Shown piece by piece: positions 1-64,000 of a DNA stretch of 64,000 nt; within the stretch, counting starts at the first letter, position 1, and each line of letters starts with the position of its first letter. The translations under genes and the position numbers were made by a program. The notes beneath the pieces were generated by a model, which saw only the letters and a program-made list of their open reading frames with translations, did not search any database and was not told where the DNA came from. The stretch is taken from assembly GCA_947647735.1 (NCBI GenBank), contig CANSLJ010000003.1, positions 62,001 to 126,000 on the forward strand. Direction: 5' to 3'. The stretch comes from an uncultured bacterium (GTDB taxonomy: Bacteria > Bacillota > Clostridia > Lachnospirales > Lachnospiraceae).

Positions 1-2100
1 GACGAGGGAAATACGATCCCTTTCATTTCGAGATACAGAAAAGAGGCTACCGGCTCCCTGAACGATGAGGAACTGAGAAATTTATATGAACGGTTAAATT
101 ATCTGCGGGCGCTGGAGGAAAAGAAGGAGCAGGTGCTGGGCAGCATTGAAGAGCAGGGGATGCTGACGGAGGAACTGAAAGAAAAGATCCTTGCGGCGGA
201 GACCCAGGTACTGGTGGATGATCTGTACCGCCCCTACAGGCCGAAACGGAAGACGAGAGCCAGCGTGGCGAAGGAAAAGGGACTGGAGCCTCTTGCTCTG
301 TATATCAAGCTGCAGAGCGCAAAGGCGCCTCTGGAGAGGGAAGCGGAAAAATATATTGACGGGGAAAAGGGCGTGGCAACGGCGCAGGAAGCTTTGCAGG
401 GAGCGATGGACATTCTGGCGGAGGCGGTTTCCGATGAGGCGGACTACCGGACCTTTATCCGGAACCTGACCATGCGGGAAGGCAGCCTTGTCAGCGAGGC
501 GAAAGATCCGAAGGCGGAGAGCGTCTATGAGATGTACTACGCTTATGAGGAGCCTTTGAAAAAAGTGGCGGGGCACAGGGTGCTTGCGCTGAACAGAGGG
601 GAAAAGGAAAAGATACTGACCGTAAAGGTGCAGGCGCCGGAGGAGGAGATCATCCGGTATCTGGAGAAAATGACTATATTGGTCAATAATGAATATACAA
701 CGCCGGTCTTAAAAGAAGTGGCACAGGACAGCTATCATCGTCTGATCCAGCCCGTCATCGAACGGGAGATCAGAAACGAGCTGACAGAGAGGGCGGAGGA
801 CGGCGCGATCAATGTGTTCGGGAAGAATCTGGAGCAGCTTCTGATGCAGCCGCCCATCGCAGGAAAGGTAGTGCTGGGCTGGGACCCGGCGTTCCGTACC
901 GGCTGTAAGCTGGCGGTGGTGGACGAGACGGGCAAGGTACTGGACACGAAAGTGATCTATCCCACACCGCCCCAGAATAAAGTGGCGGAGGCCAAAACAG
1001 AATTAAAAAAGCTGATCAAGAAGTACAATATTTCCCTGATCTCCGTGGGGAACGGCACGGCGTCCAGGGAGTCCGAGCAGATCATCGTGGATCTTTTGAA
1101 AGAGTTGAGCACGCCGGTGCAGTATGTGATCGTCAACGAGGCGGGCGCTTCGGTCTACTCGGCGAGCAAGCTTGCCACCGAGGAATTCCCGGAGTTCGAT
1201 GTGGGGCAGAGGAGCGCGGCTTCCATCGCAAGACGGCTTCAGGATCCGCTGGCGGAGCTTGTAAAGATCGAGCCGAAGTCCATCGGCGTGGGACAGTATC
1301 AGCATGACATGAACCAGAAGAAACTGGGAGAGGCACTGACCGGCGTGGTGGAATCGGCGGTGAATAAGGTGGGCGTTGATCTGAATACGGCTTCTGCGCC
1401 GCTGCTGGAGTATATCTCCGGTATCTCAAAAACGCTGGCAAAAAATATCGTGGCATACCGGGAGGAAAACGGCAGATTTGTCTCCCGGAAACAGTTGTTG
1501 AAGGTTTCTAAATTAGGACCGAAGGCTTTTGAGCAGTGCGCCGGATTTATGCGGATCACGGACGGGGAGAATCCGCTGGACGCCACCAGCGTCCATCCGG
1601 AATCTTATGAGGCGGCGGAAAAGCTGATGGAGAAGCTGGGGCTGACCATGGAGGATGTGCGCATGCTCCAGAAGGAGGCGAAAGCCGGCGGGAAAAAAGC
1701 GGCGGGGCTTTCCAGAAAGATAAAGGATAAAAAGAAGCTGGCACAGGAGCTCGGCATCGGGGAACTGACGCTGGAGGATATCGTGAAGGAGCTGGAGAAA
1801 CCGGCGAGGGATCCGAGGGAGGATATGCCTGCGCCTATTTTAAGAAGCGATGTGCTGGATCTGGAGGATTTAAAGCCGGGGATGATCCTGAAAGGCACTG
1901 TGCGCAATATCGTGGACTTCGGCGCTTTTGTGGACATCGGCGTCCATCAGGACGGGCTGGTGCATATTTCCCAGATGACAGACCGGTTTATCAAACATCC
2001 GCTGGAGGCGGTCAGCGTGGGGGATATCGTGGATGTGAAGGTGATATCCGTGGATGCGGCGAAGAAGCGGATCGCGCTGACGATGAAGGTCTCCTCGTAA
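1..2100 (+). CDS. tex: Tex, S1-domain RNA-binding transcription accessory protein (5' truncated)
   Basis: Open from the first base of the window in frame 1, so the real start lies upstream; the visible N-terminal residues read GNTIPFISRYRKEATG, the characteristic early Tex motif. Order seen: helical Tex N-domain, YqgF/RNase H-like fold with VVLGWDPAFRTGCKLAVV near nt 870-930, helix-hairpin-helix segment (VGVDLNTASAPLLEYISGI), and a C-terminal S1 domain (GTVRNIVDFGAFVDIGVHQDG) ending in AALTM-like residues at the stop. Tex is a cytoplasmic nucleic-acid-binding protein linked to transcription fidelity and stress tolerance; its exact role in Clostridia is not settled. Family identity is certain, completeness is not. 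Confidence 0.95.
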   Translation, partial: DEGNTIPFISRYRKEATGSLNDEELRNLYERLNYLRALEEKKEQVLGSIEEQGMLTEELKEKILAAETQVLVDDLYRPYRPKRKTRASVAKEKGLEPLALYIKLQSAKAPLEREAEKYIDGEKGVATAQEALQGAMDILAEAVSDEADYRTFIRNLTMREGSLVSEAKDPKAESVYEMYYAYEEPLKKVAGHRVLALNRGEKEKILTVKVQAPEEEIIRYLEKMTILVNNEYTTPVLKEVAQDSYHRLIQPVIEREIRNELTERAEDGAINVFGKNLEQLLMQPPIAGKVVLGWDPAFRTGCKLAVVDETGKVLDTKVIYPTPPQNKVAEAKTELKKLIKKYNISLISVGNGTASRESEQIIVDLLKELSTPVQYVIVNEAGASVYSASKLATEEFPEFDVGQRSAASIARRLQDPLAELVKIEPKSIGVGQYQHDMNQKKLGEALTGVVESAVNKVGVDLNTASAPLLEYISGISKTLAKNIVAYREENGRFVSRKQLLKVSKLGPKAFEQCAGFMRITDGENPLDATSVHPESYEAAEKLMEKLGLTMEDVRMLQKEAKAGGKKAAGLSRKIKDKKKLAQELGIGELTLEDIVKELEKPARDPREDMPAPILRSDVLDLEDLKPGMILKGTVRNIVDFGAFVDIGVHQDGLVHISQMTDRFIKHPLEAVSVGDIVDVKVISVDAAKKRIALTMKVSS

Positions 2101-2237
2101 TAGAATGATGAGGCGGGGGTAAGTTTATTTTATATAGTTTACGCCCTGTTTGATAAGCGGAGAGCTGAAAATATCCAATAAACTGTGTATTTGCATGGAT
2201 ATTTGCAGAAAAAACACTGGTATTTTAAAATATTTTA

Positions 2238-2246
2238 TGCTATAAT
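2238..2246 (+). promoter_or_regulatory. Extended -10 promoter for trigger factor
   Basis: TGCTATAAT is a perfect TGn extended -10 followed by a perfect -10 hexamer, 88 nt before the tig start. No good -35 is present, which is tolerated by extended -10 promoters. The rest of the 233-nt gap (2101-2333) holds nothing else that I can name. Confidence 0.55.
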
Positions 2247-2333
2247 CTCACAATGACTGTGCATATCGTTTTTTGCGAGCCCTGATATGCACCGGAAGCA
2301 ATGCAGAAATGAATAAAACAGGAGAATAGAAGA

Positions 2334-3635
2334 ATGAGCGTACAGGTAGAAAAACTGGAAAAAGGTATGGCGAAGCTGACCATCGAAGTATCAGCGGAAG
2401 AGTTTGACAAGGCTGTGGATACAGTTTATAAGAAACAGAGAAACAGGATTCAGATCCCGGGCTTCAGAAAAGGAAAAGCGCCCCGGAAGATGATTGAAAA
2501 TATGTACGGCGAGGGAATTTTCTTTGAGGATGCGGCGAACGAGCTCATTCCCGGCGCCTATGAAAAAGCCTATGATGAGTGCGAGGAGGAGATCACTTCT
2601 TCCCCCGAGATCGACGTGGTACAGATCGAGCATGGAAAACCCTTTATCTTTACGGCGGTGGTTGCGTTAAAGCCGGAAGTAAAGCTGGGTGAGTACAAAG
2701 GTGTTGCGATCGATAAGGTTTCCGTGGAAGTGACTGATGAGGAAGTGAGTGCGGAGATCGACAGAGAGAGAGATAACAGCGCAAGGATGGTATCCGTGGA
2801 AGACAGAGCGGTACAGGACGGCGATATGACAGAACTGGATTTTGAAGGTTTTGTGGACGGCGTTGCCTTCGAGGGCGGGAAGGGTGAGAACTATCCGCTG
2901 ACCATCGGTTCCGGCGCTTTCATCCCCGGCTTTGAGGAGCAGCTGATCGGCGCGGAATTAAATAAGGAAGTGGAAGTGAAAGTAACCTTCCCCGAGGACT
3001 ACAATGCGGAGCACCTTGCCGGAAAAGACGCCGTATTCAAATGTACCGTAAAAGAGATCAAGGTAAAGGAGCTGCCGGAGCTGGACGACGAGTTTGCCTC
3101 CGAGGTTTCCGAGTACGATACGCTGGAAGAATATAAGGCGAACGTCAGAAAAGGCCTGGAGGAGAGAAAAGCAAAACAGGCTAAGGATCAGAAGGAAGAT
3201 GCGGCAATGGCGGCAGTTGTAGAAAACGCCGAGATGGAGATCCCGGATGCAATGCTTGCGACAGAGCAGCGCCAGATGCTTGACCAGTTTGCCCAGAGGA
3301 TCACGATGCAGGGCATGCAGCTGGAGCAGTATATGCAGATGACCGGCTCCACCAGAGAGGGCATGCTGGAGCAGTTAAAGCCCCAGGCGGAGACAAAGAT
3401 CAAATCCAGACTCTGCATGGAAGCTGTTGCGGCGGCAGAGAACATCACCGCTTCCGAGGAAGACTACGAAGAGGAAATGAAGGTGATGGCGGACGCTTAT
3501 CAGATCGAGGTGGACAAGGTGAAGGAGATGCTCGGCGAGAAGGAGAAGAAATCCATCATGGCTGACATCGCTGTGAGAAAAGCTATCGAATTTGTGGCGG
3601 AAAATGCGGTAGAAAAAGAAAAAACAGAGGAATAA
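2334..3635 (+). CDS. tig: Trigger factor, ribosome-associated chaperone and prolyl isomerase
   Basis: 433 residues, the normal family length. The N-terminal ribosome-binding domain carries the signature GFRKGKAPR (about residues 44-52). The FKBP-like PPIase domain follows (about 155-245, DLDFEGFVDGVAFEGGKGEN ... FIPGFEEQLIG), then the long helical C-terminal arms. It binds near the ribosomal exit tunnel and shields nascent chains. It is followed by clpP and clpX, the conserved Firmicutes arrangement linking folding with proteolysis. A 14-bp hairpin separates it from clpP, so the Clp genes may be partly uncoupled from tig transcription. Confidence 0.97.
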   Translation: MSVQVEKLEKGMAKLTIEVSAEEFDKAVDTVYKKQRNRIQIPGFRKGKAPRKMIENMYGEGIFFEDAANELIPGAYEKAYDECEEEITSSPEIDVVQIEHGKPFIFTAVVALKPEVKLGEYKGVAIDKVSVEVTDEEVSAEIDRERDNSARMVSVEDRAVQDGDMTELDFEGFVDGVAFEGGKGENYPLTIGSGAFIPGFEEQLIGAELNKEVEVKVTFPEDYNAEHLAGKDAVFKCTVKEIKVKELPELDDEFASEVSEYDTLEEYKANVRKGLEERKAKQAKDQKEDAAMAAVVENAEMEIPDAMLATEQRQMLDQFAQRITMQGMQLEQYMQMTGSTREGMLEQLKPQAETKIKSRLCMEAVAAAENITASEEDYEEEMKVMADAYQIEVDKVKEMLGEKEKKSIMADIAVRKAIEFVAENAVEKEKTEE

Positions 3636-3653
3636 ACAGAATAAATCATGACG

Positions 3654-3693
3654 CAATGCTATAAAATTTGAAGGATCGGATTTTATAGCATTG
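3654..3693 (+). terminator. Hairpin between tig and clpP (terminator-like or attenuator)
   Basis: Perfect 14-bp stem, CAATGCTATAAAAT (3654-3667) with its complement at 3680-3693, and a 12-nt loop. No clean U-run follows (GTTGTCT), so it may act as a weak terminator or an mRNA processing or stabilising element. Confidence 0.55.
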
Positions 3694-3760
3694 GTTGTCT
3701 AAAGAGATATCTTAAAAAAGGTTGAAGTTTTTATAAAAAAACCGGAAAAGAGGAAAGGCT

Positions 3761-4381
3761 ATGATAAAAAATTATTTGACACCTTACGTTATTGAGCAGA
3801 CAAATCAGGGCGAGCGCTCCTATGATATCTATTCCCGCCTGTTAGCGGAGAGAATCATCTTTCTGGTAGGAGAGGTGGACGATTCTATGGCGGCTTCCAT
3901 CACGGCGCAGCTCCTTTATCTGGAGGCGATGGATACGGAGAAGGATATCCAGATCTATATCAACTCTCCGGGCGGTTCCGTGTCGGCAGGGCTTGCAATT
4001 TATGATACAATGCAGTACATTAAATGTGATGTGTCCACCAACTGCATCGGACTTGCGGCAAGCATGGGATCCTTTATCCTTGCAGGCGGCACGAAAGGAA
4101 AACGGTTTGCGCTGCCCAATGCGGAGGTGATGATCCATCAGGTGCTCGGCGGCGCTCAGGGGCAGGCTACGGATGTGGAGATCACCACAAAGCATCTGCT
4201 GCGCACGAAAGAGAAATTAAACCGTATGCTGGCGGAAAATACCGGCAGGGATTACGAAGTGATCTGTGCGGCGACAGAGCGTGATAACTGGATGAGCGCG
4301 CAGGAAGCGGTGGAATTCGGTATTATTGATAAAGTAATGACAGACCGCGAGAAGGATGCTGAAGATTCCAAAAAAGACTAA
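3761..4381 (+). CDS. clpP: ATP-dependent Clp protease proteolytic subunit
   Basis: 206 residues, full length. The catalytic triad is visible: Ser in [11 protein letters not shown], His in [15 protein letters not shown], and Asp in the downstream NTGRDYE segment. The oxyanion-loop glycine motif SPGGSVSAG is intact. A strong ribosome site (AGAGGAAAGG) precedes the ATG. ClpP forms the barrel-shaped serine peptidase that degrades substrates unfolded by ClpX, whose gene follows after 37 nt. Confidence 0.97.
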
Positions 4382-4418
4382 AATGTGGAAATGAAGGCGG
4401 GAAAGGGATCAGTAGTAA

Positions 4419-5684
4419 ATGGCAGGAAAGAATAATGAAAACAGAGTGAGATGCTCTTTCTGTAATAAGACTCAGGATCAGGTGCGAAAGCTCATTGCCG
4501 GTCCAAATGGTATCTATATCTGCGATGAGTGTGTGGATATCTGTGCCGATATTATTGAGGAAGAGTACGAGGAGGAGGCGCCGGTATCGGAGGAGATGGA
4601 GATCAACCTCTTAAAGCCGGTGGAGATCAAGGAATTTCTGGACGATTATGTGATCGGCCAGGAGGAGGCGAAAAAAGTACTGGCTGTCTCGGTCTATAAT
4701 CACTATAAAAGGGTATTGGCGGAGCAGGGACCGGAGGATGTGGAACTGCAGAAGAGCAATATCATCATCGTAGGCCCCACCGGTTCCGGTAAGACCTATC
4801 TGGCACAGACACTGGCAAAGATCATCAATGTACCTTTTGCGATCGCGGATGCCACAACGCTGACGGAAGCGGGCTATGTGGGCGAGGATGTGGAAAACAT
4901 CCTCTTAAAGCTGATCCAGGCGGCGGACTACGATATCGAGCGGGCTCAGTACGGCATCATCTATATCGATGAGATCGATAAGATCACAAAGAAGGGCGAG
5001 AACGTTTCGATCACAAGAGATGTGTCCGGCGAGGGTGTGCAGCAGGCGCTCCTCAAGATCATTGAGGGAACGGAAGCCAGCGTACCGCCTCAGGGCGGCA
5101 GAAAGCATCCCCATCAGGAACTGCTCCAGATAGACACGACGAATATCCTGTTTATCTGCGGCGGCGCTTTTGACGGGCTGGAGAAGATCATTGAGACAAG
5201 GCTGGACCGCAAGTCCATCGGGTTCGGGGCGGAGGTTTCCGCAAAGAAAGATATCTACGGAAAAAATTCTCTGCTGAAGGAGGCGACGCCGCAGGATCTG
5301 GTGAAGTTTGGGCTGATACCGGAGTTTGTGGGACGTATGCCCATCAATGTGGCGCTGGAGGGGCTGGATGAGGAAGCCTTAAAGCGGATACTGAAAGAGC
5401 CGAAAAATGCGCTGATCAAGCAGTATAAGAGACTGTTTGACTTAGACGGTGTGGAACTGAACTTCGAGGAGGATGCGGTGGATGCCATCGCAAAGATGGC
5501 GATGGAGAGAAAGACCGGTGCCAGAGGGCTTCGCTCTATCATGGAGCAGGCGATGATGGATGTGATGTACCGGATTCCTTCCGATGAGACGATCGAAGAG
5601 TGTATCATCACAAAAAATGCCGTGGAAGGCAAGGGCGGACCGCTGGTGCTCCACAGGGGAGAGAGGCTGCGGGAAGCAAATTAA
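4419..5684 (+). CDS. clpX: ClpX, AAA+ unfoldase subunit of the ClpXP protease
   Basis: 421 residues. The N-terminal C4 zinc-binding domain (CSFCNK ... CDECVDIC, residues 11-42) recruits adaptors and substrates. The AAA+ module has Walker A GPTGSGKT, Walker B IIYIDEID, the RKHPHQ region with sensor residues, and the IGF loop near [11 protein letters not shown] that docks on ClpP. The C-terminal D2 lid includes [11 protein letters not shown]. Directly downstream of clpP, probably one transcript ending at the 5715-5751 terminator. Confidence 0.97.
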
Positions 5685-5714
5685 GCGGCGATATAAGCAG
5701 GAAAGCGTAAATAA

Positions 5715-5751
5715 AAGGGGGCGGTCAGGAGTTGGTGCGCCCTCTTATTTT
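5715..5751 (+). terminator. Rho-independent terminator after clpX
   Basis: AAGGGGGCG (5715-5723) pairs with CGCCCTCTT (5738-5746) with one G-U pair, and an ATTTTATT tract follows. It lies between clpX and engB. Confidence 0.6.
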
Positions 5752-5841
5752 ATTGAAAGAAAAGTGAACCTTTTGCGGATATTGATGTATCTTAAGAAGG
5801 GGAATATCTTTCACAGTTTATGATAAAATGAGGTTTAGGGA

Positions 5842-6444
5842 ATGGTTATCAAAAAAGTGGAACTGGAAACGGTATGCGGTATCACCAGCACGTTTCCGAA
5901 AAATACAAAAATGGAAGTTGCCTTCGCGGGCAAGAGCAATGTGGGAAAATCTTCCCTGATCAACGCGATCATGAACAGAAAGTCGCTGGCGCGCACCAGT
6001 TCCCAGCCGGGGAAGACACAGACCATCAATTACTATAATGTGAACGATGACTTTTATCTGGTGGATCTGCCGGGATACGGTTATGCCAATGCGAATGTTT
6101 CGGTGAAGGAAAAATGGGGAAAGATGATAGAGAGGTATCTTCATACTTCGGAGATGCTGTATGCGGTATTTTTGCTGATCGATATCCGGCATGAGCCGGG
6201 GAAAAATGATAAACAGATGTATGAATGGATGACGTCGCAGGGGTATTTCCCGATCATCATCGCGACAAAGATGGATAAGATCAACCGGAGCCAGATACAG
6301 AAACATGTGAAAATGGTACGGGAAGGGCTGAACGCGCCGAAGGAGACCATCGTGATCCCGTTTTCCTCCCAGACAAAGCAGGGACGGGATGAGATCTATG
6401 CGCTGTTGGATGATATGCTGGCATCCTTCGCGGAACCGGAATGA
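5842..6444 (+). CDS. engB: Ribosome biogenesis GTP-binding protein EngB (YsxC/YihA)
   Basis: 200 residues. GTPase motifs in order: G1 GKSNVGKSS, G2 region SQPGKTQTIN, G3 DLPGYGYA, G4 ATKMDK. EngB is an essential GTPase for assembly of the 50S subunit. In many Firmicutes it follows clpX-lon; here no lon lies between. Its stop overlaps the next start (ATGA), so the YtvI-like gene is translationally coupled. Confidence 0.96.
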   Translation: MVIKKVELETVCGITSTFPKNTKMEVAFAGKSNVGKSSLINAIMNRKSLARTSSQPGKTQTINYYNVNDDFYLVDLPGYGYANANVSVKEKWGKMIERYLHTSEMLYAVFLLIDIRHEPGKNDKQMYEWMTSQGYFPIIIATKMDKINRSQIQKHVKMVREGLNAPKETIVIPFSSQTKQGRDEIYALLDDMLASFAEPE

Positions 6445-7649
6445 GGGAGAATATGATGAAACAGGAGACAAAAGCTTATTGTAAGGCATTTACGAATATT
6501 GTACTGGCGTTGATCGGGCTTGTTTTGCTGATCACGGTGGTGCCGAGGCTGCTATCATTTTTCATGCCCTTTGTGGTGGCGTGGATCATCGCGCTGCTGG
6601 CGAGCCCGATGGTAAAATTTTTGGAGGATAAGTTGAAGATCCGGCGGAAGGCGGGGACAGTCTGCGTGATCATAGCGGTCATCGCGCTGATCATCCTGAT
6701 CGGCTACGGTGTGGCGGCGTTTCTGATCGATCAGATACAGGGACTTTTGCATGACCTGCCGGATATATGGGAGGGCCTGCAGGCTCAGATCGATGAGATC
6801 AGCCGCAGTTTATCCAGACTGTTTGTGTCACTTCCGGCGGATGTACAGGAGAGCTGGGCCTACTTTTTTGAGAATGTGGAAAATTTTCTCGGAGAGTGGG
6901 TGGCAAGCCTTGGCAGTCCCTCCATGTCCTGGCTGGGAAATGTGGCGAAGCAGCTTCCCAATCTGTTCGTGGCGATCATCATGTGTCTTGTGGCGGCCTT
7001 TGCGTTTACGGCGGAACGTGCCAACATGCGTAACTTTATGCAGGATTATATGCCGGAGACCATGAAAAAATACTGGGATATGATCCAGGTGAGTTTATCC
7101 AGCGCGGTGGGCGGTTATCTGAAAGCGCAGCTTAAGATTGAGTTCTGGATCTATCTGATCCTGACGGCAGGGTTGTTTATCCTGCGGATCAGTTATGCGC
7201 CGGTGCTGGCGATCTTTATCGCGATACTGGATTTTCTGCCGGTGTTCGGGACAGGGACGATCCTGTGGCCCTGGATCGTGTTTGAGATTCTGGGCAGGGA
7301 TTACAGGCTTGCCGTCGGGCTGGCGGTCATCTGGGGCGTTTCCCAGATCGTGCGGCAGGCGATCCAGCCGAAGATCATGGGGGATTCCATGGGGATGCAT
7401 ACGCTGCCCACGGTATTTCTGCTCTATATCGGCTATAAGGTGTCCGGAATTTTCGGAATGATCGTGGCGGTGCCGATCGGTATCATTTTTGTGAACATGT
7501 ATCAGGCGGGGGTGTTTGACACGATCGTGAACAGTTTCCGGATCCTTGGAGCCGGGCTCAAGCGCTTCCGGCATCTGACGAAGGAGGATATCAGGCTGGC
7601 TTACCATGAGCCGGGGGAGGAAGAGGATAGCGACGGGGGAGCTCTGTGA
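6441..7649 (+). CDS. ytvI: AI-2E/YtvI-family membrane permease
   Basis: 402 residues with about seven or eight hydrophobic segments: two near the N-terminus, one near residue 70, then a long extracytoplasmic stretch, and a C-terminal cluster containing the family's FLPVFGTGTILWPW and QPKIMGDSMGMHTLPTVF motifs. These match the sporulation integral membrane protein YtvI branch of the AI-2E transporter superfamily, whose substrate is unknown. The ATG overlaps the engB stop by 4 nt. The acidic C-terminal tail is typical. The symbol is by family resemblance only. Confidence 0.8.
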   Translation: MRENMMKQETKAYCKAFTNIVLALIGLVLLITVVPRLLSFFMPFVVAWIIALLASPMVKFLEDKLKIRRKAGTVCVIIAVIALIILIGYGVAAFLIDQIQGLLHDLPDIWEGLQAQIDEISRSLSRLFVSLPADVQESWAYFFENVENFLGEWVASLGSPSMSWLGNVAKQLPNLFVAIIMCLVAAFAFTAERANMRNFMQDYMPETMKKYWDMIQVSLSSAVGGYLKAQLKIEFWIYLILTAGLFILRISYAPVLAIFIAILDFLPVFGTGTILWPWIVFEILGRDYRLAVGLAVIWGVSQIVRQAIQPKIMGDSMGMHTLPTVFLLYIGYKVSGIFGMIVAVPIGIIFVNMYQAGVFDTIVNSFRILGAGLKRFRHLTKEDIRLAYHEPGEEEDSDGGAL

Positions 7650-7664
7650 AGCGGGAATTCGCTC

Positions 7665-7693
7665 TTGAAAGAAAAGAGGGAACGTGTTACTAT
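7665..7693 (+). promoter_or_regulatory. Probable promoter of malQ
   Basis: TTGAAA (7665-7670), 17-nt spacer, TACTAT (7688-7693) preceded by an extended TGT. It sits 32 nt before the malQ ATG. Confidence 0.5.
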
Positions 7694-7724
7694 CAATTAC
7701 AATTAAGAGAAAGAGAGAACTGTA

Positions 7725-9230
7725 TTGATGAAACGAACTGCTGGCATTTTGCTTCCTGTATTCAGCCTGCCGTCCCCTTACGGCATCGGCTGTTTTTCCC
7801 GGAGCGCTTATGATTTTGTGGACTGGCTGAAGGCTGCGGGGCAGACCTATTGGCAGATCCTGCCCCTGGGCCCTACGAGCTATGGGGATTCTCCCTACCA
7901 GTCCTTCTCCACCTTCGCCGGGAATCCCTATTTTATCAGCCTGGAGGCGCTGATCGAGGAGGGTGTGCTGACGAAGGAGGAATGCGAGGCCGCTGATCTG
8001 GGAAAGAAGAAACAGGATATCGCATATAAAAAGCTCTATGAGAACCGTTACCCGCTGCTGCGCAAGGCTTATGAGCGGAGCCGTGTCACCGAAAATCCGG
8101 CATATCTGCGTTTTGTGGAGGAGAACAGCTGGTGGCTTTCCGACTATGCTCTGTTTATGGCGGTGAAATCCCGTTTTGACGGCGCGGCATGGACCGAGTG
8201 GGTGGAGGATATCAGGCTCCGCTACGGGTATGCGATGGATCATTACAGGCGGGAATTATATTTTGAGATCGAATTCTATCAATATCTGCAGTATAAGTTT
8301 TTTGAACAGTGGTATGCGTTAAAGGAGTATGCGAACAGCCAGGGCATCTGCATCATCGGAGATATTCCCATTTATGTGGCGATGGACAGTGCGGACACCT
8401 GGGCGAGGCCGGAGCTGTTTCAGCTGGACGAGCAGAACATTCCTACCGCTGTGGCGGGCTGCCCGCCGGACGGCTTTTCCGCGGACGGCCAGCTTTGGGG
8501 GAATCCGCTCTACCGCTGGGAATATCACCGGAGCACCGGCTATGACTGGTGGATCTCAAGGCTTTCCTACTGTTTCCGATTATATGATGTGCTGCGGATC
8601 GATCATTTCCGGGGGTTTGACGAATATTTTTCCATTCCCTATGGCGCGAAGACCGCAAAAGACGGACACTGGGAGATGGGCCCCGGTATCGATCTGTTCC
8701 GCCATGTGGAGCAGCGTCTGGGCAGGCGGGAGGTTATCGCGGAGGATCTGGGGTATGTGACGGATTCTGTCCGGGAGCTCGTCAGAGAGAGCGGCTTTCC
8801 GGGTATGAAAGTGCTGGAGTTTGCTTTTGATTCGCGGGATTCCGGTTCGGCGAACGACTATCTGCCCCATAATTACATAGAAAACAGTGTGGCGTATACG
8901 GGAACCCACGACAATGAGACGATCACCGGATGGTTTCAGTCTATCACCGGGCAGGAACGTCAGATGGCGAGAGATTATCTCTGCGATCACCTGACGCCGG
9001 ATGAGGAGATCTACCGTCCCTTCATCGCGCTGATCATGCGGAGCAGGGCAAAAGCCTGTATCATTCCGCTGCAGGATTATCTGGGGGACGACAACCGCAG
9101 CCGGATCAACAAACCTTCCACAGTGGGAACGAACTGGCGATGGCGCGTTACGGAAAAACAGCTTTCCGCAAAGCTGCAGGAGGAGATCCGCAGGACTTCC
9201 ATGCGCTACGGGCGGATGAACTGGACATAG
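7725..9230 (+). CDS. malQ: 4-alpha-glucanotransferase (amylomaltase)
   Basis: 501 residues, GH77 family, full length. The N-terminus reads RTAGILLPVFSLPSPYGIGCF and the family motif YWQILPLGPT follows. Catalytic residues are in LRIDHFRGF (nucleophile Asp), VIAEDLGYV (acid/base Glu) and YTGTHDNETI (third Asp). It transfers maltodextrin segments between chains in the cytoplasm, releasing glucose. The gene ends in its own terminator, and the next genes encode a matching binding-protein transporter, so imported maltodextrins are the likely substrate. Confidence 0.95.
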   Translation: MMKRTAGILLPVFSLPSPYGIGCFSRSAYDFVDWLKAAGQTYWQILPLGPTSYGDSPYQSFSTFAGNPYFISLEALIEEGVLTKEECEAADLGKKKQDIAYKKLYENRYPLLRKAYERSRVTENPAYLRFVEENSWWLSDYALFMAVKSRFDGAAWTEWVEDIRLRYGYAMDHYRRELYFEIEFYQYLQYKFFEQWYALKEYANSQGICIIGDIPIYVAMDSADTWARPELFQLDEQNIPTAVAGCPPDGFSADGQLWGNPLYRWEYHRSTGYDWWISRLSYCFRLYDVLRIDHFRGFDEYFSIPYGAKTAKDGHWEMGPGIDLFRHVEQRLGRREVIAEDLGYVTDSVRELVRESGFPGMKVLEFAFDSRDSGSANDYLPHNYIENSVAYTGTHDNETITGWFQSITGQERQMARDYLCDHLTPDEEIYRPFIALIMRSRAKACIIPLQDYLGDDNRSRINKPSTVGTNWRWRVTEKQLSAKLQEEIRRTSMRYGRMNWT

Positions 9231-9242
9231 CGGAAATCATTG

Positions 9243-9275
9243 CGGTCAACTCTTTTCGAGGGTTGGCCGTTTTTG
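9243..9275 (+). terminator. Rho-independent terminator after malQ
   Basis: CGGTCAACTC (9243-9252) pairs with GGGTTGGCCG (9260-9269), followed by TTTTTG. Confidence 0.8.
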
Positions 9276-9352
9276 TTTGTGCAAAATAGCCAAAAATCAT
9301 ATCTTTCTTTTTTGCATATTCCCGAAAATAGGATATATGAAAAATTTTCCTT

Positions 9353-9390
9353 GCAAAATTTCTTTGACAAGGGTATCATGTAATTACATC
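9353..9390 (+). promoter_or_regulatory. Promoter region of the maltodextrin transporter operon
   Basis: Two possible -35 elements are seen: TTGCAA at 9353-9358, 15 nt before TATCAT (9374-9379), and TTGACA at 9364-9369. In either reading the operator units at 9391-9426 overlap or closely follow the transcription start, a geometry expected for repression. Confidence 0.45.
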
Positions 9391-9426
9391 GGAAACGTTT
9401 CCGGTAACGGTTCTGGTAGCGTTTTC
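9391..9426 (+). promoter_or_regulatory. Three abutting 12-bp LacI-type operator units
   Basis: Unit 1 GGAAACGTTTCC (9391-9402) is a perfect palindrome, extended by one more pair on each side (9390-9403). Unit 2 is GGTAACGGTTCT (9403-9414) and unit 3 GGTAGCGTTTTC (9415-9426); both are degenerate copies with the central ACG or GCG kept and no spacer between units. The centre-CG palindrome is typical of LacI/GalR or CcpA sites. The LacI-family gene at 12730 is the natural candidate regulator; CcpA is the alternative. Confidence 0.7.
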
Positions 9427-9464
9427 AATAACAATCTATTTATAAAAACAGGAGGATACCAAAA

Positions 9465-10811
9465 ATGAAAAAGAACAAAAAGTTTTTAGCACTGGCTCTT
9501 GGCACGGTTCTTTCCCTGTCCATGCTGGCAGGCTGCGGAGGCAGCGGTGACAGCGCGGAGGCTCCGGCAGCGGAGGGCGGCGAAAGCGCAGAGGCTCCGG
9601 CAGCGGAAAACAGCGGCTCAGGTTCCGTTTACTGGCTGAACTTCAAGCCTGAATCCGATGAAGTATTACAGGATATCGCAGCAACTTATAAAGAGCAGAC
9701 CGGCGTGGATGTGAAGGTGGTTACAGCGGCTTCCGGTACATATTCCCAGACTCTGCTGTCTGAGATGGATAAATCAGCTCCCCCCACATTGTTCGTTATC
9801 GGGAACCAGGCGGGCGTAAGGGACTGGACAGACTACGCGCTGGATCTGGCAGGTACACCGATCGCAAATGAATTAAGCACAGACGCTTACAACCTCTATG
9901 ATGAGAACGGCAAGCTGGTTTCCATCGGCTACTGTTATGAGTGCTACGGCATTATCGTAAATCCCGACCTGATCGAAAAAGCAGGCCACACGATGGATGA
10001 GATCAAGAACTTTGAAGGACTGAAGGCAGTGGCAGAGGATATCCACGCTCGCGCAGGCGAACTTGGCTTTGACGCATTCTCTTCCTCCGACATGGATGAT
10101 TCCTCTTCCTGGCGTTTCACAGGACATATGGCAAACCTTGAGTATTACTACGAGCAGGAAGGCAGCACCTGGACAGAGTGCCCGGCGACGATTTCCGGCA
10201 AATACCTGGATAACTTCAAGAACCTGTATGACCTCTGCATCAACAACAGCCTGACAGACCCGAAAGAGCTGGCAACCGGCGGCCATGATGCGGAAAACGA
10301 GTTCAAGACAGGACAGGCGGCATTCTTCGTAAACGGCTCCTGGGAATATGAGGCAGTGAAGGCAGATGTACCGAATGCTACAATGATCCCTTACTACTGC
10401 GGCGTTGAAGGCGAAGAAAAAGCAGGTTTAAACTGCGGCACGGAGAACTGCTGGGCGATCAACAGCAAGGCATCCGAGGATGATCAGAAAGCAACGATGG
10501 ACTTCATGGTTTGGTGTGTAACAGATCCTGATGCTTCCCGTAAGCTGGTAGATACATTCGGCGTTATGCCTTACAAGCAGGCTGCAGAGTCCACAAACGG
10601 CTTCCTTGCGGCGGCGGATCAGTATACGGCTGACGGATGTTATGTCATGAACTGGGCAACCAACTTCCAGCCTAACGTTGATTCCTACCGTGCTACCCTG
10701 GTAAGCGCTCTGAATCAGTACAATGCGGATCAGTCCGATGCAAACTGGGAGACAGTACGCACCGCTTTTGTGGATGGCTGGGCAACAGAATACAACGCAG
10801 TAAACAATTAA
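9465..10811 (+). CDS. Maltodextrin-type ABC solute-binding lipoprotein
   Basis: 448 residues. A lipoprotein signal peptide ends in MLAGC with Cys24 as the lipidation site. Next comes an Ala/Glu-rich linker in which SAEAPAAE occurs twice, then a family-1 extracellular solute-binding fold (VYWLNFKPESDEVLQDIAATY ... FVNGSWEYEAVKADVPNATM). It should capture oligosaccharides outside the membrane and deliver them to the two permeases that follow. A maltodextrin substrate is inferred from the adjacent malQ and the LacI-type operators; another oligosaccharide is possible. Strong Shine-Dalgarno AGGAGG. Confidence 0.85.
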   Translation: MKKNKKFLALALGTVLSLSMLAGCGGSGDSAEAPAAEGGESAEAPAAENSGSGSVYWLNFKPESDEVLQDIAATYKEQTGVDVKVVTAASGTYSQTLLSEMDKSAPPTLFVIGNQAGVRDWTDYALDLAGTPIANELSTDAYNLYDENGKLVSIGYCYECYGIIVNPDLIEKAGHTMDEIKNFEGLKAVAEDIHARAGELGFDAFSSSDMDDSSSWRFTGHMANLEYYYEQEGSTWTECPATISGKYLDNFKNLYDLCINNSLTDPKELATGGHDAENEFKTGQAAFFVNGSWEYEAVKADVPNATMIPYYCGVEGEEKAGLNCGTENCWAINSKASEDDQKATMDFMVWCVTDPDASRKLVDTFGVMPYKQAAESTNGFLAAADQYTADGCYVMNWATNFQPNVDSYRATLVSALNQYNADQSDANWETVRTAFVDGWATEYNAVNN

Positions 10812-10842
10812 TATATAATATATAACGAATATGAAACAGGCG

Positions 10843-10869
10843 GCGGGGCGGGCATTTAGCCCGCCCCGT
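10843..10869 (+). other. GC-rich intercistronic hairpin
   Basis: GCGGGGCGGGC (10843-10853), loop ATTTA, and its complement 10859-10869 (the outermost pair is G-U). It lies between the binding-protein and permease genes without a U-run. Such hairpins commonly protect the upstream mRNA so that binding protein is made in excess. It also argues against the upstream ATG at 10831 as the permease start. Confidence 0.65.
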
Positions 10870-10902
10870 TCAGCGAAATATCCAAGACCGGGGGTTGGTA
10901 CC

Positions 10903-11808
10903 ATGAAGAACAAGAAAAATACCAATAGTAATTCCATCAAGAAGGCCACCAGGCGCTGGGGATTTTTATTTTTAGGCCCTGTGCTGATCGCTTTTACCAT
11001 TGGTTTTATATGGCCTTTTATTCAGGGAATATGGCTGTCTATGTGCCAGTTCCGCCTGATTTCCGACGCAAAGTTTATCGGATTTGACAACTACGTTAAG
11101 GTGTTTCAGGATGCATCTTTCCGTCATGCATTCTGGTATACAGCCATGTTCGCTATTGTATCGCTTGTCATCATCAATGTGCTGGCGTTTATGGTGGCAT
11201 ATATTTTGACATTGGAGATCAAGGGCAGCAACTTATTCCGTACCGTGTTTTTTATGCCGAACCTGATCGGCGGTATCGTGTTAGGTTATATATGGTCCAT
11301 GATCTTTGACGGCATTCTCGGCCGTTATCAGACCTCCATCCTGCTGGAGAGTAAATACGGCTTCTGGGGCCTGATCATCCTGATGTGCTGGCAGCAGATC
11401 GGTTACATGATGATCATTTATATCGCGGGACTGCAGAATGTGCCCGGGGATATTCTGGAGGCGGCCCGTATTGACGGCGCAACTTCCATGCAGACTTTAT
11501 TTAAGGTGACGATCCCCAATGTTATGAGTTCTTTTACGATATGTATGTTCCTTTCTCTGACAAACGGCTTCAAGCTCTTTGACCAGAACCTGGCACTCAC
11601 CGGAGGGCAGCCCTTCGTGATCCAGGTGGGCGGCACGACGATCAAGACGACAGAGATGCTGGCGCTCAATATTTACAATACGTTCTACAGTTCCAACACC
11701 ACATCGCAGGGCGTGGCGCAGGCAAAAGCGGTTGTTTTCTTCGTCCTGGTGGCGGGGCTCGGCCTGCTCCAGTTGGGCTATACACGTAAAAAGGAGGTAC
11801 AGCAGTGA
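10903..11808 (+). CDS. ABC sugar transporter permease (MalF/UgpA-like)
   Basis: 301 residues from the ATG at 10903; an earlier in-frame ATG (10831) is separated from the protein core by a GC hairpin and would add an unrelated tail. About six membrane helices. The cytoplasmic EAA loop reads EAARIDGATSMQTLFKVTIP, the site that docks on the ATPase. Together with the next gene it forms the transmembrane channel. No ATPase gene is present in this operon, so a shared MsmK/MsmX-type ATPase encoded elsewhere is expected. Confidence 0.88.
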   Translation: MKNKKNTNSNSIKKATRRWGFLFLGPVLIAFTIGFIWPFIQGIWLSMCQFRLISDAKFIGFDNYVKVFQDASFRHAFWYTAMFAIVSLVIINVLAFMVAYILTLEIKGSNLFRTVFFMPNLIGGIVLGYIWSMIFDGILGRYQTSILLESKYGFWGLIILMCWQQIGYMMIIYIAGLQNVPGDILEAARIDGATSMQTLFKVTIPNVMSSFTICMFLSLTNGFKLFDQNLALTGGQPFVIQVGGTTIKTTEMLALNIYNTFYSSNTTSQGVAQAKAVVFFVLVAGLGLLQLGYTRKKEVQQ

Positions 11809-12665
11809 TGAGCAAGAACACAATTTCTGCCGCAAACAGGCACAAAACGATCCTTTCTGTCATATTAGCCGTGGTCAGTATCGTCTATGTACTGCCGGTG
11901 CTGGCAGTGGTGATAAACTCTTTTAAGCAGAACACTTTTGTAAAGACCGATACTTTTGCGATTCCCACAGGGGAGATGAGCGCCGGCTTTGATAACTTTA
12001 TCAAGGGCATGACTTTCGGTAACTATCCGTTTATGAAAAGCGTGATGTACAGTGTTGTGATCACATTGCTTTCCACATTTCTGATCCTGCTCTGTACTTC
12101 TATGGCGGCGTGGTATATCGCCAGAGTGGATTCGGTTTTCTGCCGGGCGATCTACTTTCTGTGCGTGTTCTCCATGGTCGTACCGTTCCAGATGGTGATG
12201 TTCACACTGTCGAAGACGGCGGATAAGCTGCGTCTGAATACACCCTGGACGATTCCGGTCGTCTATCTGGGCTTTGGAGCCGGGCTTGCCATCTTTATGT
12301 TTGTGGGTTTTGTGAAGGCGATCCCGCTGGAGATCGAGGAGGCGGCGTCCATCGACGGCTGCGGGCCGGTGCGGACGTTCTTCACGGTGGTCGTGCCCAT
12401 GTTAAAGCCGACGATGGTTTCCGTGGGCATTCTGGAGATCATGTGGGTTTGGAATGACTATCTGCTGCCGGTGCTGGTACTTGATATCAACGAATACCGT
12501 ACGATACCGATCCATATTCAGTATCTGAAGGGAAGCTACGGTACGGTGGATCTGGGTGCCACGATGGCGCTGATCCTGATGAGTATCATTCCGGTTATCA
12601 TCTTCTATCTCGCCTGCCAGAAACATATCATCAAAGGTGTGGCAGCAGGTGCGGTGAAAGGTTAA
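11808..12665 (+). CDS. ABC sugar transporter permease (MalG-like)
   Basis: 285 residues. The ATG overlaps the upstream TGA by one base (TGATG) and has an AAGGAGGT ribosome site 9 nt before it; a GTG at 11805 is also possible. Six hydrophobic segments and an EAA loop (EIEEAASIDGCGPVRTFF). The C-terminus IIKGVAAGAVKG is typical of MalG-type permeases. It is the partner of the gene at 10903. Confidence 0.9.
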   Translation: MSKNTISAANRHKTILSVILAVVSIVYVLPVLAVVINSFKQNTFVKTDTFAIPTGEMSAGFDNFIKGMTFGNYPFMKSVMYSVVITLLSTFLILLCTSMAAWYIARVDSVFCRAIYFLCVFSMVVPFQMVMFTLSKTADKLRLNTPWTIPVVYLGFGAGLAIFMFVGFVKAIPLEIEEAASIDGCGPVRTFFTVVVPMLKPTMVSVGILEIMWVWNDYLLPVLVLDINEYRTIPIHIQYLKGSYGTVDLGATMALILMSIIPVIIFYLACQKHIIKGVAAGAVKG

Positions 12666-12681
12666 TGAAGTAAACAATATT

Positions 12682-12712
12682 CCGGTTTCCGCGGGCGTGC
12701 CCCGGGAACCGG
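12682..12712 (+). other. Stem-loop between permease and lacI-type gene
   Basis: CCGGTTTCCG (12682-12691) pairs with CGGGAACCGG (12703-12712) with one G-U pair, and the stem continues inward after a bulge. No U-run follows; it is probably a processing or attenuation hairpin limiting repressor expression. Confidence 0.5.
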
Positions 12713-12729
12713 AAATGAAGGGGGCAGAA

Positions 12730-13737
12730 ATGACCATCAGGGATATTGCAAAGTTTTCCGGCTGCAGTGTAACGACGGTGTCAAGGGTACTGAACGATCA
12801 TCCGGATGTCAGTGAGGAGACGCGCCGGAAGGTGATGACTGTTGTGGAGCAGTACGGGTTTATGCCGAACGCCAACGCGAAACATTTGAAAAAACAGTCT
12901 GACAGCAGTATTGCGATCATCGTCAAGGGAACAAAAAATCTGCTGTTTGCAGATCTGGTAGAGGAGATCCAGACACTCTTGCTGGAGGCGGGACAGGATG
13001 CCGCTGTCTACTATCTGGATGAGGATGCCAACGAGGTGGCCTATGCGCTGAAACTCTGCAGAGAACGCAGGCCCCGGGGATTTTTATTTTTAGGCGGTGA
13101 TCTGGAACAGTTTCGCGGGAATTTTGCGCCGATCACGGTTCCCAGCGTACTGCTGACGAACAGCGCGGAAGAGCTGGGATTTGAGAATCTTTCCTCGGTC
13201 ACGACCGATGATGAGCAGGCGGCGGAACAGGTGATCGACATGTTAGTGAGCCTGGGACATCGCAATATCGGTGTGCTGGGCGGAAATTCATCCAGTTCAC
13301 AGATCAGTTACCGGCGTCTGATGGGGTGTAAGAGAGCATGTGAGCGGCTGCATATTCCGTTTGATCTGGAACAGCAGTGCGAGCAGTGCCGTTATTCCAT
13401 GCCGGATGCCTATGCTGCGGGCGAGCGGCTGCTGCTCCGCAGGCCGGACCTGACGGCGGTCTTCGCACTGAGTGATGTGATGGCGCTTGGCGCGATCCGG
13501 GCATTTTGTGATATGGGAAAACGGGTGCCGGAGGATATTTCAGTGGTGGGATATGACGGTGTTGTCACCGGACAGTATTCTTTGCCGAGGCTGACGACGA
13601 TCCGACAGGATACGAAACAGCTTGCGGAACAGGGGGTGGATTCCCTGCTTCGGGCGTTTATGCGCAGCGGGCATCCTGTTCATAGGGTGGTGCCGTTTCA
13701 GGTGGTGGAGGGGGAGAGTGTGGCGAGGATTTTGTAA
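12730..13737 (+). CDS. LacI/GalR-family transcriptional regulator
   Basis: 335 residues from the ATG at 12730, chosen because the helix-turn-helix begins at once (TIRDIAKFSGCSVTTVSRVL) and AAGGGGG lies 7 nt before it; GTG 12697 and ATG 12715 would add unneeded residues. The periplasmic-binding-like sensor domain includes SVVGYDGV and LTTIRQD. The DNA-binding helix VTTVSRVLN is the classical LacI recognition element. It probably controls the preceding transporter genes through the operators at 9391-9426, with a maltodextrin or sugar phosphate as effector (inference). Confidence 0.92.
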   Translation: MTIRDIAKFSGCSVTTVSRVLNDHPDVSEETRRKVMTVVEQYGFMPNANAKHLKKQSDSSIAIIVKGTKNLLFADLVEEIQTLLLEAGQDAAVYYLDEDANEVAYALKLCRERRPRGFLFLGGDLEQFRGNFAPITVPSVLLTNSAEELGFENLSSVTTDDEQAAEQVIDMLVSLGHRNIGVLGGNSSSSQISYRRLMGCKRACERLHIPFDLEQQCEQCRYSMPDAYAAGERLLLRRPDLTAVFALSDVMALGAIRAFCDMGKRVPEDISVVGYDGVVTGQYSLPRLTTIRQDTKQLAEQGVDSLLRAFMRSGHPVHRVVPFQVVEGESVARIL

Positions 13738-13745
13738 GGCCGGAC

Positions 13746-13884
13746 GTCTTCAGGGAGCATATATATCCTGCTCAGACCCGCTTCCGCTTGAAGAAAAACG
13801 CAGCGGTACTAGGCTCGTGAGGAACCTCGCCAAGTGCCGGCGTTTTTCTACAGTCTTCGCAGGATATATATGCTCCCTGAAGAC
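13746..13884. repeat. 139-bp element with perfect 26-bp terminal inverted repeats
   Basis: The arms at 13746-13771 and 13859-13884 are exact reverse complements over 26 bp; the outer end starts GTCTTCAGGGAGCATA. Inside lie a second pairing, AGAAAAACG (13792-13800) with CGTTTTTCT (13841-13849), and a third, CGGTAC (13804-13809) with GTGCCG (13834-13839), so the whole element folds as one long hairpin. No U-run follows it and no target-site duplication is visible. It could be a MITE-like or REP-like mobile repeat, or a bidirectional transcript end. Between 13885 and 14106 only the next regulator's box and promoter are seen. Confidence 0.7.
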
Positions 13885-13938
13885 TGGTAGTGGTATTAAT
13901 AAAAAATATATATAATCTGCAACATTTCCTTAGAAAAA

Positions 13939-13979
13939 TGACACAACTTTGATGCAAGTGTGGTGTAAAATTTTATAAA
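13939..13979 (+). promoter_or_regulatory. Response-regulator direct-repeat box and -10 before the regulator operon
   Basis: TGACACAAC (13939-13947) and TGATGCAAG (13950-13958) are spaced 11 bp start to start, as for OmpR-class dimers. A TATAAA -10 follows 15 bp later (13974-13979). A closer version of the box precedes the carboxypeptidase gene (17478-17496), which suggests autoregulation. Confidence 0.45.
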
Positions 13980-14106
13980 GATAAAATGCGGTGATTTTCC
14001 CGTCGGAAATAGGATATCAATGAGGGTGGTAAGCACCATAGGATATTTATCGGGAAAACAGGATATAGGAAACACAGACATCAAGAGGAAAGAGCAGGAC
14101 GGATTT

Positions 14107-14769
14107 TTGAATAAGATACTGGTTGTAGAAGATGAAGAAGCGATCGCTAATTTGATCAGGATCAATCTGCAGCATGCGGGTTATAGCTGTGAGGTTGCAA
14201 ATGACGGGAATACGGGGGCGGACATGCTGGAGAAGAACAGTTATGATCTGTGCCTGTTTGATATCATGCTGCCCGGGATCAACGGGTATGAGCTTTTGGA
14301 GTATGCGAAGAGTTTGAATATGCCGGTGATCTTTTTATCGGCGAAGGGTGAGACGATTGATAAGGTGAAGGGGCTCCGGCTGGGGGCGGATGATTATATC
14401 ACGAAGCCTTTTGAGATCATCGAGCTTTTGGCGCGGGTTGAGAATGTGCTGAGGCGGTTTCATAAGGTGGAGCAGGATATCAGCATCGGCGATCTGGAGA
14501 TCAATGTGGTGGCGCGGACCGTGAAGAAGGGCGGAAGGGACATTAATCTGACCTGTAAGGAGTTTGATCTTCTGCTGTTGTTCATGAGAAATCCGGACAG
14601 GGCATTGTACCGGGAGATGATCTATGAGCAGGTCTGGGACAGCCCTTATATGGGGGATAGCCGGACCGTGGATCTGCATGTGCAGAGGCTGCGCAGGAAA
14701 GCGGGGCTGGAGCAGCAGATCGAATCGGTATACAAGGTGGGCTATCGGTTCAGGAGCAATCTGTTATGA
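14107..14769 (+). CDS. OmpR-family response regulator (first two-component system)
   Basis: 220 residues from the TTG at 14107, which has AGGA 7 nt upstream and places the receiver core at the very N-terminus; an ATG at 14020 would add 29 residues with no receiver homology. Receiver domain with acidic pocket EDE and phosphoacceptor Asp52 (CLFDIMLPG), conserved Lys in YITKPFE. The C-terminal winged helix has TCKEFDLLLLF and TVDLHVQRLRRK. Its stop overlaps the kinase start by 4 nt (ATGA). Confidence 0.92.
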   Translation: MNKILVVEDEEAIANLIRINLQHAGYSCEVANDGNTGADMLEKNSYDLCLFDIMLPGINGYELLEYAKSLNMPVIFLSAKGETIDKVKGLRLGADDYITKPFEIIELLARVENVLRRFHKVEQDISIGDLEINVVARTVKKGGRDINLTCKEFDLLLLFMRNPDRALYREMIYEQVWDSPYMGDSRTVDLHVQRLRRKAGLEQQIESVYKVGYRFRSNLL

Positions 14770-16196
14770 AGCTATTTTGGAAACAGTTTACGGCGATCGT
14801 GTGTCTGCTTGTGACACTGTTTGCGGTATTCGGTTGTATTTTTTTACAGACGTCTTTTCAGATCATGCTGGAGAGAGAGAAAGAGCGGGGACTGGAAGAA
14901 TGGAAAATGTTTCAGTTCGCGCTTTTAGCGTCTATGGAAGCTTTACCGGAGGGATATCCGATCGAGAACGATGTTATGACAGAGATGTCAGAAACCATCG
15001 AGGACAGTATCGGGAATCAGGAGAACGGTATTGCGCTTTACAATGAGCAGAGACAGCTTATCTACAAAAACGGGATGTATTACGGGGCGCTGATGGCGGA
15101 GAATATCGGGACGGAGCGGGCGATGTGGCGGCTTACCAACACCGAGGCGGGACATTATCTGGAAGCGCTCTCTCAATTGAGGAGCGGCAGCGGCACCTAC
15201 TATCTTGCATTCGGCAGGAATATTCAATATGTGTATGACGCGAGGGACAGGCTTTACGAGCAGTACCGGGGTATGGTACTGCTTGTGATCGTGCTGTCCG
15301 TTCCTGTTTCCTGGTTTCTGGCGTACCATTTTACAAAACCGATCCGGCAGCTCATGAAAGCCACCAGGGATTTTGCCAGGGGAAATTACCAGAGCCGGGT
15401 GGAGGTGAAGGGCGAGGATGAGCTTGCCGGGCTGATGATGGAGTTCAACAGGATGGCGAGACGGCTGGAGAAGAGTATCTGGGATCTGGAGGATGCGGCA
15501 AGGCGGCAGGAGGAGTTCACGGGGGCCTTTGCCCATGAGCTGAAGACGCCGCTGACTTCCATCATCGGTTACGGGGATATGCTGCGCAGCATGGAGCTGT
15601 CGGAGGAGGAGAAGCGGAGTTCTTCTGATTATATCTATAAACAGGGAAAGCGGCTGGAGAGGCTTTCCCTGAAGATGATGGAGCTGGTGCGGGTGGATAA
15701 TCAGGGCATCAGTTTAAAGCCTATCAAGACGAGGGAACTCGGTTATGAGATAGAGCGTTTCACAAAGCGGCTTTTGTGGGAGAAGAATGTGATCCTGGAG
15801 AGAAACGTTGCGCCGGGGATCATCTACGGGGATCTGGACCTGCTCTGCTCCCTGTTCGGCAATCTGATCGATAATGCGGCGAAGGCCTGCGGCAGAAAAA
15901 CCTACGGGGAGGGAGAGCAGGCGAAGATTTTGTTTACCGGCAGACAGGAGAAAAAAGGCTACAGTTTTACGATCGCGGACAACGGCTGCGGGATTCCGGC
16001 GGATGAGGTCGGGAAGATCACGGAGGCTTTTTATATGGTGGATAAGTCCAGAGCGAGAAAGGAAGGCGGCGCAGGGATCGGCATGACGCTCTGCAGCAGG
16101 ATCGTGGGGCTCCATCACGCCGTCTGGAAGATCGACAGCAAAGAGGGGACAGGGACGAGTGTTTATGTTTTCTTCCCAGAGGAGGAAGAGGATTGA
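14766..16196 (+). CDS. Sensor histidine kinase with HAMP domain (first two-component system)
   Basis: 476 residues. An N-terminal membrane helix (about 7-28), an extracytoplasmic sensor of about 150 residues without a recognised fold, a second helix near 178-197, HAMP (FTKPIRQLMKATRDFARG), HisKA with the phosphorylated His in FAHELKTPLTSIIGYG, and HATPase_c with N box (GNLIDNAAKAC), G1 box (DNGCGIP) and G2 box (GAGIGMTLCSRIV). It phosphorylates the regulator encoded just upstream. The downstream VanY-like gene suggests a cell-wall-related stimulus, which is inference. Confidence 0.92.
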   Translation: MKLFWKQFTAIVCLLVTLFAVFGCIFLQTSFQIMLEREKERGLEEWKMFQFALLASMEALPEGYPIENDVMTEMSETIEDSIGNQENGIALYNEQRQLIYKNGMYYGALMAENIGTERAMWRLTNTEAGHYLEALSQLRSGSGTYYLAFGRNIQYVYDARDRLYEQYRGMVLLVIVLSVPVSWFLAYHFTKPIRQLMKATRDFARGNYQSRVEVKGEDELAGLMMEFNRMARRLEKSIWDLEDAARRQEEFTGAFAHELKTPLTSIIGYGDMLRSMELSEEEKRSSSDYIYKQGKRLERLSLKMMELVRVDNQGISLKPIKTRELGYEIERFTKRLLWEKNVILERNVAPGIIYGDLDLLCSLFGNLIDNAAKACGRKTYGEGEQAKILFTGRQEKKGYSFTIADNGCGIPADEVGKITEAFYMVDKSRARKEGGAGIGMTLCSRIVGLHHAVWKIDSKEGTGTSVYVFFPEEEED

Positions 16197-17491
16197 TGGA
16201 TAAGAGGAAAAAGAGGGGGAAAAGCGCGCCGAAAACAGGAAAAAGAGCGGTTTACGATAAATGGTTTTCGCTGGACAGCCTGATGGGGAAGAGCCTCTGT
16301 GTCCTTCTGGTGATCATCCTGACGGTGGGAGCATTTCTGGCGCCTAAGATGATCAATAATCTGTACGATGCCGGGACGCTGATGCAGATCACCTACACGG
16401 ACATGGATCTGAGCACTTACGTGGTGCCCTACACCAGTTTTCCGGAAAAGATCCTGGCGATAGCCCAGGCGAAGACGGCGGGGGAGAGGATCGTCGTCCT
16501 GCCGGCGGAAGCGGGGGATGAGAAGGTCAGTGATGATGCGCTGGTCGATATCGTAAATGAGGAGATGGAACGGACAGGGGCGGTGTTTCTGTTCAGTGAG
16601 GACTGGTGGAGCGAGCTGACACAGGAGAATCTTGTCTCGAGACAGAAGGTGACAGCCTATGCGCAGGCGCAGCGGAACGCACAGGAGAGCGGCAGCGGGC
16701 GGGAGATGGCGCCGATCCAGTTCTGGCTGCTGTCCTTTGAGATCACGGAGGAACAGAAGCTGGAAGTCATAAGGGATGTACTGTATGAGGATTATGATGC
16801 TGTGCCGGATGAGGATAAAGTGAGGATCGAGCAGGAGATAAGCATACTGCTTGCGAAAGACAATATCTGGAAGTACGCGACGGACCGGCTGATGGTCTGT
16901 ATGGATGCGGAGTTTTATAAGATCTACGGGATGGCGGCGTCAGGGGATATGGAAAAGATCATGAACATCTACGGGCGGGATCTGCCGGATCTGTTTCGGA
17001 TGGAAGTACATGAGTATACGGATAAATACGGAAATGTCATAGAATCGAGGACGGAGACAGGCCCGGGTGAATGGACGGACATGATCATGTATCTCACGGA
17101 TCAGAATGCGGCGGACTGGGCTGATTACTGGGAGGTGACGCCGGAGAACAGGAGTATCTATCTGGATATTCCTGGAGAGATATCGGGATGTCTGGCGTTT
17201 CTGGATGATCAGGAGGAGGCACACAGTGCGGAGGCGGATACGGATGATGCGGGCGCAGGCAGTGCGGCTGATCATGCCATGTCGGAGGAGAGCGTTGCGG
17301 AGATGATCGAAGGGACGGATATTTATATCGCGAAGTCCGCGGAGGAGGTTCTGGAGGCCGACAGGATCGGCGGAAATGGAAAGGAGATACTATTGGAGGT
17401 GGGCATCAGAGCCGGATTTGACGAGGCGGATAACAGCGTCTGGATCTTGAAGGCGGGCTGCAGGGAATTTTTTGAAATGATGCAGTTTTGA
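16196..17491 (+). CDS. Unknown single-pass membrane protein of the VanY-linked two-component operon
   Basis: 431 residues; the ATG overlaps the kinase TGA by one base. The basic N-terminus (MDKRKKRGKSAPKTGKRA) is cytoplasmic, followed by one membrane helix (about residues 32-52, LCVLLVIILTVGAFLAP) and a large extracytoplasmic part. No family is recognised. The acidic low-complexity segment near residues 340-365 (AEADTDDAGAGSAA) separates two folded regions. Tight coupling to the kinase suggests a sensor accessory or a regulated envelope protein. The last codons overlap the direct-repeat box of the next gene. Confidence 0.75.
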   Translation: MDKRKKRGKSAPKTGKRAVYDKWFSLDSLMGKSLCVLLVIILTVGAFLAPKMINNLYDAGTLMQITYTDMDLSTYVVPYTSFPEKILAIAQAKTAGERIVVLPAEAGDEKVSDDALVDIVNEEMERTGAVFLFSEDWWSELTQENLVSRQKVTAYAQAQRNAQESGSGREMAPIQFWLLSFEITEEQKLEVIRDVLYEDYDAVPDEDKVRIEQEISILLAKDNIWKYATDRLMVCMDAEFYKIYGMAASGDMEKIMNIYGRDLPDLFRMEVHEYTDKYGNVIESRTETGPGEWTDMIMYLTDQNAADWADYWEVTPENRSIYLDIPGEISGCLAFLDDQEEAHSAEADTDDAGAGSAADHAMSEESVAEMIEGTDIYIAKSAEEVLEADRIGGNGKEILLEVGIRAGFDEADNSVWILKAGCREFFEMMQF

Positions 17492-17517
17492 TGCAGATTT
17501 GTGGAAAGTCTGATACA
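17478..17517 (+). promoter_or_regulatory. Second 11-bp-spaced response-regulator box, before the VanY-like gene
   Basis: TGATGCAG occurs at 17478-17485 and again at 17489-17496, an exact 11-bp period, overlapping the end of the upstream gene. A weak -10 candidate GATACA lies 15 bp later (17512-17517), the same spacing as at 13939. A second -10 candidate TATAAA is at 17538-17543. Confidence 0.45.
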
Positions 17518-17582
17518 CGGGACCGGTATTCTTGTCTTATAAAATGTAAGAGGACAGCGGAACAGCCAGTATAGGATCAGGG

Positions 17583-18809
17583 ATGATATATTGGCAGGGA
17601 CTTACGAAGGATGAGGGCAGGAATATGGGAAGAACGATATATCAGGATATGTATGAAGGCAATGCGGCAAGGCAGATAAGGGAAGGTTACGGAGAGCCGG
17701 TTTATAACAGGAGCAAAAAGGCGGCAGAAAGCCGGAGCCGGCAGATGGAGCGGAGGGAGCCCGGGTATGGCGGTGGAAGTCGGTACATGGAAAACGGCAG
17801 GCATCAGGCTGTGTGGAAGGAACCGGTTCATGAAGGCAGAAGCCGGAGAACGGGAAACGCCAGACCGGAAACAGTGCGAAGAGAGCCGGTTCGTGAAAGC
17901 AGGAGAACATCAGGAGACAGTGCGAGAAAGTCCGCTCAGAGGAGAAAGAAAAAAATACAGCGGAAGATCCTGAGGGGACTGTGCTTTTACTTCCTGTTGG
18001 CAGGGGTTCTTGCAACCTGTTGGGTGATCATCAGCTTTTTCTTTGGAAGAGAGGAAAAAGTGCATGCGGAGGGGACGCGGCAGGCAGATGGCGGAATGGT
18101 TCAGGATGCGGCTTTTGCGGAAGGTTTCATGGAGGAAGAGGCAGGCTCCGGAACGGATGGAACGGGAAGCGGGGGGGCATCTCTGGAGGTCACGCCGGAA
18201 ATACGACAGGAGTGTCAGGAATTGTATGCAGGACAGGAAGATCTTCTGATCCTGGTGAACAAGGACAATGAACTTTCCGCTTCCTACAGCCCCGGGCTGC
18301 ACAGTATCTGTAAGGGAAGGCTGGAAGCGGCGGATGTGCTCTATGATGATCTCTGCGCCATGCTGGAGGCAGGGGGAGATGCGGGGTATCAGTACTGGAT
18401 CGCTTCCGCCCACCGGGACAGGGCATATCAGCAGGGGCTGGTGGATGAGGATGTGCAGAAATATATGGCGAAAGGCTATTCCTATGAGGCGGCGCTTCAA
18501 AAGACTTACGAATATACAATGCCCGCCGGGCAGTCCGAGCATGAGACGGGACTGGCGCTGGATATTCTCTGCTCCACCAACACGATCATGGATGAGAGCC
18601 AGAAAGGGGAGCCTGGTAACCAGTGGCTTGCACAGCACTGTCACGAGTATGGATTTATCCTGCGCTATCCGGAGGATAAGGCGGATATTACGGGTATTGA
18701 GTATGAACCCTGGCATTTCCGCTATGTGGGCAGGGAAGCGGCGGCTTATCTGACGAAGATGGGATGGACGCTGGAGGAGTATTATGAGGTGCTGAGAGGA
18801 GGAGTGTAA
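17583..18809 (+). CDS. VanY-like D-alanyl-D-alanine carboxypeptidase (peptidase M15B), membrane anchored
   Basis: 408 residues; ATG 17625 is an alternative start. The first 120 or so residues are Arg/Glu-rich and contain three related REP/KEP segments (ERREPGYGG, VWKEPVHEG, VRREPVRES). One membrane helix follows (about 131-152), then an acidic linker and the M15 domain with zinc motif SEHETGLALDI and catalytic EPWHFRYVG. The enzyme removes the terminal D-Ala of peptidoglycan stem peptides outside the cell. No vanHAX genes are present, so glycopeptide resistance must not be assumed. It is probably controlled by the two-component system encoded upstream. Confidence 0.9.
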   Translation: MIYWQGLTKDEGRNMGRTIYQDMYEGNAARQIREGYGEPVYNRSKKAAESRSRQMERREPGYGGGSRYMENGRHQAVWKEPVHEGRSRRTGNARPETVRREPVRESRRTSGDSARKSAQRRKKKIQRKILRGLCFYFLLAGVLATCWVIISFFFGREEKVHAEGTRQADGGMVQDAAFAEGFMEEEAGSGTDGTGSGGASLEVTPEIRQECQELYAGQEDLLILVNKDNELSASYSPGLHSICKGRLEAADVLYDDLCAMLEAGGDAGYQYWIASAHRDRAYQQGLVDEDVQKYMAKGYSYEAALQKTYEYTMPAGQSEHETGLALDILCSTNTIMDESQKGEPGNQWLAQHCHEYGFILRYPEDKADITGIEYEPWHFRYVGREAAAYLTKMGWTLEEYYEVLRGGV

Positions 18810-18879
18810 ATTAGAATACTGGTTGAACCATGACATGGAAATTTTATATCTGCCAGATCATATATTTTATATAAATTCC

Positions 18880-18908
18880 TTGTGAAACTGCGCAAAAACG
18901 GATATCAT
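18880..18908 (+). promoter_or_regulatory. Promoter of the ArAE-type exporter gene
   Basis: TTGTGA (18880-18885), 17-nt spacer, TATCAT (18903-18908), 31 nt before the ATG. Confidence 0.55.
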
Positions 18909-18939
18909 GGAAGTAGCTGTATAACAGGGGGATCAGACT

Positions 18940-19974
18940 ATGAGCATGGAGATGAAAAGGAAACTGCAAAAAACAACGCTTCTGGCATTTAAGATCGCGG
19001 TCGGCTGCGGCGCTGCCATTTACATTGCGGAGGCACTGCATCTGCAGTACGCGGCTTCCGCGGGAACGGTTACGCTGCTTTCACTGCTTGTCACAAAGTG
19101 GGACACCGTAAAGTTTTCTTTTGTCCGGCTTGGTACATTTTTCCTGACAACGCTTCTGGCGTACCTGCTCATGCCACGGATGCACAGCGAATGGACTGCC
19201 TACGGGATCGTTATTTTTGTTATAGTATTCATCTCGGCACTGCTGGGCTGGAATTCCACTCTGTCCATCAATGCGGTGATAGCCTCCCATTATATGACAA
19301 CACTGGATTTCAGCAGGGAGTTTCTTTACAATGAATTCATGCTGGTGCTGATCGGTGTTGTCATTGCCATTTTCCTGAACCTGTTCCATCTGTACAGGAA
19401 TCAGAAAAAGGATCTGAGGGAGGGGATGCGCTATACGGAAAAGACGCTGCAGGCGATTCTGCTGGAGCTGACAAATTACCTGCTGGGGAAACAGCAGGTG
19501 TTGAGCCACAGCGTCTGGGAGGATATCTGTACGCTGGAGAAAAAACTGCGGGAACTGATGGAGGAAGCAAGGGAATACCATAATAATACGTTTGAGGCCC
19601 ATCATGATTATTATCTGGATTATTTTGAGATGCGCCTTGAGCAGTGCCGCATGCTGGACAGCCTGCATGCGGAGATGAAGCGGATCAGGATGATGCCCAG
19701 ACAGGCAAAGGTCGTGGCGGAGTATATGACCTATCTGGCAGATCGGATCTCGGAAAAAAATATGCCGAAGGATCAGCTGGAGAATCTGAACCAGATCTTT
19801 GAGGACATGAAGAAGGAGGAACTGCCGGTATCCAGGGAAGAGTTTGAGAGCCGGGCTCTCCTGTATCATATCATGATGGATATCGAGGAGTTTTTGAAGT
19901 TTAAGATCTCTTTTGTGGAGAATCTGAGTGAGAGACAGCGGGAGGAATACTGGGAAAAGGCCCAGGCGGGCTGA
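18940..19974 (+). CDS. Aromatic acid exporter (ArAE_1/DUF939) family membrane protein
   Basis: 344 residues. The first 150 residues contain four or five membrane helices (KIAVGCGAAIYIAEALHLQY, TVTLLSLLVTKW, FFLTTLLAYLLMP, IVIFVIVFISALLGW, LVLIGVVIAIFLNLFH). The rest is a soluble helical domain with the conserved EAREYHNNTFE-like stretch. This is the Firmicutes half-FUSC type; the substrate is unknown. It converges on the kinase gene of the next two-component system with only 10 nt between the stops and no visible terminator. Confidence 0.8.
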   Translation: MSMEMKRKLQKTTLLAFKIAVGCGAAIYIAEALHLQYAASAGTVTLLSLLVTKWDTVKFSFVRLGTFFLTTLLAYLLMPRMHSEWTAYGIVIFVIVFISALLGWNSTLSINAVIASHYMTTLDFSREFLYNEFMLVLIGVVIAIFLNLFHLYRNQKKDLREGMRYTEKTLQAILLELTNYLLGKQQVLSHSVWEDICTLEKKLRELMEEAREYHNNTFEAHHDYYLDYFEMRLEQCRMLDSLHAEMKRIRMMPRQAKVVAEYMTYLADRISEKNMPKDQLENLNQIFEDMKKEELPVSREEFESRALLYHIMMDIEEFLKFKISFVENLSERQREEYWEKAQAG

Positions 19975-19984
19975 GGCATGGCGA

Positions 19985-21262
19985 TCACAGGATCACTGTA
20001 AAGGTGCTCCCTCCTCCCGGCGTATCTTTCACGAGAAGCTTTCCATGATGGGCATGGACGATCTCGGCGGCGATACAGAGCCCTAAGCCGAAATGTCCTT
20101 TTTCACTGCGGGATCGGTCTGCGCGGTAAAACCGTTCAAAGATATGCTCCTTCTCGGCATCCGGGATGCCGGGACCGTTATCTTCCACTGAAATAAAAGT
20201 GTTTTTCCCGTTAAAGGTAAGCGAAAGGCGGATTTTTCCGCCGGCGGGCGTGTAGCTTACGGCGTTGTGCAGCAGAATGGAGAGAACCTGGATCATGCGT
20301 TCTTTATCACAGGAAACGGCAGGGACCGCTGTTTCCGGCAGAGTGATGGAGAGCGCAATATTTTTTTCCGCGGCAACAGGCTGAAAAGCTTCAAAAAGAT
20401 TTAAAAGCAGTGTGTCGGCCTCCGTGGGAGCAGGCTGGATAGACCAGCTTCCGCTGTCGGCGGTGGTCAGAAGGAGCATGTCATCGATTAGTTTGGACAT
20501 CCGCATGCCCTCCGACCGGATGGCGTCCAGAAAGTGTTTTCGCTCGCCGCCTGCGGCTTTGCCGGAGGCGGAGGCGCAGGAGAGGATCACGGCGAGGGGC
20601 GTGCGCAGCTCGTGGGAGGCGGAGGCGATAAACTGTATCTGTTTTTTCTGGTTTTCCTCCAGAGGCTTTAAGATCCTCTTTGTGAAATGCCATGCGAAAA
20701 AGGACAGGGCGATCACAGCGAGGATATTCAGCAGGGCGAACAGGAACCGCTGGCGGTTGATCTGTGCCTGGAGCGCATCCAGAGGCGCCAGTATGATGAT
20801 CTGGAGAGAGCCGCTGCTGCGCTGTGCCACTGCGACACAGGCATAGAATTTTCTGCCGGAATCGTCCTTCGGGGCGAAGAGAAACTCCGTGTGATAAATG
20901 TCGGAAAATACATTTGTGTAAACCGGTCCTGGGGAATTCTGCCAGAGAGCCCATGCTTCCTGAAACAGGTCTTTTTCCTCTTGAGATTCCCGCTCATTAA
21001 ACAGGAAAGGGACGCCGTTGTCCGTGATATGGATCTTGTATTTTCCGTTATCCTCCATTTTGGTGAGCCATTCGTGGGTGATCACAGTCTGGTGCTCCAG
21101 ATTGGTGATCAGGGTGTTCATATCGTTCTGAAAGGAAGAATAACTGCTGTTTTTTAATCCCTGTTCTGAAATATAGAGATAGCACAGGGACATGGTGAGC
21201 AGGATGAAGGCTGTGATGCTGCCGCAGAGAACGGCAAGGCGGAAATGTACTTTTTTAAACAT
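19985..21262 (-). CDS. Sensor histidine kinase (second two-component system)
   Basis: 425 residues from the ATG at 21262 (MFKKVHFRLAVL); an upstream extension would run into the regulator coding frame. Two membrane helices flank an extracytoplasmic domain of about 140 residues. HisKA carries SASHELRTPLAV, and HATPase_c has LLHNAVSYTPAGG, VEDNGPGIP and HFGLGLCIAAEIV. It overlaps the regulator gene by 8 nt, and both are read leftwards. The divergent lipoprotein and propeller-binding-protein operon may be its target, since operator-like repeats lie between them. Confidence 0.92.
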   Translation of the reverse strand: MFKKVHFRLAVLCGSITAFILLTMSLCYLYISEQGLKNSSYSSFQNDMNTLITNLEHQTVITHEWLTKMEDNGKYKIHITDNGVPFLFNERESQEEKDLFQEAWALWQNSPGPVYTNVFSDIYHTEFLFAPKDDSGRKFYACVAVAQRSSGSLQIIILAPLDALQAQINRQRFLFALLNILAVIALSFFAWHFTKRILKPLEENQKKQIQFIASASHELRTPLAVILSCASASGKAAGGERKHFLDAIRSEGMRMSKLIDDMLLLTTADSGSWSIQPAPTEADTLLLNLFEAFQPVAAEKNIALSITLPETAVPAVSCDKERMIQVLSILLHNAVSYTPAGGKIRLSLTFNGKNTFISVEDNGPGIPDAEKEHIFERFYRADRSRSEKGHFGLGLCIAAEIVHAHHGKLLVKDTPGGGSTFTVIL

Positions 21263-21938
21263 GGGCGGTTCCTTCCATCTGGTAGCCGACGCCCCGGATC
21301 GTGCGGATCGAAACACGGCTGCCCACAGTTTTTAAACGTCTTCGGAGAAAATGGATATAGTTATCCAGATTACCGTCCTCCACATCGCTGTCAAGCCCCC
21401 AGACTTTCGTGAGCAGCAGTGTGCGGGGGAGAGGCTGGTTCGGGCTGCGCAGGAAAACTTCGAGAAGATCGCCTTCCCGCCTGGACATACTGCAGGTTCC
21501 TTCCGCGCCGGTCAGGGTATTTTCCTCCGGGCGGTAGGTGATGTCCCCGAAAGAAAGTTCGTCTGTCAGCGTCATTTTGCGGGGGCGGCGGGTGATACAG
21601 CGTATTCTTGCCATCAGCTCTTCAAAGGCAAAGGGCTTTACCAGATAGTCGTCGGCGCCCAGATCAAGCCCTGTGACTTTATCGTCCAGCGTACCGAGGG
21701 CGGTAATTAAAATAACGGGCGTCTGGTTATTGCTCTTGCGCATTTTAGAAAGAACTTCCGTTCCGCTGAGGTAGGGAAGCATCCGGTCGAGCAGGATCAG
21801 ATCGTGGATATTCTGCTCGATATAATAGAGCGCTTCCTCGCCATCGGAACAGGTGTCTGTCAGAAAGCCTTCTTTTTCTAACTGGAAGGCAAGGGATGTT
21901 TTCAGTTTTTCGTCGTCTTCTACCAACAGGATTCTCAT
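21255..21938 (-). CDS. OmpR-family response regulator (second two-component system)
   Basis: 227 residues from ATG 21938, with AGAGGT at good spacing; longer starts are not supported. Phosphoacceptor Asp51 (LLDRMLPYLSG), conserved Lys in YLVKPFA, winged-helix C-terminus (SRREGDLLEVFL, LDNYIHFLRRRLK). Likely binds the TTAGAG-type repeats in the divergent gap and regulates itself and the gene at 22222 (inference). Confidence 0.93.
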   Translation of the reverse strand: MRILLVEDDEKLKTSLAFQLEKEGFLTDTCSDGEEALYYIEQNIHDLILLDRMLPYLSGTEVLSKMRKSNNQTPVILITALGTLDDKVTGLDLGADDYLVKPFAFEELMARIRCITRRPRKMTLTDELSFGDITYRPEENTLTGAEGTCSMSRREGDLLEVFLRSPNQPLPRTLLLTKVWGLDSDVEDGNLDNYIHFLRRRLKTVGSRVSIRTIRGVGYQMEGTAHV

Positions 21939-22036
21939 GGAAATACCTCTTTTTTTAGGATTTACGAGCTTTGCGGCAAAGTTTACTTTGCTCGCTATTT
22001 TATTCAAATATTATAGCAGAAGATCCTTTAAAATAT

Positions 22037-22121
22037 CTCTAAATTTTACGGAAATCTTTTTTAGTTGCCGTTTGAAAAATAAAAAAGTTTAGAGAAAACT
22101 TAGAGGATAGTCTGCTATGAT
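22037..22121 (+). promoter_or_regulatory. Divergent control region with TTTAGAG repeats and extended -10
   Basis: TTAGAG occurs at 22089-22094 and 22100-22105, spaced 11 bp; an inverted copy, CTCTAAA, is at 22037-22043. An extended -10, TGCTATGAT (22113-22121), follows the direct repeat by 7 nt, with no good -35, as expected for an activator-dependent promoter. It reads towards the lipoprotein gene at 22222. Confidence 0.5.
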
Positions 22122-22221
22122 GCAGTTGTAAGGTCGCGAAAGCGGCTTTGTGTGGAAAGTCATGACTTGCTGTGAAGAAAAAGTATAAAATATCGAAAAA
22201 GGTTCAGGAGGACAAAAGAGA

Positions 22222-22734
22222 ATGAGAAATATAAGAAAAAGATTACTTATAACAGGTGTTATCATTGTGGTGGGACTGAGCGCTGCAGGATGCGGTAAAA
22301 CGACGGAGGAGGCGCCGGATGCGGAGAATCCGGGACAGGAGGCAGGCGCCGGCGATGAAGGTCAGTCGGGGGAAGATATTTCTTCTCTGCGCTATATCCC
22401 GGAGGGAGAAGGGGATCTTCTTGGTGATATCTGTGAAGTCGGCGATATGCAGTTTACGGTGACGGAGATTTACACGGAGAACCTGGACGATGGTATGGTT
22501 ATGGCCAGCATAGCGCCGGAGGCGGAGGAGGATGCGTCAAAGATCACAGTTGTCTATGACGAGAATACAGTATTTGAGAAACAGAAGATCTGGAATGGCG
22601 GCGCAAACCATGAGGAGAAACCCGCAACGGCGGCGAATCTGCAGGAAGGATTTACGGCGGAGATGTGGGGAAGCTATGAGGGCGATGTGTTCCATGCGAC
22701 AGCGATCAAAATCGTGGAGGTTATATTGCAGTAA
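22222..22734 (+). CDS. Small lipoprotein of unknown function
   Basis: 170 residues. Signal peptide with lipobox SAAGC (Cys24), an acidic Gly/Glu linker (about 28-55), then a compact domain with QFTVTEIYTENLDDG and a conserved-looking C-terminus (EMWGSYEGDVFHATAIKIVEV), probably a small OB- or beta-barrel-like fold. No family recognised. It is first behind the putative two-component-regulated promoter and precedes the propeller-binding-protein operon by about 100 nt. Confidence 0.75.
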   Translation: MRNIRKRLLITGVIIVVGLSAAGCGKTTEEAPDAENPGQEAGAGDEGQSGEDISSLRYIPEGEGDLLGDICEVGDMQFTVTEIYTENLDDGMVMASIAPEAEEDASKITVVYDENTVFEKQKIWNGGANHEEKPATAANLQEGFTAEMWGSYEGDVFHATAIKIVEVILQ

Positions 22735-22834
22735 CAGAGAATATGCACAGAAACGAAAAGGTATAGTGTGAAAAATGAATTTTCATACGCGAATTTGTGC
22801 CTGCGGCCCAAAGTTCGCAGGCTGTGGAAAGGGC

Positions 22835-25351
22835 ATGGATATTAATATGAAAAAATTCAAAAAATGGACGGCGTTATCCTGTGTCGGAGCGATGGCGGTA
22901 TCGCTCCTTGCAGGCTGCGGCGGGAAGGATAACGCGAATGAACTGACCATACCGGAGGCGAAAAAGGAAAACACATCGAAAACGGAGGCAGATAATGCGG
23001 AAAAGAGTATGGGGCGTTATCTGGAAAGTGAGATCACGGTGCCGGAGGAGGTGAGCGTTATGAGCAATTATCCTCTTGCCTATCTGCAAATGATGGAGGA
23101 CGGCGCTCTGGAGATCGCGGAGTCGGCGGCGGGGAAGTATATTTCAGCGGATAACGGGGAGAGCTGGGAGTATGCGCAGTGCCCCTGGAAAGATATTCTC
23201 TATCATGCTTCCATTATGGATATCGCGTTCTCTCCGGACGGGGCGGCGGCGCTGATCTATATGCCCCATATAGACGAGGAAGACGGAGCGGAGGAAACGG
23301 GTTCCGGGCAGGAAGCGGATCAGGAGGATAGTTCGGTAGAGGGCCAAGCGGCGGAGGATTCCGCAAAGAAAGATGACGGATCCGGGGAAGATTCTGCGGC
23401 AGAGGATGAGAGCGGTGTGGAGATCGGATCGGTGTCAGATCTGGCGGATCTGGTATATAAGTATATCTATTATGATGCGGATCAAAATGCGACAGAACTG
23501 GATCTGGAGCAGGAGGTCGGGGAAGGATGCCGAAAGTTCGCCTTTGACAGACAGAGCAGGCTCTATGCGTGCATGGGCGACGGGAAGGTTTACCGGATAG
23601 ATCCGGCGGACGGTTCCCGGAAGGAATTGTTCGAGGTGGAAGGGGTTCTTGATTTTATCTGTTTTACGGAAAGGTATATGATCGGGTTCAGCACCAGAAG
23701 TGAGGTTGTGATCTACGATCTGGAAAATGAGATACCGGCGGAGAAGGATAAGGTGCTGGAGGATTTTATCAGCGAAAATCTGGGACTTTCCATCGGTAGT
23801 ATCGACAGGGGGCACAGCATTATCGCGACAGCAGGGGAGCAGGCGGACGTCATCTATTTTGCTTTTGATGGCGGGCTCTACCGGCATGTGATCGGCGGGA
23901 CGGCGATCGAGCAGGTTATCGACGGGGCAACGTCCTCCCTCGGTGATCCCAGTATGACGCTGATGGATATGGTGATGCTGCCGGACAATGAATTTGCGGT
24001 ACTCTACACCGATGCGAAGCTGTATCGGTATACCTATGATCCGAATGTGCCGACGGTGCCGGAGGAGCAGATCAGGGTGTACAGTCTTGTGGAAAACTAT
24101 TCCATGCGTCAGGCGGTGAGCCTGTTTCAGAAAGCCCGTCAGGATGTGTATGTCCGATACGAAGTCGGGATGTCCGGCGAGGACGGCGTGACAAGAGAGG
24201 ATGCGATACGGAACCTGAATACAAAGATCATGTCGGGGGAGGGACCGGATATCCTGCTCCTTGACGGACTGCCGCAGGCTTCCTACGAGGAGAAGGGTAT
24301 CCTGGCGGATATGAGCGGGGTGATCGATTCCCTGAGCAGCGAGGATGCGCTGTTTCCGAACATTGTGGAGGCGTGCCGGAAGGACGGAAAGATCTATACG
24401 CTGCCGATCCGGATACAGCTTCCGATGATGGCGGGCTCTAAGGAGTATGTGCAGAGCATAAGGGATATGGAGACGCTGGCGGATGCTGTGGAGGCGATGC
24501 GGGAGGAAAACCCGGAAGGGGCGATCCTTGGGCCAAAATCCGAGGAACAACTCTTGTATGTGCTTGGGCTTACCTGTTCGGCGGCGTGGACTGACGATGA
24601 GGGAAACATTGATGAGGAGGCTCTGGAGGAGTTCCTTACGGCGGCGACGCGGATCTGGCAGGCTGAGGCTGCCGGGCTGGATGCGGACTGGCTGCTGGAG
24701 GAGCGCAGCTACAGTGAGTATTTTTCCGGGGAAGGCAGGTATTATGCGACGCTCTCCAGCATGGCGATGGATATTGCGATGAAGGAGACACAGTTTGCGA
24801 TTGGGAAGGTCTACCGGGTGGATTTTGATTATGCGACATTGACCTCTCTGGCAGAGCTGATCGGCGGGGAGTTTGATATCGCGTCGTGGAACGGCCAGGT
24901 GAGCGGCGGGTTTATTCCGGACGGCCTGGCGGGTGTCTGTGCAAATTCCGCAGATCGTGAGACGGTGGTGGAATTTTACAGATTTTTATATGGAAGGGAG
25001 CTTCAGGATATGGATCTCTCCGGCGGGCTGCCCGTGAATATGGCTTCCTTTGATACCTTCCGGGAAAACCCGAGGGCAGGCGTCGTGGAGGGAGACGACG
25101 ATATTTCCGGCGGGATCGGGATATCCAACGAGTCAGGGGATTATTTCAGTCTGGATATCAGGTGGCCGAAGGAGGCGGAATTCCAGAAGCTGAGAGAGAT
25201 GGTGGAATCCGCTTCCCGGATCAGCACCGGGGATGCCACGATAGAGCAGGCTGTCTATGAGATCGGGCCGCAGGCACTGAAAGGAAATATGACGCCGGAG
25301 CAGGCAGTAAAGGAGATCGTGAAGAAGTCAGCGATCTATCTGGCGGAGTAA
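22835..25351 (+). CDS. Propeller-like plus family-1 solute-binding lipoprotein, copy 1
   Basis: 838 residues from ATG 22835 (22847 and 22775 are alternatives). Lipobox LLAGC with Cys28. Residues from about 50 to 420 look like a beta-propeller: an Asp-box SADNGESW and repeated blade-like strands (KVYRIDPADGSRKELF, VIYFAFDGGLYRHVIGG). An acidic insert of about 60 residues lies near residue 160. The second half starts at QIRVYSLVENYSMRQAV and resembles family-1 solute-binding proteins (NLNTKIMSGEGPDILLLDG). It is closely related to the next protein over its whole length. The binding half should serve the permeases at 27651 and 28667; the ligand is unknown. Confidence 0.85.
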   Translation: MDINMKKFKKWTALSCVGAMAVSLLAGCGGKDNANELTIPEAKKENTSKTEADNAEKSMGRYLESEITVPEEVSVMSNYPLAYLQMMEDGALEIAESAAGKYISADNGESWEYAQCPWKDILYHASIMDIAFSPDGAAALIYMPHIDEEDGAEETGSGQEADQEDSSVEGQAAEDSAKKDDGSGEDSAAEDESGVEIGSVSDLADLVYKYIYYDADQNATELDLEQEVGEGCRKFAFDRQSRLYACMGDGKVYRIDPADGSRKELFEVEGVLDFICFTERYMIGFSTRSEVVIYDLENEIPAEKDKVLEDFISENLGLSIGSIDRGHSIIATAGEQADVIYFAFDGGLYRHVIGGTAIEQVIDGATSSLGDPSMTLMDMVMLPDNEFAVLYTDAKLYRYTYDPNVPTVPEEQIRVYSLVENYSMRQAVSLFQKARQDVYVRYEVGMSGEDGVTREDAIRNLNTKIMSGEGPDILLLDGLPQASYEEKGILADMSGVIDSLSSEDALFPNIVEACRKDGKIYTLPIRIQLPMMAGSKEYVQSIRDMETLADAVEAMREENPEGAILGPKSEEQLLYVLGLTCSAAWTDDEGNIDEEALEEFLTAATRIWQAEAAGLDADWLLEERSYSEYFSGEGRYYATLSSMAMDIAMKETQFAIGKVYRVDFDYATLTSLAELIGGEFDIASWNGQVSGGFIPDGLAGVCANSADRETVVEFYRFLYGRELQDMDLSGGLPVNMASFDTFRENPRAGVVEGDDDISGGIGISNESGDYFSLDIRWPKEAEFQKLREMVESASRISTGDATIEQAVYEIGPQALKGNMTPEQAVKEIVKKSAIYLAE

Positions 25352-25372
25352 GAAATATGGGGAGATATGAAA

Positions 25373-27703
25373 ATGTATTATAATAGAAGGAAACAAAGAA
25401 AAATAGCATGCGTTATGATACTTTTAAGTCTGTTACTTTTGGCAGGCTGTGGAAATACAGAGGAGAAAAAGGGCGGGGAGAATGCGGAAGAGGGCACAAA
25501 TGCGGGCGGTATGGGCAGGTATGTGGAGGATATCAGGGAATTTCCGGAAGAGATCAACCGAAACGGCGGGCTGAATATGCTGGAGGACGGTTCCATGACG
25601 ATCATCAGCTATAACAGCGGGCTGTACCGATCCGTGGATCAGGGGGCAAGCTGGCAGCAGGAGGAGACGGCGTTTTTCCCGATGATGCAGGGGGTATACG
25701 CGCTCTCGGCGGTGATGGCGCCGGACGGAACGGCTGCGGTCTCCTGCTCGGGGGAGATGCCGCAGGCGGCGAGGGAGATGCTCTCTTCGCCGCTGCCGGA
25801 CGACTGGAGCGGAAATTATTGTATCTTTGCTTTTCCCGACGGGGACATAAAGGTGGTGGATTTCGGATTTTCGCAGGAGGACGGGAGCTGTATCAGTTCC
25901 TTTGTCTTTAAGGAGGATGGCAGGCTGTTCGCCGGGGATATGAGCGGCAGGATCTACGAGGTGGATATGGAGCATGAGAGCCTGAAGGAGCTTTTTGTGA
26001 TGAACCGGGAGGCGGGGTATATCAGCTTTTGCGGCGATATCCTGATGGCGGCGGGAGCGGATAAGCTGTATCTGTATGACCTGGATAAGCGGGAGATGCT
26101 GGCGCAGGATACGGTGGCGGATGCCTTTTTGAAGAGTGCGCTGGCGGACGGGACGGTGCGTTATACCGGAGGCGGTTATCCGCTGGCGGTGTTCGGCGGG
26201 GAGGAGGAGATCATCTATATCGCCTGTGTGGACGGACTGTACCGGCATGTGCTGGGAGGCAGTACGATGGAGCAGATCATTGACGGGGCGCTCAGTACCT
26301 TCGGGGATGGTGTCTCCATTTACAGCGCGAGGGCGCTGGAAGATCAGGAGTTTCTCGTGCAGTTTAGTCCTTCCGGCGGCCTGGTGCGCTATCGTTTTGA
26401 CGAGTCGGTGCCTTCCATGCCGGATCAGGAGATACGGATCTATTCGCTGGAGGAGAACAGCAGTGTCCGGCAGGCGGTGACCGCCTATAAAAAGGTGAAA
26501 ACTGACATGTACGTCAGATATGAGGTAGGGATGAAAGGCGAGGACGGCATAACAGCGGAGGACGCCGTAAAGCGGCTGAATACACAGATCTTATCCGGCG
26601 AGGGGCCGGATGTGATCATACTGGACGGCCTGCCGATGGATTCCTATGTGGAAAAGGGAACGCTGGCGGATCTGAGCGGTATGATGGCGGAACTGGAAGA
26701 GGAGGGCGCGTTGTTTTCCAATCTGACGGAAGGGTTCAGACAGGAGGATGGGAATATCTATGCGGCACCGCTCTGCATCCGGGTGCCTGTGCTGGCGGGG
26801 GAGAGTGATGTGCTGGAGCGCATAGAGGATCTGGAGAGCTTTGCCGGGGAGATGGAGGCGCTTCGAGCGGAATATCCCGGGGGAGGACTGCTGGGGATCT
26901 ATGACGCGGAGGCAATGCTGAGGCTTTTCGGTATGGTTTCTTCTCCCGCATGGACAGATGAGTCAGGGCAGATCGACCGGGAGGCGGTAAAGGACTTTTT
27001 GACACAGACGGACCGCATCTATAAGGCAGAGCTTTCGGGGGCATTGCCGGAGGAAGTGGAGAGAATGGAAAAGATCGATGAAGAATTGCAGCAGTACGGC
27101 GCAGATCCGGTGGAAAATAAAATGGAAGCCTGCCAGAATGTGCTGGATATCAGATGCGGCTATGCAAGGCTTGCCTGCGGATACCTGGATGGCATCCAGC
27201 TCTGTCTGGATAATGTGACGACTGTTATCGGACTGGAAAATAACATGCGTTATCAAATTTTCCCGGGACAGATGCAGGATGTATATCTGCCGAGGACGAT
27301 GGTGGGCATCAGTGCGGAATCGACACAGAGGGAAGCTGCGGAGGAATTTGTGAGATCCATGTTTTCCCTGGAGGTACAGTGGGATATCTGGGAAGGTTTT
27401 CCGGTGAATCAGGCGGCTTTTGCGGAGAAATTTGACCTGCTCGGGGCAGGGGAGGAAAACGGCAGTATGACGATGGTGAAAAACGACGGTTCGGAGGAGG
27501 AGCTGGTACTTCACTGGCCGGACGAGGCGCAGGAGGAGGAGTTTACAGAGCTGGTGCAGGGATTGAAAGTGCCGGCGGCGGGAAATGAATGGCTGAAGGA
27601 ACTGGTGTATGAGACGGGCGTGAAGGTGCTGGAGGACGAGGTAAGTGTGGATGAAGCTGTCGAGGAGATCGCGAAGAAAGCGACAATTTATCTGGCGGAG
27701 TGA
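25373..27703 (+). CDS. Propeller-like plus family-1 solute-binding lipoprotein, copy 2
   Basis: 776 residues from ATG 25373, which has GGGGAG at 8 nt (25367 is also possible). Lipobox LLAGC. Same two-part build as its neighbour: Asp-box SVDQGASW (nt 25631-25654), the paired motif DGLYRHVLGGSTMEQIIDGA, then the binding-protein half from IRIYSLEENSSVRQAV. Both copies end in almost identical C-termini (AVEEIAKKATIYLAE here). It lacks the long acidic insert of copy 1. Two such proteins in tandem suggest diverged ligand ranges on one channel, or one sensing copy. Its last 53 nt overlap the permease gene. Confidence 0.85.
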   Translation: MYYNRRKQRKIACVMILLSLLLLAGCGNTEEKKGGENAEEGTNAGGMGRYVEDIREFPEEINRNGGLNMLEDGSMTIISYNSGLYRSVDQGASWQQEETAFFPMMQGVYALSAVMAPDGTAAVSCSGEMPQAAREMLSSPLPDDWSGNYCIFAFPDGDIKVVDFGFSQEDGSCISSFVFKEDGRLFAGDMSGRIYEVDMEHESLKELFVMNREAGYISFCGDILMAAGADKLYLYDLDKREMLAQDTVADAFLKSALADGTVRYTGGGYPLAVFGGEEEIIYIACVDGLYRHVLGGSTMEQIIDGALSTFGDGVSIYSARALEDQEFLVQFSPSGGLVRYRFDESVPSMPDQEIRIYSLEENSSVRQAVTAYKKVKTDMYVRYEVGMKGEDGITAEDAVKRLNTQILSGEGPDVIILDGLPMDSYVEKGTLADLSGMMAELEEEGALFSNLTEGFRQEDGNIYAAPLCIRVPVLAGESDVLERIEDLESFAGEMEALRAEYPGGGLLGIYDAEAMLRLFGMVSSPAWTDESGQIDREAVKDFLTQTDRIYKAELSGALPEEVERMEKIDEELQQYGADPVENKMEACQNVLDIRCGYARLACGYLDGIQLCLDNVTTVIGLENNMRYQIFPGQMQDVYLPRTMVGISAESTQREAAEEFVRSMFSLEVQWDIWEGFPVNQAAFAEKFDLLGAGEENGSMTMVKNDGSEEELVLHWPDEAQEEEFTELVQGLKVPAAGNEWLKELVYETGVKVLEDEVSVDEAVEEIAKKATIYLAE

Positions 27704-28544
27704 GAACAGGGAAAGCCATGCATGGGCCGCCTTTCTGCTACCCAGCTTTCTCGGTGTGACAGTGTTTGTGTTGATCCCCTTTCTGGATGTGGTGAGGCGT
27801 TCCTTTGTGACGGCGGTGACGCAGGAGTGGTCGGGGATCAATAACTACCGCAATGTATTTAGTAATCAGGCTTTCCGCCTTGCCATACATAATACGGTGC
27901 GCTTCACGGCGGTGTGCCTGCCGCTTTTGATCGGGCTGGGGCTTTTTCTGGCTCTCTGGCTCAGCAGGTTAAAGCAGATACAGCTGATCAAGTCCCTCTT
28001 TCTGTTTCCGCTGGCGATGCCCGCGGCTACGGTGGTGCTGATCTGGAAGATGGTGTTTTCAAGGCAGGGATTTCTGGACGGCCTTCTGATCGGGCTGGGA
28101 ATCCTGCCGGAGGGGACGCTGTTTGATTTCATGGGAACAGGGGCGTCCTTCTGGGTGCTGGTGTTCAGCTATGTGTGGAAGAATCTGGGCTACACGATGG
28201 TGCTCTGGCTGGCGGGGATCTTCGCCGTGCCGGGGGATATGTGCGAGGCGGCGAGAGTGGACGGGGCGAGTGAGGGGCAGGTTTTCCGCAAGGTGATCTT
28301 TCCGAATCTGAAAAGTTCCCTCTACACGATCACGGTGCTGTCCTTTTTAAATTCCTTTAAGGTGTTCCGGGAGGCATATCTGGTGGCGGGGTCCTATCCC
28401 CATGAGGATATGTATCTGCTGCAGCATCTGTTCAACAACTGGTTTGTCAATCTGGAGCTGGATAAGATGGCTGCTGCCGCGGTGTGCGTGGGGACGGTGT
28501 TGTTTCTGATCATTCTGCTGTTGCAGAGATTGTGGAAGGCATGA
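27651..28544 (+). CDS. ABC transporter permease (MalF/UgpA-like), start inside the upstream gene
   Basis: 297 residues from ATG 27651, 53 nt inside the binding-protein gene. This start gives the usual basic leader (MKLSRRSRRKRQF) before the first helix and has GAGG about 10 nt upstream; no ATG follows before the first helix. Six hydrophobic segments. EAA loop: CEAARVDGASEGQVFRKVIFP. It pairs with the next gene; no ATPase is encoded nearby. Confidence 0.85.
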   Translation: MKLSRRSRRKRQFIWRSENRESHAWAAFLLPSFLGVTVFVLIPFLDVVRRSFVTAVTQEWSGINNYRNVFSNQAFRLAIHNTVRFTAVCLPLLIGLGLFLALWLSRLKQIQLIKSLFLFPLAMPAATVVLIWKMVFSRQGFLDGLLIGLGILPEGTLFDFMGTGASFWVLVFSYVWKNLGYTMVLWLAGIFAVPGDMCEAARVDGASEGQVFRKVIFPNLKSSLYTITVLSFLNSFKVFREAYLVAGSYPHEDMYLLQHLFNNWFVNLELDKMAAAAVCVGTVLFLIILLLQRLWKA

Positions 28545-28666
28545 GGCCCTCAAGGATAAAATGTCGGGAATGGAGCAGGAATCTTAAGGCGGGAAGAGTA
28601 TCTGATACAGCAGTGAAGATATGGCTGAGAAAATCAAAAAATCTGCAGGGGAGAAGAGATGATTTG

Positions 28667-29518
28667 ATGAGAAAAAAATTACAGAGAGCTATAGTAAAAA
28701 TGATCTTACTGGCGATGGGCTGTTTGTTTTGTGCGCCGGTACTGTTTCTGCTCAGCGGTTCGATCATGAGCAGATACGAGCTGACGCAGAGCCTCCTGCC
28801 CATGGTGGCGGATCAGGAGAAGCTGATCACATGGGTATTTTTTCCGAGGTATCCGACTTTTGAGCACTATGCGCGCATCCTGTTTCAAACGCCCCAGTTT
28901 TTTGTGGTTTTCTGGAATTCCATGAAGATGGTATGTCTGATACTGGCGGGACAGTTTTTTATCGCGGTGCCGGCGGCGTGGGCTTTTGCGGTCTACTCCT
29001 TCCGGGGAAGAAAATTTTTGTTTACTTTATACATCGTACTAATGCTGATGCCCTTTCAGGTGACGATGCTTTCCAGCTATCTGGTGCTGAATCGCCTTCA
29101 GCTTTTGAATACCCACGGGGCGATCATTCTGCCGGCGGTATTTTCGGCGTTTCCGGTGTTTCTGATCTATCGGGATTTCTGCAATCTGCCGAAGGGGCTG
29201 ATCGAGGCGGCGAGGATAGACGGAGCCGGGGAGTGGATGATCTTCCGGAAGATCGGGCTGCCCCTTGCATCCGGCGGTATTTTATCGGCGGGGGTGCTGG
29301 GCTTTCTGGAATACTGGAGCCTGATCGAGCAGCCGATGGCGTTTCTGGAGGATCAGACGCTGTGGCCGCTGTCTTTGTATCTGCCGGAGATCGGGATCGA
29401 GCAGGCGGGGTATTCCTTTGTGGCGGCGGTGATCACGCTGATCCCGGCGGTGTTTGTGTTCCTTGCGGGACGGGAATATTTAGAGCAGGGTATCACGGCG
29501 TCGGCGGTCAAAGGTTAG
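28667..29518 (+). CDS. ABC transporter permease (MalG-like)
   Basis: 283 residues from ATG 28667, giving the normal family length. A coupled ATG at 28541, overlapping the upstream TGA, would add 42 basic residues and cannot be excluded. Six membrane helices, EAA loop IEAARIDGAGEWMIFRKIGLP, C-terminus ASAVKG. A 13-codon frame at 28621-28662 lies in the gap but has no support as a gene. The stop codon is the first base pair region of a 17-bp stem. Confidence 0.87.
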   Translation: MRKKLQRAIVKMILLAMGCLFCAPVLFLLSGSIMSRYELTQSLLPMVADQEKLITWVFFPRYPTFEHYARILFQTPQFFVVFWNSMKMVCLILAGQFFIAVPAAWAFAVYSFRGRKFLFTLYIVLMLMPFQVTMLSSYLVLNRLQLLNTHGAIILPAVFSAFPVFLIYRDFCNLPKGLIEAARIDGAGEWMIFRKIGLPLASGGILSAGVLGFLEYWSLIEQPMAFLEDQTLWPLSLYLPEIGIEQAGYSFVAAVITLIPAVFVFLAGREYLEQGITASAVKG

Positions 29519-29613
29519 TGTGAGAAAAGTCTGCTGTGCAGACTTTTCTCACACAAGAGAATGCCTGAAATACGGCATTCTCCGCACAGGTTTGAAATTC
29601 CGCAAAGCGGAAT
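29518..29613 (+). other. Three consecutive stem-loops between permease and adaptor genes
   Basis: Hairpin 1: 29518-29534 pairs perfectly with 29538-29554 (17 bp, loop TGT, core AAAAGTCTGC). Hairpin 2: GAGAATGCC (29557-29565) with GGCATTCTC (29574-29582). Hairpin 3: ATTCCGC (29597-29603) with GCGGAAT (29607-29613), loop AAA. None has a following U-run, so a conventional terminator is doubtful; partial termination or mRNA stabilisation are the options. Confidence 0.6.
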
Positions 29614-29649
29614 CATGGCGATTAGGGTAGGAAAAGAGGTTTCGTTTCT

Positions 29650-31332
29650 ATGGAAATTTTAAAAAAACAGAAAAAAGTATTGACCATATTCGGTATTTTT
29701 CTCGCCTTCATGTTCGTCTGCACGCTGGTCTCCAGAGCGGTTTATGCGTCGAAACTTCCACAGGTCAGCGTGGCAACGCCGGGGCGTATGGCGATCGGGC
29801 ATAAAGTGGATGCGGAGGGGATCGTACATCAGGGACGGGAGTATGCGGTGAATGTGCTCTCCGGGCTGCGGGTGCGGACGGTCTATGCCCATATAGGCGA
29901 TAAGGTGACGACGGAGACGCTGCTTTTTGAGATCGATATGGAGGATCTGGAAAAACAGGTGCGGGAGAAGGAACTTGCCATCAAAAAGCTGCAGCTTCAG
30001 ATAGCGGATCAGGAGAAGAACCGGGCGCTGCAGGATCAGAAGGATGAACTGGAGAATATCAGGGCGCAGGAGGATTATGAGACGACAGCACAGGAGGAGC
30101 AGGTAAAAACTGACCGTGCGGAGCTGGAAAAAAAGCTGGCGGAGCGGGATCTGAAGGAACTGAAGGATAACCCGGTGCGGGTGACGCCGGAGGCGGAGAG
30201 AAAGGCAGCACAGCAAAGGTATGAGGAGTGGGCGAAGGAGGCGGAGAGGCTTAAAGGTGTCATGGAGCAGGCGAAACAGAAGCTGGAGGAAGCGGAGGAG
30301 CGTGTGAAGGAACTGGAGGGCGCTGCATCAGGGGCGGCTGTGCAGACAGGAACAGAAGATGGGCAAAATGCATCGGATGCTTTGACAGCTGCGGATCTGG
30401 AAGCGGCGAAAAAAGCACAGGCAGAGGCGCAGGATGCTTATGAGAAAGCGAAAGAAGTTTACGATGCGTATATGAAAACACCTGTCACGAAACCCGATTA
30501 CAGCGCTGAGGATGCGGCACGCTCCGCCTGGGAAAAGGAAAAACGCGCACTGGAGGATGCGGCAAACGCGGCGGCGCTGGCGGAGATGGATGCGAAGGCG
30601 GCACAGGAGAAAGCGATGGAGGAGGCAGGGCGAAAACTGGAGGATGCAGAGGAAGAAGGGCTTTCCGACAGTTCTCCGGAAATGAACCGTCTGGAACTGG
30701 CATCTCTGCAGGAGGAACTTTCCGCTTATAAAAAAGTACTGGAGGCGCAGGGACAGGTGTTTCCGGAGGCGGACGGTATTGTCACAAAGATTCAGGTAAA
30801 TCCGGGCGAGCGGGTGCCGGACGGGGCGGCGGTGGTCTATGCGGATCTGTCGAGCCCCATGCAGTTTTCCGTTTCCCTCACAAAGGAGCAGAAAAAATAT
30901 GTGAATCAGGGGGATGTGGCAAGATTATCTCTGGGAAGAGAAAAGGGGAAGGAATATCAGGTGGATTATATCGCGGAGAATGAGGCGAATCCGGAACTTT
31001 ATGAAGCCCGTATCCTTCTGGAAGAAGGCGTGGGAACGATCGGGCAGAGCGGAACCTTTGAGGTGGATGCCCAGTCGGAAACCTATTCCTGTTGTATTCC
31101 GATCGCCGCTCTGCGGGAGGACGCCAACCACCGGAAGTTTGTCTATATCGTCAGTGAAAGATCCGGTATTCTCGGGAAGGAGCTGGCGGCGGAGGCGGTC
31201 TACGTGAAAGTGCTGGATCAGAATGATTCCTATGTGGCGATCGAGGAGGGCGTGATCGACTCGGAGACGGAACTGATCACGGATTCCACGGAGGCGATCG
31301 AGGACAGGGCAGTGGTGCGGTATAAAGAATAA
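29650..31332 (+). CDS. HlyD/AcrA-like membrane fusion (adaptor) protein
   Basis: 560 residues. One N-terminal membrane helix (about 11-30), a short barrel-sandwich first half (GREYAVNVLSGLRVRTVYAHIGDKV), a long coiled coil from about 95 to 365 rich in Glu, Lys and Ala with a Gly/Ser/Thr break near 225, and the second half of the lipoyl/barrel region (GIVTKIQVNPGERVPDGAAVV). The usual partner, an ABC exporter with MacB-type permease, is absent nearby, and it sits behind the propeller-binding-protein operon. It may serve an exporter elsewhere, or scaffold the lipoproteins (speculative). Confidence 0.82.
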   Translation: MEILKKQKKVLTIFGIFLAFMFVCTLVSRAVYASKLPQVSVATPGRMAIGHKVDAEGIVHQGREYAVNVLSGLRVRTVYAHIGDKVTTETLLFEIDMEDLEKQVREKELAIKKLQLQIADQEKNRALQDQKDELENIRAQEDYETTAQEEQVKTDRAELEKKLAERDLKELKDNPVRVTPEAERKAAQQRYEEWAKEAERLKGVMEQAKQKLEEAEERVKELEGAASGAAVQTGTEDGQNASDALTAADLEAAKKAQAEAQDAYEKAKEVYDAYMKTPVTKPDYSAEDAARSAWEKEKRALEDAANAAALAEMDAKAAQEKAMEEAGRKLEDAEEEGLSDSSPEMNRLELASLQEELSAYKKVLEAQGQVFPEADGIVTKIQVNPGERVPDGAAVVYADLSSPMQFSVSLTKEQKKYVNQGDVARLSLGREKGKEYQVDYIAENEANPELYEARILLEEGVGTIGQSGTFEVDAQSETYSCCIPIAALREDANHRKFVYIVSERSGILGKELAAEAVYVKVLDQNDSYVAIEEGVIDSETELITDSTEAIEDRAVVRYKE

Positions 31333-31352
31333 AGGAGATTAAGAAGAAATAG

Positions 31353-31389
31353 AAAAGGGATTTGGAAGTCTGGCTTCCGAATCCCTTTT
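31353..31389. terminator. Bidirectional terminator between adaptor gene and thiT
   Basis: AAAAGGGATT (31353-31362) pairs with AATCCCTTTT (31380-31389) and, inside, GGAAG (31364-31368) with CTTCC (31374-31378). The A- and U-rich ends suit termination of both converging genes. Confidence 0.75.
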
Positions 31390-31421
31390 GAGAGTATATT
31401 ATATGAAGATCAGGTGATCAG

Positions 31422-32111
31422 TCAGGAATTCGCTATCACCTTGATACTGGATAGTCCTTTCTGTACAGCAGGAACCGCCAGCACGATCAGCGTCAGGGCA
31501 GCCTCCACACCCAGATAGGTTCCATTATAGGCAAGGGAGTATGCCGGTGCGCTCATGCCATAGTCCGCGGCGTAGCTGCCGAAGAAGATCATGCCGGAGA
31601 GAAAGGCGAAGAAGTAGCGTCCCAGCACACCCAGGAGATAGCCCTTGATCAATCCGTGCTTTTTGTCGCAGAAGATGCCGGAGAGTCCCAGAGCGCCAAA
31701 GGCGAAAAGGTAATCGGTGAGCATCTGCGGGATGCTGATGATATAGGGATCTATCACAAGCTGCAGGATGCCGTAGGCGCAGGCTGCCATCATGCCGGTA
31801 CGCACGCCGAACCAGTAGCCGATCAAACAGACGAACAGCATACTGAATAAAGTGATGGAGCCTCCGAAGGGCAGGTGGAACAGTTTCAGGTAGGAAGTGA
31901 TCGTGGCAAGCGCTATGGCAGCGGCACAGAGGGCAAGCTGCTTTGTGCTGATGGGCGCTTTGCCCTGTTTTTCCCGTCTTTTCCCGGAGATATAGCAGGC
32001 CCCGATCAAAAGGACGAGCAGAACGATTATTAACAGGGCGTATCCCGCGGGGGTGAGATTGAAATAGTTTCCGTTTTCCTGATCGATGATCTCGGTTGCA
32101 AAAATAGACAT
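31422..32111 (-). CDS. thiT: ECF-type thiamine transporter substrate-binding subunit ThiT
   Basis: 229 residues with six predicted membrane helices after an N-terminal hydrophobic segment. Family motifs: LKLFHLPFGGSITLFSM (ThiT loop), YWFGVRTGMMAACAYGILQLVIDPYI and GYLLGVLGRYFFAFLSGMIFF. It binds thiamine with high affinity and works with the shared ECF ATPases and EcfT encoded elsewhere. AAAGGAGG lies 7 nt before the ATG. The TPP riboswitch at 32222-32316 on the same strand confirms the substrate. Confidence 0.95.
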   Translation of the reverse strand: MSIFATEIIDQENGNYFNLTPAGYALLIIVLLVLLIGACYISGKRREKQGKAPISTKQLALCAAAIALATITSYLKLFHLPFGGSITLFSMLFVCLIGYWFGVRTGMMAACAYGILQLVIDPYIISIPQMLTDYLFAFGALGLSGIFCDKKHGLIKGYLLGVLGRYFFAFLSGMIFFGSYAADYGMSAPAYSLAYNGTYLGVEAALTLIVLAVPAVQKGLSSIKVIANS

Positions 32112-32170
32112 AAAAAAACCTCCTTTGTGGTTTGCCAGGAGGAAGTAGACCGGAAGGGATTACCGCGCAG

Positions 32171-32193
32171 AAAAATTGACTGAACAAGTCAAA
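32171..32193 (-). terminator. Riboswitch-controlled terminator before thiT
   Basis: Read on the minus strand: TTGACT, loop TGTTC, AGTCAA, then UUUUUCU (32192 down to 32170). It sits between the TPP aptamer and thiT, so TPP binding probably stabilises it. Confidence 0.65.
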
Positions 32194-32221
32194 TATATCT
32201 GTTATGGAATCATTCCGATAT

Positions 32222-32316
32222 GCTTCCCTACGCCGGTATTATCCGGGTCAGGTAATAAGGGTCAGGCAGTGGCGCATTCCTGCGTACAGGCCAGTCTCAG
32301 CATTCGCTCCCCTAGC
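32222..32316 (-). ncRNA. TPP (THI-box) riboswitch
   Basis: On the minus strand the conserved elements appear in order: AGGGGAGC, GCTGAGA, CTGACCCTT, ACCTGACCCGGATAAT and CGGCGTAGGGAAGC. These are the diagnostic THI-box segments with helices P1 to P5. It controls thiT downstream by transcription termination. Confidence 0.96.
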
Positions 32317-32354
32317 AAAATATATGATGTATTTGTCTGATCCGGAAGGGTCCG

Positions 32355-32450
32355 GCCGATGGATCCGATCGGCTTGAAACTTCCGAAACTTTTATCAGTA
32401 TAAAGGAAGTTTGGGAAATTGTCAAACTCCTGATAAAACAGTAGTTTCGG
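32355..32450 (+). other. Nested inverted repeats upstream of the CPBP gene
   Basis: GCCGAT (32355-32360) pairs with ATCGGC (32368-32373). Then CCGAAACT-TTTATCAG (32383-32398) pairs with CTGATAAA (32430-32437) and, after a 5-nt bulge, AGTTTCGG (32443-32450); inside this AGTTTG (32409-32414) pairs with CAAACT (32423-32428). Together they form one long structured segment about 120 nt before the ATG at 32569. Function unknown: leader RNA or operator array. Confidence 0.5.
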
Positions 32451-32568
32451 AGGAGATATTGTGATAAACTATGCGTATGGTTCCGGGAGCCGGATAAGGT
32501 ATCCTGTGTGGAAAATGATATCCGGTGTATAACAGCCGGATCGGGAAAGGAAGAAGGGACGATACGGA

Positions 32569-33402
32569 ATGAGACGTGGAATGCCTGAAGTGTGGGGACT
32601 TGTGAAGCCGCTTGTAATATATTATGTCGGATATTATGTGATCCGTATGATCGTGGGGACGCTGCTGGCAGGCGGCGGCATGGCTTTTTTGATGGAGGAC
32701 GGCGGAAGCATTGTAAACGGGATCGCCATGCTGGGAGGCTGTGTGGCGCTGTATCCGATGATCGAGGAGGAGCGGGAACAGCAGAGGAGAGAGAAAAGGG
32801 CGAAGGAAGATACTGGTATAAAAGGGAGAAAATCTGTTTTATGGTACCTTGGGCTGATTGTTTTTGCAGTTTCTTCCGTTGTATTTTTTAATACATTGGT
32901 AAGCCTGTCAGGACTTTTAGAGCAGTCAAGTGCCTATCAGGAGGTGGTGAAAAGACAGTATGGTGTTTCTCTGGGAATGGGATTGTTTCTCTATGCAGGA
33001 ATATCTGCGGTGGTGGAGGAAGGGGTGTTCCGTTTTCTTTTGTACAACAGGCTTTATCGTTCCAGTGGCCGGGTGGCTTTTGGCGTTGTGGCGTCAGCAT
33101 TTCTATTCGGAGTTTATCATGGGAATATTGTGCAGGGGATTTATGCGTTTATTGTGGGCGTGTTGATGGCACTTACTTATGTTTGCTTTAATGATTTTCT
33201 AGCACCAGTGCTGTTTCATGGATTTGGGAATGCAGTTATTTTTCTTAGCAATATGATTCCGGAAGTATATGAAACTGTTTTTTCGCCTGTGATGTTCTGG
33301 GGCTTTGGGCTGATTACTGTGGCAGGAAGTGTGTTTTTGATATGGGAAGTAAAAAATGACAAGATGGTTGAAGAAGCTGATAATTTCCGTGCAATCCCTT
33401 GA
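32569..33402 (+). CDS. CPBP family intramembrane metalloprotease
   Basis: 277 residues, about seven membrane helices. The three CPBP motifs are intact: VVEEGVFR (EExxxR), FGVYHGN (FxxxHxN) and FHGFGNAV (HxxxN). The family includes CAAX-type proteases and bacteriocin-immunity proteins; the substrate cannot be predicted here. The gene becomes AT-richer towards its 3' end, and its stop codon overlaps the -35 of the following promoter. Confidence 0.88.
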   Translation: MRRGMPEVWGLVKPLVIYYVGYYVIRMIVGTLLAGGGMAFLMEDGGSIVNGIAMLGGCVALYPMIEEEREQQRREKRAKEDTGIKGRKSVLWYLGLIVFAVSSVVFFNTLVSLSGLLEQSSAYQEVVKRQYGVSLGMGLFLYAGISAVVEEGVFRFLLYNRLYRSSGRVAFGVVASAFLFGVYHGNIVQGIYAFIVGVLMALTYVCFNDFLAPVLFHGFGNAVIFLSNMIPEVYETVFSPVMFWGFGLITVAGSVFLIWEVKNDKMVEEADNFRAIP

Positions 33403-33427
33403 AATCTTAGACAGAAAGGGGTATAAT
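33399..33427 (+). promoter_or_regulatory. Strong sigma-A-type promoter of the phosphorelay operon
   Basis: TTGAAA (33399-33404), exact 17-nt spacer, TATAAT (33422-33427). The expected start near 33434 leaves a leader of about 178 nt before the GTG at 33612. Confidence 0.8.
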
Positions 33428-33491
33428 TTGGAAAATACAATGATAATTACTTAATACAGAGACGAAAAGTTTCCGGTGTTATGTACGGCAA

Positions 33492-33596
33492 AGTTTTGGA
33501 CTATCTAGGGGGGGTAATGGCCCTCGACATGCCTGGAAACAGCCGACAGGCAGATGCCGACTGAGTCTGAAAACTATCCCGGAGTTTTATGGATAG
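33492..33596 (+). ncRNA. Unidentified structured leader with switch-like alternative pairings
   Basis: Closing stem: AGTTTT and GACT (33492-33502) with AGTC and AAAACT (33564-33575). Inside: AGGG (33507-33510) with CCCT (33521-33524), and TGCCTG (33530-33535) with CAGGCA (33547-33552), so a three-way junction. AAAACT (33570-33575) can instead pair with a second AGTTTT (33583-33588), and CTATCC (33574-33579) with GGATAG (33591-33596) next to the ribosome site. The layout fits a riboswitch; no known class, including the c-di-GMP classes, could be matched by eye. Confidence 0.5.
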
Positions 33597-33611
33597 GAAG
33601 GGTGAAGACAG

Positions 33612-34217
33612 GTGAAGGAGGAAGAAAGTAAAAGGTACGGTAAGAGAAAATGGATGTACTTGCTGGGTGTAGTGTGTGTGGCTTGTATCATGATAGCTGC
33701 CGGCTTTTATGTAAGTTATATACGTAACAGCTTGATGAGGCAGACAATTTCTAATGTTCAGACTGTGACACAGCAGCAACAGCAGGCATTTGACAGTTTT
33801 ATTGATAGAGATCGAGAACGGATTCATAGTTATGCGGATGATTTTTCCAAACATAGTTCTACTGATTTGGAAAATATTCATAGTACATTGGAGATTTTTT
33901 GTAGTGTAGATGCACTTTATACGGTTGTGAACCTTGATACAGGAGAATTTTATAACAGTAAGTCAGAAGAAGTCTTTTGTATGGGAGAAGAGGAACTGGA
34001 AAATTATCGGGGATTTTCGGGCAGTGGAGTTCGGGAGCCATATATCGGCCTGTATACGGATTCGAAAATGTTTGGCTATTATGAGTGTTTTACTTTTAGC
34101 GACGGTGTGAAGGGACTGATCCAGAAGGGATATGAGTCCGACAGAGTTTCGGAGGAATTTACGCTCTCTTTTTATAATGACCAGGGGTTTGCCTACGTTA
34201 TAAATCGGGGGGGGTGA
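33612..34217 (+). pseudogene. 5' fragment of frameshifted hybrid sensor kinase (membrane anchor and sensor domain)
   Basis: Starts at GTG 33612. 201 residues: a cytoplasmic basic start, one membrane helix (about 16-35), then the first part of an extracytoplasmic Cache-like sensor (TISNVQTVTQQQQQAFDSF ... GFAYVINRGG). It stops at TGA 34215 right after a run of eight G (34207-34214). With seven G the frame continues as INRGGDVLLRPFTNIDE into the next reading frame, exactly the sensor-domain sequence expected. So this and the next entry are halves of one gene of about 987 codons. The piece is AT-rich (one 60-nt line at 33841 has 15 G+C). Confidence 0.8.
34207..34214 (+). repeat. G8 homopolymer at the frameshift point
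   Basis: Eight G in a row, preceded by TAAATC and followed by TGA. Loss of one G joins the two halves of the sensor kinase in frame. Candidate for phase variation by slippage, a plain mutation, or a sequencing error. Confidence 0.9.
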
Positions 34218-34224
34218 CGTCCTG

Positions 34225-36573
34225 TTGCGCCCGTTTACGAATATTGATGAAAGATATTATATAGGCGATAATATCTTTAGCATGTTCGAGGGCAGCGAGA
34301 GCGGCAGGAAGCAGTCGGCGTCCTTGAAGGAGGCGCTGGATAAGCAGGAGACAGGAGCGGTGGTCTTTCATAACGGGGAGAGAGACTACGTCTATACCTA
34401 TGTGCCGATAGAAAATGTAGAAGGGTGGTATCTGGTATCCATAGTGCCCGAAGAGGCGATCATGGATGAAGCAAATCAGGTAATAAGCAGTTCTCAGATA
34501 GCTATCGTGATCGCGATCGCGGTGATGGCTGTCTTCACAATATTTATTTCCTTTATGTGGGGAGCGCACAGAGATCTTGTACAGAAGGAGCAGGAAAAAG
34601 AGTACAAGGAACAGCAGTTCCGCATTCTGGCAAATTATCTGGCTAACAATACGGATGATACATACATTATGCTGAAGGACGATAAACGCAGCATAGAGTA
34701 TGCCAGCCCGAACTTCGAACGTGTTCTGGGGATATCGGCGGAAGATGCCCTGAAAAATCTGAAGGTTCTGAGCGAGGTGGGCGGCAGGCTGGATGAGATG
34801 AGGGAGAATGAATCCCTGAATGCGATAGAACTGGAGCGGGTAGATCCGAAGAGCGGAGAGCGCAAGTGGTTCCGTGAGACCGTTTACTGTGCGTACATAC
34901 AGGATGAGAGAAAGTTCATCATCTATATTTCCGACAGGACAAAAGACAGGCAGATCCAGAATAATCTGGAGATGGCACTGGATTCGGCGAACGTTGCCAG
35001 TCAGGCAAAAAGTTCGTTTTTGAGCAGTGTCAGCCATGATATACGGACGCCGATGAATGCGATCATAGGGCTAGTCACGCTGTTACAGCAGGAAGCGGAT
35101 GATCCGAAAGCGGTATTGGAATATGCGAAAAAAATTGATGGCGCCAGTCAGCATCTGCTGGGGCTTATTAATGATGTTCTGGATATGAATAAGATCGAAA
35201 GCGGAAAAGTAATGCTGAATGCCGAAGAATTGAATCTGGCAGAACTGATCGAGGGACTGAACAGCATTATCCGCCCTCAGGCAAAGGCAAAAGACCAGAA
35301 CATGGACATCTACACTTCAGGCTTTAAATATGAGCATCTGATCGGTGACAAGATGCGGATCAACCAGATTCTGATCAATATCCTGTCCAATGCGGTGAAA
35401 TATACACCGAAAGGAGGCAGGATCGAGGTGACGGTGAATGAGCTGCCGCAGATTCTGGAGGGATACAGCCGTATACAGTTCAAGGTGAAAGATAACGGGC
35501 AGGGAATGTCCGAGGAGTATCAGAAGGTTATCTTTGATCCGTTTACCCGGGAACAGAATACGAAGACGAACAGGATACAGGGGACCGGACTTGGCATGGC
35601 GATCACCAGAAATCTGGTGGAGCTGATGGGCGGCACGATAGCGGTGGAGAGCAGGCTGGGGGAAGGTTCTGTGTTTACCGTGGAGATCGATCTGCGGATT
35701 CAGGAAAAAGGAGATGATCTGACATTCTGGAAAGAGCACGGGGTCAGACGGGTGATCGTTGCGGATGATGATAAAGATATCTGTGAAAACGTGGTACGCA
35801 CCATGGAAAAAACCGGCGTGACCGTAGATTATGTGACGGATGGCGAAGCGGTCATCAGCACAATGCGGGAGGCGAGGGAACGGGGCGAGCCGTATGATCT
35901 GCTTTTACTGGACTGGCAGATGCCGAAGGTCAGCGGAATGGAAGTGGCGAAACTGATCCGGGAGAATTATTCGAACAGGATCCCGATCATGCTCTTTACC
36001 GCTTACGACTGGGCTGATATTGAAAAAGAGGCTCTGAAGGTAGGGATAGACCATTTTATGCCAAAACCGTTTTTCGTGTCCAGGTTCAAAGAGGCTATTA
36101 AGAGGGTGGTTTACAAAAAGCCGGCTGGTCCTCTGCCGGCAGGCCAGCCGGAGGAAAGTGTCGTAAAGAACAGGCATATTCTGGTGGTCGAGGATATAGA
36201 GGTAAACAGGCTTGTATTGGGAAAGATACTGAGATCCCGCGGAGCGACGCTGGATATGGCGGAGGACGGACAGGAGGCAGTCAGGATGTTTGAAGCTTCC
36301 GAACCGGAAAAGTATGATGTTATTCTCATGGATGTACAGATGCCCGTGATGGACGGTTATCAGGCAACCAGGATGATCAGATCGGGACACCATCCCCGTG
36401 CAAAGACGGTTCCGATCATTGCCATGACGGCGAACGCTTTTGCGGATGATGTCAGGGATGCGCTAAATGCAGGTATGGATGCACACGTTGCAAAACCGAT
36501 CATACTGGAGCAGCTTGAGAGAACAATAAAGGAAGTGCTGGATAAGAAGGAACAGGAGAAAGGGTCGGTATGA
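34225..36573 (+). CDS. 3' part of frameshifted hybrid histidine kinase (PAS, HisKA, HATPase, two receivers)
   Basis: 782 codons readable from TTG 34225, but the frame opens inside the sensor domain, so it is not a natural start. Order: rest of the Cache-like domain (1-85), membrane helix (91-112), PAS (about 130-240), HisKA with His271 (SVSHDIRTPMNAIIG), HATPase_c (about 375-495, GTGLGMAITRNLVELMGG), first receiver (about 510-630, LLLLDWQMPKVSGM), second receiver (about 655-775, VILMDVQMPVMDGY). The receivers should pass phosphate to the Hpt protein encoded next, with which it overlaps by 4 nt. Confidence 0.85.
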   Translation: MRPFTNIDERYYIGDNIFSMFEGSESGRKQSASLKEALDKQETGAVVFHNGERDYVYTYVPIENVEGWYLVSIVPEEAIMDEANQVISSSQIAIVIAIAVMAVFTIFISFMWGAHRDLVQKEQEKEYKEQQFRILANYLANNTDDTYIMLKDDKRSIEYASPNFERVLGISAEDALKNLKVLSEVGGRLDEMRENESLNAIELERVDPKSGERKWFRETVYCAYIQDERKFIIYISDRTKDRQIQNNLEMALDSANVASQAKSSFLSSVSHDIRTPMNAIIGLVTLLQQEADDPKAVLEYAKKIDGASQHLLGLINDVLDMNKIESGKVMLNAEELNLAELIEGLNSIIRPQAKAKDQNMDIYTSGFKYEHLIGDKMRINQILINILSNAVKYTPKGGRIEVTVNELPQILEGYSRIQFKVKDNGQGMSEEYQKVIFDPFTREQNTKTNRIQGTGLGMAITRNLVELMGGTIAVESRLGEGSVFTVEIDLRIQEKGDDLTFWKEHGVRRVIVADDDKDICENVVRTMEKTGVTVDYVTDGEAVISTMREARERGEPYDLLLLDWQMPKVSGMEVAKLIRENYSNRIPIMLFTAYDWADIEKEALKVGIDHFMPKPFFVSRFKEAIKRVVYKKPAGPLPAGQPEESVVKNRHILVVEDIEVNRLVLGKILRSRGATLDMAEDGQEAVRMFEASEPEKYDVILMDVQMPVMDGYQATRMIRSGHHPRAKTVPIIAMTANAFADDVRDALNAGMDAHVAKPIILEQLERTIKEVLDKKEQEKGSV

Positions 36574-36929
36574 TGAAAGGCAGAGAAGAACTGGAGAAGC
36601 TGGGTGTAAATGTGGCGGAAGGAGTGGACCGTGTCGTGGGCGATGAGGCTCTTTACGAGATGATGCTCGGGATGTTTATAGATACGGTGAACGAAAACAG
36701 GATATCGCTGGAGGATTTTGACGGTGATGATATGGAAGGACTGATAAGCCGGGTACATATATTAAAGGGAATGACCGGAAATCTGTCGCTCGCGCCGCTT
36801 TTTGACGGTTATGTCGAAATGCTGGGAATGCTGCGCGGCGGCAGGGCAAAAGAGGCAAAAGCCGTGATGGAAAAGATATTGCCTGTTCAGGCAAAGATCA
36901 TAGAGTGCATTCAGGCGAATCAGGCCTGA
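36570..36929 (+). CDS. Stand-alone Hpt phosphotransfer protein
   Basis: 119 residues, all helical. The phosphorylated His63 lies in RVHILKGMTGNLSL, matching the Hpt consensus H-x-x-K-G. The ATG overlaps the kinase TGA (ATGATG; start 36570 or 36573). It should relay phosphate from the hybrid kinase receivers to the receivers of the two downstream HD-GYP-type proteins. The gene is needed for a complete four-step relay, and all steps are encoded in this operon. Confidence 0.88.
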   Translation: MMKGREELEKLGVNVAEGVDRVVGDEALYEMMLGMFIDTVNENRISLEDFDGDDMEGLISRVHILKGMTGNLSLAPLFDGYVEMLGMLRGGRAKEAKAVMEKILPVQAKIIECIQANQA

Positions 36930-36968
36930 TAGATAGAACGGCTTATTGCGGGACAGAGGAGAAAAGGT

Positions 36969-38003
36969 ATGGCACAGGAGAAAAAGCGGGTGTTGATCGT
37001 AGATGACACCATGGTAGACAGGATCATTCTGAAAAGCATTCTGGAGGCGGATTTTAAGATCTGGGAGGCGGACAGCGGGAACAGGGCATTTGAGTATATT
37101 ACTACGGGAGGAGAGGATCTGGATGCCATTCTGCTGGATCTGTCCATGCCGCATATCAACGGATTTGATGTGCTGCGGTTTATGCAGGAGAAGGGAATGA
37201 ATGATATTCCTGTGTTTGTGGTGACGGCGGAGCCCACGAAGGATAACGTGGAAAAGGCATTTCAGTACAAGGTATGTGATTTCATCGGAAAGCCCTTTGA
37301 CAGGGACGATATACTCGGGCGTCTGCGGTCGAGGCTGGGGATCATTCCGGAATATAATCTTTCCAGGGAGGATCTGCTGGAGACAACGAAATATATTTCG
37401 GATCTGGAAGCATTTTACAGGACATACCTGACGAATTTCGGGAAGAGCGACGCAAAGTACAGGGTACGCTCGGATCTGATGCGGATCATGCTGAATACCT
37501 ACAGCAGAACGCCCCGGGGAGAATACTTAAATCCGGATAATATTTTGCTGGTCAGCAAAGCGGCATATTTCTGTGATATCGGAGAGATGCTGATTCCCGA
37601 TAACAAACCGATAGACCAGCAGGCGCCGGTGGTCGTCACAAGAAACCGGGAACTCGAGGATAAGCACACGGTTTACGGTTCCAATTTTATCAGGATGAAC
37701 CGGGCAAAATCCTGTGAGTATTTTGTGGAGATCTGTGCCAGCATGTGTCTTCACCATCATGAGCGTTATGACGGAAGAGGATATCCTTACGGCATCAAAG
37801 GAAAAAACAATTCCTTCTATAACCAGATCTGCCGGGTGCTGGATGAGTTTGAGGACAAGCGTTCCAAGTTTTACGGGGATAAGGCTAAACCGATCAAGTT
37901 TATCGTCAGGCGTCTGGTGGATGACAATCTGGGTGTGGCTGGGAAGGAGGTGTATGACCTGCTGGAGGAGTGCGAACCATTGATCTTTGACTATTTTCTG
38001 TAG
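36969..38003 (+). CDS. Receiver plus degenerate HD-GYP protein
   Basis: 344 residues. Receiver domain 5-125 with phosphoacceptor Asp57 (AILLDLSMPHING) and Lys in FIGKPFD. The second half aligns with HD-GYP phosphodiesterases but the HD motif is CDIGEMLIP instead of HDIGK-x-x-P, so a metal ligand is lost, while HHHERYDGRGYP is kept. It is therefore probably a catalytically dead c-di-GMP-type effector or a regulator of the next protein; this is inference. Same strand and probably same transcript as the kinase. Confidence 0.82.
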   Translation: MAQEKKRVLIVDDTMVDRIILKSILEADFKIWEADSGNRAFEYITTGGEDLDAILLDLSMPHINGFDVLRFMQEKGMNDIPVFVVTAEPTKDNVEKAFQYKVCDFIGKPFDRDDILGRLRSRLGIIPEYNLSREDLLETTKYISDLEAFYRTYLTNFGKSDAKYRVRSDLMRIMLNTYSRTPRGEYLNPDNILLVSKAAYFCDIGEMLIPDNKPIDQQAPVVVTRNRELEDKHTVYGSNFIRMNRAKSCEYFVEICASMCLHHHERYDGRGYPYGIKGKNNSFYNQICRVLDEFEDKRSKFYGDKAKPIKFIVRRLVDDNLGVAGKEVYDLLEECEPLIFDYFL

Positions 38004-38041
38004 GAGAGACAGCGGATGAGCAGCATCAGGGAGTGAATATT

Positions 38042-39121
38042 ATGAAACAGCAAAATACGGACTATTTTGATACAATTCTGATCATTGACGATGACATGGT
38101 CAATCGTAAGATATTAGCGAAGATCTTTTCGGATACCTACGGAATACGGGAGGCTGCGAACGGAAGCGCAGGGCTTTCGGAGGTGTTGACGGACCGCCAG
38201 CGTTTCTGCGCGATCCTGCTGGATGTAGTCATGCCCGGTATGAGCGGTATCGAGGTTTTACGGCACTTAAAGAAGATGAAGATACTGGAGGAGATCCCGG
38301 TATTCCTGATCACGGCGGAGTATCAGGACGAGATAGAAAAAGAGGCTTATCAGCTCGGGGTGATGGATGTCATATTAAAGCCTGTGGTGCCTTACATGGT
38401 GCGGAGGCGGGTGGAGTCGATCATCGAGCTGTTTTCCACCCGGAAAAGCCTGCATGATGTGGTGCAGGCACAAAAATCCGAACTGCTGGAGCAGGCGGAC
38501 CGGATCAACCAGTTAAACAGAGGCATGATAGAAGCGATGGCCACGGCGATCGAATTCCGGAACGGGGAATCAGGGAGCCATGTAAACCGTATCTATACCA
38601 TCACAAAATTTATGCTGGAAAATACGGAGTTTGGAGAGGGTATCAGCCAGGAGGAGATAGACAACATCTCCCTTGCGGCTATCATGCATGATGTGGGGAA
38701 GATTTCGGTGCCCGATATGATTTTGACGAAGCCGGGAAAGCTTACGGCGGAAGAGTATGAGGTGATGAAGCTGCATACCATACAGGGGGAAGTTCTGCTT
38801 GAGAAGATATCCCAGCTGCGGGAGAACAGTGTCTATAAATATGCATGCGATATTGCCCGCCATCATCATGAACGCTGGGACGGAAACGGATATCCGGACC
38901 ATCTGGCGGGAGATCAGATATCGCCCTGGGCGCAGGTTGTTTCGCTGGCCGACGTATATGACGCGCTGAGTTCCAAGCGTGTTTACAAGGATGCTTTTAC
39001 AAGAAGCAAGGTATTGGAGATGATCTGGGCGGGAGAATGTGGTGTATTCAATCCTCATCTGCTGGACAATTTCTTTGAGGTGGAGAAGCATATCAGCGAG
39101 ATATATGAGGCAGTCGGATGA
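38042..39121 (+). CDS. Receiver plus HD-GYP cyclic di-GMP phosphodiesterase
   Basis: 359 residues from ATG 38042, with AGGGAG at 8 nt; GTG 38033 overlaps that site. Receiver with Asp61 (AILLDVVMPGMSG). The HD-GYP domain is complete: HDVGKISVPD, HHHERWDGNGYP and LADVYDALSSKRVYK. HD-GYP enzymes hydrolyse c-di-GMP (some act on cGAMP). It is the likely output enzyme of the phosphorelay. It is followed by the gltB promoter and hairpin. Confidence 0.9.
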   Translation: MKQQNTDYFDTILIIDDDMVNRKILAKIFSDTYGIREAANGSAGLSEVLTDRQRFCAILLDVVMPGMSGIEVLRHLKKMKILEEIPVFLITAEYQDEIEKEAYQLGVMDVILKPVVPYMVRRRVESIIELFSTRKSLHDVVQAQKSELLEQADRINQLNRGMIEAMATAIEFRNGESGSHVNRIYTITKFMLENTEFGEGISQEEIDNISLAAIMHDVGKISVPDMILTKPGKLTAEEYEVMKLHTIQGEVLLEKISQLRENSVYKYACDIARHHHERWDGNGYPDHLAGDQISPWAQVVSLADVYDALSSKRVYKDAFTRSKVLEMIWAGECGVFNPHLLDNFFEVEKHISEIYEAVG

Positions 39122-39130
39122 TTTTTCTGC

Positions 39131-39159
39131 TTTACAAATAAAAAATTTTGGTGTATAGT
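39131..39159 (+). promoter_or_regulatory. Promoter of gltBD
   Basis: TTTACA (39131-39136), 17-nt spacer, TATAGT (39154-39159), about 80 nt before the gltB ATG and upstream of the 39168-39210 terminator. Confidence 0.65.
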
Positions 39160-39167
39160 GGTACTCG

Positions 39168-39210
39168 AAAGTCGCAAAGGAGCGTAAAAAGCTTACTTTG
39201 CGACTTTTTT
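39168..39210 (+). terminator. Hairpin plus U-run in the gltB leader
   Basis: AAAGTCGCAAAG (39168-39179) pairs perfectly with CTTTGCGACTTT (39196-39207), then more U to 39210. It ends the HD-GYP operon but lies downstream of the gltB promoter, so it would also attenuate gltB. Confidence 0.8.
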
Positions 39211-39238
39211 GTATTTAAATCTGGAATGGAGAAGAGCT

Positions 39239-42200
39239 ATGTTTGATGCAAAAATGCCGGCGGAGAGGGCGCCGCTTTACAGGGAAGAATTTGAACATGA
39301 TAACTGTGGTATCGGGGCCTGTGTCAATATCAGGGGATTGAAGAGCAGGGATACCGTGGAGAATGCCCTGAAGATCGTGGAGAATCTGGAGCACAGGGCA
39401 GGGAAGGATGCGGAGGGAAAAACGGGGGACGGCGTCGGGATCCTGACGCAGGTACCCCATAGATTTATGCGGAAGGTGACAAAGCCTTTAGGTATCCGGA
39501 TTGGCGGCGAGCGGGAGTACGGTGTTGGCATGTTCTTTTTCCCGCAGGATGAGCTGCAGCGGAATCAGGCGAAGAAGATGTTTGAGATCATCGTGGAGAA
39601 GGAGGGGCTGGAGTTTCTGGGCTGGCGTGATGTCGCTATCTTCCCGGAGGTGCTGGGGAAGAAAGCGGTGGAATGTATGCCTCATATCATGCAGGCCTTT
39701 GTGAAAAAGCCCTTTGATGTGGAGAAGGGGCTCGCCTTTGACAGAAAACTCTATATTGTCAGGCGGATATTCGAGCAGTCCACGGATGTGACCTATGTGG
39801 TTTCCTTATCCAGCAGGACGATCGTCTATAAGGGGATGTTCCTTGTGGGGCAGCTCCGGACGTTTTTTGCGGATCTTCAGGATCAGGATTACGAGTCTGC
39901 GATCGCTATCGTGCATTCGCGGTTTTCCACGAACACGAATCCATCTTGGGAACGGGCTCATCCGAACCGGTTTATTGTACATAACGGGGAGATCAACACG
40001 ATCCGCGGCAATGCGGATAAGATGCTGGCGCGGGAGGAAAATATGGAGTCGGAGCATCTGAAGGATCAGCTCGGCAAGGTGATGCCGGTGATCAACGCTT
40101 CCGGTTCGGATTCCGCGATGCTGGACAATACGCTGGAGTTTCTGGTGATGAGCGGGATGGATCTGCCCCTTGCGGTGATGATCACGATTCCGGAGCCCTG
40201 GGCGAACAACAGGACCATGAGTCAGAAGAAACGGGATTTTTATCAGTATTACGCGACCATGATGGAGCCCTGGGACGGTCCGGCATCCATCGTGTTTTCC
40301 GACGGGGATGTGATGGGGGCGGTGCTGGACCGGAACGGCCTGCGTCCCTCCCGGTATCTGATCACAAAAAATGATACTTTAATACTGGCTTCGGAAGTCG
40401 GGGTGGTGGATATTCCGGCCTCCCAGGTGCTGGTAAAGGAAAGGCTTCATCCCGGGAAGATGCTGCTGGTGGATACCGTGGCGGGCAGAGTGATCGGGGA
40501 TGACGAGATCAAGGAGCACTATGCGTCCCGAGAGCCTTACGGGGAATGGCTGGACTCCCATCTTGTGACGCTCCATGAGCTGAAGATCCCGAATCAGAGG
40601 GTGCCGGAGTTTTCCGAGGTTGAGAGACAGAAGATGCAGAAAGCTTTCGGATATACTTATGAGGAGCTCAGAAACAGCATTTTGCCGATGGCGAAAAACG
40701 GTGCGGAGGCAACGGCGGCTATGGGGATAGACACGCCCCTGCCGGTGCTCTCCTCGGCGCACCATCCGCTGTTTGATTCCTTTAAGCAGCTCTTTGCGCA
40801 GGTGACAAATCCGCCCATCGATGCGATCCGAGAGGAGATCGTGACTTCCACCACGGTCTATATCGGCAAGGACGGGAACCTGCTGGAGGAGAAGCCGGAC
40901 AACTGCACGGTATTGAAGGTGCAGAATCCGATCCTGACCAACACAGATATTTTGAAGATCAAAAACATGCGCCATGAGGGATTTCAGGTGGGTGTAGTGC
41001 CGATCATCTATTATAAAAATACCAGTCTGGAGAAGGCTGTGAACAGGCTCTTTGTGGAGGCGGACCGGGAGTTCCGGAAGGGGGTCAATATATTGATCTT
41101 GTCGGACCGGGGCGTGGATGAGAACCATGTGGCGATTCCTTCCCTGCTGGCGGTATCGGCGCTGAATCAGCATCTGGTGGAGACGAAAAAGCGCACCAGC
41201 GTGGCGGTGATCCTGGAGTCGGCGGAGCCGAGGGAAGTGCATCATTTTGCAACCCTGCTGGGGTTTGGCGCCTGTGCGGTGAACCCTTATCTGGCGCAGG
41301 AGAGTGTGAAGGAACTGATCGAGAACCATATGCTGGATAAGGATTATTATGCGGCGGTGGATGACTATAACGATGCGGTGCTGCACGGCATCGTGAAGAT
41401 CGCCTCCAAGATGGGGATTTCCACGATCCAGTCCTACGAGGGTTCCAAGATCTTTGAGGCAATCGGCATTGACAGGAGTGTCATTGATACTTATTTTACG
41501 GGGACGGTCTGCCGGGTGGGCGGGATCACCCTGAAGGATATCGAGAAAGAGGTGGATACGCTGCATTCTATGGCCTTTGATCCGCTGGGGCTGGAGAACG
41601 ATCTGTCTCTGGACAATCCGGGACATCATCAGATGCGCAGCGGCGCGGAGGAGCATCTGTACAATCCGGCGACGATCCATACGCTGCAGGAGGCGACAAG
41701 GCGGGGCGATTATCAGTTGTTTAAGCAGTATACGGCGATGGTGGATAACGAGGAGTCGGTGCGGAACCTTCGCGGGCTGATGGAGTTTCGGTATCCGAAG
41801 AAGGCTGTGCCGCTCTCCGAGGTGGAGAGTGTGGAAAAAATCGTCACAAGGTTTAAGACGGGGGCGATGTCCTACGGTTCTATCTCCAAGGAGGCGCATG
41901 AGACATTGGCGATCGCGATGAATCATCTGCACGGCAAGTCCAATACCGGGGAGGGCGGTGAGGATGAGGAACGGCTGGTAATCGGGCCGAACGGGGAAAA
42001 TAAGTGTTCCGCCATCAAGCAGGTGGCGTCCGGGCGTTTCGGCGTGACGAGCCGTTATCTGATCAGCGCACAGGAGATTCAGATTAAGATGGCGCAGGGC
42101 GCGAAGCCCGGGGAGGGCGGACATCTGCCGGGGAGCAAGGTGTATCCCTGGATCGCAAAGACAAGGCATTCCACGCCCGGCGTGAGCCTGATCTCACCGC

Positions 42201-43795
42201 CGCCCCATCATGATATTTATTCCATTGAGGATCTGGCGCAGCTGATCTATGATCTGAAAAATGCCAACAGGCAGGCGAGGATCTCGGTGAAACTGGTTTC
42301 CGAGGCGGGCGTCGGCACGGTGGCGGCAGGCGTGGCAAAGGCGGGGGCACAGGTGATTCTGGTGTCCGGCTATGACGGCGGAACCGGTGCGGCGCCCAGG
42401 ACTTCGATCCACAATGCGGGGCTGCCCTGGGAGCTGGGGCTGGCGGAGACGCATCAGACGTTGATCCAGAACGGGCTGCGGAATAAAGTGCGGATCGAGA
42501 CCGACGGCAAACTGATGAGCGGACGGGATGTTGCGATTGCGGCGATTTTAGGTGCGGAGGAATTCGGTTTTGCGACGGCTCCTCTTGTGACCATGGGCTG
42601 TGTGATGATGCGGGTCTGCAATCTGGATACCTGCCCGGTGGGCGTGGCGACCCAGAATCCGGAGCTGCGGAAGCGTTTCCGCGGGAAACCGGAGTATGTG
42701 GAAAACTTTATGAGATTTATCGCGGAGGAACTGCGGGAATATATGGCAAAGCTGGGCGTGCGCACGGTGGATGAACTGGTGGGGCACACGGAGCTTTTGA
42801 AGGTGCGGGAGAATCTGCCGGATCGGTTAAAACAGGTGGATCTGAGTTTGATCCTGCAGAATCCCTATGAGAGATCCGGCGGGAAGTGTATTTTTGACCC
42901 GAAGCAGGTTTATGATTTCAGGCTGGAGAAAACGCTGGATATGAAGGTATTGCTGGCGAAGCTGGGGAAGGCGCTGGAAAAAGGAGAGAAGGGAACGCTG
43001 GAACTGGAGGTTTCCAATACGGACCGATCCTTCGGAACCATTTTCGGTTCGGAGATCACGAGAAGATACGGCGAAGGGATGGAGGAGGACAGTTATCGAA
43101 TCCTGTGCCACGGCGCAGGCGGGCAGAGTTTCGGCGCGTTTATCCCGAGAGGGCTGACGCTGGAGCTGGAGGGCGATTCCAATGATTATTTCGGCAAGGG
43201 ACTTTCCGGCGGGAAGCTTATCGTCTATCCGCCGAAGGGCAGTACCTTTAAGCAGGATGAGAACATCATTATCGGCAACGTGGCACTGTACGGGGCGACC
43301 TCCGGCAAGGCTTACATATGCGGTGTGGCGGGAGAGCGTTTCTGCGTCAGAAATTCCGGTGCGCAGGCGGTCGTGGAGGGCGTCGGTGACCACGGCTGTG
43401 AGTATATGACGGGCGGCAGGGTTGTGATCATCGGCAAGGTGGGCAAGAACTTTGTGGCGGGCATGAGCGGCGGCGTTGCTTATGTGCTGGATGATGACAA
43501 CGATCTGTATACGAAGATCAACAAGGCGATGGTTTCTTCCTATGAAGTGACTTCCAAATATGATGTGATCGAGCTGAAGGAACTGATCAAGGAGCATGTG
43601 GTGCTGACCGGTTCGGTCAAAGGAAAGGAAATACTGGATGATTTCGCGGCGTATCTGCCGCGGTTTAAGAAGATCATTCCGCATGACTATGAGAGGATCC
43701 AGAAGATGATCGTGCAGATGGAGGAGAAAGGACTTTCGGCGGAGCAGGCACAGATCGAGGCGTTTTATGCGAGTAAGAATGGGAGGGCTGAGTGA
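39239..43795 (+). CDS. gltB: Glutamate synthase (NADPH) large subunit
   Basis: 1518 residues from ATG 39239 with GGAGAAG 5 nt upstream; a TTG at 39209 is unlikely. A propeptide is expected before Cys23 (EHDNCGIGACVN), the nucleophile of the class-II glutaminase domain (about 23-430). Then the central domain, the FMN/2-oxoglutarate barrel (GEGGEDEERL, GAKPGEGGHLPG, SGYDGGTGAAPRTS) with the 3Fe-4S cysteines CNLDTCPVGVAT, and the C-terminal beta-helix (CHGAGGQSFGAFIPRG). It converts glutamine and 2-oxoglutarate to two glutamates. One-base overlap with gltD. Confidence 0.97.
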   Translation: MFDAKMPAERAPLYREEFEHDNCGIGACVNIRGLKSRDTVENALKIVENLEHRAGKDAEGKTGDGVGILTQVPHRFMRKVTKPLGIRIGGEREYGVGMFFFPQDELQRNQAKKMFEIIVEKEGLEFLGWRDVAIFPEVLGKKAVECMPHIMQAFVKKPFDVEKGLAFDRKLYIVRRIFEQSTDVTYVVSLSSRTIVYKGMFLVGQLRTFFADLQDQDYESAIAIVHSRFSTNTNPSWERAHPNRFIVHNGEINTIRGNADKMLAREENMESEHLKDQLGKVMPVINASGSDSAMLDNTLEFLVMSGMDLPLAVMITIPEPWANNRTMSQKKRDFYQYYATMMEPWDGPASIVFSDGDVMGAVLDRNGLRPSRYLITKNDTLILASEVGVVDIPASQVLVKERLHPGKMLLVDTVAGRVIGDDEIKEHYASREPYGEWLDSHLVTLHELKIPNQRVPEFSEVERQKMQKAFGYTYEELRNSILPMAKNGAEATAAMGIDTPLPVLSSAHHPLFDSFKQLFAQVTNPPIDAIREEIVTSTTVYIGKDGNLLEEKPDNCTVLKVQNPILTNTDILKIKNMRHEGFQVGVVPIIYYKNTSLEKAVNRLFVEADREFRKGVNILILSDRGVDENHVAIPSLLAVSALNQHLVETKKRTSVAVILESAEPREVHHFATLLGFGACAVNPYLAQESVKELIENHMLDKDYYAAVDDYNDAVLHGIVKIASKMGISTIQSYEGSKIFEAIGIDRSVIDTYFTGTVCRVGGITLKDIEKEVDTLHSMAFDPLGLENDLSLDNPGHHQMRSGAEEHLYNPATIHTLQEATRRGDYQLFKQYTAMVDNEESVRNLRGLMEFRYPKKAVPLSEVESVEKIVTRFKTGAMSYGSISKEAHETLAIAMNHLHGKSNTGEGGEDEERLVIGPNGENKCSAIKQVASGRFGVTSRYLISAQEIQIKMAQGAKPGEGGHLPGSKVYPWIAKTRHSTPGVSLISPPPHHDIYSIEDLAQLIYDLKNANRQARISVKLVSEAGVGTVAAGVAKAGAQVILVSGYDGGTGAAPRTSIHNAGLPWELGLAETHQTLIQNGLRNKVRIETDGKLMSGRDVAIAAILGAEEFGFATAPLVTMGCVMMRVCNLDTCPVGVATQNPELRKRFRGKPEYVENFMRFIAEELREYMAKLGVRTVDELVGHTELLKVRENLPDRLKQVDLSLILQNPYERSGGKCIFDPKQVYDFRLEKTLDMKVLLAKLGKALEKGEKGTLELEVSNTDRSFGTIFGSEITRRYGEGMEEDSYRILCHGAGGQSFGAFIPRGLTLELEGDSNDYFGKGLSGGKLIVYPPKGSTFKQDENIIIGNVALYGATSGKAYICGVAGERFCVRNSGAQAVVEGVGDHGCEYMTGGRVVIIGKVGKNFVAGMSGGVAYVLDDDNDLYTKINKAMVSSYEVTSKYDVIELKELIKEHVVLTGSVKGKEILDDFAAYLPRFKKIIPHDYERIQKMIVQMEEKGLSAEQAQIEAFYASKNGRAE

Positions 43796-45288
43796 TGGGA
43801 AAACCGACCGGATTTTTGGAATATGAGAGGGAGACGGCGAAGGCGGAGGAGCCGAAGAGCCGGATACGGCATTTTGATGAGTTTCATGAGCATCTGCCGA
43901 TGGAGAAGCAGCGTCTGCAGGGGGCGCGGTGTATGGACTGCGGGGTGCCTTTCTGTCAGTCGGGGATGACGCTGGCGGGAATGACGAGCGGGTGTCCTCT
44001 GCACAATCTTGTGCCGGAGTGGAATGAGCTGGTCTATACGGGAAACTGGCAGGAGGCCTACAACAGGCTGCATAAGACCAATAATTTTCCGGAGTTTACA
44101 TCCAGGGTGTGCCCGGCGCTCTGTGAGAAGGCATGTACCTGTTCTCTGGACGGGGAGGCGGTCTCCACAAGGGAGAATGAGTATGCGATCATAGAGAATG
44201 CTTACCAGAAGGGATATGCGGCGGCGAGGCCGCCGAAGGTGCGGACGGGAAAGAAGGTGGCTGTGGTGGGCTCCGGGCCTTCCGGGCTGGCGGCGGCGGA
44301 TCAGCTGAACAGACGGGGACATTTGGTGACAGTGTTTGAGCGTTCCGATCGTGTCGGCGGGCTTTTGATGTACGGGATCCCGAATATGAAGCTGGAGAAG
44401 CATATCATCGAGCGAAAAGTGAAGGTGATGGAGGAAGAGGGCATTACCTTTGTGACCGGTGTGGATGTGGGAAAAGATAAAAAGGCGAAGGATCTGCTGC
44501 AGGAGTTTGACAGGGTGGTGCTCGCCTGCGGCTCCTCGAATCCAAGGGATCTGAGCGCGCCGGGCAGGGATGCGAAGGGGATCTATTTTGCGGTGGATTT
44601 TCTGACAAGGAATACGAAGAGCCTCTTGGACAGCGATCTTGCGGATAAGAAGTATGTGGATGTGAAGGGAAAGAACGTGGTGATCGTGGGCGGCGGCGAT
44701 ACCGGCAATGACTGTGTGGGGACCTGTATGCGGCATGGCTGTAAGTCTGTGACGCAGATCGAGATGATGCCTAAAGCGCCGGATGAGCGGGCGGAGAATA
44801 ATCCCTGGCCCCAGTGGCCGAAGGTCTGCAAGACGGACTACGGTCAGGAGGAGGCAATTGCGGTGTTCGGGAAGGACCCGAGGGTTTATGAGACTACCGT
44901 GAAGGAGTTTGTGAAGGATAAGGAAGGCTCTCTGAGGGCGGTAAAGACTGTGAAAGTGGGATTTGTGAAAGAGGAAAAGAGCGGTCGGATGGTGATAAAG
45001 GAGATTGCCGGGAGTGAAAAAGAGCTGCCCTGCGAGGTGTTGATTATAGCGGCAGGATTTCTGGGAAGCGAGAAGTATGTGACGGATGCTTTTCAGGTGG
45101 AAGTGGATGGACGGAGCAATGTGCGGACGGACGCGGACGGATTTCTGACTTCCGCGGAGAGAGTGTTTACCGCAGGGGATATGCATACCGGGCAGTCGCT
45201 GGTGGTGAAGGCGATCCGTCAGGGAAGGGAATGCGCGCGGGAAGTGGATCTGAGTCTGATGGGGTACACGAATCTGGTAGTGCAGTAG
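43795..45288 (+). CDS. gltD: Glutamate synthase (NADPH) small subunit
   Basis: 497 residues. The N-terminal 4Fe-4S cysteines are in CMDCGVPFCQSG, SGCPLHNL and CPALCEKACTC. FAD site VAVVGSGPSGLAAADQLNRRG and NADPH site VVIVGGGDTGNDCVGTC. It delivers electrons from NADPH to the large subunit. The ATG shares one base with the gltB stop; GTG 43792 is an alternative start. No terminator was recognised after it. Confidence 0.97.
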   Translation: MGKPTGFLEYERETAKAEEPKSRIRHFDEFHEHLPMEKQRLQGARCMDCGVPFCQSGMTLAGMTSGCPLHNLVPEWNELVYTGNWQEAYNRLHKTNNFPEFTSRVCPALCEKACTCSLDGEAVSTRENEYAIIENAYQKGYAAARPPKVRTGKKVAVVGSGPSGLAAADQLNRRGHLVTVFERSDRVGGLLMYGIPNMKLEKHIIERKVKVMEEEGITFVTGVDVGKDKKAKDLLQEFDRVVLACGSSNPRDLSAPGRDAKGIYFAVDFLTRNTKSLLDSDLADKKYVDVKGKNVVIVGGGDTGNDCVGTCMRHGCKSVTQIEMMPKAPDERAENNPWPQWPKVCKTDYGQEEAIAVFGKDPRVYETTVKEFVKDKEGSLRAVKTVKVGFVKEEKSGRMVIKEIAGSEKELPCEVLIIAAGFLGSEKYVTDAFQVEVDGRSNVRTDADGFLTSAERVFTAGDMHTGQSLVVKAIRQGRECAREVDLSLMGYTNLVVQ

Positions 45289-45374
45289 AAAAAAGAAATA
45301 TAGGATGAGACAGTTTGGAAGCTTGTGTTGGATGGATATGCGGTTAGGATATGAAAGAATGGAAAAGGTTTTCG

Positions 45375-45403
45375 TTGTAGAAGAAAGGTATTTTTGATAT
45401 ACT
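45375..45403 (+). promoter_or_regulatory. Probable promoter of the ATPase/nuclease-like module
   Basis: TTGTAG (45375-45380), 17-nt spacer, TATACT (45398-45403), 73 nt before the ATG. Confidence 0.45.
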
Positions 45404-45475
45404 TTATATTATTGATAAGGTGTTCAGTGTGGGAAAGAGGAGTGGATAAACAGCTAATATTATGGGGGTGTAGAC

Positions 45476-46588
45476 ATGTCAATAAAATCAATTAAAGTCC
45501 TAAATGTAATGGCATTTCAACGCCAGTGGCGAAAAAATAATGAAGATTGTAATATATTTGATGCGAAGCAGGGAGATGTGATCAGTGATACATTTGCATT
45601 GCAATTTTGTGATGGGATCAATATTTTGATTGGCGAAAACGGAGTCGGAAAAACAACTCTGCTTAAAATGATTTATGCGGCAACACAATGGTCAATACCA
45701 CAGACGAATGCTGGAAAAACAAAGAGACTTGCGGATTTTTTCTCCAGTAATCTGTCAGATACCGATTTATTAAAAAATCATGGAAGAGAAAAGGATTATT
45801 CTTATTATGAAGTATCTGATGGGGAACATGTTTTTACAAATAGTCTGTCTCATAAAGAAATCATTGATTATGAACAGTGGTTGGGATTAAATATTCAATC
45901 TATATATATCCCGACAACAGAGATGTTGTCCCATACAAAAGGGTTTCTGGCATTGGATAAAAAATTTAAACTTCCGTTTGATGGTACGCAGGTAGATATT
46001 ATTGTAAATGCGTCGCTGCCGGAAGCGCGAGAACTGCCGGTTTTTATGGAAAAGATTCTGGAAAAGATCAGTGGTGTGATTGGCGGGATTATTGTAGTGG
46101 AGGACGATACATTTTATGTGGTTAAAGAAGATGGCAGAAGAGTAGACTTTTCTCTTGAGGCAGAAGGATTGCGTAAGCTGGGGCTGTTATGGAAACTGAT
46201 CCGTAATGGACTTTTAGAAAAAGGAACAATACTTTTATGGGATGAGCCGGAAGCAAATTTGAATCCGGAATTGTTTCCGCTTGTTGTAGATATTTTACTG
46301 GAATTAGAGGAAGCAGGTATACAGATATTTATCGCAACACATAGTTATAATCTGGCAAAGTATTTCGAAATCCGAAGAAAAAAGGAAGAACAGGTATTAT
46401 ATCATAATCTGTATAAGGCGTCAGCAGAGGTGGCATCTGAATATAGGCCATACAAAACATTTAATGAAGGTGAAATGGAGATTTACGGCAAGTCTGCCCA
46501 TTATTTAAGTGCGTTAACAGGAAACAAGATTGTAGCTGCAGACAGCAGTCTTTTGGAAGAGGCGATGGGAAAAAGCATGTTTGATTAG
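45476..46588 (+). CDS. AAA/ABC-type ATPase of a two-gene AT-rich module
   Basis: 370 residues. Walker A GENGVGKTT (53-61), Walker B with ABC-like ILLWDEPEANLNPELFPL (about 250-268) and the H-loop-like switch IFIATHSYNLAKYF (about 280-293). This layout belongs to the AAA_15/AAA_21 OLD-like ATPases used in several defence systems (PARIS, Gabija, retron-linked). No TOPRIM domain is attached. Line 45781 has 18 G+C of 60 against 37 of 60 at 44281 in gltD, suggesting transfer. It is followed after 14 nt by a PD-(D/E)XK-like gene. Function in defence is inference. Confidence 0.82.
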   Translation: MSIKSIKVLNVMAFQRQWRKNNEDCNIFDAKQGDVISDTFALQFCDGINILIGENGVGKTTLLKMIYAATQWSIPQTNAGKTKRLADFFSSNLSDTDLLKNHGREKDYSYYEVSDGEHVFTNSLSHKEIIDYEQWLGLNIQSIYIPTTEMLSHTKGFLALDKKFKLPFDGTQVDIIVNASLPEARELPVFMEKILEKISGVIGGIIVVEDDTFYVVKEDGRRVDFSLEAEGLRKLGLLWKLIRNGLLEKGTILLWDEPEANLNPELFPLVVDILLELEEAGIQIFIATHSYNLAKYFEIRRKKEEQVLYHNLYKASAEVASEYRPYKTFNEGEMEIYGKSAHYLSALTGNKIVAADSSLLEEAMGKSMFD

Positions 46589-46602
46589 GCGGTGGAGTAC
46601 GA

Positions 46603-47124
46603 ATGGAGAAAACTAATAAGATTTTATGGGATGAAAACAAAAATGTGAGATTTGACTTTTCAGATGCCATTGATGTATTTGAACCTCATGGGTTAGCTAA
46701 TCTGTATTCTGATTATCTGTCAGATGTGGACTTTGTGGTAGAAGAGGAAGAAAAACTGATATGTCTGGAGTATAAGAACGCAAAGCTTAAAAATGCGAAT
46801 CATCCGGAAGCATTTACGAGAAAAATTACTGGGGAAGAATTTTGGAAAAAGATAGTGAAAAAATTTTACGGAACAATGTTTCTTGTCTGGGCATGTAAAA
46901 AGAATCCGAAGGAAAAACCAGTACAATATGTTTTGCTGATGGAAAGTGAGCCGGGTATAGATGATGCGTTAAAGAAACGGTTTGTTATGAAAATGATGGG
47001 ACAGTTACCATTCAAGTACAGGGACAGAAAAGAAATTCAGAGAGCGGTAATTGATGAATTTTGTCTGATGGATCTGAAAGAATGGAGAGAAAAATATCCA
47101 AAGTATTTGATATGTGAAGGATAG
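46603..47124 (+). CDS. Small PD-(D/E)XK-like protein paired with the ATPase
   Basis: 173 residues. Possible catalytic core: Asp43 in SDVDFVV and Glu56-x-Lys58 in LICLEYKNA, with the 13-residue spacing and beta-strand context of PD-(D/E)XK nucleases; Trp and Lys-rich helices follow (FYGTMFLVWACKKNP). No known family assigned. It is AT-rich like the ATPase, with which it forms an isolated two-gene transcript closed by the 47136-47174 terminator. A DNA or RNA nuclease effector is the best guess. Confidence 0.65.
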   Translation: MEKTNKILWDENKNVRFDFSDAIDVFEPHGLANLYSDYLSDVDFVVEEEEKLICLEYKNAKLKNANHPEAFTRKITGEEFWKKIVKKFYGTMFLVWACKKNPKEKPVQYVLLMESEPGIDDALKKRFVMKMMGQLPFKYRDRKEIQRAVIDEFCLMDLKEWREKYPKYLICEG

Positions 47125-47135
47125 AGGGAATGAAG

Positions 47136-47174
47136 AGGCTTTGTGACTGATGTGGCAGTTATGAAGCCTTTTTT
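47136..47174 (+). terminator. Rho-independent terminator after the ATPase/nuclease module
   Basis: AGGCTT (47136-47141) pairs with AAGCCT (47164-47169); inside, GTGACTG (47143-47149) pairs with CAGTTAT (47056+100 to 47162, i.e. 47156-47162) with G-U pairs. TTTTT follows. Confidence 0.75.
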
Positions 47175-47267
47175 AGTGGACTTTGTAATGAAAAAGGTAT
47201 ATGATGGTAAGCGCATAAGAGGAATAGAAAAATAAGTGAAGATAAAAAGGGAACGGGAGAGACGGAA

Positions 47268-48653
47268 ATGGAGAAAGAGATAGAGAAACCGGCAGGCGGA
47301 AAAAGGAAAGAGGCAGATCTGACAGAGGGGAAGCTGTGGGATAAAATACTGTTTTTTGCACTGCCGATCGTGTTGATGAATATATTACAGCAGTTATTTA
47401 ATACGGCGGACATCGCTGTCGTGGGGCGGCTTGCGGGGAATGACGCCCTTGCGGCGGTGGGCTGTGCGGGGCCGATCGTGACGCTGTTTATCACGATCTT
47501 TTCAGGGCTCTCCATCGGTGCAAATGCGGTCATCGCGAGGATGATCGGGGCAGGGCACAGGGAGCGGATCGAAAAGGCGGTACATACTTCGATCGCGATA
47601 GCGGTTATAAGCGGCGTGGTGGTGCTTGTGGTCGGTGAAGTGATAACAAGGCCTTTGCTGGCGCTGGTGAGTACGCCGGAAGATGTGATGGATATGGCGG
47701 TTTTATATCTGAGGATATACTTTGCGGGAAGCATTTTCATCATGCTGTATAATTTCGAGGCATCCATACTCCGGGCGGCAGGCGACACGAAAAGGCCGTT
47801 GTATGTGCTGTTGCTGTCGGGGGTGCTGAATATTGTACTGAATCTGTTTTTTGTGATGGCATGCGGGATGAGCGTTGAGGGTGTTGCGCTGGCAACGCTG
47901 GTTTCCAATATAGTCAGTGCGGGGATGTTGTTTGGCATTCTGGTTAAGGAGGAAGGGATGCTTCAGGTACGCCTTTCCGGGTTACGGATCGACCCCGGCA
48001 TTGCGAGGAGCGTTCTGCTGGTGGGCGTTCCGGCTGCTGTGCAGGGGATGATATTCAACATTGCCAATATCGTTCTGCAGTCCGGTATCAACAGTCTCGG
48101 ACCGACCGTGGTGGCAGGGAATACGGTGGGGGTGAATGTGGAGATCTTCCTGTATTATCTTGTGTCAGGATTCGGGCAGACCTGTATCACGTTTAACGGA
48201 CAGAATCTGGGTGCCGGCAAGTTAAAACGATGTGTCAGTGCCACCAGATGGTGCCTGGGGCTGGCGTTTATTTTTACCGTGATCTTCAGCGGCATGGCAA
48301 TTCTCTTTAGGAACATGCTTGCCGGAATCTTCACGCCGGATGAGGCGGTGATCAGGGTGGCGGCGTTCCGGATTGCCCTGATGGCGGGCTTTGAGGTGCT
48401 GAATATGATGATCGAGGTGATCTCCGGGGCGCTCAGGGGATGGGGACATTCCTTTATCCCGGCGTTCCTCAGTCTGTTTTTCGTGTGCGGGACAAGGATG
48501 GTATGGCTTTTTGTGATCTTTCCGATGAACAGGAGCTTTGAGTGGCTGCTCACAGTGTATCCGGTGAGCTGGATTTTGGCGGTGGCGAGCCTTACGGCGG
48601 CGTATTTTTATGTGAAGAGGAAACTGTTTAAGGAGATGCCGCAGACCTGCTGA
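47268..48653 (+). CDS. MATE family multidrug exporter
   Basis: 461 residues, twelve predicted membrane helices in two related halves. Typical MATE features: ILFFALPIVLMNILQQLFNTADIAVVGRLAGNDALAAVG in the first half and ILLVGVP-like GVPAAVQGMIFNIANIVLQSGINSLGP in the second. It exports cationic compounds in exchange for Na+ or H+; substrate unknown. The stop is directly adjacent to the stop of the convergent glucosidase gene, with no base between them. Confidence 0.93.
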   Translation: MEKEIEKPAGGKRKEADLTEGKLWDKILFFALPIVLMNILQQLFNTADIAVVGRLAGNDALAAVGCAGPIVTLFITIFSGLSIGANAVIARMIGAGHRERIEKAVHTSIAIAVISGVVVLVVGEVITRPLLALVSTPEDVMDMAVLYLRIYFAGSIFIMLYNFEASILRAAGDTKRPLYVLLLSGVLNIVLNLFFVMACGMSVEGVALATLVSNIVSAGMLFGILVKEEGMLQVRLSGLRIDPGIARSVLLVGVPAAVQGMIFNIANIVLQSGINSLGPTVVAGNTVGVNVEIFLYYLVSGFGQTCITFNGQNLGAGKLKRCVSATRWCLGLAFIFTVIFSGMAILFRNMLAGIFTPDEAVIRVAAFRIALMAGFEVLNMMIEVISGALRGWGHSFIPAFLSLFFVCGTRMVWLFVIFPMNRSFEWLLTVYPVSWILAVASLTAAYFYVKRKLFKEMPQTC

Positions 48654-50318
48654 TCACATCTCCAGCACCAGCACCTGATAACCGTGGAGAAGTATTCTGC
48701 CATCATCTGTCACTATATCCGCATAGTTATTCAGCAGCACTTTTTTATAAGGAAGGGGGAGCGTCAGGCTCTGCTCTTCCTTCTGATAATTTCCGATCAC
48801 CAGCAGTGTTTTATCGCCCTTGCGGTAATATGCCATCAGGTTATGCTGTGCCCGGAAGGCGGGTTCGAGGGAGCCGTATACAATGGTTTCCTTATATGCC
48901 GGGTTTTTGCGCAGGCGGATCAGCTCTCTGTAAAAATGAAGGACGGAATCAGGGTCGCTCTGCTGAGCTGCGACGTTGATGGAAGTATAGTTCGGGTTGG
49001 CTGCAAGCCAGGGCGTGCCGGTGGTAAAGCCGGCGTGGGGGGCATCGGACCACTGCATCGGGGTGCGGGCGTTGTCACGGCTGTGTCCGGCAACGGCCTT
49101 TAAAGCCTCCTCAGGGGTGAGGCCGGCGTCGAGGGCAACCTGATATTCATCGAGGGTGGAGATATCGTCTATTTCTTCGATGGAGGAAAAGTGCATGTTT
49201 TCCATGCCCAGTTCCTGTCCCTGATAGATAAAGGGTATGCCGCGCAGCAGGAAGTACAGGGCGGCAAGCATTTTCTTGCTCTCCGGGCAGAGATCCCCCT
49301 CCGGGATATACCGGCTGACGCCCCGGGGTTCATCGTGGTTTTCGATGATGTTGGAGAGGAAGCCGATATCGCTGACCTTTGCCTGCGCTTCAAAACAGCA
49401 GTTTTTGTAGTCTTCCGGCGTGACCGGTTTTGCGTCATACCAACCTTTTTCGCTCTGGCCAAAGATGGCTTCATTGAAATCGAACATGGTGGAGAAGTAG
49501 CCGTTATCTCCTATAAAGGCCGGGATTTCCTCCGGCTTCTCATTGAATACCTCCCCCACGGAAAAGGCGTCATACTGACGGAAGGTGCGGTCGCGCATCT
49601 CTCCTAAAAAGGCACCGATGCCTTTGGCTTCTTTCAGCATGGCGTGTATACTGCAGAGCCCGTCCTTCCGGTCAGGTTCATAATCCCGGAATGGCAGGGC
49701 CTTTTTGATGTTGATGATCGCATCGATGCGGAAACCGGCTAATCCCTTGTCCAACCACCAGTTGATATTTTTGTAGACTTCCTCGCGGAGTTCGGGATTT
49801 TCCCAGTTCAGGTCGGGCTGTTTTTTGTGGAACACATGGAGATACTGCTTGTCGGTGCCGGGGAGATCTTCCCAGACCGGGCCGCCAAAGTAGGAGCGCC
49901 AGTTGGTGGGCAGTTTATCTTCCTTTTTGTCCCTTAAATAAAAGTAATTTCCGTATCTGCCCTCCGGATCTTCGCAGGCTTTTCGGAACCATTCGTGCTC
50001 GTCCGAGCAGTGATTCACCACAAGATCCATCAATATATACATATTTCGCTTTTTTGCCTCGGCGATCAGCTTCTCCATATCCTCCATTGTGCCGAAACGG
50101 GGATCGATATTGTAGTAGTCGGAGATGTCGTATCCCTGATCCGCCAGAGGAGACGGGTAGCACGGGGAGAGCCAGATGATATCGACGCCCAGATCCTGCA
50201 GGTAGTCCAGTCTGGAGATAATGCCGGGAATGTCACCGATGCCGTCCCCGTTGGAATCGCAGAAGCTTTTCGGGTAGATCTGATATGCGACTTTGTCATG
50301 CCACCACTTTTTTGTCAT
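48654..50318 (-). CDS. Alpha-glucosidase / oligo-1,6-glucosidase (GH13)
   Basis: 554 residues from ATG 50318 (MTKKWWHDKVAYQIYP, the usual beginning); an ATG at 50330 is alternative. GH13 regions: DLVVNHCSDEH, GFRIDAIINIKK (nucleophile Asp), VGEVFNEKPEE (acid/base Glu) and NIIENHDEPR. The pattern fits the GH13_31 oligo-1,6-glucosidase and alpha-glucosidase branch, which cleaves isomalto- and malto-oligosaccharides in the cytoplasm. It follows the kinase gene by 16 nt, so it is probably co-transcribed with the third two-component system. Confidence 0.93.
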   Translation of the reverse strand: MTKKWWHDKVAYQIYPKSFCDSNGDGIGDIPGIISRLDYLQDLGVDIIWLSPCYPSPLADQGYDISDYYNIDPRFGTMEDMEKLIAEAKKRNMYILMDLVVNHCSDEHEWFRKACEDPEGRYGNYFYLRDKKEDKLPTNWRSYFGGPVWEDLPGTDKQYLHVFHKKQPDLNWENPELREEVYKNINWWLDKGLAGFRIDAIINIKKALPFRDYEPDRKDGLCSIHAMLKEAKGIGAFLGEMRDRTFRQYDAFSVGEVFNEKPEEIPAFIGDNGYFSTMFDFNEAIFGQSEKGWYDAKPVTPEDYKNCCFEAQAKVSDIGFLSNIIENHDEPRGVSRYIPEGDLCPESKKMLAALYFLLRGIPFIYQGQELGMENMHFSSIEEIDDISTLDEYQVALDAGLTPEEALKAVAGHSRDNARTPMQWSDAPHAGFTTGTPWLAANPNYTSINVAAQQSDPDSVLHFYRELIRLRKNPAYKETIVYGSLEPAFRAQHNLMAYYRKGDKTLLVIGNYQKEEQSLTLPLPYKKVLLNNYADIVTDDGRILLHGYQVLVLEM

Positions 50319-50334
50319 AATGTTATACATCCTT

Positions 50335-51483
50335 TCAATTTTCCTGCGCGGGCAGTTTTATCTGAAATGCTTTCGTATATCCTTCTCCGAAGGTATTGTT
50401 CAGGAGCAGGTTGCCGCCGTGCATCTCAATGATCCTGGCGGTGATGCTGAGGCCGAGTCCGCTCCCTTCTTTTGTCCGTCGTGCCGAGTCGCCGCGGGAG
50501 AAAGGCTCAAAAATCCGCTCGGCAAAGTCGGGATCGATGGCTTTTCCGTCGTCGGCGACGGTGAGGACATAGTCCTGCAGGCGCACCAGTACCTTTCCGT
50601 TTTCCTTTCCATAGCGCAGGGCGTTGGTGAGCAGGTTGGTGACGGCGCGCCCCATCTGCAGGGAGTCCATCTCACAGGGAACAGAAGTCTCCGGGATATC
50701 CACGGTGAGCGTGATCTGTTTTTCCTCAAAGTCAGTATAATATGCGGCAACGGTTTCACGCAAGAGCTCCGCCAGATTTTCCCTTTTTTTATGCAGGACA
50801 AAGCCCTCGCTGTCCAGTTTCACATACTCAAACAGCAGAGAGATCAGTTCATCGATCCGCATGGCTTTTCCGTAGATGGCGTCCAGATAGTCTTTTTGCT
50901 TTTCCTTCTGTGCGACGCCCTCCGAGAGCGCCTTGCTGTAACCGCAGATCGTGGTGATCGGCGTCTTGATGTCATGGGCGATATCCGACAGCAGGAGATT
51001 TCTTTTGCGTTCATAGGTGAGCTGCCGCTGTTTTTCTTCTTCCAGCAGTTCATTGACTTTTCCGGTCACTATTTTGTAGTACCACAGGGCGCCCGCGGCA
51101 TAGGGCAAAAGGCTCAGTCCCAGCAAAAACAAAAGCAGCAGCAGGAACATCACAGTGAGCAGGGAGGCCCACCTTCCCTGGTAGAGGGGAGAGGTGACCT
51201 CAAACCGGATGGCGCCCCAGGTGAGCCCGGCGAATGTATTTTGGAGGTAATCCGCAATGCCGGCGGGCAGAAAGGAGATCAGATAGTAGAGCAGTACCTG
51301 TATCATAAATACAAAAAGGCTGCCGGAGACGGTGATCTGCTGCAGGGCAAAGATACTGGTGAGGCTCGGAAAGATTACCCGGCTGTATAAGATGCTGAGC
51401 ATCTCTTCGCTGACATAGATACAAAACAGGATGGTCAGAAAATTCTGTATGAGAAACCATTTCAGTGATCTTTTTTGTGCCAT
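50335..51483 (-). CDS. Sensor histidine kinase (third two-component system, VanS-like layout)
   Basis: 382 residues. Two N-terminal membrane segments flank a short extracytoplasmic region, with a third hydrophobic stretch near 120-140. HisKA: LLSDIAHDIKTPITTICGYS; HATPase_c: LLTNALRYGKENG, VADDGKAID and GSGLGLSITARII. Read leftwards, 12 nt after the regulator gene with AGAGGAAA before the ATG. The stimulus is unknown; the downstream glucosidase suggests but does not prove a carbohydrate link. Confidence 0.92.
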   Translation of the reverse strand: MAQKRSLKWFLIQNFLTILFCIYVSEEMLSILYSRVIFPSLTSIFALQQITVSGSLFVFMIQVLLYYLISFLPAGIADYLQNTFAGLTWGAIRFEVTSPLYQGRWASLLTVMFLLLLLFLLGLSLLPYAAGALWYYKIVTGKVNELLEEEKQRQLTYERKRNLLLSDIAHDIKTPITTICGYSKALSEGVAQKEKQKDYLDAIYGKAMRIDELISLLFEYVKLDSEGFVLHKKRENLAELLRETVAAYYTDFEEKQITLTVDIPETSVPCEMDSLQMGRAVTNLLTNALRYGKENGKVLVRLQDYVLTVADDGKAIDPDFAERIFEPFSRGDSARRTKEGSGLGLSITARIIEMHGGNLLLNNTFGEGYTKAFQIKLPAQEN

Positions 51484-51495
51484 TTCAGTTTTCCT

Positions 51496-52197
51496 CTAAT
51501 TTTCTTCATCTTCCAGACGGTATCCGAGTCCGCGGATCGTGCGGATATATTCTCTTTCGCCGCCGTCTAATTTGGCGCGCAGTTTGGAGATGCATACCAT
51601 CACATTGTTGTCGGAGAGCATGTAGGTTTCGCCCCATCCCTGCTCGAAGAGCTGCTGCTTTGTGTACACTTTGCCCGGATTTTCCATAAAAAGCTTCATG
51701 ATCCGAAATTCCACCGAAGTCAGGGTGATCTTTTCCCCGTTTCGGTACAGAAGGCAGCTTTTCAGGTCCAGTTTCAGGGTTTTTGTTTCCAGAAAGCCGA
51801 CTTCCGGTTTTCTGTTGTCCCCGCCGCCCAGGTCGTAAAAGCGGCGGAGGCTGGAGTGTACTCTTGCCACAGCTTCCAGAGGGACAAAGGGTTTGGTGAT
51901 ATAGTCGTCGGCGCCCAGGTCCAGTCCAAGGATCTTATCGGAGTCGCTGGCCCTAGCGGACAAAAGGATCACGGGAATATTGCTGTTTTCCCGGATATTA
52001 TGGAGCACGCGGTAGCCGTCCGGCCCGGGCATCATAATGTCAAGGATCGCCAGATCGATCTTTTCCTGTCTCAGGACGGCGAGGGCTTCGATGCCGTCCG
52101 CCGCCTCAAACACTTCGTAACCGTCCTTTTCCAGATACAACCGGAGAAGGTCGCGGATCTCGGCTTCGTCGTCCGCTATCAATATTTTATATGTCAT
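51496..52197 (-). CDS. OmpR-family response regulator (third two-component system)
   Basis: 233 residues from ATG 52197 with GAGGT at 6 nt; longer upstream reading would enter the DUF975 gene. Receiver with Asp53 (LAILDIMMPGPDG) and Lys in YITKPFV; winged helix with TSVEFRIMKLFMENPG and VMVCISKLRAKL. It resembles VanR/PhoB-type regulators. It is the second gene of the operon DUF975, regulator, kinase, glucosidase. Confidence 0.93.
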   Translation of the reverse strand: MTYKILIADDEAEIRDLLRLYLEKDGYEVFEAADGIEALAVLRQEKIDLAILDIMMPGPDGYRVLHNIRENSNIPVILLSARASDSDKILGLDLGADDYITKPFVPLEAVARVHSSLRRFYDLGGGDNRKPEVGFLETKTLKLDLKSCLLYRNGEKITLTSVEFRIMKLFMENPGKVYTKQQLFEQGWGETYMLSDNNVMVCISKLRAKLDGGEREYIRTIRGLGYRLEDEEN

Positions 52198-52225
52198 AGA
52201 ATACCTCGCTTTGTGTATGTCTGCA

Positions 52226-53035
52226 TCATATCTGCTGTGTACCGGAAAGCAGGAGCCGGGTATCTTCAGGCAGCGGAGCCGGGGATTCAGGGAGGGTGAG
52301 CCTGCGGTAGAGGGCGGCTTTGGCAAGTTCACAATAGGGAGCTGCATAGAATATCTCCACAATGCCGCAGGTCATAATGCCCAGTATATGCCACGGTATA
52401 AAGGAAAGATCGAGCAGGAAAGCTTTCCATTTGTTGCCGTTCATGAGATCAGAGCTTTTCTTCAGTACATCCCGGTAATCCATATCGGGATGTTCCGCCA
52501 GGATATAGGGTACCATGCGGTACTGGTATTGTTTGTAAATACCGGGGATGATAAACAGCAGATACCACAAAAAAACGCGGATATCATAGTGGAACATGGC
52601 TTTTACCACATTTTTGTAGGAATGGTCAAAGGCGTAGGTGATCTCTTTCACCTGAGCGGTATCGTCTATGCTCTTTACCATAAACCGGCTGATGCCGACC
52701 TCAAAGGGAAGAACGAGCAGCAGAGCTAGTATATAGAGGAATACGATGATCGCGATGGCGATCAGGATGAAGATCGTGATGCCGACCATGCGCGCCTTCT
52801 CCGGGACGATGATGGAGGCGGTCTGCTGTCCTGTGTCTTCGGAGGCAGAAGGAGCCTCGCTTACGGTAACCTCGGCAGTTGGATTGTCGGAAGCGCTGTT
52901 ATGGTTGCTGAAGCCGCTCCTGCCTCCTGCAAAACCGTAGCAGAAGACCAGAAAGGATACCAGTACGATCCGCCAGTAATTTCGCTGCAGGGCTTCCTTT
53001 GCCTGCATTTTTAATTCTTTTCTTGTCCATGTCAT
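52226..53035 (-). CDS. DUF975 family integral membrane protein
   Basis: 269 residues from ATG 53035 with GGAGGA 8 nt upstream. The N-terminus TWTRKELKMQAKEALQRNYW is the family signature, followed by about six membrane helices; the loop after the first helix contains a Ser/Thr/Glu-rich stretch. YYRMVPYILAEHPD-like residues before the fourth helix are also typical. Function unknown. It is the first gene of the leftward operon ahead of the third two-component system. Confidence 0.82.
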   Translation of the reverse strand: MTWTRKELKMQAKEALQRNYWRIVLVSFLVFCYGFAGGRSGFSNHNSASDNPTAEVTVSEAPSASEDTGQQTASIIVPEKARMVGITIFILIAIAIIVFLYILALLLVLPFEVGISRFMVKSIDDTAQVKEITYAFDHSYKNVVKAMFHYDIRVFLWYLLFIIPGIYKQYQYRMVPYILAEHPDMDYRDVLKKSSDLMNGNKWKAFLLDLSFIPWHILGIMTCGIVEIFYAAPYCELAKAALYRRLTLPESPAPLPEDTRLLLSGTQQI

Positions 53036-53167
53036 AGTATATGTCCTCCGTTTTCTATGCTGATTCCTGTGTCGATTACAGGATAGCATATTTAGCTTAA
53101 AGAAGAAGCGGGAAAACCTTAACGTAACCTGAAAATGGCAGGTTGTGAAATAATTATTGATCATAAT

Positions 53168-53173
53168 ATTATA
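53168..53173 (-). promoter_or_regulatory. Possible -10 of the DUF975 operon
   Basis: A perfect TATAAT on the minus strand (ATTATA on the plus strand), about 130 nt before the DUF975 start. No good -35 was found. Confidence 0.35.
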
Positions 53174-53242
53174 CAGGAAATCTGGAGTGACAGGAAGGGG
53201 GAAACAGGCGGAAACGAGGAAAGGAATTGCCGGCGGTTATTG

Positions 53243-53271
53243 TTGTAAGAGATGGAAAAATATGCGATAAT
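53243..53271 (+). promoter_or_regulatory. Promoter of the RhaD-like gene
   Basis: TTGTAA (53243-53248), 17-nt spacer, extended -10 TGC-GATAAT (53263-53271), 78 nt before the ATG. The divergent gap 53036-53348 holds nothing further that I can name. Confidence 0.5.
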
Positions 53272-53348
53272 AAGTGAGATGTTAAGGGATATGCGGCTGT
53301 CTGAATGGTTCAGGTGGCGGCGGAACCCGGAAGGAGGAGGTAAGTTTA

Positions 53349-54176
53349 ATGAAAGTTTTGGATATGACGTTTGTGCAGGGATTTATCAGGATGGCGGATG
53401 ATGGTTTCAGGCTGGGGTGGCATGAGAGGAACGGGGGCAATCTCTCCTATCGGATCAAGCCGGAGGAGGTTGAGATGATCCGGGGAAGGCTTAACCATGA
53501 CGGTCCCTGGGTGCCGATCGGGGCGGATGTGCCGGAGCTGGCGGGAGAGTATTTTCTTGTGACGGGGAGCGGGAAGTTTTTCCGGGATATCAAGGATGAT
53601 CCGGAGGCGACGCTGGCGATCATTGAACTGGATGCGGAGGGGAAAAATTATCAACTCAAATGGGGGCTGGTGGAGGGCGGCAGGCCCACAAGCGAACTGC
53701 CGAGCCATCTGATGAATCATGCGGTGAAAAAACGTGTGACAAATGACAGGTATCGTGTGATCTATCATGCGCATCCCGCCAATATCATAGCGCTGACTTT
53801 TGTGCTGCCTCTGGAGGATGAGGTGTTTACCCGGGAGTTGTGGGAGATGGCAACGGAGTGCCCGGTTGTTTTTCCGGACGGGATCGGTGTTGTGGGCTGG
53901 ATGGTGCCCGGCGGCCGGGAGATCGCGGAGGCGACTAGCAGACTGATGGAAAAATATGATGCTGCTATCTGGGCGCATCACGGGATATTCTGTGCGGGCG
54001 AGGGTGCGCATAATACGTTCGGGCTGATGCATACGATCGAAAAATCGGCGGAGATACTGGTGAAAGTATTGTCGATGGCTCCGGCGAAGCGGCAGACGAT
54101 CAAGCCGGATGAGTTCAGGAGGCTGGCGGAGGCGTTTGAGGTGGAATTGCCGGAGCGGTTTCTCTATGAAAAATGA
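53349..54176 (+). CDS. rhaD: Rhamnulose-1-phosphate aldolase-like class II aldolase
   Basis: 275 residues, the size of RhaD. The N-terminus GWHERNGGNLSYRI gives the substrate-phosphate-binding glycine loop. Catalytic Glu lies in GGRPTSELPSHL, zinc ligands in YHAHPANI (two His) and WAHHGIF. RhaD splits rhamnulose-1-phosphate into DHAP and lactaldehyde. No other rhamnose genes are next to it, so the substrate could be a related ketose phosphate. Strong AGGAGG ribosome site. Confidence 0.85.
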   Translation: MKVLDMTFVQGFIRMADDGFRLGWHERNGGNLSYRIKPEEVEMIRGRLNHDGPWVPIGADVPELAGEYFLVTGSGKFFRDIKDDPEATLAIIELDAEGKNYQLKWGLVEGGRPTSELPSHLMNHAVKKRVTNDRYRVIYHAHPANIIALTFVLPLEDEVFTRELWEMATECPVVFPDGIGVVGWMVPGGREIAEATSRLMEKYDAAIWAHHGIFCAGEGAHNTFGLMHTIEKSAEILVKVLSMAPAKRQTIKPDEFRRLAEAFEVELPERFLYEK

Positions 54177-54198
54177 AAAGTAACAGGAGGAAGCAGAA

Positions 54199-54930
54199 AT
54201 GCCAATTGGAGTTATAGTCAATTCGTCCGCCATTGTGATCGGCGGCGTCATCGGGGCGTTTAGCGGAGAAAAAATATCAGATGATTTCAAGGAGAAGCTG
54301 AATATGGTCTTCGGCGCCTGTGCGATGGCGATGGGAATCGGTTCTATTGTGCTGATGGAAAATATGCCCGCTGTTATTTTTGCGGTGATCCTCGGGACGA
54401 TGTTCGGGCTGATGATTCATCTCGGAGATCGGATCAACAGGGCGGCAGGGCTTATGCAGAGAGGGATCGGAAAGTTTATCAAAGCGGATAACAGCAGGAT
54501 TCCGGAGAAGGAATTTATGGATATGCTGATAACGGTTGTTGTGTTGTTTTGTGCCAGCGGAACCGGAATTTACGGCTCGGTTATCTCCGGGATGAACGGT
54601 GATCACAGTATTTTGATCGCAAAGTCCATTCTCGATCTGTTTACGGCGTTGATTTTTGCCTGTTCTCTCGGGATGGTGGTGGCAGTCATCGCCGTGCCGC
54701 AGTTTATTATCTTCTTTCTGCTGTTTTTGCTGGCGGGGGTTATCTACCCGCTGACAACACCTGCCATGATCAATGACTTTAAGGCCTGCGGCGGGATTAT
54801 TCTCTTAGCGATCGGGTTTCGGATGATAAAAGTGAAGATGTTTCCGACGGCGGATATGATTCCGGCGATGATACTCGTGATGCCGTTTAGTATGGTGTGG
54901 ATGAATTATATCATGCCGCTGGTTAGCTGA
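54199..54930 (+). CDS. DUF554 family membrane protein
   Basis: 243 residues, about seven membrane helices. Family-like sequence at the N-terminus (GVIVNSSAIVIGGVIGAFSG), in the third segment (VILGTMFGLMIHLGDRINRAAG) and near the end (GIILLAIGFRMIKVKMFPTADMIPA). No function is established. It lies 22 nt after the aldolase gene, and the transcript ends at the 54966-54995 terminator. Confidence 0.85.
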   Translation: MPIGVIVNSSAIVIGGVIGAFSGEKISDDFKEKLNMVFGACAMAMGIGSIVLMENMPAVIFAVILGTMFGLMIHLGDRINRAAGLMQRGIGKFIKADNSRIPEKEFMDMLITVVVLFCASGTGIYGSVISGMNGDHSILIAKSILDLFTALIFACSLGMVVAVIAVPQFIIFFLLFLLAGVIYPLTTPAMINDFKACGGIILLAIGFRMIKVKMFPTADMIPAMILVMPFSMVWMNYIMPLVS

Positions 54931-54965
54931 AGTATATATGAAAGAATACATGAAAGATCCGGCAG

Positions 54966-54995
54966 CGGGGCAAGGTGAGAATTGCTCCGTTTTTT
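54966..54995 (+). terminator. Rho-independent terminator after the DUF554 gene
   Basis: CGGGGCAA (54966-54973) pairs with TTGCTCCG (54982-54989), then six U (54990-54995). Confidence 0.8.
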
Positions 54996-55038
54996 GGTGT
55001 GGGGAGAGAAAATGGAGGAGGAAGTGTAGAGAGATGGA

Positions 55039-55163
55039 AAAGTGAGACTGAAAAATGTAGTGTATATTGAAAGTGCGACTAAAATACGCAAAAATATATT
55101 AAAAGTGCGACTAAAGTACGCAAAAAAATATTGAAAGTGAAACTAAAAAATGTAATACTGTAA
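55039..55163 (+). repeat. Four tandem 31-32-bp repeats before the AAA_14 gene
   Basis: Units begin at 55039, 55070, 55102 and 55134. The central two share AAAGTGCGACTAAA and TACGCAAAAA; the outer two (AAAGTGAGACTGAAAA, AAAGTGAAACTAAAAA) are degenerate, with AATGTA in place of TACGC. No spacers, so not a CRISPR. They end about 40 nt before the ATG at 55204 and are AT-rich. A TTGAAA at 55131-55136 with AATACT at 55154-55159 could be a promoter embedded in the array. Confidence 0.7.
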
Positions 55164-55203
55164 ATACTGGAAGTTATAACAACGAATAAGAGGAATAAAG
55201 AGT

Positions 55204-56508
55204 ATGGAAAGACTTTTATTGGAACAGCTGCAAAAATGGAAAAATAAAAGGAACAGAAAACCGCTGATCATCAGAGGCGCAAGGCAGGTTGGAAAAACCT
55301 GGCTTATGAGAGAGTTTGGGAAACGTTGTTTTGAAAATACAGTATACATCAGTTTTGATAATAATGAGCGCATGAGAAATGTTTTTGAACTTGATTTTGA
55401 TATCAGACGGATCATTTCTGCTTTAAAGATAGAGAACGGAAAGGCTTTTGAGGCAGAAAATACACTTTTGATCTTTGATGAAGTGCAGGAAGTGCCGAAG
55501 GCGTTGACGGCATTGAAATATTTTTGTGAGGAAGCGCCGGAATATGCGATAGTTGCCGCAGGTTCTCTTTTGGGAGTGGCGCTGCATCAGGGAACTTCTT
55601 TTCCGGTGGGGAAAGTAGACTTTTTAAATCTGTATCCACTAAACTACAAAGAATTTTTGCTGGCATCAGGGGAAAAAGAACTTGTTAAGCTTCTGGAAAG
55701 CGGCGATTACGAGATGATCAATGCTTTTTCCGGGAAATATACGGATCTGCTCAGAAAGTACTATTATGTGGGCGGGATGCCGGAGGCGGTCCGAGCCTAT
55801 ATCGAGACGGATGATCTGGGGGAGGTCAGGGATATCCAGAAGCAGCTTTTACTGTACTATTCTAATGATTTTTCAAAACATGCGCCGAGAGAGACTGTTC
55901 CGCGGATTCAGATGGTATGGGATTCCATTCCGATGCAGCTTGCAAAAGAAAACAGGAAGTTCATCTATGGAGCACTCAGAGAAGGGGCGAGGGCGAAGGA
56001 GTTTGAACTGGCGATACAATGGCTTTTGGATTGCGGGCTTATCCATAAAAGCAGACGGATCAAGAAACCGGGGATGCCTTTGATTTCCTATATGGATATG
56101 TCTGCTTTTAAGATATATATGCTGGACGTGGGACTGTTGGCGGCAAAGGGAAATATAGCGCCCGTTACCCTGCTTGAAAAAAATGCGATTTTTTCTGAAT
56201 TTAAGGGGGCTTTAACAGAACAGTTTGTGGCACAGGAACTGGTGGCTGCAGGAATAGAACTTTACTATTACAGTGCATCAAACTCAAATGGAGAGGTTGA
56301 CTTTGTGGTGCAGACGGAAGGCAGGGTGATCCCGATGGAGGTGAAAGCGGAGGAAAATCTACAGGCGAAAAGCTTGAAGGCGTTTGTGGCAAAGTATGGA
56401 ATGAAAGATGCAGTCAGGACATCCATGTCAGATTACAGGGAGCAGGACTGGATGGTGAATGTGCCGTTGTTTGCGGCGAGTGAGTATTTGAAAATTTTTC
56501 GTTTTTAG
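55204..56508 (+). CDS. AAA_14/DUF4143 ATP-binding protein
   Basis: 434 residues. Walker A GARQVGKTWL (25-34), Walker B LLIFDEVQEVPKAL (about 88-101), then the linker and the C-terminal DUF4143 domain with its PD-(D/E)XK-like core SNSNGEVDFVVQTEGRVIPMEVKA: Asp in VDF, Glu-x-Lys in MEVKA. Such proteins are very common in Clostridia and Bacteroides; roles are largely unknown, and mobile or toxin-like behaviour has been suggested. It stands alone behind a repeat array. Confidence 0.9.
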   Translation: MERLLLEQLQKWKNKRNRKPLIIRGARQVGKTWLMREFGKRCFENTVYISFDNNERMRNVFELDFDIRRIISALKIENGKAFEAENTLLIFDEVQEVPKALTALKYFCEEAPEYAIVAAGSLLGVALHQGTSFPVGKVDFLNLYPLNYKEFLLASGEKELVKLLESGDYEMINAFSGKYTDLLRKYYYVGGMPEAVRAYIETDDLGEVRDIQKQLLLYYSNDFSKHAPRETVPRIQMVWDSIPMQLAKENRKFIYGALREGARAKEFELAIQWLLDCGLIHKSRRIKKPGMPLISYMDMSAFKIYMLDVGLLAAKGNIAPVTLLEKNAIFSEFKGALTEQFVAQELVAAGIELYYYSASNSNGEVDFVVQTEGRVIPMEVKAEENLQAKSLKAFVAKYGMKDAVRTSMSDYREQDWMVNVPLFAASEYLKIFRF

Positions 56509-56598
56509 CGAATTGCGAGCATACAATGTAAAATAAGCTTTATACAAATGAGAACTGGTTTTTGAAATATTGACAGCTGATAGAGAGGATTGTATGCT

Positions 56599-57339
56599 AT
56601 GGAAAACGATGTTAAGTATAAACTGGACTTATTAAAAAGTGGGAAGAGAGTAATCTTTATAGCGATCATAGCAGTTGCGGCAGTGATAGTGATGATCATG
56701 GCAATATTCCGCAAGGGTTATTCAAGTGCGGCTGAGAAATATGAGGGCATCGTGAAAGAACTGGAAGAGGAAGTGGAAAAACATTCAGATCCGATCGTTG
56801 TCTATGAGGAAGCCGCCAGAGAGGTGGATATTCGTTTGATCAATGCTCAGATACAGGATATCGGCGAGCTTGCGACTGTGGAATATTTATATACGGATGC
56901 CGGAAAATTTGAAGATGCGGCGGAGATGTTTGGAAGGGAGATTCCGTTTTCCTTTACAACGAAATCGTTTATCGTGAAATGGGACGGTTCTATCAAGGCG
57001 GGGGTGGACATCAGCAAAGTCAGAGCAGAGATGAATGAGGAGACAAAAGAGATCATTGTGTATATGCCGGAAGCGGAGATACTTTCCCATGAGATAAAGG
57101 AGGGGAGCGTCGAGACGCTCGATGAAAAGAACGGCTGGTTTAACAGGATCAGGATGGAGGATATCAAGGAGTTCGGTGTGGTCAGCAAGGAGGCTATGGA
57201 AGGAAGGGCTGTGGAAAACGGATTGCTGGATAAGGCGTTCGAGAGTGCAAAGGGGATCATCGGGGGATTGATAGATGCGGGGGAGGTGGAGGAGTTGGGG
57301 TATCGTGTCAGGTTTGAGGTGATGGAGGAAGAAGGATAA
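56599..57339 (+). CDS. DUF4230 family membrane-anchored protein
   Basis: 246 residues from ATG 56599 with GAGAGG about 10 nt upstream; TTG 56590 is an alternative. One N-terminal membrane helix (about 17-38) and an extracytoplasmic domain with LATVEYLYTDAG and FTTKSFIVKWDGSIKAGVDISKV, typical of DUF4230. The C-terminal third is helical. Function unknown. The next gene begins 12 nt later. Confidence 0.8.
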   Translation: MENDVKYKLDLLKSGKRVIFIAIIAVAAVIVMIMAIFRKGYSSAAEKYEGIVKELEEEVEKHSDPIVVYEEAAREVDIRLINAQIQDIGELATVEYLYTDAGKFEDAAEMFGREIPFSFTTKSFIVKWDGSIKAGVDISKVRAEMNEETKEIIVYMPEAEILSHEIKEGSVETLDEKNGWFNRIRMEDIKEFGVVSKEAMEGRAVENGLLDKAFESAKGIIGGLIDAGEVEELGYRVRFEVMEEEG

Positions 57340-57351
57340 GGTGGTGAAATT

Positions 57352-57849
57352 ATGGTAAAACCGAGTGGAAAAGGGAGAATATCCCAGACAGATACATATC
57401 TGAATGTGGCGGAGACGTTTGCCTACCGCAGTACATGCCTGAAACGAAAGTATGGAGCGGTGATCGTAAAGGATGATGCCGTGATCTCCACGGGATATAA
57501 TGGATCTCCGAGGGGGCTTGAAAATTGCTGCGATATCGGGGAATGTCCTAGGATCAGGCTCGGCCTTCACCGGGGACAGGGATATGAAATGTGCAGAGCG
57601 GTACATGCGGAACAGAATGCACTGTTGAACTGTTCCCGTGAACAGACGCTGGGAGCGGATCTGTACCTGGCAGGTGTGAATCCTGCGGACAATTCTGTCT
57701 ATAAAGCGGGACCCTGCCCGCTGTGTGCGCGGATGATCATTCAGGCCGGAATCAGGAATGTCATCCTGCGTACCGGGGAGGGAGAAAACTGCTATATTAC
57801 AATACCGGCAAAAGACCTGACGTGGTATCAGAAGTGCGGGGAACATTAA
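57352..57849 (+). CDS. Deoxycytidylate (dCMP) deaminase family protein
   Basis: 165 residues. Zinc site: His and the catalytic Glu in CRAVHAEQNALLN, with two Cys in GPCPLCARMI. The N-terminal YLNVAETFAYRSTCLKRKYGAVIVKD and TGYNGSPRG are characteristic of dCMP/ComEB-type deaminases. It converts dCMP to dUMP for thymidylate synthesis. The gene is followed by a clear terminator. Confidence 0.9.
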   Translation: MVKPSGKGRISQTDTYLNVAETFAYRSTCLKRKYGAVIVKDDAVISTGYNGSPRGLENCCDIGECPRIRLGLHRGQGYEMCRAVHAEQNALLNCSREQTLGADLYLAGVNPADNSVYKAGPCPLCARMIIQAGIRNVILRTGEGENCYITIPAKDLTWYQKCGEH

Positions 57850-57875
57850 AACAGGGAACAAAATAAAAGATATGT

Positions 57876-57913
57876 AAAAACCGTAGGTGAACAGAAGAGC
57901 ATCTACGGTTTTT
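57876..57913 (+). terminator. Rho-independent terminator after the dCMP deaminase gene
   Basis: AAAAACCGTAGGTG (57876-57889) pairs with CATCTACGGTTTTT (57900-57913) with one G-U pair; the 3' arm supplies the U-run. Confidence 0.82.
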
Positions 57914-57990
57914 GCGCGTTTTGCACAAAATTAGAAAGTCATTTTTGTAAAAAAGAGAGAAAAGAAATGGATTTCCGGCAAGGCTGACAT

Positions 57991-58018
57991 TTGTCATATT
58001 TCTGAGATAAAAAATAAT
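57991..58018 (+). promoter_or_regulatory. Promoter of the nucleoside uptake operon
   Basis: TTGTCA (57991-57996), 16-nt spacer, AATAAT (58013-58018), 49 nt before the ATG. Confidence 0.5.
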
Positions 58019-58066
58019 TCATAATACCCGTACAGAAAACAAAATTCAGAAAACGGAGGAAGAAAT

Positions 58067-59098
58067 ATGAAATTGAAGAAATTGACAGCACTTGGAACGG
58101 CAGCAGTAATGCTGGCATGTATGGCGGGATGTGGTACCGCCGCGGAGGAGGAAAGCGGTTTTTCGGTGGCGATGATCACGGACACGGCAGGCATCAATGA
58201 TCAGTCTTTTAATCAGTCTGCCTGGGAGGGACTGCAGGAATTTTCAAAGGCATCGGGCGTGGAAGTGAATTATCTGGAATCAAAACAGTCGGCCGATTAT
58301 GTGACAAATCTGGAGAGGCTGGGAGACAGTGATGCAGATTTTATCTGGTCGGTAGGATTTGACACGGCTGATGCACTGGTGGAAGTGGCGGCCAATAATC
58401 CGGATTTGAGATATGCGATCGTGGATAATTCATATGAAGATACGCCGGATAACGTGACAGGCGTGGTATTCAAAGCAGAAGAGCCTTCTTTTCTTGTGGG
58501 ATATATTGCGGGAAAGACAACCACAACAGACCACGTTGGTTTTGTGGGAGGCATTGAGAATGCGGTGATCAGGCAGTTTATGTACGGCTATGAGGCAGGG
58601 GTCTCCTATGCGGCTAAGGAAATGGGGAAGGAGATTCAGATAGATGTACAGTATGCGGAATCCTTCTCGGATGCGGCAAAGGGAAAAGCGATCGCTTCCA
58701 AGATGTTTTCGGAGGGCTGTGATATTGTTTATCAGGCGGCAGGCGGAAGCGGAACAGGTGTGATAGAAGCGGCTAAGGAAGCCGGCAAATATGCGATCGG
58801 TGTGGACCGGGATCAGGCATATCTTGCACCGGAAAATGTATTGACTTCCGCGCTCAAAAAAGTTGGAAAAGCGATGAGCATTGTTTCGGAGAAAGTGATG
58901 AATGGAGAAGATTTTGGCGGACAGACGCTCTCATTCGGTATGGCGGAAGAGTGCGTGGGAATTCCGGAAGAAAATCCCAACATGGATCCGGCGGTTTATG
59001 AGGACGCGATGAAAATAGCGGAACTGATCAAAAACGGAGAGATCACAGCGCCCGCGACGGAGGAGGAATATACGGCGTTTTTGGAAAGCCTGAAATGA
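58067..59098 (+). CDS. BMP-family nucleoside-binding lipoprotein
   Basis: 343 residues. Lipobox MAGC with Cys22. The Bmp/PnrA-like fold shows VAMITDTAGINDQSFNQSAWEGL, SVGFDTADALVEVA, HVGFVGGIENAVIRQFMYGYEAG and YAIGVDRDQAYLAP. It captures nucleosides outside the membrane and delivers them to the permeases encoded downstream. A strong GGAGGAAG lies before the ATG. The nucleoside hydrolase at the end of the operon supports the substrate class. Confidence 0.93.
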   Translation: MKLKKLTALGTAAVMLACMAGCGTAAEEESGFSVAMITDTAGINDQSFNQSAWEGLQEFSKASGVEVNYLESKQSADYVTNLERLGDSDADFIWSVGFDTADALVEVAANNPDLRYAIVDNSYEDTPDNVTGVVFKAEEPSFLVGYIAGKTTTTDHVGFVGGIENAVIRQFMYGYEAGVSYAAKEMGKEIQIDVQYAESFSDAAKGKAIASKMFSEGCDIVYQAAGGSGTGVIEAAKEAGKYAIGVDRDQAYLAPENVLTSALKKVGKAMSIVSEKVMNGEDFGGQTLSFGMAEECVGIPEENPNMDPAVYEDAMKIAELIKNGEITAPATEEEYTAFLESLK

Positions 59099-59134
59099 TC
59101 CGCAGGAATGTAAAACCTTTGTCTGGAGGAAGAA

Positions 59135-60670
59135 ATGAAAACAATCAGTAAAGAGTACGCAGTGCAGATGCACGGTATTACAAAAAAATTCGGAACCTTC
59201 TGTGCACTGAAAAATGTGGAATTGAATGTGAGGGCAGGAACGATACATTCTCTGCTGGGAGAAAACGGCGCAGGAAAGAGTACCTTGATGAATGTATTAT
59301 ATGGACTGTATCAGGCCGATGAAGGGGAAATTTATTTGAACGGGGAAAAGGTAAAAATAAAGTCTCCGAGTGATGCGATCGATCTGGGGATTGGTATGGT
59401 ACATCAGCATTTTATGCTGGTCGAGCGTTTTACGGTTTTGCAGAATATCATTCTGGGGGAGGAAAAATTATCCCGCACCGGAATACTGGATATGAAGAAA
59501 GCAAAAAGGGAAGTGGAAGAAATTGCGGAGCGATACGGGCTTTCCATTGATCTGGATGCAAAAATATGCGACATTACAGTGGGAATGCAGCAGAGGGTTG
59601 AGATCATAAAAGCGTTATACAGAGGTGCTAATCTGTTGATACTGGATGAGCCTACGGCGGTGCTGACGCCTCAGGAGATTCAGGAGCTGATCAAGATCAT
59701 GAAAAATCTGGTGGAATCCGGGAAATCTATTATCATCATTACCCACAAGCTGAAGGAGATCAAGGCGGCATCGGATATCTGTACGGTGATCTGCAGAGGA
59801 AGATATATTGATACAGTAAAGGTGAAAGATGTGAATGAAAACCAGCTTGCGGCTCTGATGGTAGGCCATGATGTAAAACTGGTGGTGGAAAAGGAGAAGG
59901 CAGAGCCGGGAGAGGCGGTTCTGGAGGTAGAAGATCTGGTGGTGGACAATGAACGCGGGATAGAGGCGGTGAAAGGACTCAATCTGCAGGTGCGCCGGGG
60001 AGAGATTGTAGGAATAGCAGGGATCGACGGAAACGGCCAGAAGGAGTTCATCGAGGCACTCAGCGGTTTTATAAAAGCCAGATCGGGCGTGATCCGGATG
60101 AACGGCAGAGAGATTCAGAATACAGTGCCTGAAACTGTTCTGGAAAGTGGCATCAGCATTATCCCCGAGGATCGGCATAAAAGAGGGCTGGTTCTGGAGT
60201 TCAGTGTAATAGAGAATGCGGTACTGAACAAATACCGGAAAGAGCCGTTTTCCAACAGGGGATTTCTGAAAAAGGCGGAGATGGAAAAATTTGCCGCCGG
60301 ACTGATCGAAGAGTGTGATGTCAGGCCCGCGGACTGTGCCATGACACAGGCTGGAAATCTTTCCGGGGGAAATCAGCAGAAATTGATCATCGGCCGTGAA
60401 GTCAGCAATGATCCGGATTTGCTTGTGGCGGTGCAGCCAACAAGAGGCCTGGACGTGGGAGCGATCGAGTCGGTACATAAAACATTGATCAGAGAGAGGG
60501 ATAAAGGAAAGGCAATCCTGCTCGTATCCTTTGAACTGGATGAGATCATGAATGTTTCTGACACCATTGCTGTGATCTATGACGGGAAGATACAGGCAGT
60601 TTATGAGCAGGGAACGGTGGATGAAAATGAGCTGGGATTGATAATGGCAGGAGGAAAACAGCATGAATAA
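59135..60670 (+). CDS. Nucleoside ABC transporter ATPase (NupA/RbsA-like, two NBDs)
   Basis: 511 residues with two fused nucleotide-binding domains. First: Walker A GENGAGKST, signature region TVGMQQRVEIIKAL, Walker B LLILDEPTAVLTPQE. Second: degenerate Walker A GIDGNGQKE, signature LSGGNQQKLIIGRE, LLVAVQPTRGLDVGA. This asymmetry is normal for the RbsA/XylG/NupA class. It powers uptake through the two permeases. It overlaps the next gene by 8 nt. Confidence 0.94.
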   Translation: MKTISKEYAVQMHGITKKFGTFCALKNVELNVRAGTIHSLLGENGAGKSTLMNVLYGLYQADEGEIYLNGEKVKIKSPSDAIDLGIGMVHQHFMLVERFTVLQNIILGEEKLSRTGILDMKKAKREVEEIAERYGLSIDLDAKICDITVGMQQRVEIIKALYRGANLLILDEPTAVLTPQEIQELIKIMKNLVESGKSIIIITHKLKEIKAASDICTVICRGRYIDTVKVKDVNENQLAALMVGHDVKLVVEKEKAEPGEAVLEVEDLVVDNERGIEAVKGLNLQVRRGEIVGIAGIDGNGQKEFIEALSGFIKARSGVIRMNGREIQNTVPETVLESGISIIPEDRHKRGLVLEFSVIENAVLNKYRKEPFSNRGFLKKAEMEKFAAGLIEECDVRPADCAMTQAGNLSGGNQQKLIIGREVSNDPDLLVAVQPTRGLDVGAIESVHKTLIRERDKGKAILLVSFELDEIMNVSDTIAVIYDGKIQAVYEQGTVDENELGLIMAGGKQHE

Positions 60671-61790
60671 GATAGCAGATGCATTGAAAAAGCCGGTGAT
60701 CCGTATTCTGGCGGCAATTCTGCTTGGATTGATGGCTGCGGGAGTTATTCTGGCGATTGCCGGATATCCGCCGGCTGCTTCCATTGCGGCACTGGGGAAG
60801 GGAATTTTTTCCAAACCAAAATATATTTCTAATGTTATTATAAAAAGTACACCATTGATCTTTACAGGTCTGGCGGTTGCTTTTGCCTTTAAAACGGGAC
60901 TGTTTAATATCGGAGCAGAGGGACAGTTTATAATTGGCTGTCTTGCTTCCACTCTGGTGGGTGTTACGGTAAAACTTCCGGCCGTCCTGCAGATACCGCT
61001 CATACTGATAACAGGTATGGCGGCAGGAGCCGCGTACGGCGGGATCATAGGACTGTTGAAAGCAAAATTCGGGATTCACGAAGTGATCAGCGGCATCATG
61101 CTGAACTGGATCGCCCTGTATCTTTCCAATTATGTCTGTATGCTGCCCGCTTTCCGAAAGGGAGATACCAACGGGACGGATCAGGTCAGCGAAGCTGGCC
61201 GGACGCTTATTCTGGGAGCATGGAAAAAAACAGGGGAGGGCGCAGCTGTCCTGAAAAAAATTCCCGTTTTTGGGGAAATCCTGCTGAAGACAGATGCCAA
61301 TATCGGATTTGTGATTGCGGTTCTGACCGCGGTAGTCCTTGCCATTCTGTTGAAAAATACGATAAAAGGATTTGAACTGCAGGCGGTAGGATATAACAAA
61401 TATGCGGCGGAAGCGGTAGGCATCAATATCAGAAAAAATATATTGGAGGTTATGCTGATCGCAGGTGCTGTTGCAGGACTCGGCGCGGCGCTCTATATCA
61501 CAGGGAATTCTCCGCATAAGGTAACCGTACTCAGCGCTTTTGAGGGAATGGGGACAAACGGGCTCGGCGTCGCCCTGATTGCCGGAAGTTCGCCCATAGG
61601 CTGTATCTTCTCGGGGCTTTTATTCGGAGGACTGCTGTATGGCGGGCAGGCTCTTCAGTATGAAGTGGGAGCACCGACGGAAATCATCAATATCACGATC
61701 GGAACAATTGTGTTTTTCGTTGCGATCATACAGGGAGTGCCGAAACTACTTGAAAAATACGGGGGAAGGAGGAAAGGCCATGCTGAATAG
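60663..61790 (+). CDS. Nucleoside ABC transporter permease, first subunit
   Basis: 375 residues, around nine or ten membrane helices. The motif FKTGLFNIGAEGQFIIG is the family hallmark, and FEGMGTNGLGVALIAGSSPIGC marks the late region. Starts inside the ATPase gene (8-nt overlap) and overlaps the second permease by 11 nt, so all are translationally coupled. Confidence 0.93.
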   Translation: MNKIADALKKPVIRILAAILLGLMAAGVILAIAGYPPAASIAALGKGIFSKPKYISNVIIKSTPLIFTGLAVAFAFKTGLFNIGAEGQFIIGCLASTLVGVTVKLPAVLQIPLILITGMAAGAAYGGIIGLLKAKFGIHEVISGIMLNWIALYLSNYVCMLPAFRKGDTNGTDQVSEAGRTLILGAWKKTGEGAAVLKKIPVFGEILLKTDANIGFVIAVLTAVVLAILLKNTIKGFELQAVGYNKYAAEAVGINIRKNILEVMLIAGAVAGLGAALYITGNSPHKVTVLSAFEGMGTNGLGVALIAGSSPIGCIFSGLLFGGLLYGGQALQYEVGAPTEIINITIGTIVFFVAIIQGVPKLLEKYGGRRKGHAE

Positions 61791-62703
61791 TGTTACATTA
61801 TTGATAGCGATCACTTTGATGTATTCGACACCGATGGTCTTTGCGGGACTTGGTAATCTGATATCAGAAAAAACGGGTGTTATTAATATAGGCGTTGAAG
61901 GAATGATGACGATAGGTGCTTTTGCGGGAGCGGCAGTCTGTTACTTTTCGGGAAATGCATGGCTGGGATTTCTGTGTGCCGGTCTGGCGGGAGGCATGCT
62001 TGCCGTCCTGCATGCGGCGGCATCCATAGTATTTCAGTGTGACCAGACAGTTTCCGGCATTGCCGTGAATCTGATCGGACCGGGTGCGGCGCTGTTTATC
62101 TGCAGCCTGCTGTTTGAGGGTGCCACATCCACACAGCCGGTCAGTGACAAGATTCCTAAAATTTTTGGAGATATTTCCGCGGAAGGGATTCTTGGAAATC
62201 TGAATATGGATGTTACGGTTGTGATCGCTTTCCTGATGGCGGCAGGAATGTGGCTGCTGTTTTATAAGACGAAGTGGGGACTGCATCTTCAGGCGGTGGG
62301 CGAGCATCCTGCTGCGGCAGATACGCTTGGAATAAAGGTCAACAGACTGCGGTTTGGATGTGTGATCGCTTCCGGCGTTCTGGCAGGATTCGGCGGAGCG
62401 TCAGTAACGCTCGGGATTGTTTCGCAGTTTACGCCGATCACCATTGCAGGGCAGGGCTTTATATCGATAGCGGCGGTGATCTTCGGAAAATGGACGCCTC
62501 ATGGAGCATACGGCGCATGCCTGCTGTTTGGCTTTGCACAGGCACTGACGGTCCTACTCGGAGGAGGAGAGTCGGTGATACCGTCCCAGATACTGGCGAT
62601 GCTTCCCTATATATTGACGATAGTGATGCTGGTGCTTTTCGTGGGCAGGGGCGTGGCGCCGAAGGCCAGCGGGAAGCCCTATGAGAAGGGATCGAGAACC
62701 TGA
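61780..62703 (+). CDS. Nucleoside ABC transporter permease, second subunit
   Basis: 307 residues from ATG 61780, with GGAAGGAGG upstream; longer in-frame starts are inside the previous gene and not needed. Contains GLGNLISEKTGVINIGVEGMMTIGAFAG, the paired family motif, and a C-terminal GQGFISIAAVIFGKWTP. About eight helices. Partner of the gene at 60663. Confidence 0.93.
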   Translation: MLNSVTLLIAITLMYSTPMVFAGLGNLISEKTGVINIGVEGMMTIGAFAGAAVCYFSGNAWLGFLCAGLAGGMLAVLHAAASIVFQCDQTVSGIAVNLIGPGAALFICSLLFEGATSTQPVSDKIPKIFGDISAEGILGNLNMDVTVVIAFLMAAGMWLLFYKTKWGLHLQAVGEHPAAADTLGIKVNRLRFGCVIASGVLAGFGGASVTLGIVSQFTPITIAGQGFISIAAVIFGKWTPHGAYGACLLFGFAQALTVLLGGGESVIPSQILAMLPYILTIVMLVLFVGRGVAPKASGKPYEKGSRT

Positions 62704-62723
62704 TAGGAAAGGGAGATAAAGCT

Positions 62724-63443
62724 GTGAGTGATTTTCTTGAGGTGATGAACAGTCTGTCAGGAGAAAAGAAGGACAAACTGCAGAAAATGTTTGCGAACGT
62801 ACCATATTGGATGCTGGACAGACTGCAGGTATATAATCTGCAGAAAAATACCGCATTTATCAGAAGAGGTGAACCGGCGGGCATGATCTATGTGCTGATA
62901 ACAGGAAATGTGAAGGCGGCGGATGACCGGATTTTTGAACTGGTATACGACTATACATGGTTTGAGCCCATGGAGATCTTCGGGGCGATGGAATTGTATA
63001 TGGGATATGATAATTATATCACCACACTTATCACAATGACAAAGTGCAGGCTGATTGGCATACCGCGGAATCTGTATAAGGACTGTCTGATGCAGAATAC
63101 AGATATGGTGCTTGAGCAGACCCGGGATATGATGCGCACACTGAACGATCAGGCGCGCAAGGAGCGGGATTTTCAGTTTTTGAGCGGCACGGAAAGGCTG
63201 GCGTATCTGTTTCTTATGCGGTACAGGCAGCATGCGGTGGATGGAAAGCTGACGATACGGCTGACGCGGGAGGAACTGGCGAAACAGTCAGGGATCAATG
63301 TGCGTACCGTGTGGCGTTCTCTGCGGGAGATGCAGGATAGGGGACTGGTAAACAGGTCAGGAAGATATATCACGATAGAAAAAGAGCAGTACGAGAAAAT
63401 CAGGGAAGAGTTATTGAGCGAGACAGAAATAGAATTGGACTAA
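62724..63443 (+). CDS. Crp/Fnr-family transcriptional regulator
   Basis: 239 residues from GTG 62724 with GGGAG 8 nt upstream. N-terminal cyclic-nucleotide-like sensor barrel (about 25-140; [17 protein letters not shown]), a dimer helix, and a C-terminal winged helix ([38 protein letters not shown]). No 4Fe-4S cysteine cluster. Its position between permease and hydrolase suggests it controls nucleoside use, possibly with a nucleoside-derived ligand (inference). Confidence 0.88.
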
Positions 63444-63459
63444 ATCGGAGGATATGATA

Positions 63460-64000
63460 ATGGATAAAAGAAAAATCATTCTGGACTGTGATCCGGGACA
63501 CGATGACGCGATAGCGATCATGCTTGCGGCAAAAAGCGGACTGCTTGAACTGCTTGGTATTTCGGTGGTTGCGGGGAATCAGACAGTTGAAAAAACGGTG
63601 AGAAATGCTTTGAATGTATGTCAGTACCTGAAGCTGGATGTGCCGGTCTATCAGGGGTGTAAGCAGCCCATGATCAGAGAGAAACAGATGGTTGCAGGAG
63701 ATATTCACGGTGAGAGCGGCATGGACGGCCCGGTATTTGAGCCGCTGGTAAAAACGGCAGAAAAGAAGCATGGTGTGCAGTTTATTATTGATACGCTGCT
63801 GGGATCAGAAGGGGATATCACGGTGGTTACAACGGGGCCGATGACAAACCTGGCGATGGCGATGAGGCTGTGTCCGGAGATCATCTCGAAGATAGAGGAA
63901 GTTGTATTGATGGGGGGCTGCTATCAGCTCGGCAACGTGACGCCGGCGGCTGAATTTAATATCATAGTGGACGCGGATGCGGCGCATGTAGTCTTCACAT
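63460..64000 (+). CDS. Inosine-uridine-type nucleoside hydrolase (3' truncated by window end)
   Basis: 180 codons visible, no stop. ATG 63460 with GGAGG at 8 nt (63454 is an alternative). N-terminal metal and ribose site [15 protein letters not shown], then [29 protein letters not shown] and [20 protein letters not shown], all typical of the IunH/RihA group. It splits nucleosides to base and ribose in the cytoplasm, completing the uptake operon. Confidence 0.94.

Follow-up and report, generated by a model that had tools for sequence, protein, structure and literature searches.

Membrane fusion proteins, or adaptors, of the HlyD/MacA class are known from export. CUT1 (MalEFGK-type) ABC importers combine a type-1 solute-binding domain with MalF and MalG permeases bearing EAA loops. 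Two transporters of C. thermocellum described in PMC9601137 are pertinent here. Transporter B is served by an ATPase encoded outside its own gene cluster. For transporter C, the binding protein CbpC is reported there to have bound none of the sugars tested and to have a blocked pocket, an earlier study reporting binding being acknowledged in the same text, and a transporter C mutant is reported to have grown normally on glucose, cellobiose, and Avicel; in PMC8303734, CbpC is still regarded as a glucose binder. According to the legend to Figure 1 of PMC9601137, the transporter clusters include an acrA (adaptor) gene, which we infer may belong to the transporter C/CbpC operon (Cthe_2125-2128). 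A further point of comparison is the CuaD-CuaS-CuaR three-component system, in which the gene for a solute-binding protein lies beside a two-component pair and the binding protein acts in signalling; the abstract of PMC10384115 mentions neither a propeller nor an adaptor.

The window analysed here is the whole 64,000-nucleotide stretch, from the genome (4.1 Mb, 86.55% complete) of an uncultured member of the Lachnospiraceae. It contains an operon, conserved among some gut bacteria, that shares with CUT1 importers the type-1 solute-binding domain and the MalF/MalG pair with EAA loops, and with transporter B an ATPase gene that would lie elsewhere. Among solved structures, CbpC (7x0o) is nearest to its solute-binding domain. 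With MacA-MacB and YknX-YknZ it shares an adaptor resembling MacA and, in other genera, a partner with a MacB/YknZ-like periplasmic core, and as in CuaD-CuaS-CuaR a gene for a solute-binding protein adjoins a two-component pair. Unlike CUT1 importers, the operon has an N-terminal propeller-like half on its binding proteins, an adaptor, often a MacB-core-like protein, a MalG that groups separately, and a two-component system of the OmpR type with a box of its own. CbpC differs in that its 438-residue chain matches the fusion profile only from position 397, and so has no propeller half. The MacA-MacB and YknX-YknZ systems differ in that here the ATPase domain is missing and the adaptor is tied to importer-type permeases. 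A literature search over open-licence papers, which is weak evidence, returned no title or abstract describing this system. With this operon, the question whether adaptors of the class take part in uptake or in sensing can be posed concretely for bacteria that have no outer membrane.

The operon (22222-31332, plus strand), as read from a list of open reading frames and from profile searches, encodes a lipoprotein of 170 residues (22222..22734), two long lipoproteins (22775..25351 and 25367..27703), a MalF-type permease (27645..28544, start uncertain), a MalG-type permease (28667..29518, in a frame open from 28484), and an adaptor of 560 residues (29650..31332). The first long lipoprotein has 858 residues if it starts at 22775, or 838 from the ATG at 22835; the second has 778, or 776 from the next ATG. 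Upstream and divergent, on the minus strand, are genes for an OmpR/PhoB-type response regulator (21255..22007; Pfam and relatives) and a sensor histidine kinase with HisKA and HATPase domains (19985..21316; Pfam and hydrophobicity). The regulator likely starts near 21938, since the frames of its relatives begin about there. Gene order, sizes, and motifs as described from the open reading frames in the first-pass annotation agree with the reading frame list and with Pfam, and the length, order, and linkage of the genes are found in other genera as well. A consensus scan for terminators and promoters gave counts no higher than in shuffled sequence.

A full-length profile, at an E-value of at most 1e-60, finds the fusion lipoprotein in 53 of the 299 genomes sampled from the family. 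Because of this frequency, the ligand may be one that is common where these bacteria live. An N-terminal profile finds the fusion at the level of the order in 17 of 295 genomes and at that of the phylum in 2 of 398. Both counts include the window's own genome, and because these two surveys scored few candidates in each genome, some fusions may be missed. The list of fusion proteins, from which L010 and L042 were omitted as incomplete, numbers 89, and 74 were kept, those set aside being mostly near-duplicates from the window's genus and four paralogs in L140-L142. Including the window, 74 loci were examined, with one to three copies of the fusion per locus, and in 59 the sequence downstream of the fusion gene extends for 5.5 kb or more. 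Of these 59, 50 encode MalF, 49 MalG, 49 the adaptor, and 34 a MacB-core-like protein; for the 54 outside the window's genus, the corresponding counts are 45, 44, 44, and 34. Permeases are absent from nine of the 59.

Both fusion lipoproteins begin with a lipobox-like sequence, and direct reading finds the Asp-box motifs SADNGESW and SVDQGASW in the two proteins. In the second, the propeller-like half spans residues 50 to 353, approximately, and the solute-binding half about 354 to 778. In a profile built from 13 full-length fusions, the N-terminal part matches WD40 proteins, while CbpC is matched by the C-terminal part. The N-terminal halves of 68 of the 74 fusions, six with long or incomplete N-terminal halves being omitted, were used for a second profile. 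Against solved propellers it matches the WD40 protein 2ymu (3e-17), the PQQ protein 3hxj (1.1e-16), and PkwA (1.4e-12), these being whole-sequence E-values summed over repeats; against designed propellers it reaches 3.6e-21, a value inflated by the repeats of those designs. Self-alignment of the same profile gives a match displaced by about 51 columns (E 4.4e-7), while the controls, namely the solute-binding half (best 0.12) and five column-shuffled profiles (best 0.83), show no repeat. From this spacing, the propeller would have about six blades. A strict Asp-box is present in 36 of the 68 N-terminal halves, compared to a mean of 2.25 and a maximum of 8 in 200 shuffles. The window's own N-terminal half has no Pfam match at an E-value of 0.1, and single members match Pfam propeller families weakly, BNR in 10 of 68 and PQQ_2 in 9 of 68. 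Identification of the N-terminal half as a predicted propeller is well supported by sequence, and the architecture proposed for both lipoproteins in the first-pass annotation, a propeller-like domain followed by a solute-binding domain, is upheld at the sequence level by the profile matches and the repeats of about 51 residues.

The solute-binding halves of both fusions are type-1 domains that score above the Pfam cut-off for SBP_bac_8 or SBP_bac_1, and the best solved relative by the 13-sequence full-length profile is CbpC (7x0o, E 4.1e-27). Tryptophan makes up 0.65% of this half across 74 proteins, compared to 1.84% in ordinary relatives, a small comparison resting on six sequences. Set beside the CbpC results, this leaves a sugar or glycan no more than a candidate ligand.

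The adaptor has a single N-terminal hydrophobic segment and a long coiled coil with lipoyl-like halves on either side. Searched as a single sequence it matches HlyD_3 (E 0.023) and RND_mfp (9.7e-12), both under the curated cut-offs. A profile of 11 adaptor sequences matches solved adaptors with E-values as low as 1.8e-23, MacA and RND-type adaptors among them; the adaptor aligns to MacA from its own genome over 476 columns, and ordinary MacA is detected by the adaptor profile at 1.7e-25. The first set of loci, which counts the window, has 50 with permeases and enough sequence, and 49 of these carry the adaptor, L132 being the exception. The second set consists of 12 further loci from wider samples, nine of them with the adaptor; where permeases and enough sequence are present it is found in 9 of 10, the exception being L223. 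The second set also includes L215, which is cut by a contig end, and L218, on a 4.6-kb contig that shows neither permeases nor adaptor. The gap between the MalG and adaptor genes is no more than 100 bases in 51 of 56 pairs. Not one of 41 ordinary CUT1 MalG loci has the adaptor: 28 of these controls come from relatives, being the loci returned for 41 genomes with flanks of at most 1.5 kb (L199 shortened by its contig), and 13 come from the window's own genome, among the matches listed, at 10 kb each. On linkage and controls together we reject a chance neighbour, and the adaptor is a genuine member of the operon. The first-pass annotation had placed it there and had named homologous operons never linked to the adaptor gene as the contrary finding; in the two sets, linkage at permease-bearing loci is instead the rule. 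Its description of the adaptor as an orphan is not supported, given that 34 of the 44 loci from other genera that have the adaptor also encode a MacB-core-like protein.

Both permeases of the window match BPD_transp_1 and have intact EAA motifs. A motif scan finds no MalK-type ATPase in the window's operon, so that the earlier remark that no ATPase is local stands for an ATPase of that type. Elsewhere in the window's own genome a separate gene gives the one OB_MalK match, and the count may be low because the genome is incomplete. Across loci, the ABC-ATPase motif scan, which is non-exhaustive and misses the ABC ATPase at 59135 of the window, finds frames in 14 of 86, none of which recurs in the operon; one such frame, situated 1.4 kb away from the fusion gene of L145, resembles MalK in its length and its start. 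The arrangement described for transporter B of C. thermocellum (PMC9601137) would be a good precedent for an ATPase encoded elsewhere.

Gene content, domains, linkage, the grouping of MalG, the conserved box, and the lack of a local MalK-type ATPase are computed observations. They can be assembled into an autoregulated, ligand-sensing uptake module in which the adaptor is an envelope scaffold, a reading that we hold with evenly balanced confidence and in which transport, and its direction, are presumed. The two surface lipoproteins, each with a propeller-like and a type-1 solute-binding domain, would capture the ligand and hand it to a dedicated MalF/MalG-type permease pair, powered by an ATPase encoded elsewhere, probably by a separate MalK-type gene. 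The membrane-anchored adaptor, which in most loci of other genera is accompanied by a MacB-core-like membrane protein, would not be an export channel but a scaffold that arranges the binding proteins about the permease. The divergent histidine kinase would sense the ligand, perhaps by way of a binding protein, and the OmpR-type regulator would bind TTTAGAG direct repeats at both divergent promoters, turning on its own gene and the operon and little else. The CuaD-CuaS-CuaR system is a precedent for such sensing. Weighing against the module are the reported absence of sugar binding and the blocked pocket of CbpC, the two permease-bearing loci that lack the adaptor (L132 and L223), the nine loci that have no permeases, the loci in which no two-component pair of the window's kind was detected, and the raised count of a reversed-pattern control on the promoter box.

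An 11-base direct repeat that precedes an extended -10 element is a site of the sort that an OmpR-type regulator could be expected to bind. Both divergent promoters of the window carry such a direct-repeat box, a finding new to this analysis. The box directed toward the regulator genes, TTTAGAG-N5-TTAAAG followed after seven bases by the extended -10, occupies 22010..22043 on the minus strand (TGCTATAAT), and the box directed toward the operon, TTTAGAG-N5-TTAGAG with the same spacing, occupies 22088..22121 on the plus strand (TGCTATGAT). In the window's genus, the intergenic region between regulator and operon has one box per direction, with the form TTTAGAG-N5-TTARAG, seven bases, and TGnTATRAT. 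The box occurs twice in the window, both times in this intergenic region, where 0.10 occurrences would be expected. The pattern used for the window's own genome was derived from these two sites; with up to three mismatches allowed over 21 fixed bases, it finds the same two sites and one elsewhere, the latter with three mismatches. Divergent intergenic regions were found at 45 loci, and 44 remained after L131 was dropped as too short. Six of the 44 belong to the window's genus, the one in which the box was first recognized. With at most two mismatches, the 38 regions outside that genus have the box toward the operon in 30, toward the regulator in 25, and on at least one strand in 36; with the genus included, the counts are 36, 31, and 42 of 44. 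Dinucleotide shuffles of the intergenic regions contain the box in 28 and 12 of 880. A reversed-pattern control is also raised, to 10 and 19 of the 44 regions. The 11-base periodicity of the box keeps this control from being independent; even so, the test of the box is not clean.

A histidine kinase and response regulator of the window's kind are found in 55 of the 68 loci whose upstream sequence reaches 3 kb or more. The other 13 have no such pair above threshold, and some of them (L048 and L097, for example) adjoin a different pair. The kinase has two hydrophobic segments and an extracellular part of about 145 residues, for which no solved relative is found at an E-value of 1. Because the box is conserved and is almost confined to this spot in the genome, the pair looks dedicated to the operon, and probably regulates both itself and the operon. 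Control by the adjacent two-component system, put forward earlier as a possibility, thus gains support in the form of promoter boxes shared by the two directions. A solute-binding-protein gene next to kinase and regulator genes, with a promoter box common to both, is also the arrangement of a three-component system coupled to a binding protein.

The same observations admit an explanation that we consider a good deal less probable, though worth serious attention, in which sensing comes first. In the manner of flux-sensing modules, the lipoproteins, permease, and adaptor would form a receptor complex that informs the kinase of a ligand or of the state of the envelope, and net uptake would be small. 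The conserved boxes, nearly confined to this locus, are consistent with this explanation. Four of the nine permease-less loci (L095, L102, L103, and L135) retain two-component genes beside the fusion gene. The reported failure of CbpC to bind any tested sugar, and the normal growth of the transporter C mutant (PMC9601137), also fit. However, the EAA loops are kept and permeases are present in 50 of the 59 loci, and a pure sensor would need neither.

In other genera, the MacB-core-like gene lies 3' of the adaptor gene. Searches of the window's genus did not find it, so a scaffold cannot strictly need it, and 10 of the 44 loci elsewhere that have the adaptor likewise showed no such gene. The only candidate elsewhere in the window's own genome, a weak match (6.5e-5, G000:C22), belongs to an ordinary MacAB set and was rejected. 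The protein, of 334 to 443 residues in the first ten examined, usually has an N-terminal hydrophobic segment and one to four later ones on a simple scale, and it contains a WSDFxFW-like motif. Of six members scanned, two score above the Pfam cut-off for MacB_PCD, and the other four match it more weakly or not at all. Across 39 pairs, with frames taken mechanically, the adaptor gene and the partner gene overlap by a median of 4 bases, from which it appears that the two proteins are probably translated together.

A further reading, which we think unlikely, is an importer of tripartite style in a single-membrane bacterium. The adaptor oligomer would sit on the MacB-core-like protein, or directly on MalFG, and span the cell wall as a tube or cage. 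This structure would hold the propeller-binding lipoproteins and guide the ligand inward, exporter parts being reused for import, while the dedicated kinase would read the ligand load.

Under export or detoxification, which we regard as improbable, the adaptor and its MacB-core-like partner would belong to an efflux machine using an ATPase borrowed from elsewhere, with the importer genes a co-regulated neighbour. Three observations point that way: the matches of the adaptor profile to MacA and RND-type adaptors, the best solved match of the partner profile, the periplasmic core of YknZ (3.9e-6), and the complete ATPase-MacA-MacB set that the window's own genome also holds. Yet the alignment of the partner to the genome's own MacB is confined to the periplasmic core, its solved matches cover the core only, and neither an ATPase domain nor a match past the core was seen in it. 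No adaptor-linked MacB-type permease with both an FtsX part and an ATPase domain was found, and the absence of permease part and ATPase weakens the case for export. The ATPase frames of the non-exhaustive motif scan (14 of 86 loci) recur nowhere in the operon, the partner gene is missing from the window's genus, and the presence of the adaptor tracks that of the importer permeases.

In a FastTree phylogeny, midpoint-rooted and subject to a long-branch warning for the ordinary rows, 68 operon MalG sequences and 44 ordinary ones fall on opposite sides of one branch with support of 99, and on this tree the operon MalG thus forms a group distinct from the MalG of ordinary CUT1 systems. A plain CUT1 sugar importer, with adaptor and propeller as accidental neighbours or minor additions, accounts for the Pfam matches, which are those of CUT1 importers, but is the least probable explanation of all, disfavoured by the adaptor linkage with its absence from all 41 ordinary loci, by the separate MalG group, and by the recurrence of the fusion across the sampled family genomes.

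The small lipoprotein that opens the operon (22222..22734) has no Pfam or NCBIfam match at an E-value of 1. Its relatives are strong in the window's genus and weaker in L093, L105, and L115.

All 74 of the 74 fusion lipoproteins, which join a propeller-like half to a type-1 solute-binding half, carry Glu at the alignment column that holds the final residue of the window protein (for example at 27692-27700). In 63 of them this conserved Glu is itself the terminal residue, most commonly in the endings YLAE or YLSE. The C-terminal residue of CbpC, a solved Clostridium thermocellum binding protein and the nearest solved relative of the solute-binding half, is likewise Glu.

Five members of the window's genus (L037-L041) have three fusion paralogs, compared to two in the window, and three of these five loci encode two small lipoproteins. 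Four loci from three genomes (L095, L102, L103 and L135) have a fusion gene and two-component genes without permeases; two of the three genomes additionally contain a full operon (L096, L104). The permease-less loci are possibly stand-alone sensors.

Between malG and the adaptor gene, three consecutive palindromes can be read at 29518-29613, and the RNA fold of 29505-29660, across this gap, has an energy of -59.4 kcal/mol (z -6.4). A portion of the palindromic stretch has an 85% copy elsewhere in the genome (C27:25981-26053). The stretch resembles a short hairpin element, either mobile or of the REP type, and may influence expression of the adaptor gene.

Only one gene in the window's genome sequence, L148:9439-10548 (G000:C19), has a match to OB_MalK, and it sits away from transporter genes. 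Its product is a candidate for a shared energiser of the CUT1 (MalEFGK-type) importers of this genome. A neighbour of this gene appears CdaR-like by eye. An ordinary CUT1-type operon at 9465-12665 in the window encodes a 448-residue binding protein, MalF and MalG, without an adaptor; 3' of it lies a gene that appears LacI-like by eye. The genome also carries an ordinary ATPase-MacA-MacB set (L149:4289-8129, G000:C22), against which the adaptor and the MacB-core-like protein found beside it in other genera were compared.
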